Shown piece after piece: positions 1 through 64,000 of a stretch of DNA of 64,000 nt. The position numbers and the translations under genes are program-made. Each line of letters begins with the position of its first letter. Within the stretch, counting starts at the first letter, position 1. The notes beneath the pieces were generated by a model that was given only the letters and a program-made list of their open reading frames with translations, was not told the origin of the DNA and did not search any database. Source of the stretch: Sporomusa termitida (GTDB taxonomy: Bacteria > Bacillota > Negativicutes > Sporomusales > Sporomusaceae); the NCBI RefSeq assembly GCF_007641255.1, contig NZ_CP036259.1, positions 1,116,001 through 1,180,000 of the forward strand, in the 5' to 3' direction.

Positions 1-93
1 GGAAAAGGCACTGTTTTTACTGTACTATTGCCAGTGACAGGGGATGAGAGTGTGCTGCTGACTGTAGATGAGCAATGCCGTTTTGGTGTATAA
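1..93 (+). CDS. Sensor histidine kinase, C-terminal end (partial)
   Basis: The first 30 codons read as the tail of a histidine kinase ATPase domain. They begin with GKGTVFTVLLPV, the usual G2-box/last-strand pattern of HATPase_c domains, followed by about 18 residues and a TAA stop. The rest of the gene lies left of the window, so its sensor domain and partner regulator are unknown. No regulator gene follows in the next 500 bases. Confidence 0.6.
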   Translation, partial: GKGTVFTVLLPVTGDESVLLTVDEQCRFGV

Positions 94-155
94 GATGTCA
101 CCGTCTTTGCATAAACCTCGCACTTTTTTATACTTGATATAGAAATATGGTCTAA

Positions 156-314
156 AAGGCATACGTGGTCAGAAAATCTTATGGAGATATTCACCTAACA
201 ATAATCGCTGAGATTCCAGAGATTAGTCAGGAAAAAGATGGCCGGGACATTATTATACAAATGCTGGCCGATGTATCAGATGAACTCTTACATGATTTTC
301 AGCCGCTCAAATAA
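156..314 (+). other. Unrecognised open frame of about 52 codons, probably a gene fragment
   Basis: From a stop codon just before position 156 an open frame runs to TAA at 312-314 and contains YGDIHLTIIAEIPEIS and MLADVSDELLHDF. It looks protein-like but has no ATG and no ribosome binding site; GTG at 165 is the only candidate start. I do not recognise the family. The surrounding stretch from 94 to 619 shows nothing else I can support and is probably decayed sequence. Confidence 0.25.
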
Positions 315-619
315 AATAACAAGGCCACGTTGATAAACGCAGCCTCTAAATATACCTGATACGAGAGTAATATACTCGTCACGCTGGAGAAAGATACGTA
401 AGGTCCTTAGTTCTGCCCAATACCTGTGCATTTGTAATGTTTCGCCTTGGTTGTCCTTGCGTCCGTGCCTAAGTACCAGTTCCTGTATAATCAGCGTATT
501 TCTGCTATTTTTACACAATCAAGAGCGTGCAAGAATCAGACTTGTGCTCTACCATAAGAAAAGACCAGACAAATCATAAGATTCATCCAGTCTTCAACCC
601 TTGAATTCTCTGGCTCGTA

Positions 620-694
620 TGGTGCGCCCGGCAGGAATCGAACCTGCGCTCCCGGTTCCGGAGACCGGTGCTCTATCCCCTGAGCTACGGGCGC
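620..694 (-). tRNA. tRNA-Arg (anticodon CCG)
   Basis: The reverse complement folds as a complete cloverleaf: acceptor stem GCGCCCG/CGGGCGC with discriminator A, D arm GCTC/GAGC, anticodon stem CCGGT/ACCGG around loop CTCCGGA (anticodon CCG, reading CGG), a 4-nt variable loop and T arm GCAGG-TTCGATT-CCTGC. CCA is encoded at 622-620. A 25-nt exact copy of its 3' end recurs in inverted orientation at 3155-3179. Confidence 0.95.
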
Positions 695-795
695 ATTATG
701 TTGTCTTAGCCACGAATAAGATTATAACACACCCAATCAATCATGTCCAATAAAATCAACATTTTTTTTAAGGTTTTCCCCCGACCGGGAAAACC

Positions 796-1185
796 TTATT
801 TTACGTCGGTTGGTGTCTGGCAATAAGGACACAGGCGCCATTCACGGTTAAGCTCCTTGCCACATGCAGTACAGGCAGGTTTCAGAGAAAAACTGCAATA
901 GGGACACGCCTTAAAATCTTCTTTCACCAGGCCCCCGCACATGGGACATTTAATGGTTTCTTCCACCGGCACGGCCTCAATATCGATAATATCATCGTGG
1001 CGGCGCGGTTGCACAGGCTGTTTTCGCCCCAGCAGCAGATATAATGGCAAAAACACAACCAGCGCCGCCAGTGTTCCCACCGACCACAATAACGCTGTTC
1101 CGGTCTCATGGCCCCGCCCTTTGGCATCATTATATACCCAATACGCGGCCAGCGCAGCAATCAATAGTCCAAAAGTCGTCATCAT
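796..1185 (-). CDS. Membrane-anchored double zinc-ribbon protein
   Basis: A 129-residue protein. The start is the ATG at 1185, preceded at about 8 nt by AGGGGAGG; longer readings have no ribosome binding site. The N-terminus carries two hydrophobic segments (MTTFGLLIAALAAYWVY, then about residues 32-52). A linker is followed by paired CxxC knuckles: CPMC and CPYC, then CTAC and CPYC, which should bind two zinc ions. This is a common layout in Firmicute membrane proteins of unknown role. It is convergent with nothing and lies beside the tRNA, so context gives no function. Confidence 0.75.
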   Translation of the reverse strand: MMTTFGLLIAALAAYWVYNDAKGRGHETGTALLWSVGTLAALVVFLPLYLLLGRKQPVQPRRHDDIIDIEAVPVEETIKCPMCGGLVKEDFKACPYCSFSLKPACTACGKELNREWRLCPYCQTPTDVK

Positions 1186-1490
1186 CAGCAATCGCCTCCC
1201 CTGCAGCATAATTATACCATGCCTTATCCCAACAGGCAAAAGACATCCGTACCTGCAGCTAACCGACCTCAATGCCGCCGTCCTGCCCTGACCGGCAACG
1301 CTTTGTTCATCAGTATTATAGCCTGTCCTGTATTAAAATGGCAACTATTTTTTAAATCCCGCCAAAAACAATCACAATTGCGCCAGATACCCGCATACGG
1401 CTGAAAATAAACTCCTATCCGGCTTGATATTTCTCCCTTATAAGCCTATTATTAGTAAATAACGTTTTTTAATACAAAGGAGAAGTATAT

Positions 1491-2684
1491 ATGCAGCAAG
1501 ACCAGCAGAAAGAACGACTTTTGACAAAACCATTGCTTCTTTTAACATTTGGGCATTTAATTACCGATTTCGGTCAGGGCGCATTACCTGTACTGCTGCC
1601 ATTTCTAAAAACAGCCTTTACCCTAAGCTATACGCAGGTCGGCATCATTGTTCTTGTCCAGAATCTAACCTCTTCCGTAATTCAGCCAATATTTGGCTAC
1701 CTTACCGATCGCGTTTCCCTACCGTGGTTAATCCCTGCCAGTGTGCTGCTCGCAGGCATCGGCTTAGCGATCATCGGCCTCATGCCTTCGTATTATACCT
1801 TACTGATAGCTGTAATTATTGGTGGTTTGGGAATTGCCTGTTTTCACCCGCAAGCCTCAAAATCTACCCACCTTATCAGCAGCGCAGCCACCAAGGGCCG
1901 CAGCATGGGTCTATTTTCCGTAGGCGGCAATCTAGGGCTGGCACTTGGTTCAATCGCGATGTCAGTAGCGCTTAATGCGCCGGGCGTATTAACAAACACC
2001 TTATATTTTATCATCCCGGGGCTAATTATGTCATTCTTGCTGTATAGCAACCTGCAGTATCTTTCACCGCAACAACCAATCGTCCAGCCAGCCGCTGCTT
2101 CTCATCCGGCGGCAGTAACCAGACAGCCGCTAAACTACAGCCTGCTCGCCATCCTCTTGGGATTTATATTTATAAGATCCAGCATTCATACCGGCCTGAC
2201 TACCTATATACCAATGTACTATATCGACTTTTTATCAGGCAGCCCGGTATATGCCAGCTATCTTTTAGCCGTTTTCCTTTTCGCCGGGGTTATCGGCACC
2301 TATGCCGGCGCCGCTTTGAGCGACCGCTTTGGCCGGAAAACAGTCATTATGGGTTCTATACTCACCACCTTGCCATTAATCAGTTTATTTCAATACACCA
2401 GCGGTTTTGCAACCCTGCTCATACTTGCCTTAACCGGCTTAGCCCTCATATCCTCTTTTGCCACAACCGTAGTTCTCGCCCAGGAAATGATGCCCGGCTA
2501 TGTCGGCATGGCTTCAGGCCTGACGATTGGCTTCAGCATCGGCCTGGGCGGCATCGGGGCTACTATTTTAGGCTATATCGCCGATCATTTTGGTGTTCCC
2601 AGCGTATTTACCGTTTTAGCCGCATTACCGCTTATCGGCGTGGCACTGGCTTCATTTTTGCCTGGCAAGCTGTTTAAACGGTAA
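1491..2684 (+). CDS. MFS exporter, fosmidomycin-resistance (Fsr) family
   Basis: A 397-residue protein with about twelve membrane segments. The N-terminus (FGHLITDFGQGALPVLLPF) and the loop after helix 2 (GYLTDR) match the Fsr subfamily of the major facilitator superfamily, proton-driven drug exporters of the cytoplasmic membrane. A second MFS loop motif, ALSDRFGRK, starts the second half as expected. Length is normal for the family. The start ATG follows AAAGGAG at 7 nt. It stands alone between the zinc-ribbon gene and a decayed regulator; the true substrate cannot be read from sequence. Confidence 0.85.
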   Translation: MQQDQQKERLLTKPLLLLTFGHLITDFGQGALPVLLPFLKTAFTLSYTQVGIIVLVQNLTSSVIQPIFGYLTDRVSLPWLIPASVLLAGIGLAIIGLMPSYYTLLIAVIIGGLGIACFHPQASKSTHLISSAATKGRSMGLFSVGGNLGLALGSIAMSVALNAPGVLTNTLYFIIPGLIMSFLLYSNLQYLSPQQPIVQPAAASHPAAVTRQPLNYSLLAILLGFIFIRSSIHTGLTTYIPMYYIDFLSGSPVYASYLLAVFLFAGVIGTYAGAALSDRFGRKTVIMGSILTTLPLISLFQYTSGFATLLILALTGLALISSFATTVVLAQEMMPGYVGMASGLTIGFSIGLGGIGATILGYIADHFGVPSVFTVLAALPLIGVALASFLPGKLFKR

Positions 2685-2871
2685 ATACGCTTGTTTAAAA
2701 GCGCAGTACTCTCACAAGTATAGACTGTCCCTAGTAAAGACAAGAAGCTGTCCGGTACATAGTAAACCAAGAGCCCCTGAGAATGTTTTTCATAATTACG
2801 TTTTAGCGGATTTTGCGCTAAAAAATCAATGACAGCAATTCTCTAAGCTACAATTATTTTGGGTGATTATA

Positions 2872-3082
2872 ATGTTATATAAAAGGATAAGAGAGCTGCG
2901 CGAAGACAGAGATTTTAAAACAAAAGGAAATGGCCTTGATTTTAAATTGCAGTCAAAGAGTGTATAGTAATTATGAGCGGGGCGACTTAGATATTCCAAC
3001 TGAAATACTAATAAAGCTGGCCAATTTTTATAATGTTAGTATAGACTATATTCTTAATCGAACAGACGTAAAAACCCCTTGA
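2872..3082 (+). pseudogene. XRE-family HTH regulator broken by one extra base
   Basis: Two adjacent frames join to give a small helix-turn-helix repressor of about 70 residues: MLYKRIRELREDRDFK, then QKEMALILNCSQRVYSNYERG, then a tail with LIKLANFYNVSIDYILNRT. This is the typical XRE domain of phage and element repressors. The frames shift at the A-run near 2920 (TTTTAAAACAAAAGG); the total of 211 nt is one more than a multiple of three. A sequencing error in the homopolymer is possible. It lies just left of a tRNA fragment, a common setting for a lost integrated element. Confidence 0.7.
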
Positions 3083-3132
3083 AAACAATATTTTATTGGC
3101 AAAGGGCTGTTAAGAACGTTTAACAAGCCTCG

Positions 3133-3179
3133 CTCTCCGGGAACGGAGGGCGCCGGTTCGATTCCTGCCGGGCGCACCA
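3133..3179 (+). repeat. tRNA 3'-half fragment ending in CCA
   Basis: The stretch resembles the tRNA-Arg of 620-694 from the anticodon loop on. The last 25 nt (T loop, acceptor 3' strand, discriminator and CCA) are identical. There is no D arm and no 5' acceptor strand, so it is not a functional tRNA. It may be an attachment-site scar or the stump of a deleted tRNA gene. Confidence 0.7.
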
Positions 3180-3188
3180 AAAGAGCGT

Positions 3189-3223
3189 AAGGCTTTCCAG
3201 CGACTTTGCTGGAAGGCCTTTTT
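3189..3223 (+). terminator. Rho-independent terminator behind the tRNA fragment
   Basis: AAGGCTTTCCAG and CTGGAAGGCCTT form a stem around CGACTTTG, followed by TTTT. It sits 10 nt after the CCA of the tRNA fragment, as a tRNA terminator would. Confidence 0.7.
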
Positions 3224-3250
3224 AGACGCTTATTGATGAATGACAATTGG

Positions 3251-3279
3251 GACAATTGGGGACGTTCCTTTTTTGTCAA
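3251..3279 (+). repeat. REP palindrome unit, left copy
   Basis: The sequence GACAATTGGGGACGTTCC followed by TTTTTTGTCAA recurs in inverted orientation at 3579-3599 joined to 4235-4243, where an intron splits it. A partial copy (TGACAATTGG) directly precedes it at 3241. A related palindrome lies at 6949-7000. Confidence 0.75.
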
Positions 3280-3379
3280 GAGTTTGTTATGGTAAGAATT
3301 TGCGCATAAAGGAACAGCGATACAGTAAGGTATGGAAGCCCCAATCCCTCCTTTACGCGACTTGTTTTTTCGTTTTTTC

Positions 3380-3582
3380 GAAAACAGGGCTGGTGGATAA
3401 ACTGGAAGAATACGCGCGTAGTAGTTATAGCGCATCTATTTGGCGAACTTGAGCTGAAACAAGATTTGCGCCAGAGCTGAAAGGGCGCGATGCCATGGTA
3501 AAAATAAAAGAGGCGGACTTCGATTCGCCAGATTAAGAGAGTGACCGGCATCTCCCGGGGTGTTGTGGCAAAAAAAAGTTGA
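3380..3582 (+). pseudogene. Remnant of a REP-associated tyrosine transposase (RAYT)
   Basis: Only scattered C-terminal pieces survive, in different frames: KLEEYARSSYS (matching the family pattern EEYxWSSY), LKGRDAMVKIKEA, and TSIRQIKRVTGISRGVVAKKS ending in TGA at 3580-3582. The last two pieces are the typical end of Y1 transposases of the TnpA-REP group. The stop falls in the right REP palindrome, as usual for these elements. The N-terminal two thirds with the catalytic HUH motif and tyrosine is missing. I infer a dead RAYT unit bounded by inverted REPs. Confidence 0.6.
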
Positions 3583-3599
3583 CAAAAAAGGAACGTCCC

Positions 3600-4234
3600 G
3601 TGCGCCAAGAAGCACACGGAGTATAGCGGGTGGGAATCCCGCCTGGGAAGGCCTAGCCAGTCACCCAGTATCCAGCCTTGGGACTGAAGCGGTAACGCCA
3701 GGTCTAAGCGTAGGCAGGAAAGGTAGTAGGGCGAAAGCGCAAGCTGAAGATGTAGAATCCCGAAATCCCTAATGGGAAAGGTCGATGCATGGGACGAGCA
3801 GAAGACAATACCGAGTTTAGCGATAAAGGCGAGCTAAGCCCGGCGCCCCGGGATCGAAGGTCTTGGCATGCTACACACTGTTACTCCGTGTGAACTTGGG
3901 AGACCCTGCCGCTCTCCGATAGGAGTATGGCCGACAAGTTGAAGACAAGGAAGCCAAATGAGTGGCAGGGAGTCGGATTACGTAGTAGTACCAAGGAAGC
4001 AGGGTAATGCCTGCGGAGGGAAGGACGTAACATAGTAGAGCCCTTGGAAAGAGAAACAATGGCTGCACTAGAGGCAGAGAAACCATTGGAAACAAAACTG
4101 ACATGGATAGCTGAGTTGGCCAAACAATAGCTATGGCTAAGCGTAAGTAAATGCTGCTATGAAGAGCCGGATGCCTTAATAGGGCAAGTCCGGTTCTGTG
4201 AGGGGGGCCGTCGCGAGATAGGCCTCTACTCGAC
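3600..4234 (+). mobile_element. Group II intron with internally deleted protein gene
   Basis: The element starts GTGCGCC and ends TACTCGAC, matching the GUGYG...AY ends of bacterial group II introns. Domain V is clear at 4164-4196: GAGCCGGATGCC, then TTAATA, then GGGCAAGTCCGGTTC, with the AGC triad and a bulged 3' strand. Domain VI follows (GGGGGGCCGTCGCGAGATAGGCCTC type stem with a possible bulged A). The long 5' part has the length expected of domains I-III. Only 23 codons of the intron-encoded protein remain in domain IV. Joining the flanks restores a REP palindrome, which confirms the borders. It may still splice if a maturase acts in trans. Confidence 0.85.
4059..4130 (+). pseudogene. 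Truncated group II intron reverse transcriptase/maturase (first 23 codons)
   Basis: Starting at ATG 4059 the frame reads a leader, then ETKLTWIAELAKQ and TAG. TKLxxIAELA is the usual N-terminal pattern of intron-encoded proteins. The reverse transcriptase, maturase and any endonuclease domains are absent, and domain V begins 33 nt after the stop. An internal deletion between codon 23 and the 3' end of the gene explains this best. Confidence 0.65.
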
Positions 4235-4277
4235 CGATTGTCAAATCTCAGAACAATAACAGCCTTGGAAAAAAGAC

Positions 4278-4308
4278 TTGACTGTATGACCGGTATATAG
4301 TTTACTCT
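4278..4308 (+). promoter_or_regulatory. MerR-type promoter and operator (site 1)
   Basis: TTGACT and TACTCT are separated by 19 bp, the long spacer typical of MerR-activated promoters. The spacer holds the near-palindrome ACTGTATGACCGGTATATAGT. The same layout occurs at 22539 and 24833. It lies upstream of the first cobalamin riboswitch. Confidence 0.7.
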
Positions 4309-4444
4309 TATAAACCAGAAGTACGTGGTACATGTTGAAGGATAGATTCCAAAAGACAACTATACTTGTCAATATTTACCTCAAATGATAGGATGAGGTG
4401 TGTAATGAGTTAAGTGGTTTACCTTACTATGAATTACATATTGC

Positions 4445-4640
4445 TAAGTCAGGTGCCCTTTTCAGGGCTTAATAGGGAAGTCCGGTGCAATACCGGCGCG
4501 GTCCCGCCACTGTAATGGTGAGCAAACCCGAAGATATGCCACTGGGACAAGAGTCTTGGGAAGGTTCGGGAGAGCTATGATCCAGAGCCAGGAGCACTGC
4601 CTGTCTGAAGATCGCCGTTTTGCCTACGAGTGATGGGTGG
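4445..4640 (+). promoter_or_regulatory. Cobalamin riboswitch 1
   Basis: The conserved B12-box features occur in order: AGGTGCC, GGCTTAATAGGGAA, CCGGTGCAATACCGG, GCGGTCCCGCCACTGTAA, GATCCAGAGCCAGGAGCACTGCCTG, then GCCTACGAGTGATGGG. It precedes a hairpin terminator and a TonB receptor gene. Adenosylcobalamin or another corrinoid should reduce expression of the receptor. Confidence 0.93.
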
Positions 4641-4704
4641 AGATTACATTTGCGTTTGCTTGCTTTGGAATGTTCCTACGTGAGTCTGCGCAGCTTGTCC
4701 ATTT

Positions 4705-4736
4705 ACTCCTGGTCCTAGACCAGGAGTTTTTATTTT
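4705..4736 (+). terminator. Riboswitch-linked terminator in the btuB leader
   Basis: ACTCCTGGTC and GACCAGGAGT pair around CTA and are followed by TTTTATTTT. It stands between the B12 aptamer and the receptor start, so it probably serves as the expression platform. Confidence 0.75.
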
Positions 4737-4873
4737 GGATCAATGCTGTAGAATCCCTCCCCCGGCTGCCATGGACGGGACCCATTTTTTACGTCTCTTT
4801 TCTTCTGGCATCAAATGGCCTCAATTTACTCAATTATAGTCACTATATTTTTATCTTGAAAGGAAGAATGCTG

Positions 4874-6841
4874 ATGAAAAAGAAAACAGTTCTGAAAAAT
4901 CGTATGTTGATGACGGCCATCGTTGCCGGTTTATGCTGTGGGGGCGGCACAGCCGTTTTAGCTGCTGATACAGTGGAGGATTTTACACTTGATTCGATAG
5001 TAGTAACGGCTACCCGTTATGAGAAAGCAGCTGTTGATGTTCCTGCATCTACTACCATTTTGACGAATCAAGATTTAAAAAATACTGGTGCTGAGAATAT
5101 ACACATAGCTTTGCAAAAAGTCGCCGGCCTTGCTTATACTACATATGGCCCTAATGGGAATCCCTATTCCACTATGTCAAATTCAATTACTATCCGCGGA
5201 GTAAGTAATGGCACCTTGGTATTAATAAATGGAATCCCGATTAATATGTCTGGCAAATATTATTTGGATTCTATTCCGGTAGAGAATGTGGAACGTGTGG
5301 AAATAGTAAAAGGTGGCGGCGCTGTTTTATATGGCAGCGAAGCCATGGGCGGCGTTGTAAATATTATTATGAAAAAGCAATTTGAAAATACCGTGTCGGC
5401 AGGTATTGGTAATTTTGGACAGCGAAATTATAATGCAACATTTAATTTAGGTAAATTAAATGTTGGCTATAGTAAAGACAAATGGGGCAAACTGGATAAG
5501 ATTCAAACCAATAAAGACGCTGCCGGGGATAGGAACAGCACTTTTAAGGGTTCTGATAAAAACAGTGTATTTTTAGAATATAATTTTGCTGATAATTTAG
5601 CGTTTTTATATAATTACATGGATAATGAAAACGGCTATCAAACATGGTTTGGCGACAATTGGAAAAACAGCAATGCTGCTCAGGCCGGCGATTTGCAAAA
5701 TGATAAAACCTATACAAACAAGTACCATATAGCGCAGCTTAAATATAGTGAGGAAAATTGGCAGGCCAGTTTGTATTATAACCAAAATGAGCCTATTACA
5801 AGAGGGTTTACCAATTATTCCAGTAAAGGAGTCTTGAACCCATCGCTTGATGCGACTGATCAAAAGGACAGGACTTACGGGATTGATGCCCAGAAACATT
5901 GGCAGATAAATGATAGGACCAATACTATTTTTGGCTTTAATTATAAAAATGAATATTTTAAGCAATCTAATGCGACTACCTATATGCAGCAGGAAAGAAA
6001 AGTTTTTGGTGTGTATGGACAATGGGAACAAAAGCTGAATGATGTAAATTCGTTTATTTTAAGTGCCCGTGAAACCTGGACTGCTGGTGCTGACAAGGAT
6101 GCAGATTATAGTAATTTTAGCGCATCTGGACAATTTATTCATAAATTAGGTGAAAAGGATAGGGTATATGCCAGTATTGGCCAGTCGTTCATTTTACCTA
6201 CCTTTAACCAAATGTACGGCAGCACATATAATCTTTTGCCGGCACCGGAATTAAAGCCACAAACCGGCGTCAATTATGAAATTGGCTGGAAAAAAGCTGA
6301 TGACGGTCATAGCTGGAAGGCTGCGGTATATCATATTGATATTAAAGATAATATTAGTGCAACATGGGAGCCGTCAACAGGTATATCAAAATATAAGAAT
6401 GAAACTTTTAAAAACACCGGTGTTGAGTTAACCTGTGATATAACCGGGGAAAACGGGTGGTCGTATAGCTGGGGAATTAATTATGGAAATCCTAAAGTAA
6501 AAGCCGTAGGCCATAACCTTGTTGCCAAAGAGTATTGGGACAGAAAATATGGACGCTTGCAGTTGACTGGCGGAGTAAGTTATCAAAAAGATAAATGGAG
6601 TACAAGCTTAAACGGGACCTATTTAACAGAACGTGTCGGCACGCCCTCGGCTGCGCCTTCTATGAAAATTAAGCCATATTTCTTGACTAGCCTAAGCTCC
6701 ACTTACAGAATGGATAAAGATAACGAAGTTTCCCTATCTGTAGATAATCTGTTGGATAGAAATGATATTTTAAGCCATACAGGAACTAATTATTATGCAA
6801 CCCCTTGTAACTACTTATTAAGTTATAAACATAGGTATTAA
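4874..6841 (+). CDS. btuB: TonB-dependent outer-membrane receptor, BtuB-like
   Basis: A 655-residue protein predicted to import corrinoids across the outer membrane. The start ATG at 4874 lies 8 nt after AAAGGAAG; the frame is open further upstream only because it runs through the riboswitch. A signal peptide (MKKKTVLKN... to VLAAD) is followed by a TonB-box-like SIVVTATR, a plug domain (DLKNTGAENIHIALQKVAG, VERVEIVKGGGAVLYGSEAMGGVVNII) and a 22-strand-type barrel whose last segments include VDNLLDRND. The protein ends with SYKHRY, not the usual aromatic F/W. Control by a B12 riboswitch and by a MerR-type operator supports the cobalamin role. The gene is more AT-rich than the second receptor at 22942. 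Confidence 0.88.
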   Translation: MKKKTVLKNRMLMTAIVAGLCCGGGTAVLAADTVEDFTLDSIVVTATRYEKAAVDVPASTTILTNQDLKNTGAENIHIALQKVAGLAYTTYGPNGNPYSTMSNSITIRGVSNGTLVLINGIPINMSGKYYLDSIPVENVERVEIVKGGGAVLYGSEAMGGVVNIIMKKQFENTVSAGIGNFGQRNYNATFNLGKLNVGYSKDKWGKLDKIQTNKDAAGDRNSTFKGSDKNSVFLEYNFADNLAFLYNYMDNENGYQTWFGDNWKNSNAAQAGDLQNDKTYTNKYHIAQLKYSEENWQASLYYNQNEPITRGFTNYSSKGVLNPSLDATDQKDRTYGIDAQKHWQINDRTNTIFGFNYKNEYFKQSNATTYMQQERKVFGVYGQWEQKLNDVNSFILSARETWTAGADKDADYSNFSASGQFIHKLGEKDRVYASIGQSFILPTFNQMYGSTYNLLPAPELKPQTGVNYEIGWKKADDGHSWKAAVYHIDIKDNISATWEPSTGISKYKNETFKNTGVELTCDITGENGWSYSWGINYGNPKVKAVGHNLVAKEYWDRKYGRLQLTGGVSYQKDKWSTSLNGTYLTERVGTPSAAPSMKIKPYFLTSLSSTYRMDKDNEVSLSVDNLLDRNDILSHTGTNYYATPCNYLLSYKHRY

Positions 6842-6863
6842 TCTAAAGCAATAAAAAAAGACC

Positions 6864-6936
6864 GCGCACGTTCGATTCCGGCCGGGTGAACCATAAGAAA
6901 TTCAAGCCTTCCGGCAATTTGGCTGGAAGGCTTTTT
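6864..6936 (+). repeat. Second tRNA-3'-end-like fragment with terminator
   Basis: GTTCGATTCCGGCCGGGTG followed by AACCA resembles a T arm, acceptor 3' strand and CCA. Eleven bases later AAGCCTTCCGGC and GCTGGAAGGCTT (6904-6932) form a terminator stem with TTTTT. The order tRNA end, terminator, GATGAA, REP repeats that at 3155-3279. It also serves as a plausible terminator for the receptor gene. Confidence 0.6.
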
Positions 6937-6948
6937 GATGAACGGTAT

Positions 6949-7000
6949 GACAATTGGGGACGTCAGACTGTTTTCGCCCAGTCTGACGTCCCTAATTGTC
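6949..7000 (+). repeat. REP-like inverted repeat
   Basis: Two 20-nt arms, GACAATTGGGGACGTCAGAC and its reverse complement with one mismatch, flank TGTTTTCGCCCA. The outer GACAATTGGGGACG matches the REP units at 3251 and 3579; the inner part differs. Confidence 0.8.
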
Positions 7001-7004
7001 TGCC

Positions 7005-7031
7005 TAAAAAAGGAGAGATTTCCCCTCCTTT
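7005..7031 (-). terminator. Terminator of the porin gene
   Basis: On the minus strand AAAGGAG and CTCCTTT flank GGGAAAT and are followed by TTTTAGG, 20 nt after the porin stop codon. Confidence 0.7.
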
Positions 7032-7050
7032 ATCAACTGGCATATTAAAC

Positions 7051-7713
7051 TCAGAATTTATAGGTAACGCTAACGCCCAAGCCTTTGCTTTTGGCATCGA
7101 ATTCATCACCGGAGTTTTTAAACTCAAGGTTGTCGAATTTTTTATAACGATAGAACAAATTCAGGTCCGTGTTTTCCGCGAGACCATACCCAAGACCTAA
7201 CTCGTAAGAATAATTGTCATCGCCTAAAGCAATGGTTCCCCAGCCGTTAAGCTTGTCCGACAGTTTGGTAACTCCCGTAACGCCAATTTGCGCAACGGTC
7301 GTAGAATCAATGTCGGCGGACCCTAATCCCGATATGGTTAAATCGCCGTTCAGCCGTTGTATACCTACAAAGGCGTAAGCATTGGGATCTAATTTATATA
7401 GCAGATTGAGTTCATGCACTTTGCTGTCCACTTTGCCGGTATAACCGTACAAATAGGTGCTACTGGAATCTAAGTTTTGGTATTTATACTGCAGGGCAAA
7501 TTTGTCACTGAGACCTGTTGTGACACCAAAATCTAAGTTGGTTTTTTTGTCCCAGTCAATTGAATCACCGCTAGCGGATGTTTTTATCTCAGAGCGAATT
7601 ATGCCGATTTCGGCCGACGAAGTGCCTCTTTCAAAATCGGTATAAGGGGATGCGGACGCGACAACACATGACAGTATCATTGACATCGCGGCGACTAATA
7701 ATATTTTTTTCAC
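7051..7713 (-). CDS. Small outer-membrane beta-barrel protein (porin-like)
   Basis: A 220-residue protein. The start is GTG at 7713, 10 nt downstream of AAAGGAGCTG on the minus strand; it opens a signal peptide (VKKILLVAAMSMILSCVVASA). The mature part is rich in alternating amphipathic strands (FALQYKYQNLD, HELNLLYKLD, YSYELGLGYGL, LNLFYRYKKF) and ends VTYKF, with the C-terminal phenylalanine recognised by the barrel assembly machinery. It resembles YfaZ/OmpA-like eight-to-ten-stranded barrels. Ligand and role are not evident. It is monocistronic with its own terminator. Confidence 0.75.
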   Translation of the reverse strand: MKKILLVAAMSMILSCVVASASPYTDFERGTSSAEIGIIRSEIKTSASGDSIDWDKKTNLDFGVTTGLSDKFALQYKYQNLDSSSTYLYGYTGKVDSKVHELNLLYKLDPNAYAFVGIQRLNGDLTISGLGSADIDSTTVAQIGVTGVTKLSDKLNGWGTIALGDDNYSYELGLGYGLAENTDLNLFYRYKKFDNLEFKNSGDEFDAKSKGLGVSVTYKF

Positions 7714-7942
7714 GGTAAACAGCTCCTTTGTAAGTTTTAGCCAGTTGATATTCAATTATATACTTACGGGGGTTCGTGAACAAGGAATAATAAATAAAAT
7801 TCAAATAATTCTGAGCAATGATAAGTAAATAAAAAGTATTACTTTCCCTGGCTAAGGGCGATTTTAAAGCTACGGGACCTTAATTCCTGCTTGTCTTACC
7901 CGCCCGCCGCGGTCTATAATAGCTTTAAGGGAAGGTGTCAGT

Positions 7943-8353
7943 ATGGAAGAATTGTTAAAACAGATTATTGCCCGCCTTGACAGGATGGAAGAAGGTCAAC
8001 AACAAACAAACAAACGCCTTGACAGGATGGATTCGCGCTTTGACCGAGTGGATTCGCGCCTTGACAAGATGGATTCACGCTTTGACCGAATAGAATCCGA
8101 CATGGCAAGCGAACGCCAGCAAATTGAAATTAGTCAAATTATTCACGCTCTCAAGCATAATTCAGAGGAAGTTAACGCTCAGCTTCACAATTTAGGCCAT
8201 AATTTCAGTGTATTGACCGGCGAAGTTTCAAACATTAAGGAAAAGTTTACAAATTTTGAAGAACAAACACACCGCCTGGCAGACGATGTTTCCTTTTTGG
8301 TTCGTAAAGCTGCCGAACATGACACCGATATTCGCCGCTTAAAGAAAGTCTAA
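7943..8353 (+). CDS. Coiled-coil protein with heptad repeats
   Basis: A 136-residue cytoplasmic protein with no signal or membrane segment. Residues 8-52 are four to five near-exact heptads built on LDRMDSR and FDRVDSR, written by DNA repeats of about 21 and 42 nt. The remainder is charged helix. Start ATG follows AAGGAAGG. Such proteins are common and unassigned in Sporomusaceae-type genomes. The repeat count can vary by slippage. A terminator follows. Confidence 0.75.
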   Translation: MEELLKQIIARLDRMEEGQQQTNKRLDRMDSRFDRVDSRLDKMDSRFDRIESDMASERQQIEISQIIHALKHNSEEVNAQLHNLGHNFSVLTGEVSNIKEKFTNFEEQTHRLADDVSFLVRKAAEHDTDIRRLKKV

Positions 8354-8366
8354 TACCGTCGTTACC

Positions 8367-8392
8367 ACCGGCTATTGTGCCGGTTATTTTTT
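8367..8392 (+). terminator. Terminator after the coiled-coil gene
   Basis: ACCGGC and GCCGGT pair around TATTGT and are followed by TATTTTTTTG. Confidence 0.8.
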
Positions 8393-8602
8393 TGCCTTGA
8401 GAGCGGCCCTTTTATTCTATAACAAACCTTAATTTCGAGCGGTATGAACTTAACTGAATTTTCCATACCATATCTCTGCCTTTTCATTATATATGTAATC
8501 GGTCTGGGGAGGGAACGCTGCCGGCCGGGCCTAGCCTGCGTCTATTGTAGTTGATAATGAATATTTCTTCCAGCCAGACCTCAAAATAACAGAGAGGGAA
8601 AA

Positions 8603-8717
8603 ATGGGAAAAAAATTGTCTATATTCAGTATTTTGCCGTCCGGGATGCCGAGGGCGAATTTCTGGCGTACTTGAGGCCAGGCAGGATATCCAGCCGCTGC
8701 AGCAGATTACGGACTAA
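8603..8717 (+). pseudogene. Fragment of a PAS/DUF438-type protein
   Basis: From ATG 8603 the frame gives KKIVYIQYFAVRDAEGEFLAY. After a shift of frame near 8671 it continues EARQDIQPLQQITD and stop. This matches the end of the PAS domain in DUF438/hemerythrin-like sensors (FFAVRDxxGxYxGxLEVTQDI). The rest of the gene is missing. The remaining bases from 8393 to 8997 hold a hairpin at 8801-8850 and nothing else I can support. Confidence 0.4.
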
Positions 8718-8800
8718 GTACCTGCCAAAATGTATTACGCCGGACAGGCAGTCAATTTAATAAAGAATAAGTTGATTGTGCGTGTGATTGGATGTTATAA

Positions 8801-8850
8801 GAGCAAGGGCGCATTCCATTATTTGATGAAAACGATGGGATGCGCTCTTT
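8801..8850 (+). terminator. Hairpin, possibly a terminator
   Basis: GCGCATTCCAT and ATGGGATGCGC form a stem with one mismatch; outer GAGC/GCTC extend it past a bulge. CTTT follows. The loop is 15 nt. It may end transcription entering the DUF47 gene from the left. Confidence 0.4.
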
Positions 8851-8997
8851 AGCGCCGAATGTTGCGATCCTTCCAGCGTCAGCCTGCAGGATATCTACAT
8901 CTACAAAGCGAACAGCACAAACAGCGGTATCATCTTACAATCAGCCGGTTTGCAACTGAGGTGCCGGCCTGTCTAGACCATAAGGGGGAAAGTGTAA

Positions 8998-9633
8998 ATG
9001 GGATTGCCTTTTAAACTCAAGTCCAAAGAAGAGAAGTATTGCCGGCACCTGCGGGAAAATACAAAGGAAATAAAAAATGCCACAGCTATCCTGTTTGAGG
9101 CCCTGGATAACCCGCTGGCTGTTGCGGACATAATGAGCCGCATGGATGCAGTGGAAGAACAGGCGGATAAAGTGACTGGCCGTATTATGGCATTACTGGA
9201 AAAAGCATTTGTCACCCCCTTTGACCGTGAGGACATTTACACCCTGGCGCAAAAGCTGGATGATATCGTTGACCATATCAAGGAAACGGTGGAATGTCTG
9301 GCGTTGTACAATGTCGGTCCTGCTCCTGCCGGTGCCATGGAACTGGCGGTTTTAATCGCCAAGGCCGGCCGGCAGCTGGATAAGGCGATGGGACAACTGC
9401 CCAAACTTAAGTCCCAGCGCGACAAAATTGAAGCAAGATGCAAGCGGATTGCCGGGCTTGAAGAGCAGGGAGACAAAATTTACCGGCAGGAAATGGTGAG
9501 ACTGTTTGGTCAGGTCAAAGATCCGATTGAACTGATAAAGTGGAAAGAAATTTTATTACATCTGGAAGATACACTTGATCTCTGTGAGAAAGTAAGCAAG
9601 CTCATTCAAGGCATCATCCTGAAATATGCCTAA
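8998..9633 (+). CDS. DUF47 / PhoU-like protein (Pit accessory family)
   Basis: A 211-residue all-helical cytoplasmic protein. It carries the family signature: E-rich helix MDAVEEQADKVTGRIMALLEKAFVTPFDREDIYTLA with following LDDIVDHIKET, then the second PhoU-like half with GLEEQGDKIYR and LEDTLDLCEKVSKL. DUF47 proteins usually lie next to a low-affinity phosphate (Pit) transporter and are thought to modulate it. Here the next gene is a TauE/SafE permease instead. Start ATG follows AAGGGGGAAAG. Length is normal. Confidence 0.85.
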   Translation: MGLPFKLKSKEEKYCRHLRENTKEIKNATAILFEALDNPLAVADIMSRMDAVEEQADKVTGRIMALLEKAFVTPFDREDIYTLAQKLDDIVDHIKETVECLALYNVGPAPAGAMELAVLIAKAGRQLDKAMGQLPKLKSQRDKIEARCKRIAGLEEQGDKIYRQEMVRLFGQVKDPIELIKWKEILLHLEDTLDLCEKVSKLIQGIILKYA

Positions 9634-9756
9634 TTGGCAATGCAACGCTCCCAGGTTCCTTTCTGTATACAATACATAGGCCGGCTTTGTTTTGTTTTTG
9701 GCGAGGACAGGTGTATGATAAAGTAAGGTTGCCGGGTATTTCGGCAGCACCGGGAG

Positions 9757-10677
9757 GTGTTCGCAATCCCTGGTTTCACGGAGCATATGCATCCAGGCTG
9801 GCCGGGCCTGATTTTGCTTGGCTATCTTATCGGCATAATAACAGGCCTGTTTGGCATTGGCGGCGGCTTTTTATTAACCCCGTCTTTAAAAATAATATTT
9901 CATGTTTCCTATCCTGTGGCTATCGGCAGCAGTTTGCTGCAGATTTTTTGCACGTCTTTGTTTTCTGCCTATAAACACTGGCAGCATAAAAAACTTGATA
10001 CCAAAATGGGTGCCCTTACCGCGGCAGGCAGTCTGATTGGGGCTGAAGGCGGTGTCCGGCTGCTGCGGTTTTTTACTGCGCAACAACCGGTCGCGCTTGG
10101 CGGACAGTCTGTGCTGCTAGCAGATTTAATAATCAGTCTGGGGTTTCTTATGTTTTTGCTTCCCACAGCTGTATTTATGTACAGGGAGGCCTGCGCGAGC
10201 CGGCAGCGCGGAACTGATGAACCGCAGAGCGAGCTGTGGAATTGTATTAAGAACTGCCAGTGGCCGCCATTAGCGGCATTTGAGCAGTCCCATATACTGA
10301 GCTTAAGTATTTGGATGCCGATCCTGCTCAGCCTGTCAGTCGGGCTGCTTACCGGTCTGCTGGGCATTGGGGGCGGGTTTATCAGCTTCCCGCTGTTAGT
10401 TTATTGTTTGGGTATGCCGACTAAAACTGCCGTCGGCACAAGTACTCTCCAGGTCCTGGCAGCAAGCGGCTATGGTGCCTTTCGTTATATACAGGCTGGA
10501 AATGTGGATTTCCTGCTGGTTTTGCTTATGCTGCTTGGCTCAACGCTGGGAGTCCGTACCGGGGTAAGGTTGTCCCGGCGAATCAACGCCTGTGATACCC
10601 GTACCTATTTTTCCGGGTTATTGGTAGTGGCTGTTTTGTTGATTGTGTATGATTTACTTAAATGCTTTATACGGTAA
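9757..10677 (+). CDS. TauE/SafE-family permease
   Basis: A 306-residue membrane protein with about eight to nine segments arranged as two repeats, each marked by the family motif: GLFGIGGGFLLTP near residue 32 and GLLGIGGGFISFP near residue 205. The family exports or imports anions such as sulfite, sulfoacetate or other organosulfur compounds. The first repeat also has YPVAIGSSLLQ, the second TKTAVGTSTLQ. The start is uncertain: GTG 9757 lies on top of its GGGAGG, and ATG 9787 is closely preceded by GGAG. Pairing with DUF47 suggests co-transcription, but substrate cannot be inferred. Confidence 0.82.
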   Translation: MFAIPGFTEHMHPGWPGLILLGYLIGIITGLFGIGGGFLLTPSLKIIFHVSYPVAIGSSLLQIFCTSLFSAYKHWQHKKLDTKMGALTAAGSLIGAEGGVRLLRFFTAQQPVALGGQSVLLADLIISLGFLMFLLPTAVFMYREACASRQRGTDEPQSELWNCIKNCQWPPLAAFEQSHILSLSIWMPILLSLSVGLLTGLLGIGGGFISFPLLVYCLGMPTKTAVGTSTLQVLAASGYGAFRYIQAGNVDFLLVLLMLLGSTLGVRTGVRLSRRINACDTRTYFSGLLVVAVLLIVYDLLKCFIR

Positions 10678-10706
10678 TAATCTGCAAACAAAGATAAGAG
10701 ATATTT

Positions 10707-10750
10707 AAGGGCCGGTTAAGCACAGGTTTTTGTGCTTAACCGGCCCTTAT
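10707..10750 (+). terminator. Long hairpin after the permease
   Basis: AAGGGCCGGTTAAGCACA and its exact reverse complement surround GGTTTT. The T-run after it is poor, so it may act as a bidirectional terminator or an RNA-stabilising hairpin. Confidence 0.6.
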
Positions 10751-10896
10751 CTGGCTCAGTGTAAGGAGTGGCGGCAGCCAGCACACACTCACCCTATGTC
10801 CTGCTGCGCAAGGTGTTAAAATAATTGTGAGTAAAATTAAAAAAAATATTAACAAAAATTACAAGTTAGATAATATGATTTTTTATATAATAAAAC

Positions 10897-10926
10897 TTGA
10901 AAATTATCTTGTAGTGATGATAAAAT
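10897..10926 (+). promoter_or_regulatory. Promoter of the exopolysaccharide operon
   Basis: TTGAAA and TAAAAT are 18 bp apart, preceded by a strongly AT-rich tract (10820-10895) that could act as an UP element. Transcription would start near 10933, giving a leader of about 290 nt that contains a riboswitch. Confidence 0.5.
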
Positions 10927-10964
10927 ACTAATAATTAAGCTTTAAGTGTAGTTAACTAAATTTA

Positions 10965-11050
10965 ATAATCTTATGCAAACTTATTGAAAGATAAGGACGC
11001 AAAGCTATGGGTCTACGTACTTTGTATATGACTGCCAGGTTGCACCTGCA
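10965..11050 (+). promoter_or_regulatory. Cyclic di-GMP-I (GEMM) riboswitch
   Basis: The core GCAAAC, a stem TTAT-GAAA-GATAA with a GNRA-type loop, GGACGCAAAGC, GGGTCTA, and the P3 strand with CCAGGT follow the GEMM-I consensus in order. The 3' part overlaps the stem of the following terminator, which suggests control by transcription termination. It lies 174 nt ahead of the first operon gene. Confidence 0.88.
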
Positions 11051-11068
11051 ACCTGGCAGTCATTTTGT
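11028..11068 (+). terminator. Riboswitch-controlled terminator
   Basis: ATGACTGCCAGGTTGC and its exact complement GCAACCTGGCAGTCAT surround ACCT and are followed by TTTTGT. Its 5' arm shares bases with the aptamer, so ligand binding and termination are probably coupled. Confidence 0.8.
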
Positions 11069-11223
11069 CTGTAGTTTTTAATAAAGAATATTGTTAACGA
11101 ATCCGAATTTAAAAATATTGAATTGCAAATTGAAAAGAAGTGAATCGAACCGTTGACAACTGCGGTATGGCAATAAAGGGATTACCGATTGACTAAATCA
11201 TTATCAGGGCGGTGAAGTAACCT

Positions 11224-12378
11224 GTGAAAAAGTTGGTAAGCGTACTGTTGGCAATAACCGCGTTAGCCGGTGTATTTACAGGCAATCCAGGCAGTGATAA
11301 GCCGGCAGGAAGGGTATATGCGGCCAAGGCTGTAGCTGAACAAACTGATTTTGCCTATGGGCGGGCCCCGCTGACAGCAAGCAGCATAGCCGCTGCAGCT
11401 GCCACCGGCAATAATAAAGAAGACAATACCGGTATTGGCCAACAGGAGAACCCGCATCCTGGTGATATTGACCCGGCAACCTATGCCAGTCTGATCGATG
11501 AACTAATGCAGATAGGCCACCGGCGCAGTCATCCGGATCACAAGATGAATATTGACGGTGAAATTCGATTGCATTATGCGCAAAACAGCGGCCCCGGCCG
11601 CTGGGACCGGGATGCCGCCGGCATACGGACCCGTCTGGGCTTTAATGCTGATATCTTTCGGGATTGGCGGGCCTATGGCCTGCTGGACGGGCAAAAGAGT
11701 ATAAGCAATTATAATAATAGATTGAGTCTTGCCCGCCTGTATGTAACGGGAACAATCGGCACAACGGCGCTGCGAGCGGGCTCTTTCGGTTATCTGATGG
11801 CGGAAGGCAATGTGTATGACAGTGGATTTGACGGTGCCCGTCTTGACTTTGGCGGACCTGTGAAATATACGCTGAGCTATGGTGAGACTAATGACACAAT
11901 AAAAACCTATGTGGCCACTGCCCGTTATCAGGATTTTGATTACAATCTGGAGGCCGGTGTGTACCATTATCAGACAGATAGCAGCATTCGCCGGCAAACC
12001 ACAATCCGCACGCTGAGCGGCAACTATAATTTCAGTAATTTTGGCCTGGGAGCCATGGTTTTGGATTCCAGCGTGAAAGATAACCGGGGTGAGGGTATTG
12101 GCTATGTATTCAGTCTTAACTACGGTGATCTGAAAACCTGGCGGCCAGGCACCTATAGAATATTTTATAAATATTACAATCAGCCGCAGGGTACGTATAT
12201 TGCCCATCAGATGAACGGCAGAGGCAATTCGATGCAGGGCTTTAAGGGCCAGGGCGCAGGCCTTAACTATACCTTGGCCGAAAACCTTGTCGGCGGTATT
12301 GAATACTACGATCTGACAGACAAGATAAGCGGGGAAAAGGGCGAAACCTGGTGGAGCCACATCACACATTATTTTTAA
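11224..12378 (+). CDS. Outer-membrane beta-barrel protein of the exopolysaccharide operon
   Basis: A 384-residue exported protein. Start GTG lies 9 nt after AGGGCGGTGA-like SD; signal peptide MKKLVSVLLAITALAGVFTG. About 80 low-complexity residues with IDPATYASLIDELMQIG precede a barrel of alternating strands (MNIDGEIRLHYAQ, TRLGFNADI, ARLYVTGTIG, VKYTLSYGE, YRIFYKYYNQ, GGIEYYDLTD) ending SHITHYF. The terminal phenylalanine fits Bam insertion. As first gene of the operon it is the best candidate for the export pore or a surface anchor of the polymer, an inference from position. It shows no homology I can name to AlgE, PgaA or BcsC. Confidence 0.75.
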   Translation: MKKLVSVLLAITALAGVFTGNPGSDKPAGRVYAAKAVAEQTDFAYGRAPLTASSIAAAAATGNNKEDNTGIGQQENPHPGDIDPATYASLIDELMQIGHRRSHPDHKMNIDGEIRLHYAQNSGPGRWDRDAAGIRTRLGFNADIFRDWRAYGLLDGQKSISNYNNRLSLARLYVTGTIGTTALRAGSFGYLMAEGNVYDSGFDGARLDFGGPVKYTLSYGETNDTIKTYVATARYQDFDYNLEAGVYHYQTDSSIRRQTTIRTLSGNYNFSNFGLGAMVLDSSVKDNRGEGIGYVFSLNYGDLKTWRPGTYRIFYKYYNQPQGTYIAHQMNGRGNSMQGFKGQGAGLNYTLAENLVGGIEYYDLTDKISGEKGETWWSHITHYF

Positions 12379-12402
12379 CTAGTAAGCAGGTGAATTGCGG
12401 CA

Positions 12403-13725
12403 ATGAGAAGCATAGAGGGCATTCTTGCCCAACAAGACTATCTGGCTGTTGTCGGCCTGGGCTATGTTGGCCTGCCGCTGGCTGTTGCCTTTGCCGACAA
12501 GGTTAAAACGCTGGGCTTTGATAGTAATCAGGAAAAAATTCATATTTACCAACAAGGGGTTGATCCTACCCGGGAAATCGGCGATGAAAAAATCAGCAGC
12601 ACTACCCTGGAATTTACCACAGATCCGGTAAGGCTAAAAGAGGCCAGGGTGATTATTGTGGCTGTGCCAACACCGGTAAATGGCGATAAAACACCCAATC
12701 TGGCGCCTGTTATCAATGCCAGCAAAATAATTGGCCAAAATTTATCACCGGGCAGTATTGTTGTTTTTGAGTCCACTGTGTACCCGGGTGTTACCGAAGA
12801 TGTCTGTATACCAGTACTGGAAAAAGAATCAGGCCTAATATGCGGTAAGGATTTTAAGGCGGGTTATTCACCCGAACGGATCAATCCGGGAGACCGGGTG
12901 CATAAGCTGGAAAATATCTGCAAAATCGTGGCCGGTATCGACACGGAGACCGCAGAGGCCATTACGGCTGTCTATGAGCTGATTATTCAGGCCGGTGTTT
13001 ATAAAGCACCGAGCATTAAAGTGGCTGAAGCGGCCAAACTGGCTGAGAATGCCCAGCGGGATATTAATATTGCTTTTATGAACGAATTGGCAATGGCCTT
13101 TGACCGCATGGAAATCAACACCCAAGATGTGATTGCGGCGATGAACACCAAATGGAATGCCTTGGGGTTTTATCCGGGCCTGGTCGGCGGGCACTGCATC
13201 GGTGTCGATCCGTATTACTTTATTTATCAGGCCGAGCTGCTGGGCTATCATTCGCAGATTATTGCCGCCGGCCGCAGAATAAATGACAACATGGCCAATT
13301 TTGTTACTGATAACATCATTAAAAAAATGATCCAGGCTGATAAGGATGTTAAAAAATCCAATATTTATATTATGGGGATAACCTTCAAAGAAAATTGTCC
13401 GGATATGCGCAATTCGAAGGCTGTCGACGTCTGTAAGCACCTGGCGGCCTATGGCATTAAAGTAAAAGTGGTCGATCCGTTTGTCGATAAAACAGAATGT
13501 AAGCAGGAGCTTGATCTGGAGCTGGTAGCGCTAAAGGATGTCCGGCAGGCCGATTGTCTGGTGTTTTTAGTGGCCCATCAGCCGTTCAGGGAGCTGCAGC
13601 CGGCAGAGCTGGCCGCCATGTATAAACCGCAGGACCAGCAAACCCGGCCTGTCCTTATTGATATCAAAAGTATATTTCAACAGCAAACCGTGACAGAAAA
13701 GGGTTACTGCTACTGGAGTCTTTAA
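12403..13725 (+). CDS. UDP-N-acetyl-hexosamine 6-dehydrogenase (WbpA/WbpO/TviB family)
   Basis: A 440-residue NAD-dependent enzyme that oxidises C6 of a UDP-sugar to the uronic acid in two steps. It has the Rossmann motif VVGLGYVGLPLAVAF near residue 16, the FESTVYPGVTE strand, SPERINPGD, the AEAAKLAENAQRDINIAFMNELA helix characteristic of the aminosugar branch, and the catalytic cysteine in GLVGGHCIGVDPYY. The family acts on UDP-GlcNAc or UDP-GalNAc, less often UDP-Glc. It should supply an acidic sugar nucleotide to the GT2 synthase two genes on. Start ATG has only a weak AGGTGA 11 nt upstream. Confidence 0.88.
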   Translation: MRSIEGILAQQDYLAVVGLGYVGLPLAVAFADKVKTLGFDSNQEKIHIYQQGVDPTREIGDEKISSTTLEFTTDPVRLKEARVIIVAVPTPVNGDKTPNLAPVINASKIIGQNLSPGSIVVFESTVYPGVTEDVCIPVLEKESGLICGKDFKAGYSPERINPGDRVHKLENICKIVAGIDTETAEAITAVYELIIQAGVYKAPSIKVAEAAKLAENAQRDINIAFMNELAMAFDRMEINTQDVIAAMNTKWNALGFYPGLVGGHCIGVDPYYFIYQAELLGYHSQIIAAGRRINDNMANFVTDNIIKKMIQADKDVKKSNIYIMGITFKENCPDMRNSKAVDVCKHLAAYGIKVKVVDPFVDKTECKQELDLELVALKDVRQADCLVFLVAHQPFRELQPAELAAMYKPQDQQTRPVLIDIKSIFQQQTVTEKGYCYWSL

Positions 13726-13745
13726 GCATAAGGGGGTGACTCTAC

Positions 13746-16391
13746 GTGAGGAATAAAAAGATGGCAGCATTACTGCTGCTGCTCAGTGTCTGTCTGCTGG
13801 CAGGGGGAGTTTTCCTCAAAGATTTGTTTACGGCGCAGACCGGCGATGAATACCCTACTATTACCGATTGGAAGCGTTCTTATCAGGCTGAGGCAGAGAT
13901 TGCCCAGGCTTTAGAGCAGCTGCAGCAAAGCCCGGATAAAGCAAGTGTTATTAGCCGGGGCAGCAGTGCTCAGCAACAGCTGGCCCTTACCTTCGACGGT
14001 CTGGCAGACCGCGGTACGATGCAGCGGATTTTAGACTTACTGGCTAAATATCAGGTTAAGGCCACCTTTTTTGTCGATGGTCTGCAGACGGCCGAAGATC
14101 CGCAAACGGTTATCAATATTAAAACAGCCGGCCAGAGAGTGGAAAACTATACCCTGTACGGTATGGGCAAGATGGAGAAACTGCCTGTGGAGCGGCTGAT
14201 TAAAGATTTTAGTCAGGCTCAGAAAATTATCAGCATCACGACCGGCCAGGGGCCTAATCTTTTAAAATGCAATGATACACAATATACCGACCAGTTGCTG
14301 CAAGCGGCCAAAGCCGCCGGCTTTAAAAGCGTTGTCAGCAGTGAATTTTATTTAAACGCCACACAAATAACCTCGTTTGCGGCCGCAGAGGCTTTTGTCG
14401 GCACGCTGCGGCCGGGGAGTATTGTTGCCGTTAAGCTCCTGCGTAATGCTGAGCCGGTTATTAATGAACAGGGTTTGGCGGCGGGCGCCCCGGCAGTAGA
14501 CAAACAGCCGGGGCTGAAAGCGCTGCCGGCATTAACAGACCAACCGGAAACAGCGCTGATCGCTGCCGTGGAAAGGTTTCTCATTGTCCTGAATAAAGCA
14601 GATTACGCTACCGTTTATGTGGAGGATTTCTATCAGCACAATGGTGCCGGCACCGCAAAAATAACACCAGCGGTTTCTGGGCCGGCCAAAATAGCTGCTC
14701 TTATCCGGGCGCAGGTGGCAGAGCTGTTCGGCAGCCGGACTGCTTATGCGGCGGCAGCGACCGGCGATAACCAGGCCCGGGAAATTAAGACAATATTCAC
14801 CACTGAGCCGGCAATTGCCTACACGTTCGGCGGCTTGGCCAATGAAACCGCAGTGGCCGATGTACTTGGCAGACTGAAAGAGCTGGACATTAAGGCGACT
14901 TTCTTTGTGGCCGAACCGGAAATGCAAAAACATCCCGTTGTGCTGCGGCAGATAATTGCCGACGGCCACGAAATCGGGATTGCGATCAGGCCCAAAAACG
15001 GAGAAACCGCAGCTGAAACCGGCAGCACGATTAGGCGGAACCGCCAAGCCCTGCAGGAGCAGTTTGGTGTGGAAACCAACCTGGTAAAACAGCCCTGGGG
15101 GGCCGTAACCGCTGCCGCCAGAGAGGCCGTCGCCAGCCTGGAGTGCAGACTGATCGGCCAGGCGGTTAATGTTGTCCAAAGCAAACATCAGGACTATACC
15201 TCGGCCGATCAGGTGATGGCCGAGATTTTTGGCAGATCGGTGCATTCTTTGGCCCGTGGTCAGATTGTGCATTTTCGGATGGACTATTATACCAATGACA
15301 AGCTGATTGGTGACTTGGCGGCAATTATCAAACAACGGAAGGTCGACAACATTGCCTATGCGACAGCCTTTGATAACCCTGCCAGTAATCCTGCCAATGA
15401 CTCACAATATAGGATTAAGCCTGTAGGCGAAATTCTTAGCCATACCCAGCTGCTGTACCAGTATCCGGTGGACCCGGCTGCCGTTCCTGCCCACGTAAGC
15501 GCCGACAGACCCGGGCTGCGGGTTGATGAGGCTAATGTCCTGCCTGAAGTTTTCAAACGTTATATCGGGAATAAAGACGTTGCTTATGGAAAAAGCACAC
15601 TGGGTTTTTCGAAAATGGAAGCCCGGCGCCTCGATAACAGTGGCTTGATACACACCGGGGATAATGTTGTTTTCCTTACCTTCGACGACTGGGGAACCGA
15701 TGCCGCCATCAATAAAATACTCTATGTCCTGCGCAAGCATAAAGCAACCGCGACGTTTTTTATCCTGACCAACAATGTGCTGCATAACCCGAATCTGCTG
15801 CGGGCGATTGCCGCGGAAGGCCATAATATCGGCAATCACTCTGATCAGCATAAGCCGATGGCTGCCAGGGATCCCAAAACGGCCGGTCAGGTGATATTGC
15901 AGGATAAGCAGGAATACAGCCAGGAATTGGCCTTAGCCTATAAAAAACTGCAGGCTGTCACCGGTGATATGGCTCGGCATAGCCAGCCTTTGCTGACCCG
16001 GTTCTTTCGGCCGCCAACCCTGGCTATCAGCAAGGCGGGGGTTGAAGCCGTGTTTGCAGCCGGTTCCGAGTACATTGTTTCCGGCTCGTGCAGCACCAAT
16101 GATTATAAAGCGGAAAGTGTCCCTCAGCTTGTAAATATTATTAAAGACGGAATTTATACAAAAAACGGGGAAGTGAAAAAAGGCTCGGTTGTGGTCATGC
16201 ATATGACCGACAGTGCGGCCTATACGGCCATGGCCTTAGATATACTGCTGACTGCCAATGAAGCCAAAGCCGACGCTGATCCTTCTAAGTTTAAAGTCGG
16301 CAGGCTGGCCGATTATTTAACAGAGGGCTATTCGCAAATAAACCGTAGACAGACCCTGCAATTAACGGCTCCTGCCGGTCAAAATATATAA
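13746..16391 (+). CDS. Membrane-anchored triple NodB-fold polysaccharide deacetylase
   Basis: An 881-residue protein, start GTG after AAGGGGGTGACTC, with an N-terminal membrane segment (residues 6-24) that faces the rest to the periplasm. It holds three NodB-like units. Unit 1 (from about residue 78, LALTFDGLADRGT...KATFFVDG) and unit 2 (from about 355, IAYTFGGLANE...KATFFVAE) lack the full metal triad. Unit 3 (from about 643) is complete: LTFDDWGTD, the metal-binding NHSDQH, RFFRPPT and VVVMHMTDSA. Unit 3 should remove N-acetyl groups from the polymer; units 1 and 2 may bind it. Three units in one chain is uncommon. Operon position supports a role in matrix maturation. Confidence 0.85.
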   Translation: MRNKKMAALLLLLSVCLLAGGVFLKDLFTAQTGDEYPTITDWKRSYQAEAEIAQALEQLQQSPDKASVISRGSSAQQQLALTFDGLADRGTMQRILDLLAKYQVKATFFVDGLQTAEDPQTVINIKTAGQRVENYTLYGMGKMEKLPVERLIKDFSQAQKIISITTGQGPNLLKCNDTQYTDQLLQAAKAAGFKSVVSSEFYLNATQITSFAAAEAFVGTLRPGSIVAVKLLRNAEPVINEQGLAAGAPAVDKQPGLKALPALTDQPETALIAAVERFLIVLNKADYATVYVEDFYQHNGAGTAKITPAVSGPAKIAALIRAQVAELFGSRTAYAAAATGDNQAREIKTIFTTEPAIAYTFGGLANETAVADVLGRLKELDIKATFFVAEPEMQKHPVVLRQIIADGHEIGIAIRPKNGETAAETGSTIRRNRQALQEQFGVETNLVKQPWGAVTAAAREAVASLECRLIGQAVNVVQSKHQDYTSADQVMAEIFGRSVHSLARGQIVHFRMDYYTNDKLIGDLAAIIKQRKVDNIAYATAFDNPASNPANDSQYRIKPVGEILSHTQLLYQYPVDPAAVPAHVSADRPGLRVDEANVLPEVFKRYIGNKDVAYGKSTLGFSKMEARRLDNSGLIHTGDNVVFLTFDDWGTDAAINKILYVLRKHKATATFFILTNNVLHNPNLLRAIAAEGHNIGNHSDQHKPMAARDPKTAGQVILQDKQEYSQELALAYKKLQAVTGDMARHSQPLLTRFFRPPTLAISKAGVEAVFAAGSEYIVSGSCSTNDYKAESVPQLVNIIKDGIYTKNGEVKKGSVVVMHMTDSAAYTAMALDILLTANEAKADADPSKFKVGRLADYLTEGYSQINRRQTLQLTAPAGQNI

Positions 16392-16445
16392 GCCTGTGGC
16401 CACCAGACAGCAGGAGGATGATCAGGCGGCAGCACAGAAAGGGCG

Positions 16446-18302
16446 GTGAAGTTGAATGTGATTAAGTTATTTCCACAAGAAAGCAAAGCAGAACAGGACC
16501 TTTTGCTTGTTGCAAAACCTGACCGCAGGCGGCTTGCCAAAGTGCCTGACCAGGAGGGGCTGCGCACCAATACCGACCGGCGCCGGGGAAGCAGTACTGC
16601 GGTTGCGGCTGATTTTGCCCAGATCATTGACAATGAAAATAAAGGCAAACGGTATGTGGTGGATTATGCCGTTGCCATCGAATATAGTGCTGCCGGCCAA
16701 AAAATTACCGGTGCCGGTAAAGGGGCTGATATATCGTCAAGCGGTATGCTGCTGGAGGTCCCGCCGGCTGTTGCTCAGGCTTTAAGCCAGTCACCGACAA
16801 TCAGGCTGAAGTTTGTTATAACCCCCGGTTCGATGCCGGAAGGGTATGAGATGAAGGTCGATATTGCCGCCCGCTATATCCGCTGCAGCCAAACCGCAGG
16901 CGGAGCCTGCCTGTGTGGCGTGGAATTTACCGAATCGCTGGCCCAGTATGCCACCCGGAAGAAAAACTGGTATATGCTGTCGATCGCCTCGCTGCTGCTG
17001 TTCTTTATAACGGCCTGTATCCTGCTGATGCGGGCGGAAAGCGTAATTTACTTTAAATTCAATAAGCTTTTGTATACGTACAGTATTATTGCCGCCAGTT
17101 TTTTGCTTACCAGATATCTGTTCGGTTCTTTTTACCGCCCGGTTCCCCTTGATAAAAACTTTACGCCGGGAGTCACGATTGTAATTCCTTGCTTTAATGA
17201 AGAACAATGGATACAACGAACGATTGCCGGCTGTATTAATCAGGATTATCCGATCAATAAACTGGAGGTTGTTGTTGTTGATGATTGCTCGACCGACAGC
17301 TCGTTCGCCAAGATCCAAGCAATCGTCGAAGAACTGAAAACTACAGAGCACCGCTATGATATGGCAACAAGGCTGCATTATGTTCGCCAGGAAAAAAACG
17401 CCGGCAAGCGGGAGGCGTTAGCCAAAGGAACCTTAATGGCTAAGCATGAACTGGTTGTGTTTGTGGACTCAGACAGCTTTCTCGATCCCTTTGCCATCCG
17501 GAATATTGTCCAGCCGTTTAAGGATACCAAAATGGGCGGGGTTTCCGGCCGTACCGATGTTGCCAACACCTATACCAATGCCCTTACCAAGATGCAGGCT
17601 GTCCGGTACTATATCGCCTTCCGGATCATGAAAGCGGCGGAAAGCTATTTTGATGCCGTGACCTGTCTGTCCGGCCCGCTCTCCTGCTACCGCAAAGAAT
17701 TGGTTGTAAAATATCTGGATGCCTGGCTGAACCAACAGTTTTGCGGTGAAAAAGCCACCTTTGGCGATGACCGCAGTATGACTAATTTTATATTAAAAGA
17801 GAACCGTACCGGGTATCAGGATACTGCCATTTGCAACACCATTGTACCCAACACGTATCGTGTTTTTTTAAAACAGCAGATGCGCTGGAAACGGTCCTGG
17901 CTCAGGGAGTCGCTGATTGCCGCCACCTTTATGTGGAAAAAAGAACCGTTTATGGCCTTATCCTTTTATATGGGGCTGCTGGTGCCGCTGCTGGCGCCAC
18001 TGATTGTTATCTACAACCTGCTGTATATTCCCGTTGCCCACCGGGTGTGGCCGTTGACCTTTCTGCTTGGCCTGTGTTTAATGGCCTGGCTTATGAGCAT
18101 GGCCCAGCTGCTGCTGCGAAAAAGCTCAACCTGGATTTACGGGTTATGGTTTTGCCTGTATTATGAGGCCGTGCTCTTGTGGCAGATGCCGATTGCCTGG
18201 GTTACTTTCTGGAAAACTACCTGGGGAACGCGGCTGACCCCGGCCGATATTGAGGAACTGGCGAAAAAGAACTATGGAAAGCAGAAGGGTATAAGCCGAT
18301 GA
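16446..18302 (+). CDS. PilZ-domain family 2 glycosyltransferase (processive polysaccharide synthase)
   Basis: A 618-residue membrane synthase. Residues about 65-165 form a PilZ-like domain with D95-I-S-S-S-G, matching DxSxxG, but the RxxxR switch reads R69-Y-V-V-D73, so it is degenerate. Two membrane segments follow (about 178-225), then a GT-A domain with D279-D-CSTD, D341-S-D343, GDD (440-442) and Q477-QMRW481, the signature of processive synthases such as NodC and hyaluronan synthase. Four C-terminal membrane segments complete it. It should polymerise nucleotide sugars and extrude the chain. The N-terminal PilZ order differs from BcsA, where PilZ is C-terminal. Start GTG has a poor SD and is uncertain. 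Confidence 0.88.
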   Translation: MKLNVIKLFPQESKAEQDLLLVAKPDRRRLAKVPDQEGLRTNTDRRRGSSTAVAADFAQIIDNENKGKRYVVDYAVAIEYSAAGQKITGAGKGADISSSGMLLEVPPAVAQALSQSPTIRLKFVITPGSMPEGYEMKVDIAARYIRCSQTAGGACLCGVEFTESLAQYATRKKNWYMLSIASLLLFFITACILLMRAESVIYFKFNKLLYTYSIIAASFLLTRYLFGSFYRPVPLDKNFTPGVTIVIPCFNEEQWIQRTIAGCINQDYPINKLEVVVVDDCSTDSSFAKIQAIVEELKTTEHRYDMATRLHYVRQEKNAGKREALAKGTLMAKHELVVFVDSDSFLDPFAIRNIVQPFKDTKMGGVSGRTDVANTYTNALTKMQAVRYYIAFRIMKAAESYFDAVTCLSGPLSCYRKELVVKYLDAWLNQQFCGEKATFGDDRSMTNFILKENRTGYQDTAICNTIVPNTYRVFLKQQMRWKRSWLRESLIAATFMWKKEPFMALSFYMGLLVPLLAPLIVIYNLLYIPVAHRVWPLTFLLGLCLMAWLMSMAQLLLRKSSTWIYGLWFCLYYEAVLLWQMPIAWVTFWKTTWGTRLTPADIEELAKKNYGKQKGISR

Positions 18303-20161
18303 CGATAGACAATGAACAATTCACCGCCCGCAAAGACCGGAAAAAAAGGGTCCGGGTTGGGCTCCAGCTGCTGATTATCCTGGCCGTGCTTGCCGGTTGT
18401 CTGGCCGCTTTATATACCTTTAAAACCTATAAGCCTTATCCACCGCCGACTACGGCCGGGGATAAAGGCTTTATCGCCCTTGCTTATTTTGGCGTGGAGA
18501 GAACAGGCAGCCAGAGCCTGATCGGCGCGGGGCGTTTGCGTGAGCATTTACAGGCCCTGCAAGCTTTGGGGTATGTAACCGTCACCCAGCAGGATATTGT
18601 GAACTACTATCAGTCAGGGCAGGACCTGCCGGCAAAGTCATTGTTTTTACTGTTTGAAGACGGCCGGCGGGACACGGCTGTTTTCGCCCAGAAGATTCTG
18701 GAAGACCTTAACTTTAAAGCAACCATGCTGACTTACCCGGAGAAATTTGACAAAAAAGACACTAAATTTTTAAGACCGGCCGAACTGACCGAGTTGGAAA
18801 GAACAACCTTCTGGGAAATGGGGACAAATGGCTACCGGCTTGCCTTTATTAATGTATTTGACCGCTATGATAATTATCTGGGAGAACTGGACCCCTTGCA
18901 GCACGCCGCGGTGGCGCCGTATTTAGGGCGTAAATACAATCATTATTTAATGGATTATATCCGGGACGAGTATGGGATTCCCCGGGAGAGCTACAACCGG
19001 ATGAAAGCCCGGCTTACGTATGATTATGAAGCCCTGCGCGACAGTTACAGCAAGTCCCTTGGTTATGTACCGGGAACCTATATATTAATGCACGCCAATA
19101 CCGGCAGCTTCGGCAATAATGACAAAGTAAGCGCCGTAAATGAATACTGGATTAAAGAACTGTTTACAATGAACTTTAACCGGGAAGGGTTTAGTTTTAA
19201 TCAGAGAAACAGCAGTATTTACGATTTAACGCGGATGCAGCCCCAGGCGTACTGGCATACCAATCATTTGCTGATGCGTATCAAGTACGACATTAATCAG
19301 GAAATGACCTTTGTCACCGGCGATGCAGCCAAACATAAAGCCTGGGAAACGCGGCAGGGAGCGCTGGAGATTCAGGATGAAACAATGATTTTGACATCTT
19401 TGCCGCAAGCTAACGGATTAATGCGTTTAAAGAACAGTGAGGATTTTAAAGACCTGAAGCTTTCCGTAAGACTCAGAGGCAATAAACTGGGGCTGCAGAA
19501 GCTCTATCTCCGGGCCGATGAAAACCTGAGCCGGTTTTTATCGGTATACCTTCTGAATAATATTCTCTATGTTACGGAAAAAAACACCGGGACCGAAACA
19601 GAATTATTCAGCTTAGACCTGGATAAACACGATGGCCAAGAGGTTCTGTCCGTCCCGGAGGATAAAAAAGCGGCCGAGCTGCGGGCATTGGAGACTTTGC
19701 TAAAGTACGCTGATTCGGCTGCCAAAGCAAAGCTTTATGCCGAACGCCTACAAGCTAAAAAACTGGAGGAAGCCCCCGGCGTAGCGGCCGGAGCAGCGGC
19801 CTATAGGCCGCTGCTCAGTGTTCATGACCGGGGTGACCGGCTGTTGGCGCTGGCCCTCAAAGGGGACCGGCTTAGTATTAAGATTGATGATAAAGAGGCT
19901 GTGCAGGCGCTGCCGGTAGCCGCCGCCAAGGCCGGCGCCGTTTATCTTGAGGCCGCCTGGGGCGGTTATGGCTGGAGTCAGAGAAATCTGGCCGATGACG
20001 TATACGACGGCGTATTTGAACAGCTGACGATTACCGGAAATACGGGGGCAGACAGGGAAAAAATTTTGTTTGACAGCAGGCTGCAGGGCTTTGCGGCGGT
20101 TAAGCTTACCGTCAGACAGCTGTGGGCAGGCCTGATAAACTGGTTTATTGTAAACTTGTAG
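18299..20161 (+). CDS. PgaB-like deacetylase-fold protein, probably non-catalytic
   Basis: A 620-residue protein translated from ATGA overlapping the synthase stop. It has a membrane anchor (residues 20-43), then a domain resembling the NodB/PgaB N-terminal fold: IALAYFGVER, LREHLQALQALGYVTVTQQDIVNYY, SLFLLFEDGRRDTAVFAQKIL, NFKATMLTYPE. The DD of motif 1 is replaced by FEDG, and the usual H-x3-H motif is replaced by MGTNGYRL, so metal binding is doubtful. The C-terminal half (about 340-620) is beta-rich and resembles no domain I can name. It may bind or guide the polymer in the periplasm. Confidence 0.7.
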   Translation: MTIDNEQFTARKDRKKRVRVGLQLLIILAVLAGCLAALYTFKTYKPYPPPTTAGDKGFIALAYFGVERTGSQSLIGAGRLREHLQALQALGYVTVTQQDIVNYYQSGQDLPAKSLFLLFEDGRRDTAVFAQKILEDLNFKATMLTYPEKFDKKDTKFLRPAELTELERTTFWEMGTNGYRLAFINVFDRYDNYLGELDPLQHAAVAPYLGRKYNHYLMDYIRDEYGIPRESYNRMKARLTYDYEALRDSYSKSLGYVPGTYILMHANTGSFGNNDKVSAVNEYWIKELFTMNFNREGFSFNQRNSSIYDLTRMQPQAYWHTNHLLMRIKYDINQEMTFVTGDAAKHKAWETRQGALEIQDETMILTSLPQANGLMRLKNSEDFKDLKLSVRLRGNKLGLQKLYLRADENLSRFLSVYLLNNILYVTEKNTGTETELFSLDLDKHDGQEVLSVPEDKKAAELRALETLLKYADSAAKAKLYAERLQAKKLEEAPGVAAGAAAYRPLLSVHDRGDRLLALALKGDRLSIKIDDKEAVQALPVAAAKAGAVYLEAAWGGYGWSQRNLADDVYDGVFEQLTITGNTGADREKILFDSRLQGFAAVKLTVRQLWAGLINWFIVNL

Positions 20162-20181
20162 GCAAAGGGGGAGCTATGTAA

Positions 20182-21216
20182 ATGAACAGCACAGGCTGGA
20201 CAATCTGTAAGGCAACCATACTGGCAGCTGTCTTGGTTATTCTGATCGGCTGTAATTATAATGGCCAGTCGGCCGGCAATCAAATGTTGAAAGAGCCGGC
20301 CAAGCGCTCGGCCTGGTTAGCCTACTGGGATCTGGAGGCAGGCGCAAAAGACCTGGCAAGGATCGGTAAAAAGCTGGATCAGCTCTCTTATTTCGGTGCC
20401 TATTTTGCTAAAGACGACACTCTGTTCCTGCCCCGTGAGCTGAGTGCCCAAAAAAGTGAGCTGCAAGCGAAACAGCGGGGTTATGAAACCTATCTTACTT
20501 TTGTCAATGACCTGCACAAGGCCGACGGATCGGTCGTGATGAAAGATACGGAGGTTCTCCGCCGGGTGTTTGCCGACGAGGCGGCTATGGAAAAGCATAT
20601 TGATGAGATTATTGCCATGACTTTACAGGCCGGCTTTGATGGTATTGAAATTGATTACGAACGCGTATGGAAAGAGGCTGAAGCCGGACAGTTATTCTTA
20701 ACCTTTGCCGAAAAGCTTTATGTCAAAGCCCTGAACAATAACCTGAAACTAAGGCTGGTGCTGGAACCGGGTACGCCCTTCGCTGCCACCCGTTTTCCCC
20801 GGGGGCCCGAATATGTGGTTATGGCCTATAACCTCTATGGCATGCACAGCGGACCCGGGCCAAAGGCCAATAAGGAGTTTATTCAAAAGACAGCGGCCCT
20901 CATGCAGACTTTGCCTGGGGAAAAATCATTGGCCTTGTCCACAGGCGGCTGCCTGTGGAGCGATAACGGGGAAAAGCGGTTTCTGACGGAAATCGAGGCC
21001 AAAACCCTGGCCGCGGTTTATGAGGCGGAGCCATTAAGGGATGACGAAAGCCAGTGCCTGGTTTATTCTTATCAGGATAACGGCATTTCCTATCAGGTAT
21101 GGTATGCTGATGTCAAAACATTAAATTATTGGCTTGCGGTTGCGCAAGAGCAGGGGATAAATAATATCAGCCTGTGGCGTTTGGGCGGTAACGTGGCTGT
21201 TAATAAACTTAAATAA
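20182..21216 (+). CDS. GH18-like glycoside hydrolase lipoprotein
   Basis: A 344-residue protein with a lipobox-type signal (VLVILIGC at about residue 25). The core has the GH18 barrel-strand signature GFDGIEIDYE (D153, D158, E160), fitting DxxDxDxE with the last Glu as acid catalyst, plus YVVMAYNLYG and NISLWRLGG near strands 6 and 8. GH18 and related enzymes cut beta-1,4-linked N-acetylhexosamine chains, so it may trim or release the operon's polymer. Start ATG follows GGGGGAGCTATG. It is the last gene, ending in a strong terminator. Confidence 0.78.
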   Translation: MNSTGWTICKATILAAVLVILIGCNYNGQSAGNQMLKEPAKRSAWLAYWDLEAGAKDLARIGKKLDQLSYFGAYFAKDDTLFLPRELSAQKSELQAKQRGYETYLTFVNDLHKADGSVVMKDTEVLRRVFADEAAMEKHIDEIIAMTLQAGFDGIEIDYERVWKEAEAGQLFLTFAEKLYVKALNNNLKLRLVLEPGTPFAATRFPRGPEYVVMAYNLYGMHSGPGPKANKEFIQKTAALMQTLPGEKSLALSTGGCLWSDNGEKRFLTEIEAKTLAAVYEAEPLRDDESQCLVYSYQDNGISYQVWYADVKTLNYWLAVAQEQGINNISLWRLGGNVAVNKLK

Positions 21217-21232
21217 AAACCTCAGGCAGCGC

Positions 21233-21271
21233 CAAAGGCCTGCCGGTGATTTGGGCCGGCAGGCCTTTTGG
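21233..21271 (+). terminator. Terminator of the exopolysaccharide operon
   Basis: AAAGGCCTGCCGG and CCGGCAGGCCTTTT pair around TGATTTGGG and are followed by GGTCATT. It also ends just before the convergent MerR gene. Confidence 0.75.
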
Positions 21272-21318
21272 TCATTAATCAGGCTAATAGGCCGCCAGTT
21301 GAGTTCACGGCAGCTGCT

Positions 21319-22155
21319 TTAAGACGGATAAGCAACCTGAAAAGAGATTTGGTTGATATAGGCGCTTGTATCCTGGGTAAGCCAATGATTTTTCAAGGGG
21401 AGAAGATAGATATTGCTCATAATTGTCAGGCGGTTAAGGGCAATGAAGTCCATTATTTTTTTATATACTGTTGGTGCCTCTTGATAATAGGTTCCCCGGA
21501 AGCGCATTGTCAGATATAAGCCTGCCGGCCGGACGCAGCAGTGCTTTTTGGCGGCAGTATGGGCAACCGGTGTGAAATACTGGATGGTTTTATTAAACTT
21601 TCCGGCCAGAAACTCATTTTTATCGATAATCCAGCCGGTAGTAAATTCCTTGAAGTGTTTTTTGGAGACGGCGGTTTGATTGTGGCGGGATAAAATCCTG
21701 ATCCGTTCCCGCACAGACACCCCTTCTGTTAGCAATTCGCTGACAAATAAAGTTTTTTCCGGCTGATAATTTAATTGAATTTGATCAAACAGGGTTTGGC
21801 GGATTTTAGCTATTGTTTTTAATGACAACTGTAAACTGTTTTTAATTTTAGTGGTTTCTTCGATTAGCTTATCGCATTCTTTGTCTTTATCCAGCAGCAG
21901 CTGCTCGAAATTCTCCAGGCTGCGGTGCTGGAGATAATTTTTGATAGCCTGAATAGGAATATTTAGCTTGCGCATATTGAGAATAATTTCCAGTACAAGG
22001 TATTGAGAAACGGAATAATAGCGATAGCCGTGCTGGTTTACAAAGGCCGGAATCAGTAATTCATTTTTGTCATAATACAATAATGTTTGTTTGGGGATAC
22101 CATAGAGCGCCGCCAGTTCGCCGGCGGTAATGTAATTCTCTTTGTCATTTGCCAT
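21319..22155 (-). CDS. MerR-family regulator with BmrR/GyrI-like effector domain
   Basis: A 278-residue regulator. The start is ATG at 22155 (MANDKENYITAGELAALYG), 11 nt after AGGAG. Residues 8-75 are the winged helix of MerR proteins (TAGELAALYGIPKQTLLYYDKNELLIPAFVNQHGYRYYS split over two helices), residues 80-135 the dimer coiled coil, and about 145-278 a BmrR-like small-molecule domain (ERIRILSRHNQTAV..., YLTMRFRGTYYQEAPTVYKKI). The nearby palindrome at 22309 and three promoters with the same palindrome and 19-bp spacers suggest it activates the B12 receptor genes and the cobN unit. A tetrapyrrole or corrinoid effector is my inference. Confidence 0.85.
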   Translation of the reverse strand: MANDKENYITAGELAALYGIPKQTLLYYDKNELLIPAFVNQHGYRYYSVSQYLVLEIILNMRKLNIPIQAIKNYLQHRSLENFEQLLLDKDKECDKLIEETTKIKNSLQLSLKTIAKIRQTLFDQIQLNYQPEKTLFVSELLTEGVSVRERIRILSRHNQTAVSKKHFKEFTTGWIIDKNEFLAGKFNKTIQYFTPVAHTAAKKHCCVRPAGLYLTMRFRGTYYQEAPTVYKKIMDFIALNRLTIMSNIYLLPLKNHWLTQDTSAYINQISFQVAYPS

Positions 22156-22233
22156 ATTCCGTATTTCTCCTATATCAAATAATGTACCGGTCTTAAACAA
22201 TGCCGTAAGTGCGTGCAGCTTAATGTTGTAATC

Positions 22234-22262
22234 ATTATTATTGATAAAGCGGGGTGTGTCAA
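22234..22262 (-). promoter_or_regulatory. Promoter of the MerR regulator gene
   Basis: On the minus strand TTGACA (22262-22257) and AATAAT (22239-22234) are 17 bp apart, 79 nt before the start codon. Confidence 0.5.
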
Positions 22263-22308
22263 GAATAAACCGAATAATTCGGTTGCGCTTCAGGCGGGGA
22301 GCTTGAAA

Positions 22309-22330
22309 CCGTATGACCGGTATATAGCGG
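22309..22330. promoter_or_regulatory. MerR-type operator without matching promoter (site 4)
   Basis: CCGTATGACCGGTATATAGC is the same palindrome core as sites 1-3. No -35/-10 pair with 19-bp spacing flanks it on either strand. It lies about 45 bp upstream of the regulator's own promoter and may serve autoregulation. Confidence 0.5.
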
Positions 22331-22538
22331 CTGATTTAACCTTCAGCCAGCTCAGCGTCTCCGCAGGGCAGCTTATTTTTATCCTGCCAGAATTATAAAC
22401 AGTGAATGTTATGTCCGGGGAATATGGAAAATCTTTATCCTAAGGCACAGGCGGCTGCTGCCGGCGTCTCCCGGACTTGACAGAAGCCACTAATTAGCCT
22501 GTTGTGACTGAGGCGGTAATGTCAGGTTTATAAAAGAC

Positions 22539-22569
22539 TTGACTATATAACCGGTATATAGTTTACCTT
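22539..22569 (+). promoter_or_regulatory. MerR-type promoter and operator (site 2)
   Basis: TTGACT and TACCTT are 19 bp apart. ACTATATA and TATATAGT are perfect arms around ACCGG. It precedes the second cobalamin riboswitch by about 45 nt. Confidence 0.72.
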
Positions 22570-22609
22570 ATTAGTTGACATATGCTTTACGCAGATTAAT
22601 TTAATAGTG

Positions 22610-22795
22610 TGAAAACAGGTGCCGAAAGGCTTAATAGGTAAATCGGTGCAACGCCGATGCGGTCCCGCCACTGTAACGGGGAGCGATGCCACAACATGTC
22701 ACTGAAGGTCAGCTTGGGAAGACGTGGCTGAGCAATGATCCGGAGCCAGGAGAACTGCCTGTTTTTATTTACCAACAGCCTACGAGTGATAGGAC
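22610..22795 (+). promoter_or_regulatory. Cobalamin riboswitch 2
   Basis: AGGTGCC, GGCTTAATAGGTAA, TCGGTGCAACGCCGA, GCGGTCCCGCCACTGTAA, GATCCGGAGCCAGGAGAACTGCCTG and GCCTACGAGTGAT follow the B12-box order. It is close in sequence to the one at 4445 and controls a second TonB receptor. Confidence 0.93.
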
Positions 22796-22870
22796 GGTAA
22801 TTCAGGGTACTGACAAGTGTTATTTGCCATGTCTTTGCGTGCGCAAAACCAGACCTGCCGACAGTACCTT

Positions 22871-22906
22871 AAAACCTTTCTTCAGCGCGGAAGAAAGGTT
22901 TTTTTA
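22871..22906 (+). terminator. Riboswitch-linked terminator in the second receptor leader
   Basis: AAAACCTTTCTTC and GAAGAAAGGTTTTTTT form a strong stem around AGCGCG, 36 nt before the receptor start. Confidence 0.8.
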
Positions 22907-22941
22907 CATAGATAACATGAGAAGAGTAAGGGGTTTTGTTG

Positions 22942-24828
22942 ATGACAAGAAATGTGTCCCGGAAAAAAGCGATGAGACTGGCAATAGTTTCGGCCCTAAC
23001 ACTCTCGGCCGGCTGCCTCGGGCAGGGCACGGTGCAGGCTGAAGAGATGAAAACCTATTTTTTCGATGAGGTAGTCATTACAGCGACGCGGACACCGGTA
23101 AAGGAGTTTGATGCCAATGCCAATATTACGGTAATTACGAGTAAGGAGATTGAAAGAAATCATTATGCCAATCTGTCGGAGGCTTTGCGGGAAGTGCCTG
23201 GGGTTATTGTCAACAACTACAGTTTAGCCGGGTATTATGGCAGTAATGGCATGAAAATTAATGGCGCCGACGAGGTTGTTGTGTTAATTGACGGGGTTAA
23301 GGTTAATTCGGCCGGGGCCAAGTTTTCGCCCTCGATGTTTGCCAACCTGGATAATATTGACCGCATTGAGGTGCTGAAGGGTTCTGCTTCCACCTTGTAC
23401 GGATCTGACGCCAAAGGCGGGGTTATCAATATCATCACCCAAAAAATTGAGGGCAACAGCTCGAAAGTAAAGCTGGAGGGCGGCAGCTACAATGGCGAGA
23501 ATTATTCGTTTATGCATGAAGAGCGGCAGGGGGACTGGGGCTGGCGGGTAATTGCCAAGAAAGCCCTGCTTGGCGATTTTAAAGATGGCCGCGGCCTTAC
23601 GGTTCCGGCCGCTTTGAATGCCGATATGACAGGCGTCAAAATCACCAAAGATTTCGGCGAGAAGTCGGATCTGACCTTTACCTATGATGCCTATAAGGCC
23701 GATTACAAATTTCAGTCCCTGTGGGACAGCCGGTTTAAAACGGGGACAACCGATAATTATAATGGCCGGGTGATTTATAATACCCGTTTGGACGAGAACA
23801 CGACCAATCAATTCGCAGTCGGCATAAATATGTACGATGATTTGTATCAACTGGACAGCGGCGCTTTTTATGCAACCAAGGTTAAGACCATGAGGATTTC
23901 CGATCAGTTTACCAAAAACTTGGCCGACACGCATCTGGTGACAACCGGTTTTGAGTTTGCTGAAGACAAGGTAATTTCCTTTAACGGGATAAAATTAACG
24001 AACCGGGCCCTGTATCTGCAGGATGAATGGAAGATTACCGGCCAGTGGAAACTGACCGGCGGCTTGCGGTATGACAATAACTCCGGCTTTGGCAGTCATA
24101 CTACCCCCAGTATCAATCTGGGCTATAAATTCAGCGATAAAACCAATATGTACCTGGGGCGCAGTGAGTATTTTATTCCGCCGTCGCCAACGCATTTATA
24201 TAATACCAGCTACGGCAATCCGAACATTAAGCCGGAAACGGGCCATACGTCCGAAGTCGGCATTAACCACCGGCTTGATGATACCTTGGTGGCGTCGGCC
24301 CATATTTTTAAACGGGATTCGAAAAACCGGATCGGCTATGTTTATCCCCGGTACACTAATGTTGGCGATGAGAAGGCCGACGGCTGGGATATTCAGCTCC
24401 GCAAGCAATTTTCCAGCGCTGTCAGTGCTTTTGTCGGCTATACCCATACCAATGTGGAGGCGACACAACAAAGGGCGGCCAATGTGGACGGCTATATACC
24501 CAAAGGGGCCTGGAATGTGGGCACTGATTACAGTGCCGGCAAATTAGACGTTTCGCTCGTCGGCAAAGGCATTATTGACAGGCCCGGTCCCCAAACTGCT
24601 GACGCCGTGGACGATTTTTTCCCGGCCAACACCTACTGGGTCTGGGATATCGGGGTCAATTACCAGGCCGGCAAAGCCGTTAAAGCCTTTGTAAAAATAA
24701 ATAATATCTTTGATAAATTTTATGCAGAGCACTCCAATGCCCGTTATTACTGGAGCTCAACCCCGGCTGGACAATGGTGGAGCGCCCCGGGCCGGAATAT
24801 CCGCGTCGGTATGGAGTATACATTCTAA
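22942..24828 (+). CDS. btuB: TonB-dependent outer-membrane receptor, BtuB-like (second copy)
   Basis: A 628-residue receptor. Start ATG 22942 lies 8 nt after AAGGGG. A signal peptide with LSAGCLGQGTVQAEE is followed by a TonB-box-like EVVITATRTP, a plug (EIERNHYANLSEALREVPG, IDRIEVLKGSASTLYGSDAKGGVINIIT) and a barrel ending VGMEYTF with the C-terminal phenylalanine. It differs clearly in sequence from the receptor at 4874 but shares its leader design of MerR operator, B12 riboswitch and terminator, so the two probably take up different corrinoids or act in different conditions. The downstream gene begins 68 nt later under a third copy of the operator. Confidence 0.9.
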   Translation: MTRNVSRKKAMRLAIVSALTLSAGCLGQGTVQAEEMKTYFFDEVVITATRTPVKEFDANANITVITSKEIERNHYANLSEALREVPGVIVNNYSLAGYYGSNGMKINGADEVVVLIDGVKVNSAGAKFSPSMFANLDNIDRIEVLKGSASTLYGSDAKGGVINIITQKIEGNSSKVKLEGGSYNGENYSFMHEERQGDWGWRVIAKKALLGDFKDGRGLTVPAALNADMTGVKITKDFGEKSDLTFTYDAYKADYKFQSLWDSRFKTGTTDNYNGRVIYNTRLDENTTNQFAVGINMYDDLYQLDSGAFYATKVKTMRISDQFTKNLADTHLVTTGFEFAEDKVISFNGIKLTNRALYLQDEWKITGQWKLTGGLRYDNNSGFGSHTTPSINLGYKFSDKTNMYLGRSEYFIPPSPTHLYNTSYGNPNIKPETGHTSEVGINHRLDDTLVASAHIFKRDSKNRIGYVYPRYTNVGDEKADGWDIQLRKQFSSAVSAFVGYTHTNVEATQQRAANVDGYIPKGAWNVGTDYSAGKLDVSLVGKGIIDRPGPQTADAVDDFFPANTYWVWDIGVNYQAGKAVKAFVKINNIFDKFYAEHSNARYYWSSTPAGQWWSAPGRNIRVGMEYTF

Positions 24829-24832
24829 GCTA

Positions 24833-24863
24833 TTGACTGTATGACCGCTATATAGCGTAGAAT
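24833..24863 (+). promoter_or_regulatory. MerR-type promoter and operator (site 3)
   Basis: TTGACT and TAGAAT are exactly 19 bp apart around GTATGACCGCTATATAGC. There is no riboswitch here; the small gene starts 34 nt after the -10 element. Confidence 0.75.
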
Positions 24864-24896
24864 GGAAAAAACTACATTTGGAAATGAGGTAAAAGC

Positions 24897-25220
24897 ATGA
24901 GTTTGGAAAAAAACCATCCTCAATATGAGATTCCCAGTGAGCCCCATGCAAAATTACGTTATGAAAGTGCAAAAAAGCATGCTCAATCTGCCAAAGCGGC
25001 CGGGAAATCCGCCGGGGAAATTCATGAGATTTTTCGTAAAGTAATGAATGCTGACCTGAAAAATTTGGCAGACCTCCCGCAAGACGAGGCCCACCAAAAA
25101 TATCGTTCGGCCCTGATGCATGCCCGGAAGGCAATAGAGAACGGCAAAACTCCGGCAGAGGCTCATAGTCTATTCAGGAATATTATCACTGCGCAGACTA
25201 CCGGTCAGGGGCATCATTAG
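24897..25220 (+). CDS. Small soluble protein made of two 33-residue repeats, upstream of cobN
   Basis: A 107-residue cytoplasmic protein, start ATG after ATGAGGT. Residues about 18-50 and 65-97 are an internal duplication with the shared pattern Y-x-SA-x2-HA-x2-A...GK-x2-x-E-x-H-x2-FR (RYESAKKHAQSAKAAGKSAG and KYRSALMHARKAIENGKTPA). The C-terminus is GQGHH. Conserved histidines could bind a metal or heme-like ligand, but I do not recognise the family. It has its own MerR-type promoter and is followed by a terminator and cobN, so a role in tetrapyrrole or cobalt handling is likely by context only. Confidence 0.7.
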   Translation: MSLEKNHPQYEIPSEPHAKLRYESAKKHAQSAKAAGKSAGEIHEIFRKVMNADLKNLADLPQDEAHQKYRSALMHARKAIENGKTPAEAHSLFRNIITAQTTGQGHH

Positions 25221-25229
25221 CAATGACCC

Positions 25230-25256
25230 AAAACCACCCTTACCGGGTGGTTTTGC
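25230..25256 (+). terminator. Terminator between the small gene and cobN
   Basis: AAAACCACCC and GGGTGGTTTT pair around TTACC and are followed by GCTGTT. Readthrough would be needed for cobN unless it has its own promoter; I see none that is convincing in 25257-25300. Confidence 0.65.
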
Positions 25257-25309
25257 TGTTCATAAAGAAACGTAGCAATGGTATATGGTAAATTGGGGAG
25301 GTGTGAAAA

Positions 25310-28300
25310 ATGGGCAAAATTTTATTTTTAACAAACATTGATCGCCAACTTTATTTATGGAACCAGGCCGGCAAAATGCTAACAAAACAACAGCCGGAGA
25401 TCCTATGCAGCAGTAAAATGATTCAGGACTCGACACCCTGGGGTGAAGAATGGCAAGGCCGGCTGGCGGCTGCCGATATAATCATCTTTCGCTGGATGGG
25501 AACCGGGCTGGACTGCCGGTTTTTGCAAAATGCCTCAGCGTTTATGCAGCAAGATCAAATCCGGCATCTTTTTTTGGTGGAAGATGCCGGTGATGATGTC
25601 GTGCAATATGGTGTTACCCAGAGCCAGGAAGCTTTGCTGCGCCAGTATTTTGCTTATGGCGGCATTGACAATTTTTATAACTGTATTTTGTGGATGAGCT
25701 GTGAATTTTGCGGAGGCGCCTATACGTTTAAAGAACCCTGCCTATTGCCCTGGAATGGCATCTATCATCCGCAGGCCCCAGCAGTCTATCAAGATTTCAA
25801 GCAATACAAACAGGACTTTTGTCAGGCCGGGCGTCCGACCATTGGCCTGGTTTTTTATCGTGATGAGTGGATTTTAGGTGATTTAGCCTATCAAAAGGCA
25901 ATAATTCAGGAAATAGAAACAAGCAATATGAATGCCGTCCTTGTATTTACCAACGGCCAGCCTAATCCGGAGGTTAATGCCCCGGGAGCCCAGGCGGCGT
26001 TCGAGAAATATTTTTATGAAGACGGCCGGGTTGTGATCGATGTATTAATAAACTGTATAAAGTTTTCTTTAACAACAACCCAGGCCTTAGAGCTGGCGGC
26101 GATCCAAAGGTTAAATGTACCGCTGTTACAGGCCTATACCCTGAGTAATGCTTATGAGGACTGGGCGGGGAGCACCGCCGGCATGACGCCGATGGACATT
26201 TCGGTCAGTGTGAGTTTGCCGGAATTTGACGGCATTATTCATTCCGTACCCATTGCGGCTAAAGAACAGAATGACCGGGGACTTGCTGCCTATGTACCCA
26301 TGCCCGAGCGAATCTCGCTGCTGGTACGGAAGGCGGAAAAATGGGCCCGTTTACGCTCTAAACCGAATGCGGAAAAAAAGGTCGCCATTATATTTCACAA
26401 TTATCCGCCGTTAAACTCCAATATTGGCAGTGCGGCCGGACTGGATTCGCCGGAAAGTGTGCGCCTCTTACTGGCCGCAATGGCAGATCAGGGGTATGTG
26501 ATTGATCACATTCCGGCCGACAGTAAAAGCTTTATGGACGAGCTAATTGCCCATGCCACCAATGACCGCCGCTTTATTACGGCAAAGCAGATCAGAGAAG
26601 CCGAAGGTCAGTTAACCACTGCTCAGTATTTGAAGTTTTTTAAACCCCTGGCCCCAACAACGCAGGACCAGCTGGAACAGGACTGGGGGGAAGCGCCCGG
26701 TACTGTATTTAACTATGACGGGCAGTTGTTAATACCGGGAACCTTAAAAGGGAATGTCTTTATTACCGTTCAGCCGCCCAGAGGGTTTGGCGAAGACTCG
26801 TCTAAATTGCTCCATTCGCCCGATTGTGCGCCCACCCATCATTATATCGGCTTTTATCACTGGCTGCGGGATATATGGGGGGCCGATGCGCTGGTCCACG
26901 TCGGTACCCATGGGTCGTTGGAATGGCTGCCGGGAAAAGGGGCGGGGCTGTCCAGACAATGCTATCCTGATATTTCGATTGCCGATATGCCGAATATTTA
27001 TCCGTATTGGATTACGATTGTCGGCGAAGGAGTTCAGGCCAAACGGCGCAGCGCCGCCTGCCTGATCAGCTACCTGACGCCACCTATGAGTCAATCCGGG
27101 ACCTATGATGAACTGGAAGAGTTAGAAAAGATAATGGATGAATATTGTCACTTTAAAACAACACAGCCTGATAACGTGGAAGCGGTCAAAGCCCTGATCA
27201 GGGAGAAAGTTGCGGCTGCTGACCTGGCCGGGGATATGCCGGAAAAGGCCGGCGAAAGTTTTGATGAATATATTGGCAGGGTACATGCCTATGTGACTGA
27301 TATTAAGAACATGCAAATCCGGACCGGCCTTCATATTCTGGGGTGCGCGCCCCAGGCTGATGACCTGATTGAGTATTTATTAGCCCTGACACGCCTGGAA
27401 AATGGAGAGATTCCTTCCTTGCGGCAAACGTTGGCGGCGATAGCCGGCTATGAGTATTATGAGCTGTTGGAAAACAGCAGTACCATGGTGGCTGACGGCA
27501 CCAAAACCTACGGGGCTGTTATTGATGAAATACAAATACAAAGCCAAGAAATTATTTTGACCCTGGCTGCCGGGCAGTTTCAGGCCGGAGCGGTACATAC
27601 CATTGAACAGCTGGCCTGGGTCCGGGATTTATCTCCGGACCAGTTGGCGAAAATACGGATAGTTGCCGAGTATGTCTGTAATCAGCTTGTACCGTCTTTG
27701 TTGCAAACCAGGCAGGAAATTACTAACTTAATGGCAGCTCTGAGCGGGGGGTATATCGAGCCAAGCGCCGCCGGCGCGCCTACCAGCGGCGGGGCGGACC
27801 TGCTGCCGACCGGGCGGAATTTTTACGGCATTGATCCCCGGGTCTTGCCAACCCCTGTGGCCTGGGAGATTGGCAGGCAAATGGGGGATGAGGTAATCGC
27901 GCGGTATATTGCCGAAGAGGGACATTATCCTGAGTGTGTGGGCATTGTATTGTGGGCAGGCGCCAATATGCGCAGTCACGGGCAATGTATCGCTGAATTT
28001 TTATATCTGCTGGGGTTAAGACCGGTCTGGCAGCGGGGCAGTATGAAAGTGATTGATGTGGAAGTTATCTCTATTCAGGAATTAAAACGGCCGCGCATTG
28101 ATGTAACAGGCCGGATTAGCGGCATGTTCCGTGATAGTCTGCCGGCAGCCATTGCCTGGCTGGATAAAGCTGTGGAGATCGCTGCCGGTCTGGAGGAAAG
28201 CCCGGATATAAACTATATACGCAAACATGTCCTGGCCGATGCCGCGGCGCTGGAGGACCAGGGCGTGGCTAAAGCAACAGCCTGGGAGCAGGCCTGTTAC

Positions 28301-29026
28301 CGTATATTCGGTGATCCGCCCGGGGCCTATGGGGCTGGGGTCGGGGAGCTGCTGGAATCGAAAAACTGGACAACTATTGATGATCTGGCCAATGTTTATA
28401 TCCGCTTCTCCGGTCATGCCTATGGCGCCAAGGGCAAGGGGACCTATCAGCCGGAGTTGTTTAAGAAAAGGATGGCAGGCCTGGATATAACCATCAAGAA
28501 CGAAGACAACCGGGAATGCCATATGTTAAGCTCGGATGATTTTAACGCCTATCACGGCGGGATGATTGCCACCGTCCGGTCTTTGCGCGGTACAGCCCCG
28601 CGTTCGTATTGCGGTGACAGCAGTGACCGGCAAAAGGTGCTGATGCGTAGTTTGCAGGAAGAAGTAAAGCGATTGTTTCGGGGGGAGGCCATCAATCCCA
28701 AATTTATCCAGGGAATGAAAAGACATGGCTATAAGGGGGCGCAGGACCTGGCAAACTATGTGGCCCACAGCTATCAATGGGATGCAACCAGCGGGGTCCT
28801 CGAAGACTGGATGTACGAAAAATTTGCCGAAAAATATGCCTTTGCCCCTGAACTGCAAGCGTGGATGCAGGAGGTGAATCCGTGGGCATTACAACGCCTG
28901 ACCGAGGTATTGCTGGAAGCTGAGCAACGGGGCTTATGGCAGGCCAAACCGGAAACCAGGCAGGAATTGCAGAAATTATATTTGTCATTGGAAGGCGAAT
29001 TAGAAGACCGCAGTGATAGCGACTGA
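25310..29026 (+). CDS. cobN: CobN-type metal chelatase large subunit
   Basis: A 1238-residue protein of the CobN/BchH family, which inserts a metal ion into a tetrapyrrole ring, cobalt into hydrogenobyrinate diamide for CobN. Family motifs are present in order: FRWMG near the N-terminus, IIFHNYPPLNSNIGSAAGLDS at about 360 (written here as two parts, IIFHNYPP and NIGSAAGLD), ALVHVGTHGSLEWLPGKGAGLS at about 530 (VHVGTHGSLEWLPGK), GRNFYGIDPR, YRIFGDPPGAYGAGV, RFSGHAYG and a C-terminal NPWALQ. Length is normal. No CobS, CobT or ChlI/ChlD ATPase gene is in this window. The start follows GGGGAGGTG. Neighbours with B12 riboswitches support a corrinoid role. Confidence 0.9.
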   Translation: MGKILFLTNIDRQLYLWNQAGKMLTKQQPEILCSSKMIQDSTPWGEEWQGRLAAADIIIFRWMGTGLDCRFLQNASAFMQQDQIRHLFLVEDAGDDVVQYGVTQSQEALLRQYFAYGGIDNFYNCILWMSCEFCGGAYTFKEPCLLPWNGIYHPQAPAVYQDFKQYKQDFCQAGRPTIGLVFYRDEWILGDLAYQKAIIQEIETSNMNAVLVFTNGQPNPEVNAPGAQAAFEKYFYEDGRVVIDVLINCIKFSLTTTQALELAAIQRLNVPLLQAYTLSNAYEDWAGSTAGMTPMDISVSVSLPEFDGIIHSVPIAAKEQNDRGLAAYVPMPERISLLVRKAEKWARLRSKPNAEKKVAIIFHNYPPLNSNIGSAAGLDSPESVRLLLAAMADQGYVIDHIPADSKSFMDELIAHATNDRRFITAKQIREAEGQLTTAQYLKFFKPLAPTTQDQLEQDWGEAPGTVFNYDGQLLIPGTLKGNVFITVQPPRGFGEDSSKLLHSPDCAPTHHYIGFYHWLRDIWGADALVHVGTHGSLEWLPGKGAGLSRQCYPDISIADMPNIYPYWITIVGEGVQAKRRSAACLISYLTPPMSQSGTYDELEELEKIMDEYCHFKTTQPDNVEAVKALIREKVAAADLAGDMPEKAGESFDEYIGRVHAYVTDIKNMQIRTGLHILGCAPQADDLIEYLLALTRLENGEIPSLRQTLAAIAGYEYYELLENSSTMVADGTKTYGAVIDEIQIQSQEIILTLAAGQFQAGAVHTIEQLAWVRDLSPDQLAKIRIVAEYVCNQLVPSLLQTRQEITNLMAALSGGYIEPSAAGAPTSGGADLLPTGRNFYGIDPRVLPTPVAWEIGRQMGDEVIARYIAEEGHYPECVGIVLWAGANMRSHGQCIAEFLYLLGLRPVWQRGSMKVIDVEVISIQELKRPRIDVTGRISGMFRDSLPAAIAWLDKAVEIAAGLEESPDINYIRKHVLADAAALEDQGVAKATAWEQACYRIFGDPPGAYGAGVGELLESKNWTTIDDLANVYIRFSGHAYGAKGKGTYQPELFKKRMAGLDITIKNEDNRECHMLSSDDFNAYHGGMIATVRSLRGTAPRSYCGDSSDRQKVLMRSLQEEVKRLFRGEAINPKFIQGMKRHGYKGAQDLANYVAHSYQWDATSGVLEDWMYEKFAEKYAFAPELQAWMQEVNPWALQRLTEVLLEAEQRGLWQAKPETRQELQKLYLSLEGELEDRSDSD

Positions 29027-29137
29027 TAGCTGAAGACCGTTAAAATTTAAGCTGCCGCATACTAAACATGATTCCAATAATTATTAACTATAATAGATAT
29101 AAATATAGTTAATAACTTTGCACAGGAGGATAAGTTT

Positions 29138-29503
29138 TTGGCAGCAACGGTCATTCCCTTTCCCACCAAAAAAGGCCAGGATTTGTCTCAGGTAGAGTCA
29201 CTTATCCGGAAATGGCTAAGTAAACTATCTCATAGTAATGACATGACTGAGTACATTGTTGAGCGCATGCTGATTTATGTTGAGCAATACGGCAGCAGGT
29301 TGTTTGAGCCGGCCTTTAATCTGCCGGTCCCGCCTCATTTCTCGCAGGCGGAAGCAGAAGCTTTATTAGGCTCCCTGGAGAAGGGGGTCGACGATATTGC
29401 CGTCCAGGTCCAGGAGATGGTCAGCAGGATTATTATCGAACGGTTTTTCCTCGAAATAGAGCTGTATGAAAACAGGCAGGGCGGAAAAAATCATATAAAA
29501 TAG
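29138..29503 (+). CDS. Small conserved-looking hypothetical protein
   Basis: A 121-residue protein starting at TTG 29138, 9 nt after AGGAGGATAAG. It has no signal or membrane segment and is predicted mainly helical, with a charged C-terminus. I do not recognise a family. The PFPTKKG start and the helix MTEYIVERMLIYVEQYG recall small regulatory or adaptor proteins, without a firm match. It is followed by a terminator and is convergent with the next gene. Confidence 0.6.
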   Translation: MAATVIPFPTKKGQDLSQVESLIRKWLSKLSHSNDMTEYIVERMLIYVEQYGSRLFEPAFNLPVPPHFSQAEAEALLGSLEKGVDDIAVQVQEMVSRIIIERFFLEIELYENRQGGKNHIK

Positions 29504-29542
29504 CCATACAGTTTCGGGACTGTATGGCTATTTTGTTAACCG
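29500..29542 (+). terminator. Terminator between convergent genes
   Basis: AAAATAGCCATACAGT and ACTGTATGGCTATTTT pair around TTCGGG and are followed by GTT. The A/T flanks make it usable from both strands. Confidence 0.75.
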
Positions 29543-29551
29543 GTCTGCAAC

Positions 29552-29992
29552 TTACCGGGGCGGCATTTCCTGCCCGGGCCCGCACGCCGGTTTAGCGGAA
29601 CGGTGCGGCGGGCGAAGCGCAGCCGCTACCGCTTGGGCCTGGTCTGCAGACAGCCCGGCGGTTTGCTGTAGCTCACTGATTAAATCCTGTTTATCCTGTC
29701 GTTTTTTTTCCATTTCCTGCCGCTGCTGTTCGGCTTTTTGTTGGAAAAAATCAAGCAGCTTGTCGGCCTGTTCCTGGGAAATGGTTTCTTCCTTCACCAG
29801 TTGCGCCAGGGCTTTCGCCAGCTGCTGTTCCCGGCCGGCTGGGTCAGGTGGCTGTCCCGGCCCCGCCAGGGCGCAATCCCGTGGCGGCTGATCTTGCGGC
29901 GCATTTTGGGCGAGCGCGGCTGTTCCGAGGGAGAGCAGCAGGCACCCTGTCACCATGGTGCTGACAATTCTTTTGGTTAACCTGGTATTCAT
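29552..29992 (-). CDS. Small periplasmic helical protein (DUF2680/Spy-like layout)
   Basis: A 146-residue exported protein, start ATG 29992 after GGAGG at 8 nt. The signal peptide (TKRIVSTMVTGCLLLSLGTAALA) is followed by a proline-rich segment and a charged helix EEKxISQEQADKLLDFFQQKAEQQRQEMEKK-like region, then TAGLSADQAQAVAAAL. The layout is like DUF2680 proteins and, more distantly, Spy/CpxP chaperones of the envelope. Its promoter shares direct repeats with the efflux operon promoter at 32388, and the two-component genes lie between, so it is probably an output of that system. Confidence 0.65.
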   Translation of the reverse strand: MNTRLTKRIVSTMVTGCLLLSLGTAALAQNAPQDQPPRDCALAGPGQPPDPAGREQQLAKALAQLVKEETISQEQADKLLDFFQQKAEQQRQEMEKKRQDKQDLISELQQTAGLSADQAQAVAAALRPPHRSAKPACGPGQEMPPR

Positions 29993-30023
29993 AAACAACT
30001 ACCTCCTGTAACGACTGGATTTA

Positions 30024-30062
30024 CTATTAGTATGACGGGGTTTTGTTACAGTTGTGTCACAG
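30024..30062 (-). promoter_or_regulatory. Response-regulator-type promoter A (direct repeats plus -10)
   Basis: On the minus strand CTGTGACACAACTGTAACAA gives two 8-nt repeats at 11-bp spacing, followed by CATACTAATAG as -10 region. The promoter at 32388-32426 has the same layout with nearly the same bases. Confidence 0.6.
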
Positions 30063-30078
30063 GATTATATAAAATATG

Positions 30079-31599
30079 TTATATTTTTCCGGCCTTGTCC
30101 AGCTCGAACCAGAAGGTGACGCCCTCGGCCGTGTTTTCCACACCGTAGCGGTTGCCGTGCTGCTGCTGAATGGCCAGGACAATCGACAGGCCCAGGCCGT
30201 ACCGGCCATGTTCGCGGGTGCGGGCTTTATCTACCTTGTAAAAACTTGTCCATAGCTTGTCCAGGCTGGCCCCTGGTATTGGCTGCCCGGAGTTAAAGAC
30301 CGAGACCCTGATTTTATTGCCTGTATCCATTACCCCAATTTTGATGACTCTGGCAAAATCAGCATGCTCGATAGCATTGGTAAACAGGTTGAGCAAAACC
30401 TGCTCGATCCGCAATATATCCCCATTGACATAATAACAGCCTGTGTTCTCCACTGCCAGCGTAAGCTCTTTTTTCGCCAGGATGGTCTGATATTTTTTTA
30501 TCATGCCGCCTATCAGGGCCAGAAGATCAAAATCCGATCTGTTCAGCTGAAACAGGCCTGATTCGATTTGGGATAAATTTAGCAGGTCTTTCACTAATTT
30601 ATCCATTTTTTCCGCTTCGTCAATGATGATGGAACAGTAATAGTTGCGGCCTTCCTCGTCGCCGGCTACATTTTCCTTTAAGCCTTCGGCATAGCCCAGG
30701 ATAAGAGCTAACGGTGTTTTTAGCTCATGGGAAACACTGGAAACAAAATTCTTGCGCATGCCATCCAGGGCCCGCTCTTTTTCCACATCGGCCATTAACT
30801 GCTGATTTTTTCGGCTAAGCTCAATAATTGCACTGTCCAGTTGTTCTGACAGATGATTGATGCTTTGGCCGAGTTCCCCCAGTTCGTCGCTGCGGGTTAC
30901 GGTACATTTCAGGGAAAAATTAAGGCAGGCCATGTTTTGGGCGATCCGGTTCAGCTCCAGGATCGGCTGGGTAAACCTTCGGGCCACGAGGAAAGCCCAG
31001 GTACCGCCTGACAACAATACCAGTATGCCGGTAAAGGCCATAAACTGGGCAGCCGCAACGGCGCTTTCCGACACCGGTGCCAAGGGTTGCCTGATGATCA
31101 ATATATCGTTATTGGCCAGCTGCCGTTCCAGAGCCATAAATTCAATCCGCAGGTTCAAATCCTGCTGCATCTCTAACACTGTCCGGCTGTCAATGATTTC
31201 TTTGCTTTTGAGTTCATAGGGGGGCCGGCGGGAGGGGAAAAGGGGCGTCCGGCGGGATTGGCCCGGGCGGGGCGGCAAGGCCGGGGCCGGTGGGGTATCC
31301 TGAATTTTTTGATTAATGATCCGGGTAAATGAACTGTATTTGATGTAACCGTCCTGGGTAAAGATGATAACGCCGGCGCCGAGGGTATTGGCGATCCGTT
31401 CCAGCTCCAGGCTTATTGCCTCCGGTTTTCCCTGGTACAGTTCATCGATAAGCTTGCTGTTCGCCAGCAGGATATCCTGCTTTTGCCAGATATAGTATTT
31501 CTCCAGACCAAGACGGATCAGGCCCCAGGATAGTAATACAAAAAACAGCAGCAGCCCGCTGAGGACGACAAACAGTTTGGTGCGAATGGATAGTGTCAT
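30079..31599 (-). CDS. Two-component sensor histidine kinase
   Basis: A 506-residue inner-membrane kinase. Two membrane segments (about residues 10-30 and 188-208) enclose a periplasmic sensor of about 155 residues with a proline/arginine-rich loop (PPAPALPPRPG). A HAMP domain follows (RRFTQPILELNRIAQNMA), then the H-box SVSHELKTPLALILGYAEG, the N-box LFTNAIEHA (with N replaced variants seen in OmpR-type kinases) and the G2-box GRYGLGLSIV. It overlaps the upstream regulator gene by 4 bases (ATGA). The architecture resembles BaeS/CpxA envelope-stress sensors. Confidence 0.88.
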   Translation of the reverse strand: MTLSIRTKLFVVLSGLLLFFVLLSWGLIRLGLEKYYIWQKQDILLANSKLIDELYQGKPEAISLELERIANTLGAGVIIFTQDGYIKYSSFTRIINQKIQDTPPAPALPPRPGQSRRTPLFPSRRPPYELKSKEIIDSRTVLEMQQDLNLRIEFMALERQLANNDILIIRQPLAPVSESAVAAAQFMAFTGILVLLSGGTWAFLVARRFTQPILELNRIAQNMACLNFSLKCTVTRSDELGELGQSINHLSEQLDSAIIELSRKNQQLMADVEKERALDGMRKNFVSSVSHELKTPLALILGYAEGLKENVAGDEEGRNYYCSIIIDEAEKMDKLVKDLLNLSQIESGLFQLNRSDFDLLALIGGMIKKYQTILAKKELTLAVENTGCYYVNGDILRIEQVLLNLFTNAIEHADFARVIKIGVMDTGNKIRVSVFNSGQPIPGASLDKLWTSFYKVDKARTREHGRYGLGLSIVLAIQQQHGNRYGVENTAEGVTFWFELDKAGKI

Positions 31600-32261
31600 T
31601 TTCCGGCCTCAAATCTGTAGCCATAGCCCCTGATGGTCTGGATCAGGCTGCTTTTGTCGCCTAACTTGCTGCGCAGCCGGTTAATGTGGGTGTCAACAGT
31701 CCGCAAGTCACCGAAGTAGTCGTAAGTCCAGACCTGGTCCAGAATCTGCTGGCGGCTCAGGGCATTGCCCATATTGTCGGTAAGGTAAATCAGGAGCTCA
31801 TATTCTTTGGGGCTCAGGTCAATGAGGGTTTGATCGATAAATACCTGACGGGCGGCCGGCGCAATTGTCAGCCCGCCGGCGGCGGCCGGTTTATCTGTTC
31901 CCATTCGCCGGAACAGGGCGTTAACCCGGGCCGTCAGGATTTTCGGACTGAAAGGCTTGGTAATGTATTCATCGGCACCAAGTTCAAAAGCAAATAACTG
32001 ATCCACCTCTTCCCCTCTGGCGGTAAGCATGATAACCGGAACATTGCTGTTTTTCCGGATTTGCCGGCACACTGTCCAGCCGTCAGGCTCAGGCATCATG
32101 ACGTCCAGAATGACAAGATCAACCTTGTGGCCTGCGAGTATGTCCAGGGCGGTATGGCCGCTGTCCGCTTCCAGGATGGTATAGCTTTCCCGCCGGAGAA
32201 AATCAGCCACTAATTTACGCATACGCAGTTCATCATCGACAATCAGTACCGTTTTGTTCAT
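31596..32261 (-). CDS. OmpR-family response regulator
   Basis: A 221-residue regulator with receiver (VDDELRMRKLV, phosphoacceptor Asp in VDLVILDVMMPEPDG, LTARGEE, KPF) and winged-helix output domain (LSPKEYELLIYL, VDTHINRLRSKLG, IRGYGYRF). It heads the regulator-kinase pair. Direct repeats of an OmpR type occur both at 30042-30062 and at 32388-32408, which predicts control of the small periplasmic protein and of the adjacent exporter operon. Confidence 0.9.
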   Translation of the reverse strand: MNKTVLIVDDELRMRKLVADFLRRESYTILEADSGHTALDILAGHKVDLVILDVMMPEPDGWTVCRQIRKNSNVPVIMLTARGEEVDQLFAFELGADEYITKPFSPKILTARVNALFRRMGTDKPAAAGGLTIAPAARQVFIDQTLIDLSPKEYELLIYLTDNMGNALSRQQILDQVWTYDYFGDLRTVDTHINRLRSKLGDKSSLIQTIRGYGYRFEAGK

Positions 32262-32387
32262 AACCGGGGTCTCCTCGTTACTTTATATATAAACATAGCA
32301 TAATGGAGTTACAGACTGAAAGTCAATTGCTTTATGGGGTAAATAAAACCAGGGCGGGAGAGAAAATATTAGCAGTTTATACAGGGC

Positions 32388-32426
32388 CTGTAACAAAACT
32401 GTAACAATCGGCCGCCATACTTATAG
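32388..32426 (+). promoter_or_regulatory. Response-regulator-type promoter B (direct repeats plus -10)
   Basis: CTGTAACAAAACTGTAACAA has two TGTAACA-type repeats 11 bp apart, then CATACTTATAG. It matches promoter A base for base at most positions, and the spacing from repeats to -10 is the same. Confidence 0.62.
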
Positions 32427-32429
32427 ATA

Positions 32430-32725
32430 TACCGAAAGCACCAGGCTGCAGCGGGAAACCATCCTGCCGGAGGTGCGCGCAGCTTACTTAAGTATGCGGA
32501 AGGCGGAAAAGCGGATTGATATCAAGCAGGTAGCTGTTGAGCAGGCCGCAGAAAGCCTTACCATTGCCGAGGCCCGCTACCGGGCCGGGGGTAGGGACAA
32601 ATCTTGCTGTTTTTGATGCTGTCGTCGCGTTAAATCAGGCGAAAATCAACAGTATCAAGGCCTTATATGATTACAATACCGGCAAAGCCCGGCTCGATAA
32701 GGCCATAGGGATCGCAGCTATATAA
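32430..32725 (+). pseudogene. TolC-family outer-membrane factor, C-terminal remnant with frameshift
   Basis: The first frame reads LQRETILPEVRAAYLSMRKAE and QVAVEQAAESLTIAEARYRAG, then after one extra G near 32590 continues VGTNLAVFDAVVALNQAKIN and LYDYNTGKARLDKAIGI with a TAA stop. These are the conserved coiled-coil and equatorial parts of TolC/OprM-type factors. The first three quarters, including the signal peptide, are gone, and the promoter directly abuts the remnant. The exporter must therefore use another outer-membrane channel. Confidence 0.75.
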
Positions 32726-32741
32726 GAAATGAGGTTAAGTT

Positions 32742-33818
32742 ATGCTACTGATTTGGCAAAAAGTTAAGCAATATAAAAAGTGGCTGGCCGTGCTTGTGAC
32801 AGTTCTGCTGGCCGGAGCCGGGGGGGTGATGTATCACGGGAAAAGCAGCCTGCCTGCCGCCACGGAGGCGGCCGTTGCTGTGGAACGCGGCAATATCCAG
32901 GCCGCCGTAGCCGCCACCGGCACAATTTCAGCGGTCAATACGGTTGAAATCAGTTCCCGGGTAACCGGATTAATCACTGCGGTACATGTGAAAGAAAATG
33001 ATTTTGTTAAAGCCGGGCAGGTCTTACTGGTGCTGGATGATTCCAGTGTCAGAGCCCAGGTCGCCCAATATAGTGCCCAGCTGGCAAACTATGCCGGCAT
33101 CTATAAACGCAGTCAGCAGCTGACCGCCATTGGCGGGCAGTCGGTTCAGCAGCTGGATGCCGACCGGACAAATTATCTCGTCGCCCAGTCAAACTATGAC
33201 AACTATGCAACGCAACTGGCTTACTATGTCATTACAGCGCCGATTGACGGTGTTGTTATCGGCAAGCCGACACCTGCCGGCCAGACTGTTGCCCAGGGTA
33301 TTTCCACGCCCCAGGTGATTATGACCATTGCCGATATGTCGAAAATGCAGATTAAGGTTCTGGTCGATGAAACCGATATCGGCCGGATAAAAGACGGTCA
33401 AACGGTGTCCTTTACCGTGGATACCTATACCGATAAGACCTTTACCGGCAAAGTGACCAAAATATCCCGGGAAGCGACCACCTCATCCAATGTTGTCTAT
33501 TATCCGGTATATGTGGATGTTGATTTGCCGGCGGGATTACTGTATCCCACCATGACGGCCCGGGTAACGATTAATGTCGGCGAAAGCCGGAATGTGCTGG
33601 TTGTGCCGCTGTCGGCTGTCAAAGAAGACAAAGGGCAAAAATATGTACAGGTTATGACTGCCGGTGAAAGCCGGAAAACCACAGTTCAAACCGGTTTGAG
33701 CGATGATGAGCAGATTGAAATTATCAGCGGCCTGAGTGAGGGTGACCGCATTGTCCTGCCGGCAGCCAAGATTCAGACCAATACCAATGCCAATCAGGGG
33801 CCGCCGCCGCCGATCTAG
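32742..33818 (+). CDS. Periplasmic adaptor protein of an ABC exporter (MacA/HlyD-like)
   Basis: A 358-residue membrane-fusion protein. The N-terminal anchor (about residues 13-28) is followed by a lipoyl-type half (VERGNIQAAVAATGTISAVN, VHVKENDFVKAGQVLLVLD), a short alpha-hairpin (QVAQYSAQLANYAGIYKRS...), the second lipoyl half (TAPIDGVVIGKPTPAGQTV), a beta-barrel and a membrane-proximal domain ending PPPPI. It joins the MacB-type transporter downstream to an outer-membrane channel. It starts 17 nt after the TolC remnant. The next gene follows after 81 nt. Confidence 0.88.
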   Translation: MLLIWQKVKQYKKWLAVLVTVLLAGAGGVMYHGKSSLPAATEAAVAVERGNIQAAVAATGTISAVNTVEISSRVTGLITAVHVKENDFVKAGQVLLVLDDSSVRAQVAQYSAQLANYAGIYKRSQQLTAIGGQSVQQLDADRTNYLVAQSNYDNYATQLAYYVITAPIDGVVIGKPTPAGQTVAQGISTPQVIMTIADMSKMQIKVLVDETDIGRIKDGQTVSFTVDTYTDKTFTGKVTKISREATTSSNVVYYPVYVDVDLPAGLLYPTMTARVTINVGESRNVLVVPLSAVKEDKGQKYVQVMTAGESRKTTVQTGLSDDEQIEIISGLSEGDRIVLPAAKIQTNTNANQGPPPPI

Positions 33819-33899
33819 TGTCATGGCCAAGACACTTGTATCTCATCTCTCAAAAACTACAGGTTTTAAGAAAGATGAAGTACCGGAGAGGGGAGCAAC

Positions 33900-34619
33900 A
33901 TGAGTATTGTTTTAACAGACATAATGAAAATATATCCTATGGGCGATACGGCTGTGCAGGCTTTGGCCGGGGTGACATTAACCATTAAAGCCGGTGAATT
34001 CGCCGCCATTATCGGTCCGTCCGGATCAGGCAAGTCCACCCTGATGAATATTATCGGCTGTCTGGACCGGCCCAGCAGCGGTTCATACCGGCTGGCAGCT
34101 GTGGAAGTGGCCGCAATGACCGATGATCAACTGGCTGCGGCCCGTAACCGGCAAATCGGGTTTGTGTTTCAGAATTTCAATCTCTTGTCACGGATCCCGG
34201 CCTTGCAGAATGTGGCGCTGCCCCTGGTCTATGCCGGGGCCGATAAGCATACCCGGCTGGCCCGGGCTGCACAGAATCTGGCCGAGGTTGGTTTGGGCGA
34301 GCGTAGCCATCACCGGCCTAATGAGCTGTCCGGCGGGCAGCGGCAACGAGTGGCCATTGCCCGGGCGCTGATCAATGACCCCCCGATCCTGATTGCCGAT
34401 GAACCCACAGGCAACCTTGATTCAAAATCAAGCCGGGAAATTATGGAGATTTTCTGCCGGCTCAACCAGCAAGGCCGCACCGTGATTATGGTGACCCATG
34501 AGCCGGAGATTGCTGCCTATGCCCGGCGGGTTATCCAGGTACGGGACGGTAAAATCCTTACAGACGAGGTTAAACAGGGGGTGGGAGCATGTTCTGGGAA
34601 AGTGTCTTCATTGCATTAG
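33900..34619 (+). CDS. ABC transporter ATPase (MacB/LolD type)
   Basis: A 239-residue ATPase with Walker A GPSGSGKST at about residue 40, Q-loop QNFNLL, signature LSGGQRQRVAIARAL, Walker B ILIADEPTGNLDS and the switch His in VTHEPE. The LolD/MacB subgroup is indicated by MKIYPMGDTAVQAL at the start and by GFVFQNFNLL. Start ATG follows GAGAGGGGAG. Its end overlaps the permease start by 31 nt. Confidence 0.92.
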   Translation: MSIVLTDIMKIYPMGDTAVQALAGVTLTIKAGEFAAIIGPSGSGKSTLMNIIGCLDRPSSGSYRLAAVEVAAMTDDQLAAARNRQIGFVFQNFNLLSRIPALQNVALPLVYAGADKHTRLARAAQNLAEVGLGERSHHRPNELSGGQRQRVAIARALINDPPILIADEPTGNLDSKSSREIMEIFCRLNQQGRTVIMVTHEPEIAAYARRVIQVRDGKILTDEVKQGVGACSGKVSSLH

Positions 34620-35806
34620 ACGGGCTCAAGACCAATAAGCTGCGCACTGCGCTTACCATGCTGGGCATCATTATCGGGGTTGGGGCTGTGATTGCGATGG
34701 TATCGGTCGGCTTAGGGGTACAGCAGAAGGTGCAAAACTCAATTGCCGGTCTGGGCAGCAACCTGCTGATTGTTATGCCTGGTGCTAATTCTCCCTCCGG
34801 TGGTGTACGTCTGGCGGCCGGGTCGAATATTACGCTGACAAAACAGGATGCCCAGGCCATTGCCCGGGAGATTGCCGGTGTTAATTATGTGGCACCGTCT
34901 GTCAGCCAGCAGTTTCAGATCATCTACGGCAATCAAAACTGGAAAAGCACTATCCAGGGAACGACCCAGGATTTCCTGCAGATTCGGAATTTTACGGTAG
35001 ACACCGGTTCTTTTTTTAGTACCAGTGATGAAAACACGCGGGCCCGGGTGGCCGTGCTTGGCCAGACGGTAGCCACGAATTTATTTGGCGGCGCCAGTCC
35101 GGTGGGCAAGACAGTGCGGATTGGCACGGCTCCGTTCCGGGTGATCGGCGTGCTGGCCGGCAAAGGTCAGTCTTCGATGGGGCAGGATCAGGACGACATC
35201 GTCCTGGTGCCTCTGACCACTGCCCAGGACCGGCTGCTTGGCCAGGCCTATCTCAACAATATCAGCATTCAGGTCGAAAACGATAAAATAATGGATAAGG
35301 TGCAGGCCGATATTACTGCCTTGTTAAGGGCCCGCCACCGTCTGGCGGCAAATGTTGAAAACGATTTTTCCGTGCGCAACCTGACTGCCCTGATGACGAC
35401 CATGCAGGAAACCACCGGTACAATTACTCTGTTTCTCGGCGCTGTTGCCGCCATTTCGCTGGTGGTCGGCGGCATTGGGATTATGAATATTATGCTGGTT
35501 TCCGTAACCGAACGGACCCGGGAAATCGGCATCAGAAAAGCATTAGGGGCGACCTATAGAAACATACTCCTGCAGTTCATCATCGAAGCCATCGCCATTG
35601 GCGTTACCGGCGGCCTGATCGGCATCACCCTGGGCATTGCCGGGGCCCGGCTGATATCGCTGGTGGCCGGCTGGAATACTGTCATATCGGGGGCGGCCAT
35701 CCTGGCAGCTTTTGGCGTTTCCGTGTTTATCGGCCTGTTTTTTGGTATCTACCCGGCCCGCAAAGCTGCCTTGCTGGACCCGATTGAGGCCCTCCGGTAT
35801 GAATGA
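34589..35806 (+). CDS. MacB-type ABC permease
   Basis: A 405-residue permease with one N-terminal membrane helix (LRTALTMLGIIIGVGAVIAMVSVG), a large periplasmic MacB domain (residues about 50-270) and three C-terminal helices of the FtsX type with the characteristic GIGIMNIMLVSVTERTREIG and RKALGATYRNILLQF. With the adaptor and ATPase it forms a mechanotransmission exporter for peptides, antibiotics or lipid-like compounds. ATG 34589 follows AGGGGGTGGGAG. Confidence 0.92.
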   Translation: MFWESVFIALDGLKTNKLRTALTMLGIIIGVGAVIAMVSVGLGVQQKVQNSIAGLGSNLLIVMPGANSPSGGVRLAAGSNITLTKQDAQAIAREIAGVNYVAPSVSQQFQIIYGNQNWKSTIQGTTQDFLQIRNFTVDTGSFFSTSDENTRARVAVLGQTVATNLFGGASPVGKTVRIGTAPFRVIGVLAGKGQSSMGQDQDDIVLVPLTTAQDRLLGQAYLNNISIQVENDKIMDKVQADITALLRARHRLAANVENDFSVRNLTALMTTMQETTGTITLFLGAVAAISLVVGGIGIMNIMLVSVTERTREIGIRKALGATYRNILLQFIIEAIAIGVTGGLIGITLGIAGARLISLVAGWNTVISGAAILAAFGVSVFIGLFFGIYPARKAALLDPIEALRYE

Positions 35807-35867
35807 AATAAATGAGCACAAGCAAGGCAGACGGTACAAGCTAATAAATCTTAGGCGCAAAACACTC

Positions 35868-35905
35868 AATCCCTGGCAGTTAAAAAGACTGCCGGGGATT
35901 TTTTT
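35868..35905 (+). terminator. Terminator of the exporter operon
   Basis: AATCCCTGGCAGT and ACTGCCGGGGATT pair around TAAAAAG and are followed by TTTTTGC. Confidence 0.85.
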
Positions 35906-36011
35906 GCTTTTGATTCACTAAATAAAATCTAAACATTTTTTTGCGAAAATATTGTTGAAAAAAGTTTTTAAACGTCTCAACAAACTAAGTCAACCATAAG
36001 GAGGAAAACAT

Positions 36012-36431
36012 ATGAGCACAACTTCAGTTTCAAACTATTGGAAAACGCCGACTACCACCGCGGCCGACACTACCAGCACCACCGGAACAAGTTCACTGGA
36101 TTTTAACGATTTCGTCGAGCTGCTGGCAACAGAACTCAGATACCAGGACCCGCAGGATCCGGTAAGCAGTACCGAATATGTGGCTCAGCTGGCCCAATTT
36201 GGAACATTGGACAAGCTTAATACAATTGGTAACAGCGTGGATGCCTACCAAGCCTACGGCTTAATTGGCAAGTCTGTTACCTATGCGACAACCGATGCCG
36301 CCGGCGCGGCCGCAAGCGCCACCGGGACAGTGGATTCAGTTTCGATCAAAAGCGGCACTGCCTATCTGAATATTGGCAGCATGCAAATCACACTTAGCTC
36401 GGTTTCCCAGGTTGCTGAGGCAAGCAGCTAA
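36012..36431 (+). CDS. flgD: Flagellar hook capping protein FlgD
   Basis: A 139-residue protein with the FlgD N-terminal signature LDFNDFVELLATELRYQDPQDPVSSTEYVAQLAQF (read here as LATELRYQDPQDPV and QLAQFGTLD). FlgD caps the growing hook rod and guides FlgE assembly. It is short compared with enteric FlgD because it lacks the C-terminal FN3/Tudor pair, as usual in Firmicutes. A Thr/Ser-rich leader of about 25 residues precedes the core. Start ATG follows AAGGAGG. The hook gene is 232 nt downstream, beyond a structured repeat. Confidence 0.9.
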   Translation: MSTTSVSNYWKTPTTTAADTTSTTGTSSLDFNDFVELLATELRYQDPQDPVSSTEYVAQLAQFGTLDKLNTIGNSVDAYQAYGLIGKSVTYATTDAAGAAASATGTVDSVSIKSGTAYLNIGSMQITLSSVSQVAEASS

Positions 36432-36448
36432 GCCGCCTGTTAACCCCG

Positions 36449-36566
36449 GCAGAATTTATAAAAAATTCAAGGCTTTGATCTAAGGGCTGAAAAAAATCTA
36501 TACCCTAAAGGGTACAGGCGGCTTGGCCGGCGTCCTAAAGGGCTTGGCATAAGCCAAGTTTTTCTA
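36449..36566 (+). repeat. Structured intergenic repeat, copy A
   Basis: It reads AGAATTTATAAAAAATTC..., GGGCTGAAAAAAATCTATACCC, TAAAGGGTACAGGCGGCTTG, GCCGGCGTCCTAAAGG, then CTTGGCATAAGCCAAGTTTTT. Short stems are possible at TACCC/GGGTA, CGGC/GCCG and CTTGGC/GCCAAG, the last with a T-run. Related copies are at 47530, 50343 and 59932. Confidence 0.7.
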
Positions 36567-36663
36567 AAATTGCGGGCAAGGAATCAGCTGGACTCCGGGC
36601 GCGGGAGGCTGATATCTATTTCTGAACGACTGATGAAATAGAATTTTGGGAGGCAATGTATTT

Positions 36664-38355
36664 ATGATGACTTCGATTTATTCGGGGGTTTCCGGTCTTA
36701 AAGCGCAACAGACGAAACTGGACGTGATTGGCAACAATATCTCGAATGTGAGTACGATCGGCTACAAATCACAAACAGTAAGTTTTGCCGATTTGTTAAG
36801 CCAGACAATTAGTGGCTCCACTGCAGCCAATGCGGCCACCGGTACCAGCGGCACCAATGCCAAGCAGATTGGTACCGGGGTAAGCGTCGCGTCGGTAGCG
36901 ACCAATATAACCACAGGCAGCACCCAGTCTACAGGCAACTCCAGCGATGTTTCCATCAGCGGCAGCGGCTATTTTATCGTCCAGGGCGGCGGCAGCGGTG
37001 AGTACCAGTTTACCCGGGCCGGCAATTTCGGGGTAGATGCCAGCGGCAATCTGACCGTAAACGGGTATACAATCTGCGGCTGGCTGGATTGTACGCAAAA
37101 TGCTGACGGCACTTATACCTACAATACCCAGACCGACGTGGAGCCAATCAATATATTCGCAGACAGTTATACCGGCAATAAAAAGATCAGCGCGCCGGCG
37201 GCCACGTCGACAGCTGCCGTCAGCGGCAGCGTAAACTCCGGCGCCGATGCCCAGGCCGCGGCGGCAACAACCGGCAGCTCGGCCAATGCCACCCTTAACG
37301 CAACCGGGCTGACAGCGGTAACTGATGACGCCGGCACCACCTTTGCCGGCACTATTACGGTGAACGGCACCAGTGTCACCATTACTGCCGGCGACACGGT
37401 ACAAACCATTATTGATAATATTAATGCCGCCGGGGCCGGCGTTACCGCTGCCTGGAATGCCGGCGACGGCGCCAACGGCTATATTCAGCTGACCTCCACT
37501 GCTGCCGGCAGCACGGCCGCCATTGAATTAGGCGGCACCAATGCCACCTTGGCCAAGCTGTTCGGGGCTATTGACGGCACGACCGACACAACCAGCACCA
37601 GTGTGGCGGCAGCCGGCACCGACTATGACAGCAGCAATCCGGACGCAACGACGACGCTGCAGGTATATGATGCCTTGGGGAATAGCTATGATGTGCAGGT
37701 AAATTTGTATAAATCGCAGGTTGCCACCTCGGATGGCCAATCGGTAACAACCTGGCATTGGGAAGCGGACTCAGCCGATTCAGGGCTGAATTTAAGCAAC
37801 AGCAGCGGTACGATCGCCTTTGACGGCAGTGGCAAGATCGTGGACAATGATACCTACGATACCTCGTTTACCCTTAACCTGACGCCAACAAACGGCGCGG
37901 CGGCCTCCACCGTTACCCTGGATTTGTCCAAAGTGGCATCTTATGCCACCAGCAGCAGCGACAGCCTGACTAATACTACCGACGGTTATGCTTCCGGTAC
38001 GCTGGAGGATTTTACTATCGGCAGCGACGGAATTATCTACGGGACTTACAGTAACGGCCAGACCGAGCCGCTGGGCATGATTGCCCTGGCCAGTTTCTCT
38101 AATCCGGCCGGGCTGGAGAAGATTGGCGGCAGTTTATATGTTGCCAGCAATAATTCAGGTAATTTTACCGGTGGTGTGGTGGCGGGGACCAATGGTACCG
38201 GCGCCTTGAGCGCCGGTACGCTGGAGATGTCCAATGTGGATTTATCAGAACAATTCAGTGAGATGATGATTACCCAGCGGGCCTATCAGGCCAACAGTAA
38301 AATAATCAGTGCGGCCGACGAGTGTCTGAAAGCTGCCATTAATATGGTCGGTTAG
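36664..38355 (+). CDS. flgE: Flagellar hook protein FlgE
   Basis: A 563-residue protein. ATG 36664 (MMTSIYSGVSGLKAQQ) follows GGGAGG and gives the family's usual start. The D0 motif DVIGNNISNVSTIGYKSQ, the basal segment with QFTRAGNFGVDASGNLTVNGY and the C-terminal SNVDLSEQFSEMMITQRAYQANSKIISAADE are typical. Between about 195 and 315 an inserted domain of flagellin type (TVTITAGDTVQTIIDNINAAGAGV-like) enlarges the protein beyond the usual 400-450 residues. It polymerises into the extracellular hook after type III export. flgK starts 2 nt after its stop. Confidence 0.9.
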   Translation: MMTSIYSGVSGLKAQQTKLDVIGNNISNVSTIGYKSQTVSFADLLSQTISGSTAANAATGTSGTNAKQIGTGVSVASVATNITTGSTQSTGNSSDVSISGSGYFIVQGGGSGEYQFTRAGNFGVDASGNLTVNGYTICGWLDCTQNADGTYTYNTQTDVEPINIFADSYTGNKKISAPAATSTAAVSGSVNSGADAQAAAATTGSSANATLNATGLTAVTDDAGTTFAGTITVNGTSVTITAGDTVQTIIDNINAAGAGVTAAWNAGDGANGYIQLTSTAAGSTAAIELGGTNATLAKLFGAIDGTTDTTSTSVAAAGTDYDSSNPDATTTLQVYDALGNSYDVQVNLYKSQVATSDGQSVTTWHWEADSADSGLNLSNSSGTIAFDGSGKIVDNDTYDTSFTLNLTPTNGAAASTVTLDLSKVASYATSSSDSLTNTTDGYASGTLEDFTIGSDGIIYGTYSNGQTEPLGMIALASFSNPAGLEKIGGSLYVASNNSGNFTGGVVAGTNGTGALSAGTLEMSNVDLSEQFSEMMITQRAYQANSKIISAADECLKAAINMVG

Positions 38356-38357
38356 CC

Positions 38358-39845
38358 ATGGGGTCAACATTTGGCGGTTATAGCATCGCCCTTACGGGCA
38401 TGAGAGTGAACCAGGCGGCATTAACAGTCACCAGCCATAATATAGCCAATGTGGATACTGCCGGTTATTCCCGGCAGGCAATAGCCCTGACCGAGACTGT
38501 CAACGACCCGGCCGGCAGCAATTCGGCCGGCACCGGGGCGACTGTGGCCGAGGTAAAGCGGGCCCGCAGCCAGTTGCTGGATAATACCTATCGTCAGCAG
38601 AATACGACAGTCGAGTATTGGTCAAGCAAAAGCGGCACACTGGACTATCTCCAGGAAATTCTGGATGAGTTCGCTATCAGTGATGCGTCTGATGAGGACG
38701 CGTCTGCCGACGGCCTGCAGCAGACTATCCAGAATTTCTTTGACAGCTGGGATAATCTGGCTTCAGATCCCAGCAGTGTCAGCACCCGTCAGTCAGTAGT
38801 GGAAAATGCTGCTTCCCTGCTGGACACCCTCAGCCAGATTGACGAACAGCTGCAGTCATTGCAGGCCGATGCGCTTACGGCAGCCGGGGATATAGTTGAT
38901 GAAATCAATGGGATTGCCGGTCAGATATCAGCCTTGAATTTACTAATTGCCAAAGCCGAAGCCAACAGCGGCGAAGCCGGCGATCTAAGAGATCAGCGCG
39001 ATGACCTCCTGGATCAGTTATCAGCCTATACGAATTTCAGTTCTCAGGAAGCAGGCAGCGGCATGGTAGCTGTCTTTATTGGCGGGGTAGCGCTGGTAAG
39101 CGGAACGAAGGCCAACAGTTTAAGCATCAGCGGCGACGGTTCGACCGCGAATCCTTTGCAGGTAACCTGGACAAACACGCAAACCACGGCGAAAATTGCC
39201 GGCGGCTCTTTGCTGGCTTGTCTGGAAGAAGCCGATCAAAGCGGGTTTTCTGCAATCAGTGATACTGATAATTATAACTTTACCGCCACGGCAACCAGTT
39301 CAATCAGTACGCTGCGGCAGGGGTTAAATGACCTGATCACCACGATTGCCGGCAAAATCAACTCACTCCACAGTGCCGGCACTGATCTTGAGGGCAATAC
39401 CGGCCTCGATTTCTTTGTCGTTGTGGATGCCGGTCAGCCTCTGAGTATCAGCAACATCCAGGTTAATCCGGAAATAGCGGCCAATAGCAATAAACTTGCT
39501 GCCGGTTCAACCGATGCTGCCGGCGATAATACGGTTGCCAACGCCATCAGCAGTTTGCTTGATGAAAAGATTTTTCAATATAATGGCTTATCGCAGGATC
39601 TTACCGGTTTTTATCAATCAATCATTGCCTGGGTGGGCACTGCGGGCAGCAATGCAACAAACGCCTATGATGTATATTCCACGTTGGCAACCCAGGCTGA
39701 TAACCAGAGACTGTCAATCTCATCGGCTTCACTTGATGAGGAAATGTCTAATATGATTAAGTATCAAACTGCCTATAGCGCAGCCTCACGGGTATTAAGC
39801 ACGATTGACAACCTGATCGGCGATTTGATTGAAGAATTAGGATGA
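38358..39845 (+). CDS. flgK: Flagellar hook-associated protein 1 (FlgK), first copy
   Basis: A 495-residue protein with N-terminal ALTVTSHNIANVDTAGYSRQ and C-terminal SLDEEMSNMIKYQTAYSAASRVLSTID, the two halves of the D0 coiled coil of HAP1. HAP1 forms the junction between hook and filament. Start ATG lies 2 nt after flgE, so translation is probably coupled. A second, divergent FlgK begins immediately downstream with its own GGGGGTGGGGG leader. Confidence 0.92.
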   Translation: MGSTFGGYSIALTGMRVNQAALTVTSHNIANVDTAGYSRQAIALTETVNDPAGSNSAGTGATVAEVKRARSQLLDNTYRQQNTTVEYWSSKSGTLDYLQEILDEFAISDASDEDASADGLQQTIQNFFDSWDNLASDPSSVSTRQSVVENAASLLDTLSQIDEQLQSLQADALTAAGDIVDEINGIAGQISALNLLIAKAEANSGEAGDLRDQRDDLLDQLSAYTNFSSQEAGSGMVAVFIGGVALVSGTKANSLSISGDGSTANPLQVTWTNTQTTAKIAGGSLLACLEEADQSGFSAISDTDNYNFTATATSSISTLRQGLNDLITTIAGKINSLHSAGTDLEGNTGLDFFVVVDAGQPLSISNIQVNPEIAANSNKLAAGSTDAAGDNTVANAISSLLDEKIFQYNGLSQDLTGFYQSIIAWVGTAGSNATNAYDVYSTLATQADNQRLSISSASLDEEMSNMIKYQTAYSAASRVLSTIDNLIGDLIEELG

Positions 39846-39859
39846 CAGGGGGTGGGGGA

Positions 39860-41308
39860 ATGGCATCGACATTCGCCGGACTAAGTATTTCCACGCGGGG
39901 ATTGTTCACAAGCGCAGCGGCGCTGGCGGTTACCAGCAATAATATGAGTAATGCCAATACTACGGGGTATTCCCGGCAGGTAGTCAATCAACAGGCCGTA
40001 GGGCCTGCTGCCGTTTACAACGGCAACTATGTCGGCGCCGGTTCTGAGGTAACCTCGGTTACACATATCCGTAACTTCCGGCTTGACCAGAAATACTGGC
40101 GGGAAACCGGACAGCTGGGCGAGCTGCAGACTAAATCAGATATGTTAAGCCAGATTGAAGCGGTTATGGGGGCCACGGATGACAGCTCACTTAGTGCGGT
40201 CATGGAGGATTTTTATGCGGCCATGGAGGACCTGGCCTCAGACCCGACCAGTGCGGCAACCCGGGCGGCCATGAAAGAGGCCGGTGTGGCTGTCTGCGAA
40301 TATCTGAATACAGTATCCTCCCAGTTATCTCAGCTTAAGGAGGATATCAACTCTGAGGTGAAGACCGGAGTCGATCAAATAAACGCTTATGCTACCCAAA
40401 TCGCCGAGTTAAATGCAAAAATCCGGGTAGCGGCCGCAGCCGGTTCTTCGACCAACGAACTGGAGGACCAGCGGACACTGCTTATTGACCAGCTGTCCGG
40501 TTTAGCCGATGTTGAGGTCACACAAACTGTTGTTGGCACCCTGCCTAATGGGGCGGACGATGTCAAATTCTCGGTTGCCATAAGCGGAATCACTCTGGTC
40601 AGCAATGACCAGGCCAAGCAACTGGAATGCTACGAGAACGGGGCTGGTATGTATAGTATCCGGTGGCAGGACACCGGCGCAGATTTTGCGCCGGAAGGCG
40701 GTCTGCTAAAGGCTTGTTTTGATTTAAGGGATGGCGATGGTACCGGCTCCCAGTATAAGGGAATCAGCTATTACAGTAATCTCCTGGACCAATTCGCCGG
40801 CACCTTTGCCGCAGCTTTCAATGCTGCCCATAGCAGCGGCTATGGCCTGGACGGTTCGACCGGTGTTGCGTTTTTTGCCGCCAGTGAATCGGCAGCCGGC
40901 ATTACGGCGGCGAACATCTCCGTAGCGGCGGCGGTACTGGCCGATACTAATAAAATTGCGGCTGCTTCCGCGGCCGATGGTGGCACCGATAATAATGAAA
41001 ACATGAATGCGTTGATTAAATTATGTGAAGAATCCAAGCTGTTTGGCAACAGTACGGCGGAAGATTTTATTAATTCTATCGTTTCGACACTGGGAACAGC
41101 CAGCCAGCACGCCCAGACGATGACCAATAAACAGAGCTCCTTTGTCACAAATATTGATACCCGCCGGGCGTCGGTAGCCGGTGTTTCCCTTAACGAGGAA
41201 ACGGCTAATCTGACTAAATATGAGGCGGCCTATAACGCCTCGGCGCAGATGATTGCTGTTTGGCAGGAAATCTATCAAACGACCATCAGCATGGTTAATA
41301 CCGAGTAA
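39860..41308 (+). CDS. flgK: Flagellar hook-associated protein 1 (FlgK), second copy
   Basis: A 482-residue paralogue from ATG 39860 (an ATG at 39842 overlaps the preceding stop but has no SD). N-terminal AALAVTSNNMSNANTTGYSRQVV and C-terminal VSLNEETANLTKYEAAYNASAQMIAVWQEI carry the FlgK signatures. The middle domains differ strongly from copy one. Two adjacent HAP1-like genes suggest one acts in a special junction layer or at a different time. It is followed directly by flgL. Confidence 0.9.
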   Translation: MASTFAGLSISTRGLFTSAAALAVTSNNMSNANTTGYSRQVVNQQAVGPAAVYNGNYVGAGSEVTSVTHIRNFRLDQKYWRETGQLGELQTKSDMLSQIEAVMGATDDSSLSAVMEDFYAAMEDLASDPTSAATRAAMKEAGVAVCEYLNTVSSQLSQLKEDINSEVKTGVDQINAYATQIAELNAKIRVAAAAGSSTNELEDQRTLLIDQLSGLADVEVTQTVVGTLPNGADDVKFSVAISGITLVSNDQAKQLECYENGAGMYSIRWQDTGADFAPEGGLLKACFDLRDGDGTGSQYKGISYYSNLLDQFAGTFAAAFNAAHSSGYGLDGSTGVAFFAASESAAGITAANISVAAAVLADTNKIAAASAADGGTDNNENMNALIKLCEESKLFGNSTAEDFINSIVSTLGTASQHAQTMTNKQSSFVTNIDTRRASVAGVSLNEETANLTKYEAAYNASAQMIAVWQEIYQTTISMVNTE

Positions 41309-41323
41309 GGGAGGAGGACTATT

Positions 41324-42250
41324 GTGCGTATTACTAACATAATGATGACTGACGCTTCTGTACGGAGTATCAATAAAAATATGGAGCGGCTGAGCAAAGC
41401 GCAGGCGCAGGTATCGACACAATCCAAGATCCAGCAGCCGTCCGACGATCCGGTGGTGGCCTCACGGGCCATCCGCTATCGCAGCTATGTTGCCAGGGTC
41501 GAGCAATTTCAGGAAAACGTGAATAATGTTACCTCCTGGCAGAAGGTGACTGACAGTGCTTTGAGTGACCTTAGTGATACGATTGTGCAGCAGTTGAAGG
41601 AACTGGTGGTTAAAGCTGCTTCAACCGGTACGCTTAACAGCTCTGATCTGAGCGCCATCAAAGAAGAGGTCACCCAGCTGCAGCAGTCGGCGGTAGATGC
41701 GTTAAATACCACCTACGGCGGGCGCTATGTTTTTGGCGGCTATGCTACCGATGTGGCGCCATATTCATTGGACAGTGATAATAATGTGCTGTTCAAGGGC
41801 CAGCTGGTCAGCGATTTCACCGATAACGGCGAAGAGCAGGCCATCAAAGCCAATATTGGCTATGGCAGTGCCGTCAGCATCAATGTGGAAGGCCAGGCTG
41901 TAACCGGTACCGGCGACAGCAATCTGTTCGCGACCTTTGCCAAGGTGTTGGCCGGGCTTGACAGTGGCGACGGCGAGGCTCTAACAAGCTGTCTTGATGA
42001 TATTGAAGCAAATCTGGACACAATTCTGGCAGCGCAGGCGGATCTGGGGGCCCGTATGAACTATGTGAGCATGGTGGGGGACCGGCTTGCTAATGACTAT
42101 ACAACCTATAAGGAGATAATGAGCAGTAATGAGGATGTTGATATAGCCGCAGCCAGTGCCGAATCGGCGACAGCTCAGGTTGTATACGAAGCATCTTTGT
42201 CTGTCGGTGTCAAAGTAATGAGTAAATCGCTGCTGGATTATCTGGCGTAG
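41324..42250 (+). CDS. flgL: Flagellar hook-associated protein 3 (FlgL)
   Basis: A 308-residue protein of the flagellin superfamily. N-terminal MRITNIMMTDASVRSINKNMERLSKAQ, QPSDDPVVASRAIRYRS and GGRYVFGGYATDVAPY fit FlgL; the C-terminus VVYEASLSVGVKVMSKSLLDYLA is typical. Start GTG 41324 follows GGGAGGAGG. FlgL adapts FlgK to the filament. Confidence 0.92.
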   Translation: MRITNIMMTDASVRSINKNMERLSKAQAQVSTQSKIQQPSDDPVVASRAIRYRSYVARVEQFQENVNNVTSWQKVTDSALSDLSDTIVQQLKELVVKAASTGTLNSSDLSAIKEEVTQLQQSAVDALNTTYGGRYVFGGYATDVAPYSLDSDNNVLFKGQLVSDFTDNGEEQAIKANIGYGSAVSINVEGQAVTGTGDSNLFATFAKVLAGLDSGDGEALTSCLDDIEANLDTILAAQADLGARMNYVSMVGDRLANDYTTYKEIMSSNEDVDIAAASAESATAQVVYEASLSVGVKVMSKSLLDYLA

Positions 42251-42279
42251 ATCTGGCAGCTAAAGGAGGAGGGAGTTAC

Positions 42280-44178
42280 ATGGCCAGTTCCAGCGGAACA
42301 GTCACGACAACCACCGTCAATGGCACGACCAGGCTTACCGGGCTGTCATCCGGCATTGACGTGGATTCTATCGTTGAACAGCTTATGGCTGCTGAGAAAA
42401 CGAAATTAAACCGGCTTAATCAGCAGGCCCAGTTAATTGAATGGAAACAAGAAGCCTACCGCGATGTAATCAGTGATATCCAGACCTTTGCCAATACCTA
42501 CTTCAATGTGACTTCGAGCAGCAGTATTATGCGGAAGAGTACCTTCCAGGCCTTTTCCGTCAGCAGCAGCAGCAGCGCGGTTACTGCTGCTTATAGCAGT
42601 GATGCGGTTGCGGGCTCGCACACCATCAGCGTCAGCCAGCTGGCTACGGCGGCAGCCAAGCAGACCAGCGGCCGCCTGTCCAAGGACATTGAGGGGACGG
42701 CGCAAGCCAGCTTCACGGCGGCAGCCGGAAAAAGTTTCGTTATGACTGTCGACGGCACTGACTACACGATTGTCCTGGCGGACACTGTCACTGATGTCGA
42801 CGGGCTGCAGGCCGCCGTCGATACGGCTGTCGGCGGCGGCAAAGTGGCAGTCGGGGCTGACAGTGACGGTGTCCTTACGATCGCTGCGGCTGACGATAGC
42901 GGTGTCCAGTCCATAAGTATCAGTGATGCCGACAGTGACAGCGCGTTGAGCGATTTGGGCCTGACCGCCGGGGCCGCGAACCGGATTGATACCGCAAGCA
43001 CACTGGCCGAAATGGCCGCCGCGATGGCCGGCAGTTTCGACTTTGACAGCGATGGGCAGGTTGCTCTGACCATTAATGGGGTTAGTTTTGCTTTTGACCA
43101 GGATGTGACGCTGGCGGCAATGCTGACAGAAATCAATGACAGCGACGCCGGCGTTACCATGAAATATGACGCACTTGCCGATCAACTGGTGCTGACGGCG
43201 GATAAGACCGGGGCTGGCAACACGCTGGCGGTTACCGAGACCGGCAGCAGTTTTTTGACGGCCGCCCTGGGCCGGGAAACCGTAGCCGGGGTGGATGCCA
43301 AGCTGACCGTGGACGGCGTCAGTCTGACCCGCAGTTCGAATACAGTTACTGTGGACGGTATTACCTATACTTTGAACAAGGAAACCACGGAAGAAGCCAC
43401 TGTCAGTGTGGCCCAGGACGTCGATACTGTTTACAATAATATTACCAGTTTTGTCGATGCCTATAATGAGTTGATCAGTTCCCTGAACAGCCTGCTGTCA
43501 GAAGCCTATGATTCTGATTATCCGCCGCTGACCGAAGACCAAAAGGCGGAAATGTCGGAGGACGAAATAGCAAGCTGGGAGAAAAAGGCCAAGGTAGGAT
43601 TATTGACCGGGGATACAACCCTGCGCAGTTTTCTGAGCAATATGCGCAATGCGATTATTGACTCTGTTGCCGGGCTTGCCACCAGTATTACCAGTATTGG
43701 CATTACCACAGGCACCTATGACGAGAAGGGGAAGCTGTACATTGACGAAGACACGCTAAAGGAGGCTATCCAGAGTAACCCGGAAGGTGTTATGACGTTG
43801 TTCACGCAGACTTCTGCCAGCTATCCCGGCACTACCTCGGTGCGTAAGCTCAATGCCGGTGCCCGGGCTGTACGTGCCAGTGAAGAGGGGATCGCTTACC
43901 GCATCTACGATATCCTGCAGGATAATATTTCCACAATCAGCGACCGTAATGGCAATAAAGGGTTGCTGCTGGTAAAGGCCGGGACGGAAAATGACACATC
44001 GGCCAGCGACAACATGCTTACCGAGCAGCTGGAAGCGCTGCAGAAGCGGATTACTAAGGAAGAAAACAGACTGGACGATAAAGAAGACCAGCTTTATGCG
44101 CAGTATACCACACTGGAAACATATATCAGCACCATGAATGCCCAGCTGTCGGCTCTGTCTTCGTATCTTTCGTCCTGA
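42280..44178 (+). CDS. fliD: Flagellar filament cap protein FliD (HAP2)
   Basis: A 632-residue protein. The N-terminal RLTGLSSGIDVDSIVEQLMAAEKTKLNRL and the WKQEAYRDVISDI motif mark FliD; a flagellin_IN-type segment (TLAAMLTEINDSDAGVTMKYD) follows and the C-terminal coiled coil (RITKEENRLDDKEDQLYAQYTTLETYISTMNAQLSALSSYL) completes the cap subunit. It directs insertion of flagellin at the filament tip. Start ATG follows GGAGGAGGG. Confidence 0.93.
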   Translation: MASSSGTVTTTTVNGTTRLTGLSSGIDVDSIVEQLMAAEKTKLNRLNQQAQLIEWKQEAYRDVISDIQTFANTYFNVTSSSSIMRKSTFQAFSVSSSSSAVTAAYSSDAVAGSHTISVSQLATAAAKQTSGRLSKDIEGTAQASFTAAAGKSFVMTVDGTDYTIVLADTVTDVDGLQAAVDTAVGGGKVAVGADSDGVLTIAAADDSGVQSISISDADSDSALSDLGLTAGAANRIDTASTLAEMAAAMAGSFDFDSDGQVALTINGVSFAFDQDVTLAAMLTEINDSDAGVTMKYDALADQLVLTADKTGAGNTLAVTETGSSFLTAALGRETVAGVDAKLTVDGVSLTRSSNTVTVDGITYTLNKETTEEATVSVAQDVDTVYNNITSFVDAYNELISSLNSLLSEAYDSDYPPLTEDQKAEMSEDEIASWEKKAKVGLLTGDTTLRSFLSNMRNAIIDSVAGLATSITSIGITTGTYDEKGKLYIDEDTLKEAIQSNPEGVMTLFTQTSASYPGTTSVRKLNAGARAVRASEEGIAYRIYDILQDNISTISDRNGNKGLLLVKAGTENDTSASDNMLTEQLEALQKRITKEENRLDDKEDQLYAQYTTLETYISTMNAQLSALSSYLSS

Positions 44179-44192
44179 CAGGAGGTGACCTG

Positions 44193-44609
44193 ATGCTTTA
44201 CAGAGATAGTAAAGAGCTTTTAGGCAGGAAACTCACGATTATCAGAAAGCTTAATACCAATACGGCAACGCAAAGCCGTTTTGTCCGCAGGCGGGAGCTA
44301 AGGGGGCTGAACCGCCTGCTCAGAGAACGGGCAGTTTTGATCGATGAACTTGTTACTGTCAACGCTAAGCTGCAAGGTGATAAACATTGCCAATACTCCG
44401 CTGAATTGCAAGCAATGGCTGCTGCCATCGAAAAGGAGCAAAAAGCGGCCCTGACTGCTTGTGATCAGGTTCTCCGGGAAGCGCTGGTCGAGCATCGGCA
44501 GATTGCGGCGGAACTCAATAACATCAAGGTACTGCGTCAGGCCAAAGGCCGCTATCTTCAGCAGTGGACGGTAATGGCGGCAGGGGCCAATTTTAATGCC
44601 AGAGGCTGA
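44193..44609 (+). CDS. Flagellar export chaperone-like protein (FlgN/FliT type)
   Basis: A 138-residue helical protein 14 nt after fliD with a strong AGGAGGTGA. Charged helices (RELRGLNRLLRERAVLIDELVTVN, EKEQKAALTACDQVLREALVEHRQIAAELNNIK) fit the small chaperones FlgN or FliT that carry hook-associated proteins to the export gate. Sequence alone does not decide between them. A terminator follows. Confidence 0.6.
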   Translation: MLYRDSKELLGRKLTIIRKLNTNTATQSRFVRRRELRGLNRLLRERAVLIDELVTVNAKLQGDKHCQYSAELQAMAAAIEKEQKAALTACDQVLREALVEHRQIAAELNNIKVLRQAKGRYLQQWTVMAAGANFNARG

Positions 44610-44648
44610 ACAAAAATCTCACTTCGACTCGAAGTGAGATTTTTGTTC
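44608..44648 (+). terminator. Terminator of the flagellar hook/cap operon
   Basis: GAACAAAAATCTCACTTCG and CGAAGTGAGATTTTTGTTC are near-perfect arms around ACT. Confidence 0.85.
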
Positions 44649-44666
44649 CCCCAGTGGTCGCAGGAA

Positions 44667-44702
44667 AAACTCCCCGCTTCTAAGGAAGGGGGAGTTTTTT
44701 TC
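44667..44702. terminator. Bidirectional terminator next to flagellin
   Basis: AAAAACTCCCCGCTTC and GGAAGGGGGAGTTTTTTT pair across a short loop, just after the flagellin stop on the minus strand and after the plus-strand operon. It can end both transcripts. Confidence 0.75.
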
Positions 44703-44714
44703 CTATTCCTGTTG

Positions 44715-46532
44715 TTATTGCAGGAGAGACAATACTTGCTGGGGCAGCTGGTTGGCCTGCGCCAGCATGGCGGTGGCAGCCTGGTTGAGGGTGCTCAGTT
44801 TGGTATACTCCGCCATCTCGGAAGCCATATCAACATCACGAATGCGGGATTCGGCCGAAGTCAGGTTTTCGCTGGAGGTCGTCAGGTTGTTGATGGTGTG
44901 CTCCAGACGGTTCTGCACGGCGCCCAGTTTGGAGCGCTCAGCGGATACGGTGCTGGTAGCGGCATCAATAACACTAATGGCGGCTGTTGCTTTGTCGGCA
45001 CTGGAGACGTCAAGGGCGTACTCGGTATTGGTGTCTGAAGTCCCGTCAGTTACTTCCGATACGGCTTTATAGGTAGCGGTTACATCATTGCCGTCATTGT
45101 CTTTTACCGTAACGCTGCTGCCGGAGGCTGTCGAAGACACCAGCAGGGCCTGGGAACGCATGTCATTAATGCTGAGGGACATGGTTTGGCCGGTGTTGGC
45201 ACCGATCTGGAAGGTTGCCTTGAAGGCCTCCTGCACGCCGCCGTCTTTAACGGTAATGCTGTTGCCGGCTTCACCCAGAGAATCGCTGCCGGCGGTAATG
45301 ACCAGCTTGCTGGCGGTAGTGGCGTCCTGGCTCAGGACAACACCGTCAATTTTAGTACCTACCTGGGCCACGATGTTTTTCACAAGCTCATCGGCTTTGT
45401 CGGTATACGAGCCGGCCGCGAGTGCGGTGCTGATATTAACGCCAATGGCGCTGCCGGTGTAGGCGCCGTCATCGGCATTGTAGAATTCAATCTGAGTGCC
45501 GTTGATGGTCAGGCCTGTCCCCACCAGGGCCTTAATGTTGGCATCGGTTGTAGCTGCATCAGTCTCTTCCAGGGAAGTGAAATCAATGGCTTTCGTTGCC
45601 TGGGTATAGGTGGTGGTGCCGACACTGGCGGTGGCACCAGTCAAAGCGATAGTACCGCTTGCAGTGGCGGCGGCAATATTGCCTTTGGCGCCGTCCAGCG
45701 TGCCGCCATCATCAGTTTTCACCGCAGTAATGGCTACAGCGTCGCCTGTAACTGTGACGGTGTAATTGCCTTTCAGCGTGCTGTTGGCGTTAATCATTTC
45801 CTGTAAAGCGCTGCCTAAGCCGGCTGCGGTAGTTGCGGCAGTAGGCGTCCCGTCAATAGCCACACTGGCGCTGTTGGCAGTCACCTCATAGCCGGTATTG
45901 TCGGCAGTGCCGGAGCCGCTGGCTGTAAAGGTAACTTTCAACGACTCACCGTTAATGGTAAATGTGGCGGTATCGCCGGCAGCAGCAGCGGTTCCAACTG
46001 TAGCTGTCTGGGTTGCCTGCGTATAGTCGGTTTTACCGGCAGTGTTACCGGTTCCCACGCCCAATGTTCCGTCAGTAACCAGCTTGGTGGCTGTTAGATT
46101 TGTCTGGCCGTCCCCTTTTAGCAGGTTTTTGGTATTAAATTCGGTTGTATTGCCAATCCGGTTCAGCTCTGAGGTTAACTGGGTCATTTCATCCTGCACG
46201 GCAGTGCGGTCATCATCGGTTAAGGTGTCGGTGGAAGCCTGAACCGCCAGTTCGCGCATCCGCTGGAGGATACTGGTGGATTCGTCCAGGGCGCCTTCTG
46301 CGGTTTGCACTAAGGAAATCGCATCCTGGGCGTTGGCGCTGGCCTGATCGAGACCGCGGATCTGGCCGCGCATTTTTTCGGAGATGGCCAGGCCGGCGGC
46401 ATCGTCGGCGGCACTGTTAATGCGGTAGCCGGAGGACAGTTTCTCCAGGGACGAGTTCATGAGACCGTTGTTTTTGTTTAACTGATTGTAGGTGTTCAGA
46501 GCGGACAGATTGGTGTTGATTACCATTCCCAT
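44715..46532 (-). CDS. fliC: Flagellin
   Basis: A 605-residue filament protein. N-terminal [43 protein letters not shown] and C-terminal [36 protein letters not shown] are the conserved D0/D1 halves. The centre (about 150-510) is a Thr/Ala/Gly-rich variable region of the exposed D2/D3 domains. Start ATG follows AAGGAGGAATTTATT. The leader back to 46660 is AT-rich; I could not find a sigma-28 promoter with correct spacing. No csrA or fliW gene is in the window. Confidence 0.95.
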
Positions 46533-46705
46533 AATAAATTCCTCCTTGAATTTTGCGTGTTAGCATCCGTGCCGTTTTCGCAACGGGTAAAGCTGGATTC
46601 ACTCCTTTCCTGCTTGTCTGTTAATTAAATCGCCCCCGTTTATTTAGCAAATGTTTATTAAGCTGTTAGAAAAGTATTAAGAAACAGAAATACAGCTTCC
46701 CGGCC

Positions 46706-46739
46706 AAAAATAAGAAGCCACCGGCGTGTTACCGGTGGC
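46706..46739 (-). terminator. Terminator after response regulator 1
   Basis: On the minus strand GCCACCGG and CCGGTGGC pair around TAACACG and are followed by TTCTTATTTTT. Confidence 0.8.
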
Positions 46740-46774
46740 CTGGCATTATGGTTCGTGATAATGACTGTTGCCGG

Positions 46775-47461
46775 CTAATGCGCAGCACCAGCCCCTTTAT
46801 CCTTGGCATATAGAGAATACCCGACCCCCCAGATTGTTTTTAGATTAGATATGTTGAGTTTTTTGCGTAGGTAATGAATATACAGATTTACGGTTGTAAA
46901 TTCAGCTTCCGAGTAATAGCCCCAGACTTTTTGGATAATCTGCTCTTTGGTCACTACCCGGTCATAATTGCGGATTAAGAGCTCCAGCAGCTGGGATTCC
47001 TTGAGGGTGAGCTGAATGATCTCGCCGGCTTTGCTTACCTGGCAGCGCATCGGGTTGAGCACCAGGTCACCGGCAGCCAATACGTTTTCGGTCAGTTCCT
47101 TACCGCGGCGGCGGGCGAGGGCCTGCAGCCTGGCCAGTAATTCCACGGAAAAGAAGGGCTTGATTAAGTAGTCGTCGGCCCCGGCATTTAAGCCTTCGGC
47201 CCGGTCATCAGGCGAATCCTTGGCCGTTAGAAAAAGCACCGGTGTGTCATGGCCCAGACTGCGGAATTCCCGCAGGACGGCCAGGCCGTCCTGATAAGGC
47301 AGCATCCGGTCCAGGATAATAATGTCATAGACGCCCGTGCAGGCCATATCGATCCCGGTCTGGCCATCCAAAGCGGCATCGACCACATAGCCGTTTCTTT
47401 TCAATAAATGTGATAATGAGTCGACTAATCTACTCTCATCCTCTACTAGCAGCAGTTTCAT
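46775..47461 (-). CDS. OmpR-family response regulator, orphan 1
   Basis: A 228-residue regulator. ATG 47461 (MKLLLVEDESRL) follows AAAGGATG; upstream in-frame codons have no SD. The receiver has the acidic pair E7-D8, phosphoacceptor D51 in YDIIILDRMLPYQDG, LTAKDSP and IKPF. The winged helix has LTLKESQLLELLIRNY, VTKEQIIQKVWGYYSE and VNLYIHYLRKKLN. No kinase gene is adjacent. A paralogue with the same length lies directly upstream at 47615. Its position behind flagellin makes a role in motility possible but unproven. Confidence 0.88.
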   Translation of the reverse strand: MKLLLVEDESRLVDSLSHLLKRNGYVVDAALDGQTGIDMACTGVYDIIILDRMLPYQDGLAVLREFRSLGHDTPVLFLTAKDSPDDRAEGLNAGADDYLIKPFFSVELLARLQALARRRGKELTENVLAAGDLVLNPMRCQVSKAGEIIQLTLKESQLLELLIRNYDRVVTKEQIIQKVWGYYSEAEFTTVNLYIHYLRKKLNISNLKTIWGVGYSLYAKDKGAGAAH

Positions 47462-47529
47462 CCCAAACATCCTTTTTAATGCCACAACCTTGTGAATGAT
47501 TATCCGTCCGTGGATGTTTTTTAACCCCA

Positions 47530-47619
47530 TCAGAATTATAAAAATTCGATGCTATATCTAAGCGATAAGAAAAAGCTTTACCCTAACGGACCCCGCGGCC
47601 TGAAGGGCTTGGCATCAGC
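47530..47619 (+). repeat. Structured intergenic repeat, copy B (shortened)
   Basis: CAGAATTATAAAAATTCGAT, GCTATATCTAAGCGATAAG, AAAAAGCTTTACCC, then a shortened middle, CCTGAAGGGCTTGGCATCAG. It fills the gap between the two regulator genes and just touches the end of the second. Confidence 0.6.
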
Positions 47620-48301
47620 CGTACGAGGCCTCGGCAATGTCGGTATCCTGCAAGGAATACCCAATACCCCGCAGGGTCTTGATACCCGGGATATTTAATT
47701 TTTTCCGCAGATAATGAATGTACAGGTCAACATTGGCCCGGGTTGCCGGGGAGGAGAGGCCCCAGATTTTTTTTACTATATACTCCTTGGTAACCACCTG
47801 GCGGTAATTACGCATTAACAACTCCAGCAGCATTGTTTCCTTGGCGGTCAGCTGAAAGGTGGCGGCGCCCTTAATGACTTCACCCCGCTGAGGGTCTAAG
47901 GTGAAGCCGGCGGCACAGAGTGTTGTTCCCAGGAGCTTCCGGTCTTTGCGGCGGGCCAGGGCCCGCAGTCTTGCCAGCAATTCTTCGCCGGTAAAGGGTT
48001 TGGTCAGGTAATCATCGGCACCGGCATCCAGGCCGGCGATGCGATCGGCGGCAGTAGACTTGGCTGTTAAGAACAGGACTGGAGTTTCATGGCCTTGACT
48101 GCGAAACTCTTTTAATAAGGTCAGATCATCCTTGCGGGGGAGGATTCTCTCCAGGATGATCAGGTCATAACTGCCCGTGCCGGCCATTGCGGCGCCCCTG
48201 TCGCCATTAGGGGCAGAATTGACCTGGAACCCGTTTTTACATAATAAACAGGATAAGGCGGCAACCAACTGCCCTTGGTCATGTACCAGCAGCAATTTCA
48301 T
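47615..48301 (-). CDS. OmpR-family response regulator, orphan 2, with Glu at the phosphorylation site
   Basis: A 228-residue paralogue of the gene at 46775, colinear along its whole length. The receiver has lost key residues: E7 is replaced by H (VHDQG), and the phosphoacceptor position 51 is Glu (YDLIILERILP). Switch residues in FLTAKS and the K in TKPF remain. The DNA-binding domain is intact (LTAKETMLLELLMRNY, VDLYIHYLRKKLN). Asp-to-Glu changes often mimic the phosphorylated state, so this protein may be constitutively active or phosphorylation-independent. No kinase is adjacent. Confidence 0.85.
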   Translation of the reverse strand: MKLLLVHDQGQLVAALSCLLCKNGFQVNSAPNGDRGAAMAGTGSYDLIILERILPRKDDLTLLKEFRSQGHETPVLFLTAKSTAADRIAGLDAGADDYLTKPFTGEELLARLRALARRKDRKLLGTTLCAAGFTLDPQRGEVIKGAATFQLTAKETMLLELLMRNYRQVVTKEYIVKKIWGLSSPATRANVDLYIHYLRKKLNIPGIKTLRGIGYSLQDTDIAEASYG

Positions 48302-48509
48302 ATACGACTTCCTTTACGCCACAACCATGTGAAAAATTTTCCGTCCCTGGATACTTTTCCTAAGTCTATTCTGGCAGATATTTATTGGAATTTTGTTTGG
48401 TTTACTGAATGTCTCTGTTTAAAGTTAATAAACTGTTAATATTTACGGGGGTTATGGCGGCTTGTCAGGGCAAATAAATAAATGGGGCCAGCCTAAGCGA
48501 GCCCCAAAG

Positions 48510-48551
48510 AAAAAGCGACGACGCAGCCCGGCAGTAGCCGGGGCGTCTCGC
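48510..48551 (-). terminator. Terminator of a small gene
   Basis: On the minus strand GCGAGACGCCCCGGC and GCCGGGCTGCGTCGTCGC pair with small bulges around TACT and are followed by TTTTTC. Confidence 0.75.
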
Positions 48552-48578
48552 TGTTAACAATAAAATAAACAATACTTA

Positions 48579-48728
48579 TCAGAGGGAAAGCCGGCGACCA
48601 AAGGCGGGACCGCCTTCCCGGGCCGCTTTACTGTAGCCGGCATCGTTGGTGCCGGCCAGGTTGAGGATATGATCGACTCTGGCAAAAATGTAGCGGTTAA
48701 AAGCCTGGATTAACATCCTTGTTAGCAT
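48579..48728 (-). CDS. Small protein of 49 residues, unknown
   Basis: The frame starts at ATG 48728, 8 nt after a full AGGAGG, and reads MLTRMLIQAFNRYIFARVDH, then ILNLAGTNDAGYSKAAREGG, then PAFGRRLSL and TGA. A good SD, a matching terminator 28 nt beyond the stop and protein-like composition support it. The N-terminal 20 residues could form an amphipathic helix. I do not recognise it. It lies upstream of the two orphan response regulators in the same direction. Confidence 0.6.
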   Translation of the reverse strand: MLTRMLIQAFNRYIFARVDHILNLAGTNDAGYSKAAREGGPAFGRRLSL

Positions 48729-48930
48729 AACCCGGTCCTCCTGTCCGGCCCCGGGCCGGTAGCGCCCGCCCGCCGCCTGGCGCCTGCGGCCCGGCCGGCA
48801 GAGTGGCGGCCGGCGTCGGGGTCCGGTAGCGCAGACCGTTGGCTTGAGCCGGGTTCTATATATATACCCCCTATTGGGCTGGGGCAGAGGCTGCAGGGCA
48901 GCCCTGCCGTCAGCTTTTTACAGGGGGAAA

Positions 48931-49149
48931 TCAAAAAGCGCATGCGAGGTTTTTTACCCTACACATGCGCTTGGCTTTGATGTCTGCTATATCCTCATCA
49001 ATCCCAACAAACCGGACCTGCCCGGCAGGTCCAGCAAGGGCGCAAACCGGCCAGCCCAAATGGCTGCCTTGCTGCCGGCAATTGGCGATCAGGAGAGGCT
49101 GAATGTTTTGCTGCGTCCAGTCGCACTCACAGCCGGAGCCTGCCGGCAA
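48931..49149 (-). CDS. Possible small cysteine-rich protein
   Basis: A 72-residue frame starting at TTG 49149 just after AAGGAAGG. It has six cysteines (GCECDW near the start, ANCRQQ, PVCALA, RMCRV, LACAF) and a charged centre QVRFVGIDEDIADIKAK. Cysteine spacing is not that of a known zinc or iron-sulfur motif. Spacing of the SD is short, so it may be spurious. The region between it and the 49-residue gene (48729-48930) is GC-rich and shows no other frame I trust. Confidence 0.35.
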   Translation of the reverse strand: MPAGSGCECDWTQQNIQPLLIANCRQQGSHLGWPVCALAGPAGQVRFVGIDEDIADIKAKRMCRVKNLACAF

Positions 49150-49175
49150 CGTCCTTCCTTTTATACCCGGCTCCC

Positions 49176-49208
49176 CGCTTGTCTTGCGGCAGAAGCGCGG
49201 TGTATAAT
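49176..49208 (+). promoter_or_regulatory. Strong promoter with extended -10
   Basis: TTGTCT and TATAAT lie about 18 bp apart, and TG precedes TATAAT as TGTATAATAG. No open frame follows for 390 nt. Confidence 0.6.
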
Positions 49209-49213
49209 AGTAA

Positions 49214-49398
49214 CGTCGTCGTGGACAGCTTGACTGTTACGTGTAGGTGCTTGGTTCACCTGGCGCGGGCCTGGAAGTGCTTGCGACACTTTCGATTTCC
49301 ATATATTTCCGATTAGAGCTTGTTTCCGGGCAATTGCAAGCAAAGTTATGCTTTTTCCGGTTCGGGGCGGAAAAAGGCGGGCCGCCTGGCGTTTTTTA
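49214..49398 (+). ncRNA. Candidate structured small RNA
   Basis: The stretch between a strong promoter and a terminator-like end has no coding frame but has several stems: AGGTG...CACCT (49248-49266), GAAGTG...CACTTTC, GCTTG...CAAGC, and GCTTTTTCCG with CGGAAAAAGGC. It ends AGGCGGGCCGCCT followed shortly by GTTTTTT. Length is about 185 nt, near that of 6S RNA, but I could not form the closing stem of 6S, so I leave the class open. Confidence 0.45.
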
Positions 49399-49603
49399 AA
49401 CGGTTGGCGACACGCCCGCAGGGGTATAGTTGGTTTCGGCAGCTCGCCTGTTAATTACAGAGAAAACTGCAGGGCCGGCTCCGGCCGCAGCGCTGTGCCG
49501 GCGGCGTTTAAAAATATCAGCGAATAATTAAACATTAGATATTTCACAGGCAGATTGCCAAGGACAATCCTGCCTACAGTTAACTAAGCTGTTGTTGGCC
49601 ATG

Positions 49604-49888
49604 CTATTTCACCATATAAGGCTGAATCTTTTCCTGCAGATGGCTCCAGGAGCGTTTGGAGAAGACAACCGGTAAAGAAGCTTCTTTGGCTTTGCGTTTA
49701 ATTAATTCGGCGATATTATGGGATATGTAATCTGTTATCACTAAGACCAGATCGGTATTGGCCGGTATTTGAATATCCTCAGATATCCGCTTGCGACCTT
49801 TAAAATGCAACAGCGTTTTGACACCTGCTTTGGAAAGATTGGAAGGTATATTGCCTAACACATCGGCACCGACGATAAATACTGACAT
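49604..49888 (-). CDS. DUF2325 family protein
   Basis: A 94-residue protein with the family's start MSVFIVGADVLGNIP, the centre HFKGRK and the LVLVITDYISHN...KAKEASLPVVFSKRSWSHL pattern. DUF2325 proteins are small Rossmann-like proteins of unknown function. ATG 49888 follows TAGGAGTG. A Fur-type box lies between its promoter and its start, so expression is probably repressed by iron. Confidence 0.8.
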   Translation of the reverse strand: MSVFIVGADVLGNIPSNLSKAGVKTLLHFKGRKRISEDIQIPANTDLVLVITDYISHNIAELIKRKAKEASLPVVFSKRSWSHLQEKIQPYMVK

Positions 49889-49906
49889 AATATCACTCCT
49901 ATCAAT

Positions 49907-49961
49907 TGAAAATTATTATCATTCTCAATTACATTATAATGGACTTGATGCCTCACGTCAA
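49907..49961 (-). promoter_or_regulatory. Iron-regulated (Fur-box) promoter of the DUF2325 gene
   Basis: On the minus strand TTGACG (49961-49956) and TATAAT (49938-49933) are 17 bp apart. Immediately downstream TGAGAATGATAATAATTTTC matches the 7-1-7 Fur consensus (GATAATGATAATCATTATC) at most positions. Confidence 0.7.
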
Positions 49962-50035
49962 TAGGACAATCGGACTATATTTAAAATATAGCCATGGCGG
50001 CGGCAACAGCAGCCACAATCCCCGGCGGTGTGCCG

Positions 50036-50197
50036 TTAAGGCTTGTCCTGGGCTTGCTCGACGGCTACTAGTTTTACATCAGTCTGGTAGGTAAGCGGCA
50101 TTGTGCTGGCCACTTCAAAATAGGCGTCGGCATAATTGCCGGCAATGACAGACTCACCGGTTTCCCGGCCGTCAATAATAACGCGGTATACTGGCAT
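50036..50197 (-). CDS. Small protein of 53 residues, unknown
   Basis: The frame begins at ATG 50197 after GGGGAGGTG and reads MPVYRVIIDGRETGESVIAG, NYADAYFEVASTMPLTYQTD and a tail ending QAQDKP. Longer upstream readings lack an SD. It looks like a small beta-sheet protein and shows no signal or membrane segment. I do not recognise a family. It is divergent from the thioesterase gene. Confidence 0.55.
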   Translation of the reverse strand: MPVYRVIIDGRETGESVIAGNYADAYFEVASTMPLTYQTDVKLVAVEQAQDKP

Positions 50198-50342
50198 GTG
50201 TTTTTTCACCTCCCCGATTAGTTTGCCCCGTTTAATGACTAATCCGCCATTGACAAAAATGCCCAAGAAAAGTACAATAAATACGTAAATTCTTCTACCA
50301 GCATGCTGATAGCGTGCTTTTTTTCTTACCCCATTTCGCAGC

Positions 50343-50436
50343 CAGAATCTTAAGGATAAGAAAAATCTATACCTAAAGGGCACAGGTGGCTTCTGCCGGC
50401 GTCCTGAGGGACTTGCCACAAACCAAGTTTTTTATA
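50343..50436 (+). repeat. Structured intergenic repeat, copy C
   Basis: CAGAATCTTAAGGATAAGAA, AAATCTATACCTAAAGGGCA, CAGGTGGCTTCTGCCGGCGT, CCTGAGGGACTTGCCACAAA, then CCAAGTTTTTT. It keeps the core and the terminal T-run of copy A but lacks part of the 5' arm. Confidence 0.7.
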
Positions 50437-50464
50437 ATCAATTAATTTAGGAACGGGATAGCTG

Positions 50465-50878
50465 ATGATTACAGTACGGGAAAAGGTCAGATTTGTGGAA
50501 ACAGACATGATGGGCGTGGTCCACCATGCCAACTACTTTCGCTGGTTTGAGATGGCGAGGGTGGAGTATTTGCGGCAGGCCGGGGTACTGCTTAACGATT
50601 TAATGGCTGAGGATATTGTTTTTCCGATTACCGATGTAGATTGCAAATATCGCCTGTCAGCCAGGTTTGATGATATTATAGTTATCGAAGCGGTGCTGGC
50701 GGAAATGTCCAAAGTAAAGATGGTGTTTACCTACCGGGTGCTGCGTGAGCATGACGGCGCCCTGCTGGCTACAGGCCGTACGCAAAATGCTTTTACTAAC
50801 AGACAGGGGAAAATTGTCCGTCTGCCGGACCACTATTTTAAAAAAATAAGCAGCTCGCTGCCAGATAAGGGTTGTTGA
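50465..50878 (+). CDS. Acyl-CoA thioesterase (YbgC/4HBT family)
   Basis: A 137-residue hotdog-fold protein with the family active-site segment VETDMMGVVHHANYFRWFEMARVEYLRQAG (key D14-x3-V-x-N pattern, TDMMGVVHHANY). These enzymes cut acyl-CoA or acyl-ACP thioesters. Length is normal. SD is weak. It precedes murI in the same direction. Confidence 0.85.
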   Translation: MITVREKVRFVETDMMGVVHHANYFRWFEMARVEYLRQAGVLLNDLMAEDIVFPITDVDCKYRLSARFDDIIVIEAVLAEMSKVKMVFTYRVLREHDGALLATGRTQNAFTNRQGKIVRLPDHYFKKISSSLPDKGC

Positions 50879-50958
50879 CGACACTGCTGCAACAATCCCT
50901 GTCTTTTGCATATTATATATGGCGCCAAGGGAGACTAACTTGATAGGAGGTGGCGTCA

Positions 50959-51789
50959 TTGGGAGATAATGCGCCAATCGGGATTTATGATTCCGGGCTG
51001 GGCGGGCTGACGGTGGTCAGAGAGGTCCTTAGCCTGCTGCCGGGAGAAGATATAATATATTTTGGCGATACTGCCCGTACCCCTTATGGCTCACGGCCGC
51101 CAGCAGAAATTCTGGGATTTATGCAGGAGATTTTGGCTTTTTTTGCGGGACAAAAGGTTAAAATGGCGATAACGGCCTGTAACACGATGACTGCTCTTGG
51201 TCTGGAGCAAGCCAAAACAGAGTTTCCGTTTTTATTGATCGGGGTGGACAATGGCGTGCCTGCTGCTTTGGCCGCCAGCCGGAAGCAGCGAATCGGGGTC
51301 ATTGCCACCGAGGCGACTATCAATAGCGGCAATCATGCCCGGGCCATTAAGGCCGCGGCGCCGGCGGCCCGCGTATTTGCCCAGCCCTGTCCAAGCTTTG
51401 TTTCCCTCATTGAGCAGGAAAAGCTGTCCGGACCGGAGATTGAAACCGCCGCCCGTGAGTATCTTATGCCGCTGGCCGCCAGCGGGGTTGATGCGTTGAT
51501 TCTCGGTTGTACCCATTATCCGTTTATCAGCCCGCTGATCCGGGAGCTTATGGGACCGGCGGTTGTCCTTATCGATCCGGCCCGGGAAACGGCAGCCGCG
51601 GCGCGTACTCAGCTGGCCCACACCGATAAGCTCGCCACCCGGGCGCGGGGGCAGGTGCGGTTATGCTTTTCCGCTGACTTGCCGCGGGCCAAGCGGGCGG
51701 CGGCCTGCGTGATCGATTTTCCCCGGGCCCGGAGCCAGGCTCCGAGTTTTGCATTGGTTAATTTACAGGCGTATTATTCGGAAGTTTAA
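50959..51789 (+). CDS. murI: Glutamate racemase
   Basis: A 276-residue enzyme making D-glutamate for peptidoglycan. The two catalytic cysteines lie in ITACNTMTA and LGCTHYPF; the N-terminal IGIYDSGLGGLTVVREV and YFGDTARTPYG motifs are typical. TTG 50959 is the likely start, 7 nt after AGGAGGT; a GTG at 50950 would lie inside that SD. Confidence 0.92.
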   Translation: MGDNAPIGIYDSGLGGLTVVREVLSLLPGEDIIYFGDTARTPYGSRPPAEILGFMQEILAFFAGQKVKMAITACNTMTALGLEQAKTEFPFLLIGVDNGVPAALAASRKQRIGVIATEATINSGNHARAIKAAAPAARVFAQPCPSFVSLIEQEKLSGPEIETAAREYLMPLAASGVDALILGCTHYPFISPLIRELMGPAVVLIDPARETAAAARTQLAHTDKLATRARGQVRLCFSADLPRAKRAAACVIDFPRARSQAPSFALVNLQAYYSEV

Positions 51790-51833
51790 AATACAAGGGT
51801 TTCCTGGCCGATACCCGATGTGGAGGCATTAGT

Positions 51834-52376
51834 ATGGAAGTTTTAGCTGTTTTACTGATTCTCGTGGCAGGGGCAGCGGTGGCCGTCTGGCTGTATATTG
51901 CCAACCAGGGTGATGCTCATTTCCAATTTATTGTTGATCAGCGTACTGATTTTACGCTTGCGGAAATTACCCAGGCGGCCGCAACGTTTAAGGCCACGGT
52001 GCCATTTGTCAATAATGGTACGCAGGATGGTACGTTGATGGATGTTTTTCCCCGTCATTTTTTGCCGGGCGAGCAATTTGACGCCGTTGATACTGATGTA
52101 CGGCTGACGCTGAACAGCGCGAACCGCAGTGATGGTTACTGGGAAGCCTATATTGTTCCTTTCAATACCGGCGGGGCTGTTATTTTAACCGTAACCTTCA
52201 CCGCCAAAAGCGGCGACATCCGGGAGGCCCTTAAGGATATGGTTGATATGCCGATTGATATTATTTTTCAGGTAGTCGCCCGCAGCCCCTGGTATATTGA
52301 TAAAAACCGGCTGGTAATGACAGCGGCTGAAATCCACAAGGCTCTTGCCGCCGGGCAGCAAGCTGCAGTCAGATAG
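51834..52376 (+). CDS. Membrane-anchored hypothetical protein
   Basis: A 180-residue protein with an N-terminal anchor (residues 4-24) and a beta-rich domain outside the cytoplasmic membrane (FIVDQRTDFTLAEITQAA, ATVPFVNNGTQDGTLMDVF, AVILTVTFTAKSG). The pattern resembles Firmicute proteins with an Ig-like or C2-like domain, but I cannot name a family. Start ATG follows TGGAGG. The next gene begins 12 nt later, so they are probably co-transcribed. Confidence 0.65.
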   Translation: MEVLAVLLILVAGAAVAVWLYIANQGDAHFQFIVDQRTDFTLAEITQAAATFKATVPFVNNGTQDGTLMDVFPRHFLPGEQFDAVDTDVRLTLNSANRSDGYWEAYIVPFNTGGAVILTVTFTAKSGDIREALKDMVDMPIDIIFQVVARSPWYIDKNRLVMTAAEIHKALAAGQQAAVR

Positions 52377-52388
52377 GGGGGGATAGAT

Positions 52389-53060
52389 ATGACAGAGCAG
52401 GCCTTAGCGCTAAAACCGGTACCAACCCGGATTCTTACCGATAAAGATAATATTGTTGATATTATTGAGCACTATGCAAAAGAGGATATCGGCCCCAATG
52501 ACGTTGTGTCGGTTGCGGAAAGTGTTGTGGCGATTACTCAGGGGCGGATCGTGCGGCCGGAAGAGCTCCAGCCGTCGCTGTTAGCCCGGATACTGTGCCG
52601 CTTTGTGCCGCAGAAAGGCAGTTTGTCTTCCGTATATGGCATGCAGGCGGCCATGAATGCCGAAGGCAGCGGCCGGGTTGCCTGGGCCATGTTCCTGGGG
52701 ATGCTGGGCAAACTGGTAGGCAGGCACGGCCTCTTTTATGAACTGGCCGGTGAACAGGCGGCTTTGATTGATGATGTGACCGGAACGATGCCGCCGTTTG
52801 ATAAATATTTGGTGTACGGTCCGGCTGACCCTAACGGTGTGGCTGAGGCGATCAAAAAACGTCTGGGCTGTTATGGGGCGGTTGTAGCCGATGTCAACGA
52901 TCTCAAGCGGGCGGCAGTACTGGGGGTTACCCCGGGGCTTAATCCGCAAGAGATTGCCCGGCTCCTCATTGATAATCCGTTTGGCAATGCCAGTCAAAAG
53001 ACACCGATCGTGATTATCAAAAACTACGGCTCAGCCGCCCAACGGGCAACAGGACAATAA
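52389..53060 (+). CDS. F420-0:gamma-glutamyl ligase-like protein
   Basis: A 223-residue protein of the CofE-related family (TRILTDKDNIVDIIEHYAKEDI, VVSVAESVVAITQGR, PFDKYLVYGPADPN, ADVNDLKRAAVLGVTPGL, DNPFGNASQKTPIVIIK). CofE adds glutamate to F420-0, but many anaerobes without F420 carry this branch, so the substrate is open. Start ATG follows GGGGGGATAG. A terminator follows. Confidence 0.8.
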   Translation: MTEQALALKPVPTRILTDKDNIVDIIEHYAKEDIGPNDVVSVAESVVAITQGRIVRPEELQPSLLARILCRFVPQKGSLSSVYGMQAAMNAEGSGRVAWAMFLGMLGKLVGRHGLFYELAGEQAALIDDVTGTMPPFDKYLVYGPADPNGVAEAIKKRLGCYGAVVADVNDLKRAAVLGVTPGLNPQEIARLLIDNPFGNASQKTPIVIIKNYGSAAQRATGQ

Positions 53061-53077
53061 ATTTTGCTTTTTTCCGT

Positions 53078-53109
53078 AAACAGAGGGTAGGCAGTCTATC
53101 CTCTGTTTT
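53078..53109 (+). terminator. Terminator after the F420-ligase-like gene
   Basis: AAACAGAGGGTAG and CTATCCTCTGTTTT pair around GCAGT. Confidence 0.8.
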
Positions 53110-53243
53110 AAATATCTATGTGCCAGCCCGGCGTTTGCTTACTAAGCACCGGTGGTGTTTAATCGCCTGGCGTTTCAGCACCCGAGAATCCCCGGCTTTT
53201 AGTCAGGGGGAGTGTCAACTTACCAATAGGAGATGTGATTGAT

Positions 53244-54239
53244 ATGGCCCGCATCGGCATTACGACTACTGTGCCGGTCGAGATTATTCTGGCCGCAGGG
53301 CATACCCCTGTTGACTTAAACAATATATTTATTACCAGCCCCGACGCCGGGCGCATGGTGGAAACGGCCGAGGAGGCCGGTTATCCCCGGAATATTTGCG
53401 GCTGGATAAAGGGATTATACGCGGTTGTGGTTAATAAGGAACTAAATGCCGGTTTTGGCGGTATTGATAAGGTCATCGCCGTTACGCAGGGGGATTGCAG
53501 CAACACCCATGCCCTGATGGAGACCTATGAGCTGGCCGGGGTCGAAACCATTCCCTTTGCCTATCCCTTTGACCGTGATTATGACCTGTTAAAACTGCAA
53601 ATGGAAAAACTTATGGACGTCCTGGGGACAGACTGGGCAGCGGTTAACGCCGTTAAAAAACAGTTGGATAAGCTGCGTCTGCAAGTGGCTGAGATTGACC
53701 GGCTGACCTGGCAGGCCAATACGGTAAATGGTTTTAATAATCACTTATATCAGGTAAGCTGCAGTGATTTCAACAGTGATGCCGGTGTTTTTGCCCAGGA
53801 TGTGGACCGGTTCCTGACTGTGGCCGGCAATGCCTGTGAATATGCTGAGGAATTGCGGCTGGGCTATATCGGCGTGCCGCCAATCTTTACTGATTTATAT
53901 CCTTACCTGGAAACGATGGGGGCCCGGGTTGTCTTTAATGAGGTGCAGCGCCAGTTTGCCATGCCGTTTGCCACTGCTGACCTTGTTGAGCAATACCGGC
54001 TGTATACCTACCCTTATGGCGTATTTGGGCGCATCAAGGATATTGAGGCCGAGATTGAGCGCCGCAACCTTGACGGTATTATTCATTATGTGCAGAGTTT
54101 TTGTTTCCGGCAAATTGAGGATATGATTCTGCGGCAGAAACTGGCGGTGCCTATTCTGACGATCGAGGGCGATAATCCGGGGCGGCTTGATGCCAGAACC
54201 AGACTGCGGCTTGACAGCTTCCTGGAAATGCTGCGTTAA
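53244..54239 (+). CDS. 2-hydroxyacyl-CoA dehydratase-like iron-sulfur protein
   Basis: A 331-residue protein from ATG 53244; GTG 53235 would be too close to its AGGAG. It belongs to the HgdB/BcrC/BadD-related family, with cysteines at C52 (NICGWIKG), C85 (TQGDCSNTH) and C287 (SFCFRQIED), the three ligands expected for a cubane cluster, and ends near TIEGDNPG. Only one such subunit is present and no CoA transferase is near. This fits the simpler single-subunit members, including double-cubane cluster proteins, better than a fermentative dehydratase. The ATPase activator follows after 25 nt. Confidence 0.82.
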   Translation: MARIGITTTVPVEIILAAGHTPVDLNNIFITSPDAGRMVETAEEAGYPRNICGWIKGLYAVVVNKELNAGFGGIDKVIAVTQGDCSNTHALMETYELAGVETIPFAYPFDRDYDLLKLQMEKLMDVLGTDWAAVNAVKKQLDKLRLQVAEIDRLTWQANTVNGFNNHLYQVSCSDFNSDAGVFAQDVDRFLTVAGNACEYAEELRLGYIGVPPIFTDLYPYLETMGARVVFNEVQRQFAMPFATADLVEQYRLYTYPYGVFGRIKDIEAEIERRNLDGIIHYVQSFCFRQIEDMILRQKLAVPILTIEGDNPGRLDARTRLRLDSFLEMLR

Positions 54240-54264
54240 ACCAGGACGGTAAAGGAGGAATAGT

Positions 54265-55020
54265 ATGCGATGCGGCATAGATTTAGGCAGTCGCAGCGTT
54301 AAAGTGGTGGTTATGGCGGCCGACACACAACAACTGGCCGCAGCTACTGTTTATGAGACTGCCACATTTTACCGTGAGTACGGTCACAGGACGGACCGCG
54401 GTTTGGCTGTGGATTTTGCCGCCCTGGGCCTGCCGGCGGTAGCACAGCTGACTGCCACCGGTTATGGGCGCAATACTATTAATATTGTGGGGGCCACGGT
54501 CATTCCGGAACTAAAAGCCCATATGCTGGGCGCAATTGCGCAAACCGGCCTGACTGACTTTACCTTGCTGGACTTAGGCGGTCAGGACAGCAAGGTGATT
54601 AAAGTACGCAACAGCAGGATGGTGGATTTCCAGACTAACGACAAGTGTGCGGCCAGTACCGGCCGCTATCTGGAAAACATGGCCACTGTGCTGGGGATTG
54701 GCCTGGCCGAGCTGGCCGACTATAGTGAGCAGCCGGTCGAACTCAGTGCCACCTGCGCGATCTTTGGCGAGTCCGAGCTGATTGGGCGGATTGTGGAGGG
54801 CTTTAGTGTGGCGGAGCTGGCTGCCGGTGTCAATTACACGATCTATAAACGGATAAAACCCATGCTGAATGCCCTGAAGAGCGATATAATTGTGTTTACC
54901 GGCGGCGTGGCCTTAGGGGGGGCAATTCAGCAGTTTATTACCCGGGAAATGGGGCTGGAGGTGGTTGTGCCGGCCCACCCTCAGCTTAACGGGGCAATTG
55001 GCTGTGCTGTATATAAATAG
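54265..55020 (+). CDS. ATP-dependent activator (HgdC/BadF/BcrA family)
   Basis: A 251-residue ASKHA ATPase. It has GIDLGSRSVKVVVM at the N-terminus, LLDLGGQDSKVIKV, the cluster cysteine C128 in DKCAASTGRYLE and C164 in ATCAIFGESELI, and VFTGGVALGGAI. A homodimer holds one [4Fe-4S] cluster between the subunits and drives single electrons into the partner protein at the cost of ATP. The partner is the gene just upstream. SD AAAGGAGGAA. Confidence 0.9.
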   Translation: MRCGIDLGSRSVKVVVMAADTQQLAAATVYETATFYREYGHRTDRGLAVDFAALGLPAVAQLTATGYGRNTINIVGATVIPELKAHMLGAIAQTGLTDFTLLDLGGQDSKVIKVRNSRMVDFQTNDKCAASTGRYLENMATVLGIGLAELADYSEQPVELSATCAIFGESELIGRIVEGFSVAELAAGVNYTIYKRIKPMLNALKSDIIVFTGGVALGGAIQQFITREMGLEVVVPAHPQLNGAIGCAVYK

Positions 55021-55049
55021 CCGGCCGCAAGTGTTGGGAGGCGAACAGT

Positions 55050-56723
55050 TTGTTGTTGGGAATTGATGTGGGTGGAACCTTTACCGATGCCGTAATCATT
55101 GCCGACGGCCGCATAATGGCGTCAGGAAAAACGCCGACTACGCATTCGGCTTTGTTAAACGGTATTGTGACTGCGCTTGATAAGGTGCTGGCCGGCCTGG
55201 ACGCCAGCCGGATAAAGCGGGTGGCCTTATCAACAACGATTGTGACCAATGCCCTGATCGAGGGGACAACCGATAAAGCCGCCCTGCTGCTCATGGCCGG
55301 GCCGGGGCTTAATCTTACCGGCCTGGTGCCGGCGTCTCCCTATTTTTTGTCAGGGTATACCGACCATCGCGGCCGGGAGCAGGCGGCCCCTGACCGGACC
55401 GAGGTTGCGGCCGCCTGCCGGGAGTTAAGCGGCACGGCCGTGGCGGCCGTGGCCGGCAAGTTTGCTGTGCGCAATCCGCTGCAGGAACAGCTGGTAGCCG
55501 GCTGGGTAGCGGAGGAGCTGAACCCGGCCTGTATTTCACTGGGGGCCCAGGTTTCAGGCTCATTAAATTATCTCCGGCGGATTAATTCCGCTTATTATAA
55601 TGCTGCCGTCTGGCGAATATTCTCCCGGTTTGCTGCGGCCATGGAAACGGCGCTGACGGAACGGGGGCTCATCGCTCCGGTCTATATCCTCAAGGCGGAT
55701 GGCGGCACACTGCCGCTGGCGGCGGCTAAAGCCAGACCGGTCGAGGCTGTGTTTACCGGCCCGGCGGCCAGTGTGCTGGGGATTATGGCCCTGGCGGCGC
55801 CGGCCGGGCCGGCAGTGTCGCTGGACATCGGCGGCACAACCACCGATATCGCTTTATGGCAGCACGGTGTCCCGCTGCTGGCGCCAGGCGGGGCGGCTGT
55901 CAACGGCTATCCGACGGCGATACGCTCGTTCTGGCTGCGGTCAGTGGGGATTGGCGGTGACAGTTATGTCCGCCGGGAAAATGGCAGCCTGGCGGTGGGG
56001 CCGATGCGCCGCGGGCCGGCGATGAGCAACGGCGGCACGGAACCTGCGGTCGCGGATGCGCTGCGGGTAGCCGGTCTGATTGACTACGGCAATCCGGCGC
56101 TGGCCCGGCAGGCGATGGCCAGCGTGGCGGCAGACGGCCAGACGCCGGAAGATGCTGCCTGGGCAACGCTGCGTGTGGCCACAGGTGTTGTGAGCCGGAC
56201 AATAAGGGCGATGCTGACTGAGCAGGCGGAAAAACCGGTGTATAAAGTGGAAGATATTATCGCTGGCGAAGTCTATCAGCCGGAGCTGGTTATCGGTGTG
56301 GGCGGTGCCGCCCTGGGGCTGGCGCCGCTGGTGGCTGAGCAGCTGGAACTGCCGTGGCAGGTGCCGCCGGGATATATGGTGGCTAATGCGGTGGGGGCGG
56401 CGTCAGCCCGGTCGACAACGGAAATTACCCTGCGGGCGGATACGGCCCAGGGGTTTTATACTGTGCCGGAGCTGGGCATCAAGCGGCCGGTTGATAAAAA
56501 GAATTTTACGTTACAGCAAGCCTGGGCGGCGGCGGCTGTCCATCTGGGCGAACGGGCGGCCGCGGGCGGCATGGCTGAGGCGGCGGCTCACAGTGAGCGG
56601 ATCTATGAGGAAGAATTTAATGTAATTCGCGGGTTTACGACCATTGGCAAGATTATGACCTGCAGGCTGCAGGCAACCCCCGGCGTATTGATGCCGGTAC
56701 GGGTGCGGGAGGCGGGAGTATGA
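55050..56723 (+). CDS. Hydantoinase/oxoprolinase-family protein (HyuA type)
   Basis: A 557-residue protein with the N-terminal half signature LLGIDVGGTFTDAVII and the HyuA core (LSTTIVTNALIEG, VYILKADGGTLPL, EAVFTGPAASVLG, SLDIGGTTTDIALW). ASKHA-fold HyuA subunits cleave cyclic amides with ATP, usually with a HyuB partner; none is here. It may form a chain of related ATPases with the activator upstream. TTG start lies about 7 nt after GGGAGG. The gene is unusually GC-rich. Its stop overlaps the next start (ATGA). Confidence 0.82.
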   Translation: MLLGIDVGGTFTDAVIIADGRIMASGKTPTTHSALLNGIVTALDKVLAGLDASRIKRVALSTTIVTNALIEGTTDKAALLLMAGPGLNLTGLVPASPYFLSGYTDHRGREQAAPDRTEVAAACRELSGTAVAAVAGKFAVRNPLQEQLVAGWVAEELNPACISLGAQVSGSLNYLRRINSAYYNAAVWRIFSRFAAAMETALTERGLIAPVYILKADGGTLPLAAAKARPVEAVFTGPAASVLGIMALAAPAGPAVSLDIGGTTTDIALWQHGVPLLAPGGAAVNGYPTAIRSFWLRSVGIGGDSYVRRENGSLAVGPMRRGPAMSNGGTEPAVADALRVAGLIDYGNPALARQAMASVAADGQTPEDAAWATLRVATGVVSRTIRAMLTEQAEKPVYKVEDIIAGEVYQPELVIGVGGAALGLAPLVAEQLELPWQVPPGYMVANAVGAASARSTTEITLRADTAQGFYTVPELGIKRPVDKKNFTLQQAWAAAAVHLGERAAAGGMAEAAAHSERIYEEEFNVIRGFTTIGKIMTCRLQATPGVLMPVRVREAGV

Positions 56724-58039
56724 GCGGAAAATCTTTGGGGTTAGTCTTTTTTCCGGCTTTTGACTGGGCGATAACACCGGCGCATCCGGAACGCGAAGAG
56801 CGTCTGCTCTATACCCGGGACCAGATTGTGGAAGAAGGGCTGCTGGATTTGCCGAATATTAAGGAATTCCGGCCCCGGCTGGCCCGGTTGCAGGATGCCG
56901 AGCGTGTCCATATCGGTGTGCCGGGGCTGGCCCAGCTGATTACCGATGCTCACCTGGTGTCGGCCGGCGGGGCCATAACCGCCGCCGAGGCGGTTATGCG
57001 CCGGGAAGTACACAGCGCCTTTGCCCTGGTGCGGCCGCCCGGGCATCACGCCATGCGGGTGGTTCATGGTACGCGGGGCTTTTGTACTATCAATATCGAA
57101 GCGGTTATGGTAGAATATCTCCGGCGCCATTATGGCCTTAACCGGGTGGCGGTCGTGGATACCGATGTTCATCACGGTGACGGCACGCAGGATGTTTTTT
57201 ATCATGATCCGGACACTCTGTTTATATCGCTGCATCAGGATGGCCGGACGCTGTATCCGGGGACCGGGGCCATGTCCGAGCTGGGCAGTCCCGGCGCATT
57301 CGGCGCCACCGTTAACATCCCGCTGCCGCCGGGCACCACGGACCAGGGCCTGCATGTTGTGCTTGATCAGCTTGTCTTGCCGATGCTGGAAGATTTTAAG
57401 CCGGACATGATTATTAACTCGGCCGGGCAGGATAATCATTATAGCGACCCGCTGGCCAATATGGCGATTACAGCCCAGGGCTATGCGCGGCTGACGGAAA
57501 AGCTGGGCGCCGATATTGCCGTGCTGGAGGGCGGCTATGCCATCGAAGATGCCCTTCCCTATGTAAATACCGGTATCATCCTGGCCATGGCCGGTTTGGA
57601 CTATAGCCGGGTGGTGGAGCCTGATATTGCCCGCTGCCCGCGCCAGTCAGAAACCAATACCCGCTATATTGCCAAGCTGGTAGCAGAGTGGCAGGACATC
57701 TGGCGCCGGCGGGACGAACTTAAGCGTGAGGCTGTTGCCAAAGCCGGAGACCTTTGGCAGCGCCGGCGGAATATCTACTATGACGACAGCGGCATCCAGG
57801 AACAACAGCAGGAAACAGTACGGCAGTGCCCATTCTGTCAGGGCTATCAGACTGTAGCTACCCAGGCTGACAGCAGGGCCGGCGGCAGCAGGTCGGCTTT
57901 TGCCGCTATTATTCCCCGCCAAAGCTGCGGCGTCTGCCGGCGTCAGGCCCAGGCCGCCGTACATAATGCCAAACAAGATGGCCGGCACGATCACTACTAC
58001 CTTCAGGATAAAGAGCAGGATACACTGGAAGAAATCTAA
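56720..58039 (+). CDS. Histone deacetylase-family amidohydrolase with C-terminal zinc ribbon
   Basis: A 439-residue protein. The HDAC core (residues about 10-320) shows [22 protein letters not shown] with the zinc-ligand D and [15 protein letters not shown] and [12 protein letters not shown]. Bacterial members deacetylate acetylpolyamines, acetyl-lysine or acetoin-related substrates. After a helical linker a CPFC (about residue 369) and a CGVC (about 403) pair forms a predicted zinc ribbon not usual in the family. It is translationally coupled to the HyuA-like gene (ATGA). Confidence 0.85.
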
Positions 58040-58067
58040 AAAATATCTATTCTTTGAGGAGGTCATT

Positions 58068-58811
58068 ATGACCAGAGCAGACGGACGGGCAGTGAACGAA
58101 CTGCGGCAAGTTAAGATTACCCGCAATTATTTAAAATATGCTGAAGGCTCAGTGCTGGTGGAGTTTGGTGATACCAAGGTTATCTGTGCTGCAACCATTG
58201 AGGATAAAGTCCCGCCCTTTTTAAAGGGGTCGGGTGAAGGCTGGGTGAGTGCCGAATATTCGCTCATGCCGCGCTCCACCCAGAGCCGCAATGTGCGCGA
58301 GGCGGCCAGGGGCAAGCTGACCGGCCGTACCCATGAAATCCAGCGGTTAATCGGCCGGGCCCTGCGGAGCGTGATTGACCTTAAGGCCCTGGGGGAAAAA
58401 ACGATCTGGCTGGACTGTGATGTTGTCCAGGCCGATGGCGGCACCCGGACAGCGGCCATTACCGGCGCCTTTGTGGCGCTGGTTGATGCGGTTAACAGCA
58501 TTTGGGGGGAGAGCCCCAAGCCTTTTCCGGTGAAAGACTTTTTAGCGGCCGTCAGTGTCGGTATTCTTCCGGCCGGCGTTTATCTGGATTTGTGCTATAG
58601 CGAGGACTCCACGGCGGTCGTGGACATGAATCTGGTTATGACCGGCAGCGGTCAGTTTGTCGAAGTCCAGGGAACCGGCGAAAAAGGAACATTTACGCAG
58701 ACCCAGTTACATGAGCTGCTGGCTGTCGGTGGTCAGGGCATAGAGGAATTACTGGATATACAGAAAGAAACGCTGGGCCAGCTGGCCTGGAAAGTAGGCC
58801 GGGAGGGATAA
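58068..58811 (+). CDS. rph: Ribonuclease PH
   Basis: A 247-residue phosphorolytic 3'-exoribonuclease for tRNA ends. [23 protein letters not shown], the RNA-contact [28 protein letters not shown] region, the phosphate-site [11 protein letters not shown] and the C-terminal [10 protein letters not shown] are all family motifs. ATG 58068 follows GAGGAGG. Length is full. Confidence 0.95.
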
Positions 58812-58814
58812 CAA

Positions 58815-59423
58815 ATGCCGCAGGCAAGCCAAGAGATTATTATCGCCAGCAAAAATGCCGGCAAAGTGGCTGAATTTAAGGTGGCGTTAAGCCGCCTGCC
58901 GTACCGGGTGACTTCTTTAGCTGATTTAGGCAATTTTCCGGAGGCCCCGGAAAACGGCCTGACTTTTACTGCCAATGCCTGTGCTAAAGCGAAGTTTTAC
59001 GCCCGGCTGACCGGCAAGCTGTGTCTGGCTGACGACTCCGGTTTAGAGGTCGATTACCTAAAGGGGGGCCCCGGGGTTTATTCGGCCCGGTATGCCGGGG
59101 AGCATGCCGGTGATAGTGATAACAATAAAAAGCTGCTGGCTAATCTGACCGGCGTGCCGGCGGCAAAACGCAGCGGCCGCTTCCGGTGTGTGCTGGCCTT
59201 GGCTGATGCCGACAAAGTAATCCTTACCGCCGAAGGGACCGTGGAAGGCATTATTCTTTCTGAGCCGCGCGGCACGCAGGGATTCGGTTACGACCCGCTG
59301 TTTTTGCTGCCGCAATTTGCACGTACGCTGGCGGAAATGAATCAGGAAGAAAAAAATGCCATCAGCCATCGGGGCCAGGCCATCAGAGAATTGGTTAACC
59401 AACTGGCGGCGCTGGCCAAATGA
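58815..59423 (+). CDS. rdgB: XTP/dITP pyrophosphatase (RdgB/HAM1)
   Basis: A 202-residue nucleotide house-cleaning enzyme. IIIASKNAGKVAEFK, TFTANACAKAKFYA, LADDSGLEVDYLKGGPGVYSARY, GFGYDPLFL and ISHRGQAI match the family throughout. It starts 3 nt after rph and overlaps the next gene by ATGA; the rph-rdgB-yfcE order is common in Firmicutes. Confidence 0.95.
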   Translation: MPQASQEIIIASKNAGKVAEFKVALSRLPYRVTSLADLGNFPEAPENGLTFTANACAKAKFYARLTGKLCLADDSGLEVDYLKGGPGVYSARYAGEHAGDSDNNKKLLANLTGVPAAKRSGRFRCVLALADADKVILTAEGTVEGIILSEPRGTQGFGYDPLFLLPQFARTLAEMNQEEKNAISHRGQAIRELVNQLAALAK

Positions 59424-59896
59424 GAATAGGCGTTGTCAGTGACAGTCATGGCGACGCCGGGGTGCTGCACCGGGTGCTGGCCGATGCCGGGACGGTTGCG
59501 CTATGGCTGCATGCCGGCGATTATTACCGGGACGGCCGGCGGCTGGCTGAGCTGTCAGGGCTGCCGGTGACCGGGGTGGCGGGGAATTGCGACCGGACCC
59601 AGGACGTACCTGCCGATGAGTACATCGAAGCGGCCGGCAAGAAAATCTGGCTGACCCACGGCCACCGGCAGCATGTAAAATACGGTGTCGATGAGCTGGT
59701 CTGGTGGGGCCGGCAATACGGTGTCGATATCGTGGTTTTTGGTCATACCCATATTCCGTACAATCACCGGCATCAGGAAATACTGATCTTTAATCCCGGC
59801 AGTCCGGGAGCGCCGCGGGGCGGAGCAGCGCCAAGCTACGGCATCTTAGAGATCCATGCCGGCGGTACAATTGAGGGAACTATCAGGGAATTATAA
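59420..59896 (+). CDS. YfcE/MJ0936-type metallophosphoesterase
   Basis: A 158-residue phosphodiesterase with metal motifs VSDSHGD, HAGDYYRD, GNCDRT, LTHGHR and FGHTHIP. Substrate is not fixed by sequence. It is translationally coupled to rdgB. Confidence 0.92.
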   Translation: MRIGVVSDSHGDAGVLHRVLADAGTVALWLHAGDYYRDGRRLAELSGLPVTGVAGNCDRTQDVPADEYIEAAGKKIWLTHGHRQHVKYGVDELVWWGRQYGVDIVVFGHTHIPYNHRHQEILIFNPGSPGAPRGGAAPSYGILEIHAGGTIEGTIREL

Positions 59897-59924
59897 CCTT
59901 GCCGGCCGGCAAGGTTTTTCTTTT
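59894..59924 (+). terminator. Terminator of the rph-rdgB operon
   Basis: AACCTTGCCGG and CCGGCAAGGTT pair directly and are followed by TTTCTTTTT. Confidence 0.85.
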
Positions 59925-59931
59925 TGCCTCA

Positions 59932-60012
59932 GCAGAATGTAAAAAAATCAATGCTATGTCTAAGCTGAGAAAAATCTATGTTCTAAAGGGCACAGGCGGC
60001 TTAGGCCGCTGC
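59932..60012 (+). repeat. Structured intergenic repeat, copy D
   Basis: CAGAATGTAAAAAAATCAAT, GCTATGTCTAAGCTGAGAAA, AATCTATGTTCTAAAGGGCA, CAGGCGGCTTAGGCCG. It matches copy A to the CGGC/GCCG stem, then diverges. Confidence 0.7.
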
Positions 60013-60057
60013 ATATATTAGTACACAGCGATGCCACAGTAGGGGAGGTGAACAGAG

Positions 60058-60432
60058 ATGGAAGGAGCTGGTGTCGGCATTCGGGCTTTGTCCACAATTG
60101 TTGACGGGATATTGCTGGCGGTGATCGGCGGGGCCGTCGCCGCCGCCCTCGGGGGAGCGCATTATTTGTGGTCGTTGGTCATTGGCTTTTGTTACTACAC
60201 CTACTTTGAAAGCAGTTATGGGGCTACGCCCGGTAAAATGCTGTGCGGGCTTAAGGTTGTGAAAGCTGACGGGTCAGCCTGTGATCTGCGGTCGGCAGCT
60301 GTGCGTACTGCCTGCAGGCTTATTGACGGTTTATTTTTCTATTTTATCGGTGCGGTGCTGATCTGGACTTCAGTGAATAATCAGCGTCTGGGAGACCGGC
60401 TGGCCGCTACGCTGGTGATTAAGGTACAATAA
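60058..60432 (+). CDS. RDD-family membrane protein
   Basis: A 124-residue protein with three hydrophobic segments and the RDD signature residues (GIRALSTIVDGILLAVIGG, GATPGKMLCGLKVV, RTACRLIDGLFFYFIG). Role unknown; some members act in ion transport. ATG follows GGGGAGGTG. Confidence 0.85.
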   Translation: MEGAGVGIRALSTIVDGILLAVIGGAVAAALGGAHYLWSLVIGFCYYTYFESSYGATPGKMLCGLKVVKADGSACDLRSAAVRTACRLIDGLFFYFIGAVLIWTSVNNQRLGDRLAATLVIKVQ

Positions 60433-60483
60433 AATTATCCGGCAAGCCGGCAGCGATAACACCGGCATATATAAGGCATAATA

Positions 60484-60514
60484 AAGGGGCAGAGCGAGTT
60501 CTGCCTTTTTATTA
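60484..60514 (+). terminator. Terminator after the RDD gene
   Basis: GGGGCAGAGC and GTTCTGCC form a stem, followed by TTTTTATT. Confidence 0.75.
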
Positions 60515-60642
60515 TGCTGTTCTTCCGGTGGCTGCCAGCGGGGGCCGCAATGTTAAAGGCATGACTAATTGGCAGAGAAGAGAGAAAAATATAAATTTTT
60601 TCTTTTCGTGGTGGATTTTTGCTAAAATGTTCTTGATTTTTG

Positions 60643-60701
60643 ACACATGCTATGGGATAATAATAATGTAAAACAAAATTGGATTAATCCATTAATCCAA
60701 T
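60643..60701 (+). promoter_or_regulatory. Promoter and palindromic GntR operator
   Basis: TTGACA and AATAAT are about 16 bp apart. Just downstream, ATTGGATTAAT and ATTAATCCAAT (60678-60701) are perfect 11-bp arms around CC. It overlaps the predicted leader of the gntR gene and suits autorepression. Confidence 0.65.
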
Positions 60702-60709
60702 AAATTAGG

Positions 60710-61696
60710 ATGATGACTGTGATTGTACAAAAACTTGGCGTGCCGATTTACCTGCAAGTGAAAGCGCACATTTTGGACAAAATAAAAACAGGTTATTACA
60801 AACACGGTGACAAGCTGCCAACAGAACGCCAGTTATCAGAACAACTGGGCATTAGCCGGAATACGGTCAGCGCCGCTTACAAAGAACTGCTGCTGGAGGG
60901 GGTTTTGGAGGCGCAGCAGGGACGAGGGACCTTTGTGCGCGAACAGACGGCCGATCCCATGGTTGCCGGGGCCGATATTGCCGGCAGCAGGCTGGAGCGG
61001 GCTCTTAAGGTGATTGATGCGGCTATGCTGCAGGTAGTGGAATTTGGTTTTACGGTGGAGCAGTTTGCGGCGCTGGTTGCTATCCGGGCCAAAGAAAAGG
61101 AGTTTGCCGTCAGGGCGCTCAGGGTTGCGGTTATTGACTGTACCTTTGAATATGTGGAACGGTTTGTGGCGCAGCTGGGGCAAGTGGCCAAAGTACACTT
61201 TGAAGCGGTTACGCTGGCCGATGTACTGACAGGAATTGTTAAACCGGAGTTTCTCGCGGCCTGCGATCTGATAGTGACGACAATGGAACACCAGGCGGCG
61301 ATTGCCGAGCGTCTCGGCAGCGGTAATAAACTGATGGTTGTGGCTACTACGCCGAACCTGGAGGCGGTAATCAAGTTAGCCCGGTTAGCGGCAGGTACGG
61401 AAGTGGCTGTTGTTGCCAAGACCCGGGAATTTGTCACAGCCCTGAACAGGCTGCTGGCCAAAATTGGCTGCAGCGGCCTTGTGCTGAACCCGTGCGTCGG
61501 TCAGGGCGGCGAGCAGGTAAAGCAATGTATTGCTCATCACAAGGTGGTTGTTACTGCCGACTCAATGCACAGCATTGTGCGCCAGGCAGCCGGTGCAGAC
61601 CAGGACATCATCACCTTTTATTATGAAATCGACCAGGGATCACTCCAACAGGTTATTAGCCGGTTGGTTACTGAGTCCGATAAAGCAAAGGAGTAG
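60710..61696 (+). CDS. GntR-family regulator of the glutamate mutase operon
   Basis: A 328-residue regulator. The N-terminal 70 residues form the GntR winged helix ([59 protein letters not shown]). The C-terminal 240 residues are not the usual FadR or UTRA domain; [30 protein letters not shown] and the periplasmic-binding-like pattern suggest a ligand-binding fold. It precedes glmS by 5 nt, so it probably senses a fermentation intermediate and controls its own operon through the palindrome at 60678. SD is weak; ATG 60710 or 60713. Confidence 0.82.
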
Positions 61697-61701
61697 TGGA
61701 A

Positions 61702-62112
61702 ATGACAAACAAGGTAAAGGTTATATTAGGTGTGATTGGTGCCGACTGTCATGCTGTGGGTAATAAAATCCTCAATCATGCGCTTACCGCTGCCGGCTAT
61801 GAGGTAATTAACCTGGGTGTACTGGTTCCGCAAGAGGAATTTGTTAATGCCGCCATTGAAACCGACGCGAAAGCCATTCTGGTTGCTTCTCTGTATGGCC
61901 ATGGTGAGATTGACTGCCGGGGGCTGCGTGACCGCTGCCGTGAAGCCGGCATTGAAGATATCCTGCTCTATGTTGGCGGCAACCTGGTTGTCGGCAAAAC
62001 AGATTTTAAAGAGGTAGAAGAAAAGTTCCTGGCGATGGGATATGACAAGGTTTATGAGCCGGGAACGCTGCCGGACGTGGTACTGGCCGACCTGCAAGCG
62101 GATTTGATATAA
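61702..62112 (+). CDS. glmS: Glutamate mutase sigma (S) subunit
   Basis: A 136-residue cobalamin-binding subunit. The D15-x-H17-x2-G20 motif (GADCHAVG) supplies the axial histidine, and YVGGNLVVG matches the GGxxxxG loop. ATG 61702 follows AAAGGAG. With GlmE it interconverts glutamate and 3-methylaspartate, first step of the methylaspartate route of glutamate fermentation, and depends on adenosylcobalamin. Confidence 0.95.
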
Positions 62113-62128
62113 AAAGGGGTCTGGTATT

Positions 62129-63511
62129 TTGAATAATGTATTGCTCATCGACTTCGGCAGTACTTATACCAAAATTACAGCGGTAGATATTGAACAGGAA
62201 CAGGTATTAGGTACTGCCCGGGGGATTACTACTGTTACCACCGATATCATGGACGGCCTTAATCAGGCCCTGGCCGCGTTGTTTGCCCGGACCGGCAAGC
62301 TTGATTTCAGCCAGGTGCTGGGCTGTTCAAGCGCGGCCGGCGGGCTGAAAATGATCGCTGTCGGCTTAGTGCCGGAGATGACGGCCGAGGCTGCCAAGCG
62401 GGCGGCGTTGGGGGCCGGCGCCAAGGTGCTGAAGGTGTTCAGTCATGAGTTAAGTGAATATGAGCTGGAAGAGATTGCCGGGCTACAGCCTGATATTATT
62501 CTCCTGGCCGGCGGTACCGACGGCGGCAATCAAAAAGTCATCGTCCATAATGCTCAGATGCTGGCCGGGCTGGGCCTGGACATACCGGTAGTGGTAGCCG
62601 GCAATAAGTCGGTAACGCCGGCGGTGGTTAAAATCCTGGCGGCGAAAATGACCGAGGTCCGGCCCACCGAAAACGTTATGCCCAGGCTGGATGAACTTAA
62701 TATTGAGCCGGCCCGGGTTGTTATCCGGGATATATTTCTGAACCGCATCACTGAAGCCAAGGGCTTAAACCGGGCCAATAAAATGGTTGACCGGCTGGTT
62801 ATGCCGACACCGGCTGCCGTTTTGAAAGCGGCCGAGCTGTTAAGCCAGGGCGGGGGCGGGGAAACAGGCCTCGGTGATTTAATGGTAATGGACATCGGCG
62901 GCGCCACCACCGATGTGTACTCGATCGCTAAAGGCGATCCCACCGTGGGCGGGGTTTCGTTAAAGGGTCTGGCTGAGCCGTTTGGCAAACGCACGGTGGA
63001 AGGGGACCTGGGCATGCGCTATAGTGCCGGCGCCCTGTTAAAAGCCGCCGGGGCGGAGATGATTGCCGGCTATGCCGGTGTGACGCCGGCCGCCGCCGCC
63101 GCCTATGTCGCCAAAGTGGAAGCCGATATCGATTATCTGCCGGCAACGGAGGCCGAAGCGGCCGTTGAGATTGCGATGGGCAAAGCCTGCGTAAAGCTTA
63201 GTGCCGACAGGCATGTGGGGCATCTGGTTATTTACTACACGCCCTTTGGCATCAGCCATGTCCAGAATGGCAAGGATCTGACCAGGGTGGCCACGGTGAT
63301 CGGCACCGGCGGGGTGATTGTCAACAACCCCAAGCCGGCGGAGATCTTGAAGGGCATATTATTTGATGAAAATAGCCCGGAGGTACTCAAGCCACAGCAA
63401 CCGGAGTTTTTCATTGACCAGGATTACATCATGGCATCGATGGGCCTGCTGGGCGAAGAATATCCTGCTGCAGCGGTGCGAATGATGAAAAAATACATTA
63501 TCAAGCAATAG
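62129..63511 (+). CDS. mutL: Glutamate mutase-associated MutL/GlmL protein
   Basis: A 460-residue ASKHA ATPase (LLIDFGSTYTKITAV, LLAGGTDGGN, VMDIGGATTDVYSI, GTGGVIVN). MutL lies between the two mutase subunits in clostridial operons and is thought to protect or reactivate the enzyme; it is unrelated to DNA mismatch MutL. TTG 62129 starts after AAAAGGGG. Confidence 0.93.
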   Translation: MNNVLLIDFGSTYTKITAVDIEQEQVLGTARGITTVTTDIMDGLNQALAALFARTGKLDFSQVLGCSSAAGGLKMIAVGLVPEMTAEAAKRAALGAGAKVLKVFSHELSEYELEEIAGLQPDIILLAGGTDGGNQKVIVHNAQMLAGLGLDIPVVVAGNKSVTPAVVKILAAKMTEVRPTENVMPRLDELNIEPARVVIRDIFLNRITEAKGLNRANKMVDRLVMPTPAAVLKAAELLSQGGGGETGLGDLMVMDIGGATTDVYSIAKGDPTVGGVSLKGLAEPFGKRTVEGDLGMRYSAGALLKAAGAEMIAGYAGVTPAAAAAYVAKVEADIDYLPATEAEAAVEIAMGKACVKLSADRHVGHLVIYYTPFGISHVQNGKDLTRVATVIGTGGVIVNNPKPAEILKGILFDENSPEVLKPQQPEFFIDQDYIMASMGLLGEEYPAAAVRMMKKYIIKQ

Positions 63512-63536
63512 TTGATAAGAGGAGGCTTTTGTTCAC

Positions 63537-64000
63537 ATGGAACTTAAGAATAAAAAGTGGACGCATGACGAGTTTTATGCCACCCGCGAGGAAGTCCTGA
63601 CCCACTGGCCGACAGGCAAAGAGGTCGATTTTGCAGAAGCGGTCAAATATCATGAAAACATCCCGGCCAAACGCCATTTTGCCAAACGCCTGGTCAAAGC
63701 CAAAAAAAACGGCGAGACCCTGACCCAACCGCGTGCCGGTGTTGCCCTTATTGATGAACATATAAATTTGCTTAACTTCCTGAAGACGGAAGGGGAAGCC
63801 GACCTCCTGCCCAGCACTATTGACAGCTATACCCGCCAAAACCAGTATAAAGAAGCCCAGAACGGTATTGAAGAAAGCCTGAAAGCCGGGCGCTCCCTGT
63901 TAAACGGCTTCCCGGCTGTTAATCACGGGGTTGCCGGGGTACGCCGGGTTGTGGAAAGTGTTGACGCGCCGCTGCAGGTTCGTCATGGCACCCCGGATGC
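63537..64000 (+). CDS. glmE: Glutamate mutase epsilon (E) subunit, 5' part
   Basis: The first 154 codons of the catalytic subunit, cut by the window end. ATG 63537 follows [69 protein letters not shown] and [17 protein letters not shown] match GlmE. It follows mutL by 25 nt. Confidence 0.95.

Follow-up and report, generated by a model that had tools for sequence, protein, structure and literature searches.

An amplified ORF-less group II intron in REP palindromes of Sporomusa termitida

The window analysed here, a stretch of 64,000 nucleotides from Sporomusa termitida, contains a pair of inverted REP palindromes enclosing the remnant of a REP-associated tyrosine transposase (RAYT), and the right-hand REP is split by an ORF-less group II intron (Table 1). 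The unoccupied left REP reads GACAATTGGGGACGTTCCTTTTTTGTCAA, with the layout GACA..GGGGACGTTCC..TTTTTTGTCAA. A REP 21-mer was recovered, and inverted 21-mers numbered 13 versus 0 in the control. As an earlier note on this DNA had proposed, the transposase between the two REPs is decayed: the left REP lies 342 bp from the intron here, versus 815 bp in the intact cassettes at C1:628k and C1:4417k, with 78-88% nucleotide identity over the aligned parts. The intact homologues match REP_Tyr_transpos/Y1_Tnp (NF047646/PF01797); one of these two RAYT proteins scores just above the NCBIfam cut-off of 80 (80.4) and one below it (66.9), and both exceed the cut-off of Pfam. The insertion target thus has the features of a REP/RAYT system, i.e. 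a RAYT gene between inverted REPs together with dispersed palindromes, and the intron has entered the REP of a cassette in decay, so that one mobile element lies within another, as had also been suggested. The few bases just outside the REP core vary among cassettes, yet those on the left pair with those on the right of one and the same cassette (GGACGAT...ATCGTCC at C1:4417k), so that the inverted repeat reaches into apparent target DNA.

Table 1. The intron, its domains and its insertion site (positions in the window)
Feature	Position	Strand	Details and evidence
Left REP, unoccupied, orientation opposite to occupied REP	3251-3279	-	28/29 match to right REP joined across the intron
Decayed RAYT remnant	3280-3578	+	Shortened cassette, 78-88% nt identity
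Right REP, 5' part (5' exon)	3579-3599	+	IBS1 CGTCCC 3594-3599, IBS2 AAGGA 3588-3592
ORF-less group II intron	3600-4234	+	635 nt, GTGCGCC...CTCGAC; RF02005 and RF00029; eight same-ended copies
Domain I, boundary approximate	3600-3900	+	RF02005 match; alifold compensatory pairs; EBS/IBS covariation
EBS2 UCCCU and EBS1 GGGACG, in domain I	3766-3770 and 3791-3796	+	EBS/IBS covariation
Domain II, approximate	3901-3977	+	Consensus fold
Domain III, approximate	3978-4029	+	Consensus fold with compensatory changes
Domain IV, stem base kept, ORF deleted	4032-4160	+	Consensus fold; alignment with 1877-nt relatives
N-terminal ORF remnant, 23 codons	4059-4130	+	ATG 4059, TAG 4128-4130; alignment with relatives
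Domain V	4162-4195	+	RF00029
Domain VI, probable branch-point A 4228	4198-4231	+	RF00029 and consensus fold
Right REP, 3' part (3' exon)	4235-4242	+	CGATTGTC

Just upstream of the cassette lies a tRNA 3' fragment (3142-3179), looking as if left by an integrating element; its last 30 nt are 97% identical to the tRNA-Arg(CCG) at 620-694 on the opposite strand. About 200 nt downstream of the intron, a cobalamin riboswitch (4434-4618) precedes an ORF (4637-6841) named by eye as TonB-dependent receptor-like. A second cobalamin riboswitch is present in the window at 22600-22776.

The borders of the intron had been deduced from the palindrome itself, and they hold. The joined exons differ from the reverse complement of the left REP at 1/29 positions, the single mismatch claimed. 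Among the Rfam covariance models, RF02005 (group-II-D1D4-6) matched 3633-3863 (120.8 bits, E=1e-33), and RF00029 matched 4162-4234 (43.4 bits, above the gathering score), covering domain V, which had been described as intact, and stopping exactly at the proposed 3' border. Moreover, all eight copies of the element in the genome, whose 3' flanks are unrelated, begin with GTGCGCC and finish with CTCGAC, and GTGCGCC...GAC agrees in each of them with the group II end rule (5' GUGYG, 3' AY). Chance similarity and wrongly set borders were ruled out by the Rfam ends and the alignment of the eight copies. A consensus fold of eight introns with their ORFs cut out (alifold) contains 179 pairs, 37 of them with two-sided (compensated) changes, and 36 of 1409 cells are non-canonical; because one alignment served both to predict the fold and to count the pairs, the count leans in the fold's favour. 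All six domains are recognisable in this fold, domains I-IV with compensatory support, and in domain VI, next to domain V, A4228 is unpaired as the bulged A and probable branch point. Neither outcome that the earlier note had named as refuting its reading thus occurred: domains I-III were recovered, and the covariance models placed the ends nowhere else. Judged from its sequence, the element is a group II intron with these borders, and one that presumably has spliced.

The same note read the intron protein as stopping after 23 codons. Such an ORF is present, but its brevity is not due to a stop codon: alignment with full-length relatives places near 4126 a deletion of about 1,242 nt (~1.24 kb) of the ORF, and a C-terminal remnant (TATGGCTAA, 4132-4140) follows past the deletion point. 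An early-stop mutation was accordingly ruled out. The same deletion junction is found in 8/8 copies of the genome, indicating that the ORF was lost first and the intron spread second, as in Thermosynechococcus elongatus (PMC2882425). The autonomous form, with an RT/maturase in domain IV, is represented by none of the eight copies and is found in relatives.

The same intron core occurs in Sporomusa malonica, Sporomusa sp. KB1, Lucifera butyrica, Pelosinus and a Negativicutes MAG. In Sporomusa and other related Negativicutes the full-length parent form measures ~1.88 kb (about 1877-1880 nt) and encodes an intact RT/maturase (IEP) of 432-448 aa; one genome (G017) carries five full-length copies of 1,877 nt that are 100% identical, and another (G011) carries one. 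The full-length relatives also sit in REPs, once directly downstream of a RAYT gene: in a member of another family of the same class (G092), a RAYT gene is followed by the same REP and by a full-length intron whose IEP has 448 aa. A domain profile search identified RT and maturase domains (RVT_1, GIIM) in the IEPs of the relatives and reported no endonuclease (En) domain. In a search of 380 genomes of the class, only that of S. termitida yielded the contiguous ORF-less form, and since few candidates were scored per genome, rare additional ORF-less copies may be missed.

The complete genome (5.32 Mb, 2 contigs) contains eight ORF-less copies of 635-638 nt, 98-100% identical and with the same ends, and one partial relative besides (C1:755.7 kb, 89% over 125 nt). 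The search for full-length, same-ended copies that had been recommended therefore succeeded as to the ends and failed as to the ORF. All eight copies sit in REP or REP-like palindromes and directly follow ...CGTCCC, save one with a 10-nt insert, and the 3' sequence differs each time. Relative to the insertion point, the outer REP arms keep constant positions (GACA..TGTC, or GAAGC..GCTTC in the copy at 4960k); one arm is mutated in the 917k copy, and only three letters match in the 4417k copy. Arm matches at these sites and those of G017 beat 5,000/5,000 shuffles. Cassettes aside, no unique flanks beyond the REP are shared between copies in 60 bp 5' and 50 bp 3'. The 10-nt insert, at C1:3396468-3396477 between REP and intron, is a near-duplicate of the intron start (GTGCGCCAAC) and is perhaps an aberrant 5' junction of retrohoming. 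Domain VI of the C1:628k and 4960k copies differs as a block from that of the other six and resembles domain VI of introns in G119 and G013, a pattern that suggests recombination between intron lineages.

EBS1 (GGGACG) pairs with IBS1 (CGTCCC), and EBS1-IBS1 pairing is complete (6/6) at each of the 26 sites (permutation P=0.003). EBS2-IBS2 pairing averages 4.0/5, with 0/20,000 permutations as good and the predicted register the best; at the majority of sites in S. termitida itself, however, EBS2 pairs with only 4/5 IBS2 positions. EBS2 differs among lineages, matching the local IBS2, and EBS1/IBS1 and EBS2/IBS2 both covary: the introns of G009 and G012, with EBS1 GGAACC/AGAACC, are located after GGTTCT in GGGACGGTTCT, a REP core of this kind read on its opposite strand. 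Among the REP-like sites of the S. termitida genome, 8/14 with a fitting IBS2 are occupied versus 0/27 one-mismatch sites with another IBS2 (p=3e-5, a somewhat flattering value because the fitting class was set after the occupied sites had been seen). Together, covariation and site occupancy support a targeting of REPs that would proceed via base pairing.

Occupancy also shows a strand bias. GC skew, sampled in 20 stretches per genome, located the terminus between 2.1 and 2.34 Mb and the origin between 4.62 and 4.94 Mb, and the sense strand of 8/8 copies is on the lagging-strand template. Within the 14 fitting sites, 8/9 in lagging-template orientation are occupied versus 0/5 in the opposite one (p=0.003), and four of the five copies of G017 share this orientation, one being in the other. 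A bias of this sort is to be expected of En-less introns like RmInt1 (PMC5894124), and it could come partly from transcription/replication co-direction or REP orientation. These results bear on the idea that the eight copies, as immobile relics that only splice, owe their spread to homologous recombination or to gene conversion among REP/RAYT repeats, an idea that would fit the lack of a cognate IEP (see below) and the recombinant look of domain VI in the 628k and 4960k copies. However, homology on the 3' side amounts to a few nucleotides, the non-cassette REPs share ~20-30 bp, too little for two-sided conversion, and target choice tracks EBS2 and strand; we consider spread by this route very improbable.

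Half of the copies (4/8) occupy the downstream REP of a RAYT cassette, and two of these cassettes have an intact RAYT ORF; the other four copies lie outside recognised cassettes. Hitch-hiking might therefore be envisaged, in which RAYT would move the REP cassette along with its intron and splicing would hide the insertion, as in IStrons (a group I intron combined with an IS); consistent with this, the two intact-RAYT cassettes (628k and 4417k) are 98.5% identical across 815 bp. Nevertheless, the host cassettes differ by 8-16% over the last 120 bp in 5/6 pairs and their introns by only 0.2-1.3%, from which it follows that the introns are younger than most cassettes and were inserted separately. 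In the sixth pair (628k/4417k) the cassette ends are identical and the introns differ: the 4417k copy has position 132C in common with a REP copy outside cassettes, and the 628k copy shares its domain VI with another. Moreover, a REP split by an intron should disturb RAYT recognition. The divergence comparison rules out hitch-hiking as the main route, and as a general explanation it appears improbable.

Searches of the complete genome with PF00078 and with the cognate IEP of a relative recovered no cognate IEP. An RT-like stretch at C1:517 kb was rejected as a hidden cognate IEP, being merely a 39-aa fragment. The best RT in the genome is 35% identical to the cognate IEP and belongs to an unrelated intron family (family A), which has one intact 426-aa IEP ORF at C1:139.4-140.6 kb and several broken copies; no other group II RT/maturase in the genome looks intact. 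For the earlier proposal that the intron may still splice with a maturase from another copy, this genome offers no source, as all eight copies are ORF-less and the other intron RTs are unrelated, and the absence of a cognate IEP from the genome makes present activity of the intron doubtful.

The explanation that we favour, and regard as probable, is that a REP-specialised, En-less mobile intron lost its ORF and was then mobilised in trans to eight REP sites, splicing and mobilisation both being deduced from the sequences. The ORF would have been lost in a single domain IV deletion, and the compact form would have been spliced and retrohomed by a maturase/RT acting in trans. Reverse splicing into REP sites that fit EBS1 and EBS2, single-stranded on the lagging-strand template, would have produced the eight copies. 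The helper would most likely have been a full-length sister copy, since lost, and less likely the unrelated family-A IEP. This last protein could also be the present helper, mobilising across families as a relaxed driver, which amounts to the favoured scenario with another helper. It is the sole intact-looking candidate, and drivers of this relaxed type are known from T. elongatus (PMC2882425). The identity to the cognate IEP is only 35%, however, the T. elongatus IEPs are mostly 84-100% identical to each other, and domains V and VI differ between the two families, whose introns have no convincing sequence similarity. We judge a family-A helper unlikely. There is a small chance that the ORF-less family is still mobile in spite of lacking its cognate protein, driven by the RT/maturase of a distantly related intron; the two would then form a natural two-part system, the RT/maturase serving as a general trans-acting splicing factor.

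The complete S. termitida genome holds a recently amplified ORF-less family orphaned from its protein, a defined and testable stage on the way from an autonomous retroelement to a dependent intron, which is the path that spliceosomal introns have been proposed to have taken. The lineage also tracks a transposase's own palindromes, EBS1 and EBS2 changing and REPs being kept as home on either strand. ORF-less bacterial introns nearly always accompany related IEP-bearing introns, Clostridium tetani being the sole known exception (2015 review, PMC4424553). A literature search turned up no paper describing such group II introns in Sporomusa. The components are of known kinds; their combination, a REP-specialist lineage with an amplified ORF-less form and no cognate IEP in a complete genome, appears to be new with respect to the literature consulted.

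The closest parallel is provided by the TeI3 ORF-less introns of T. elongatus (PMC2882425), where one domain IV deletion likewise took most of the ORF, leaving N- and C-terminal remnants and one extra base near the ORF start, and was followed by amplification to many copies with matched EBS/IBS. However, T. elongatus keeps ORF-containing relatives as drivers, whereas S. termitida has no cognate IEP; its introns target REP palindromes, form no twintrons and belong to an IEP lineage without En. RmInt1 and RmInt2 of Sinorhizobium meliloti (IIB3/class D, PMC5894124) share the En-less IEP, the insertion in mobile elements and the lagging-strand-template bias; RmInt2 uses both inverted repeats of ISRm17, as the present lineage uses REPs on either strand, but these introns keep their ORFs and target an IS, not RAYT/REP. 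C.te.I1 of C. tetani (PMC3919590, PMC4424553) is likewise an ORF-less group II intron of a bacterium whose genome has no related IEP, but it splices alternatively near a surface-layer gene and has no dispersed full copies described, in contrast to the eight near-identical copies here. Finally, 2/9 copies of the Pseudomonas putida KT2440 group II intron (PMC1525189) are associated with REPs, whereas all eight Sporomusa copies are in REPs, and the REP-matched EBS1/EBS2 extend across several genera.
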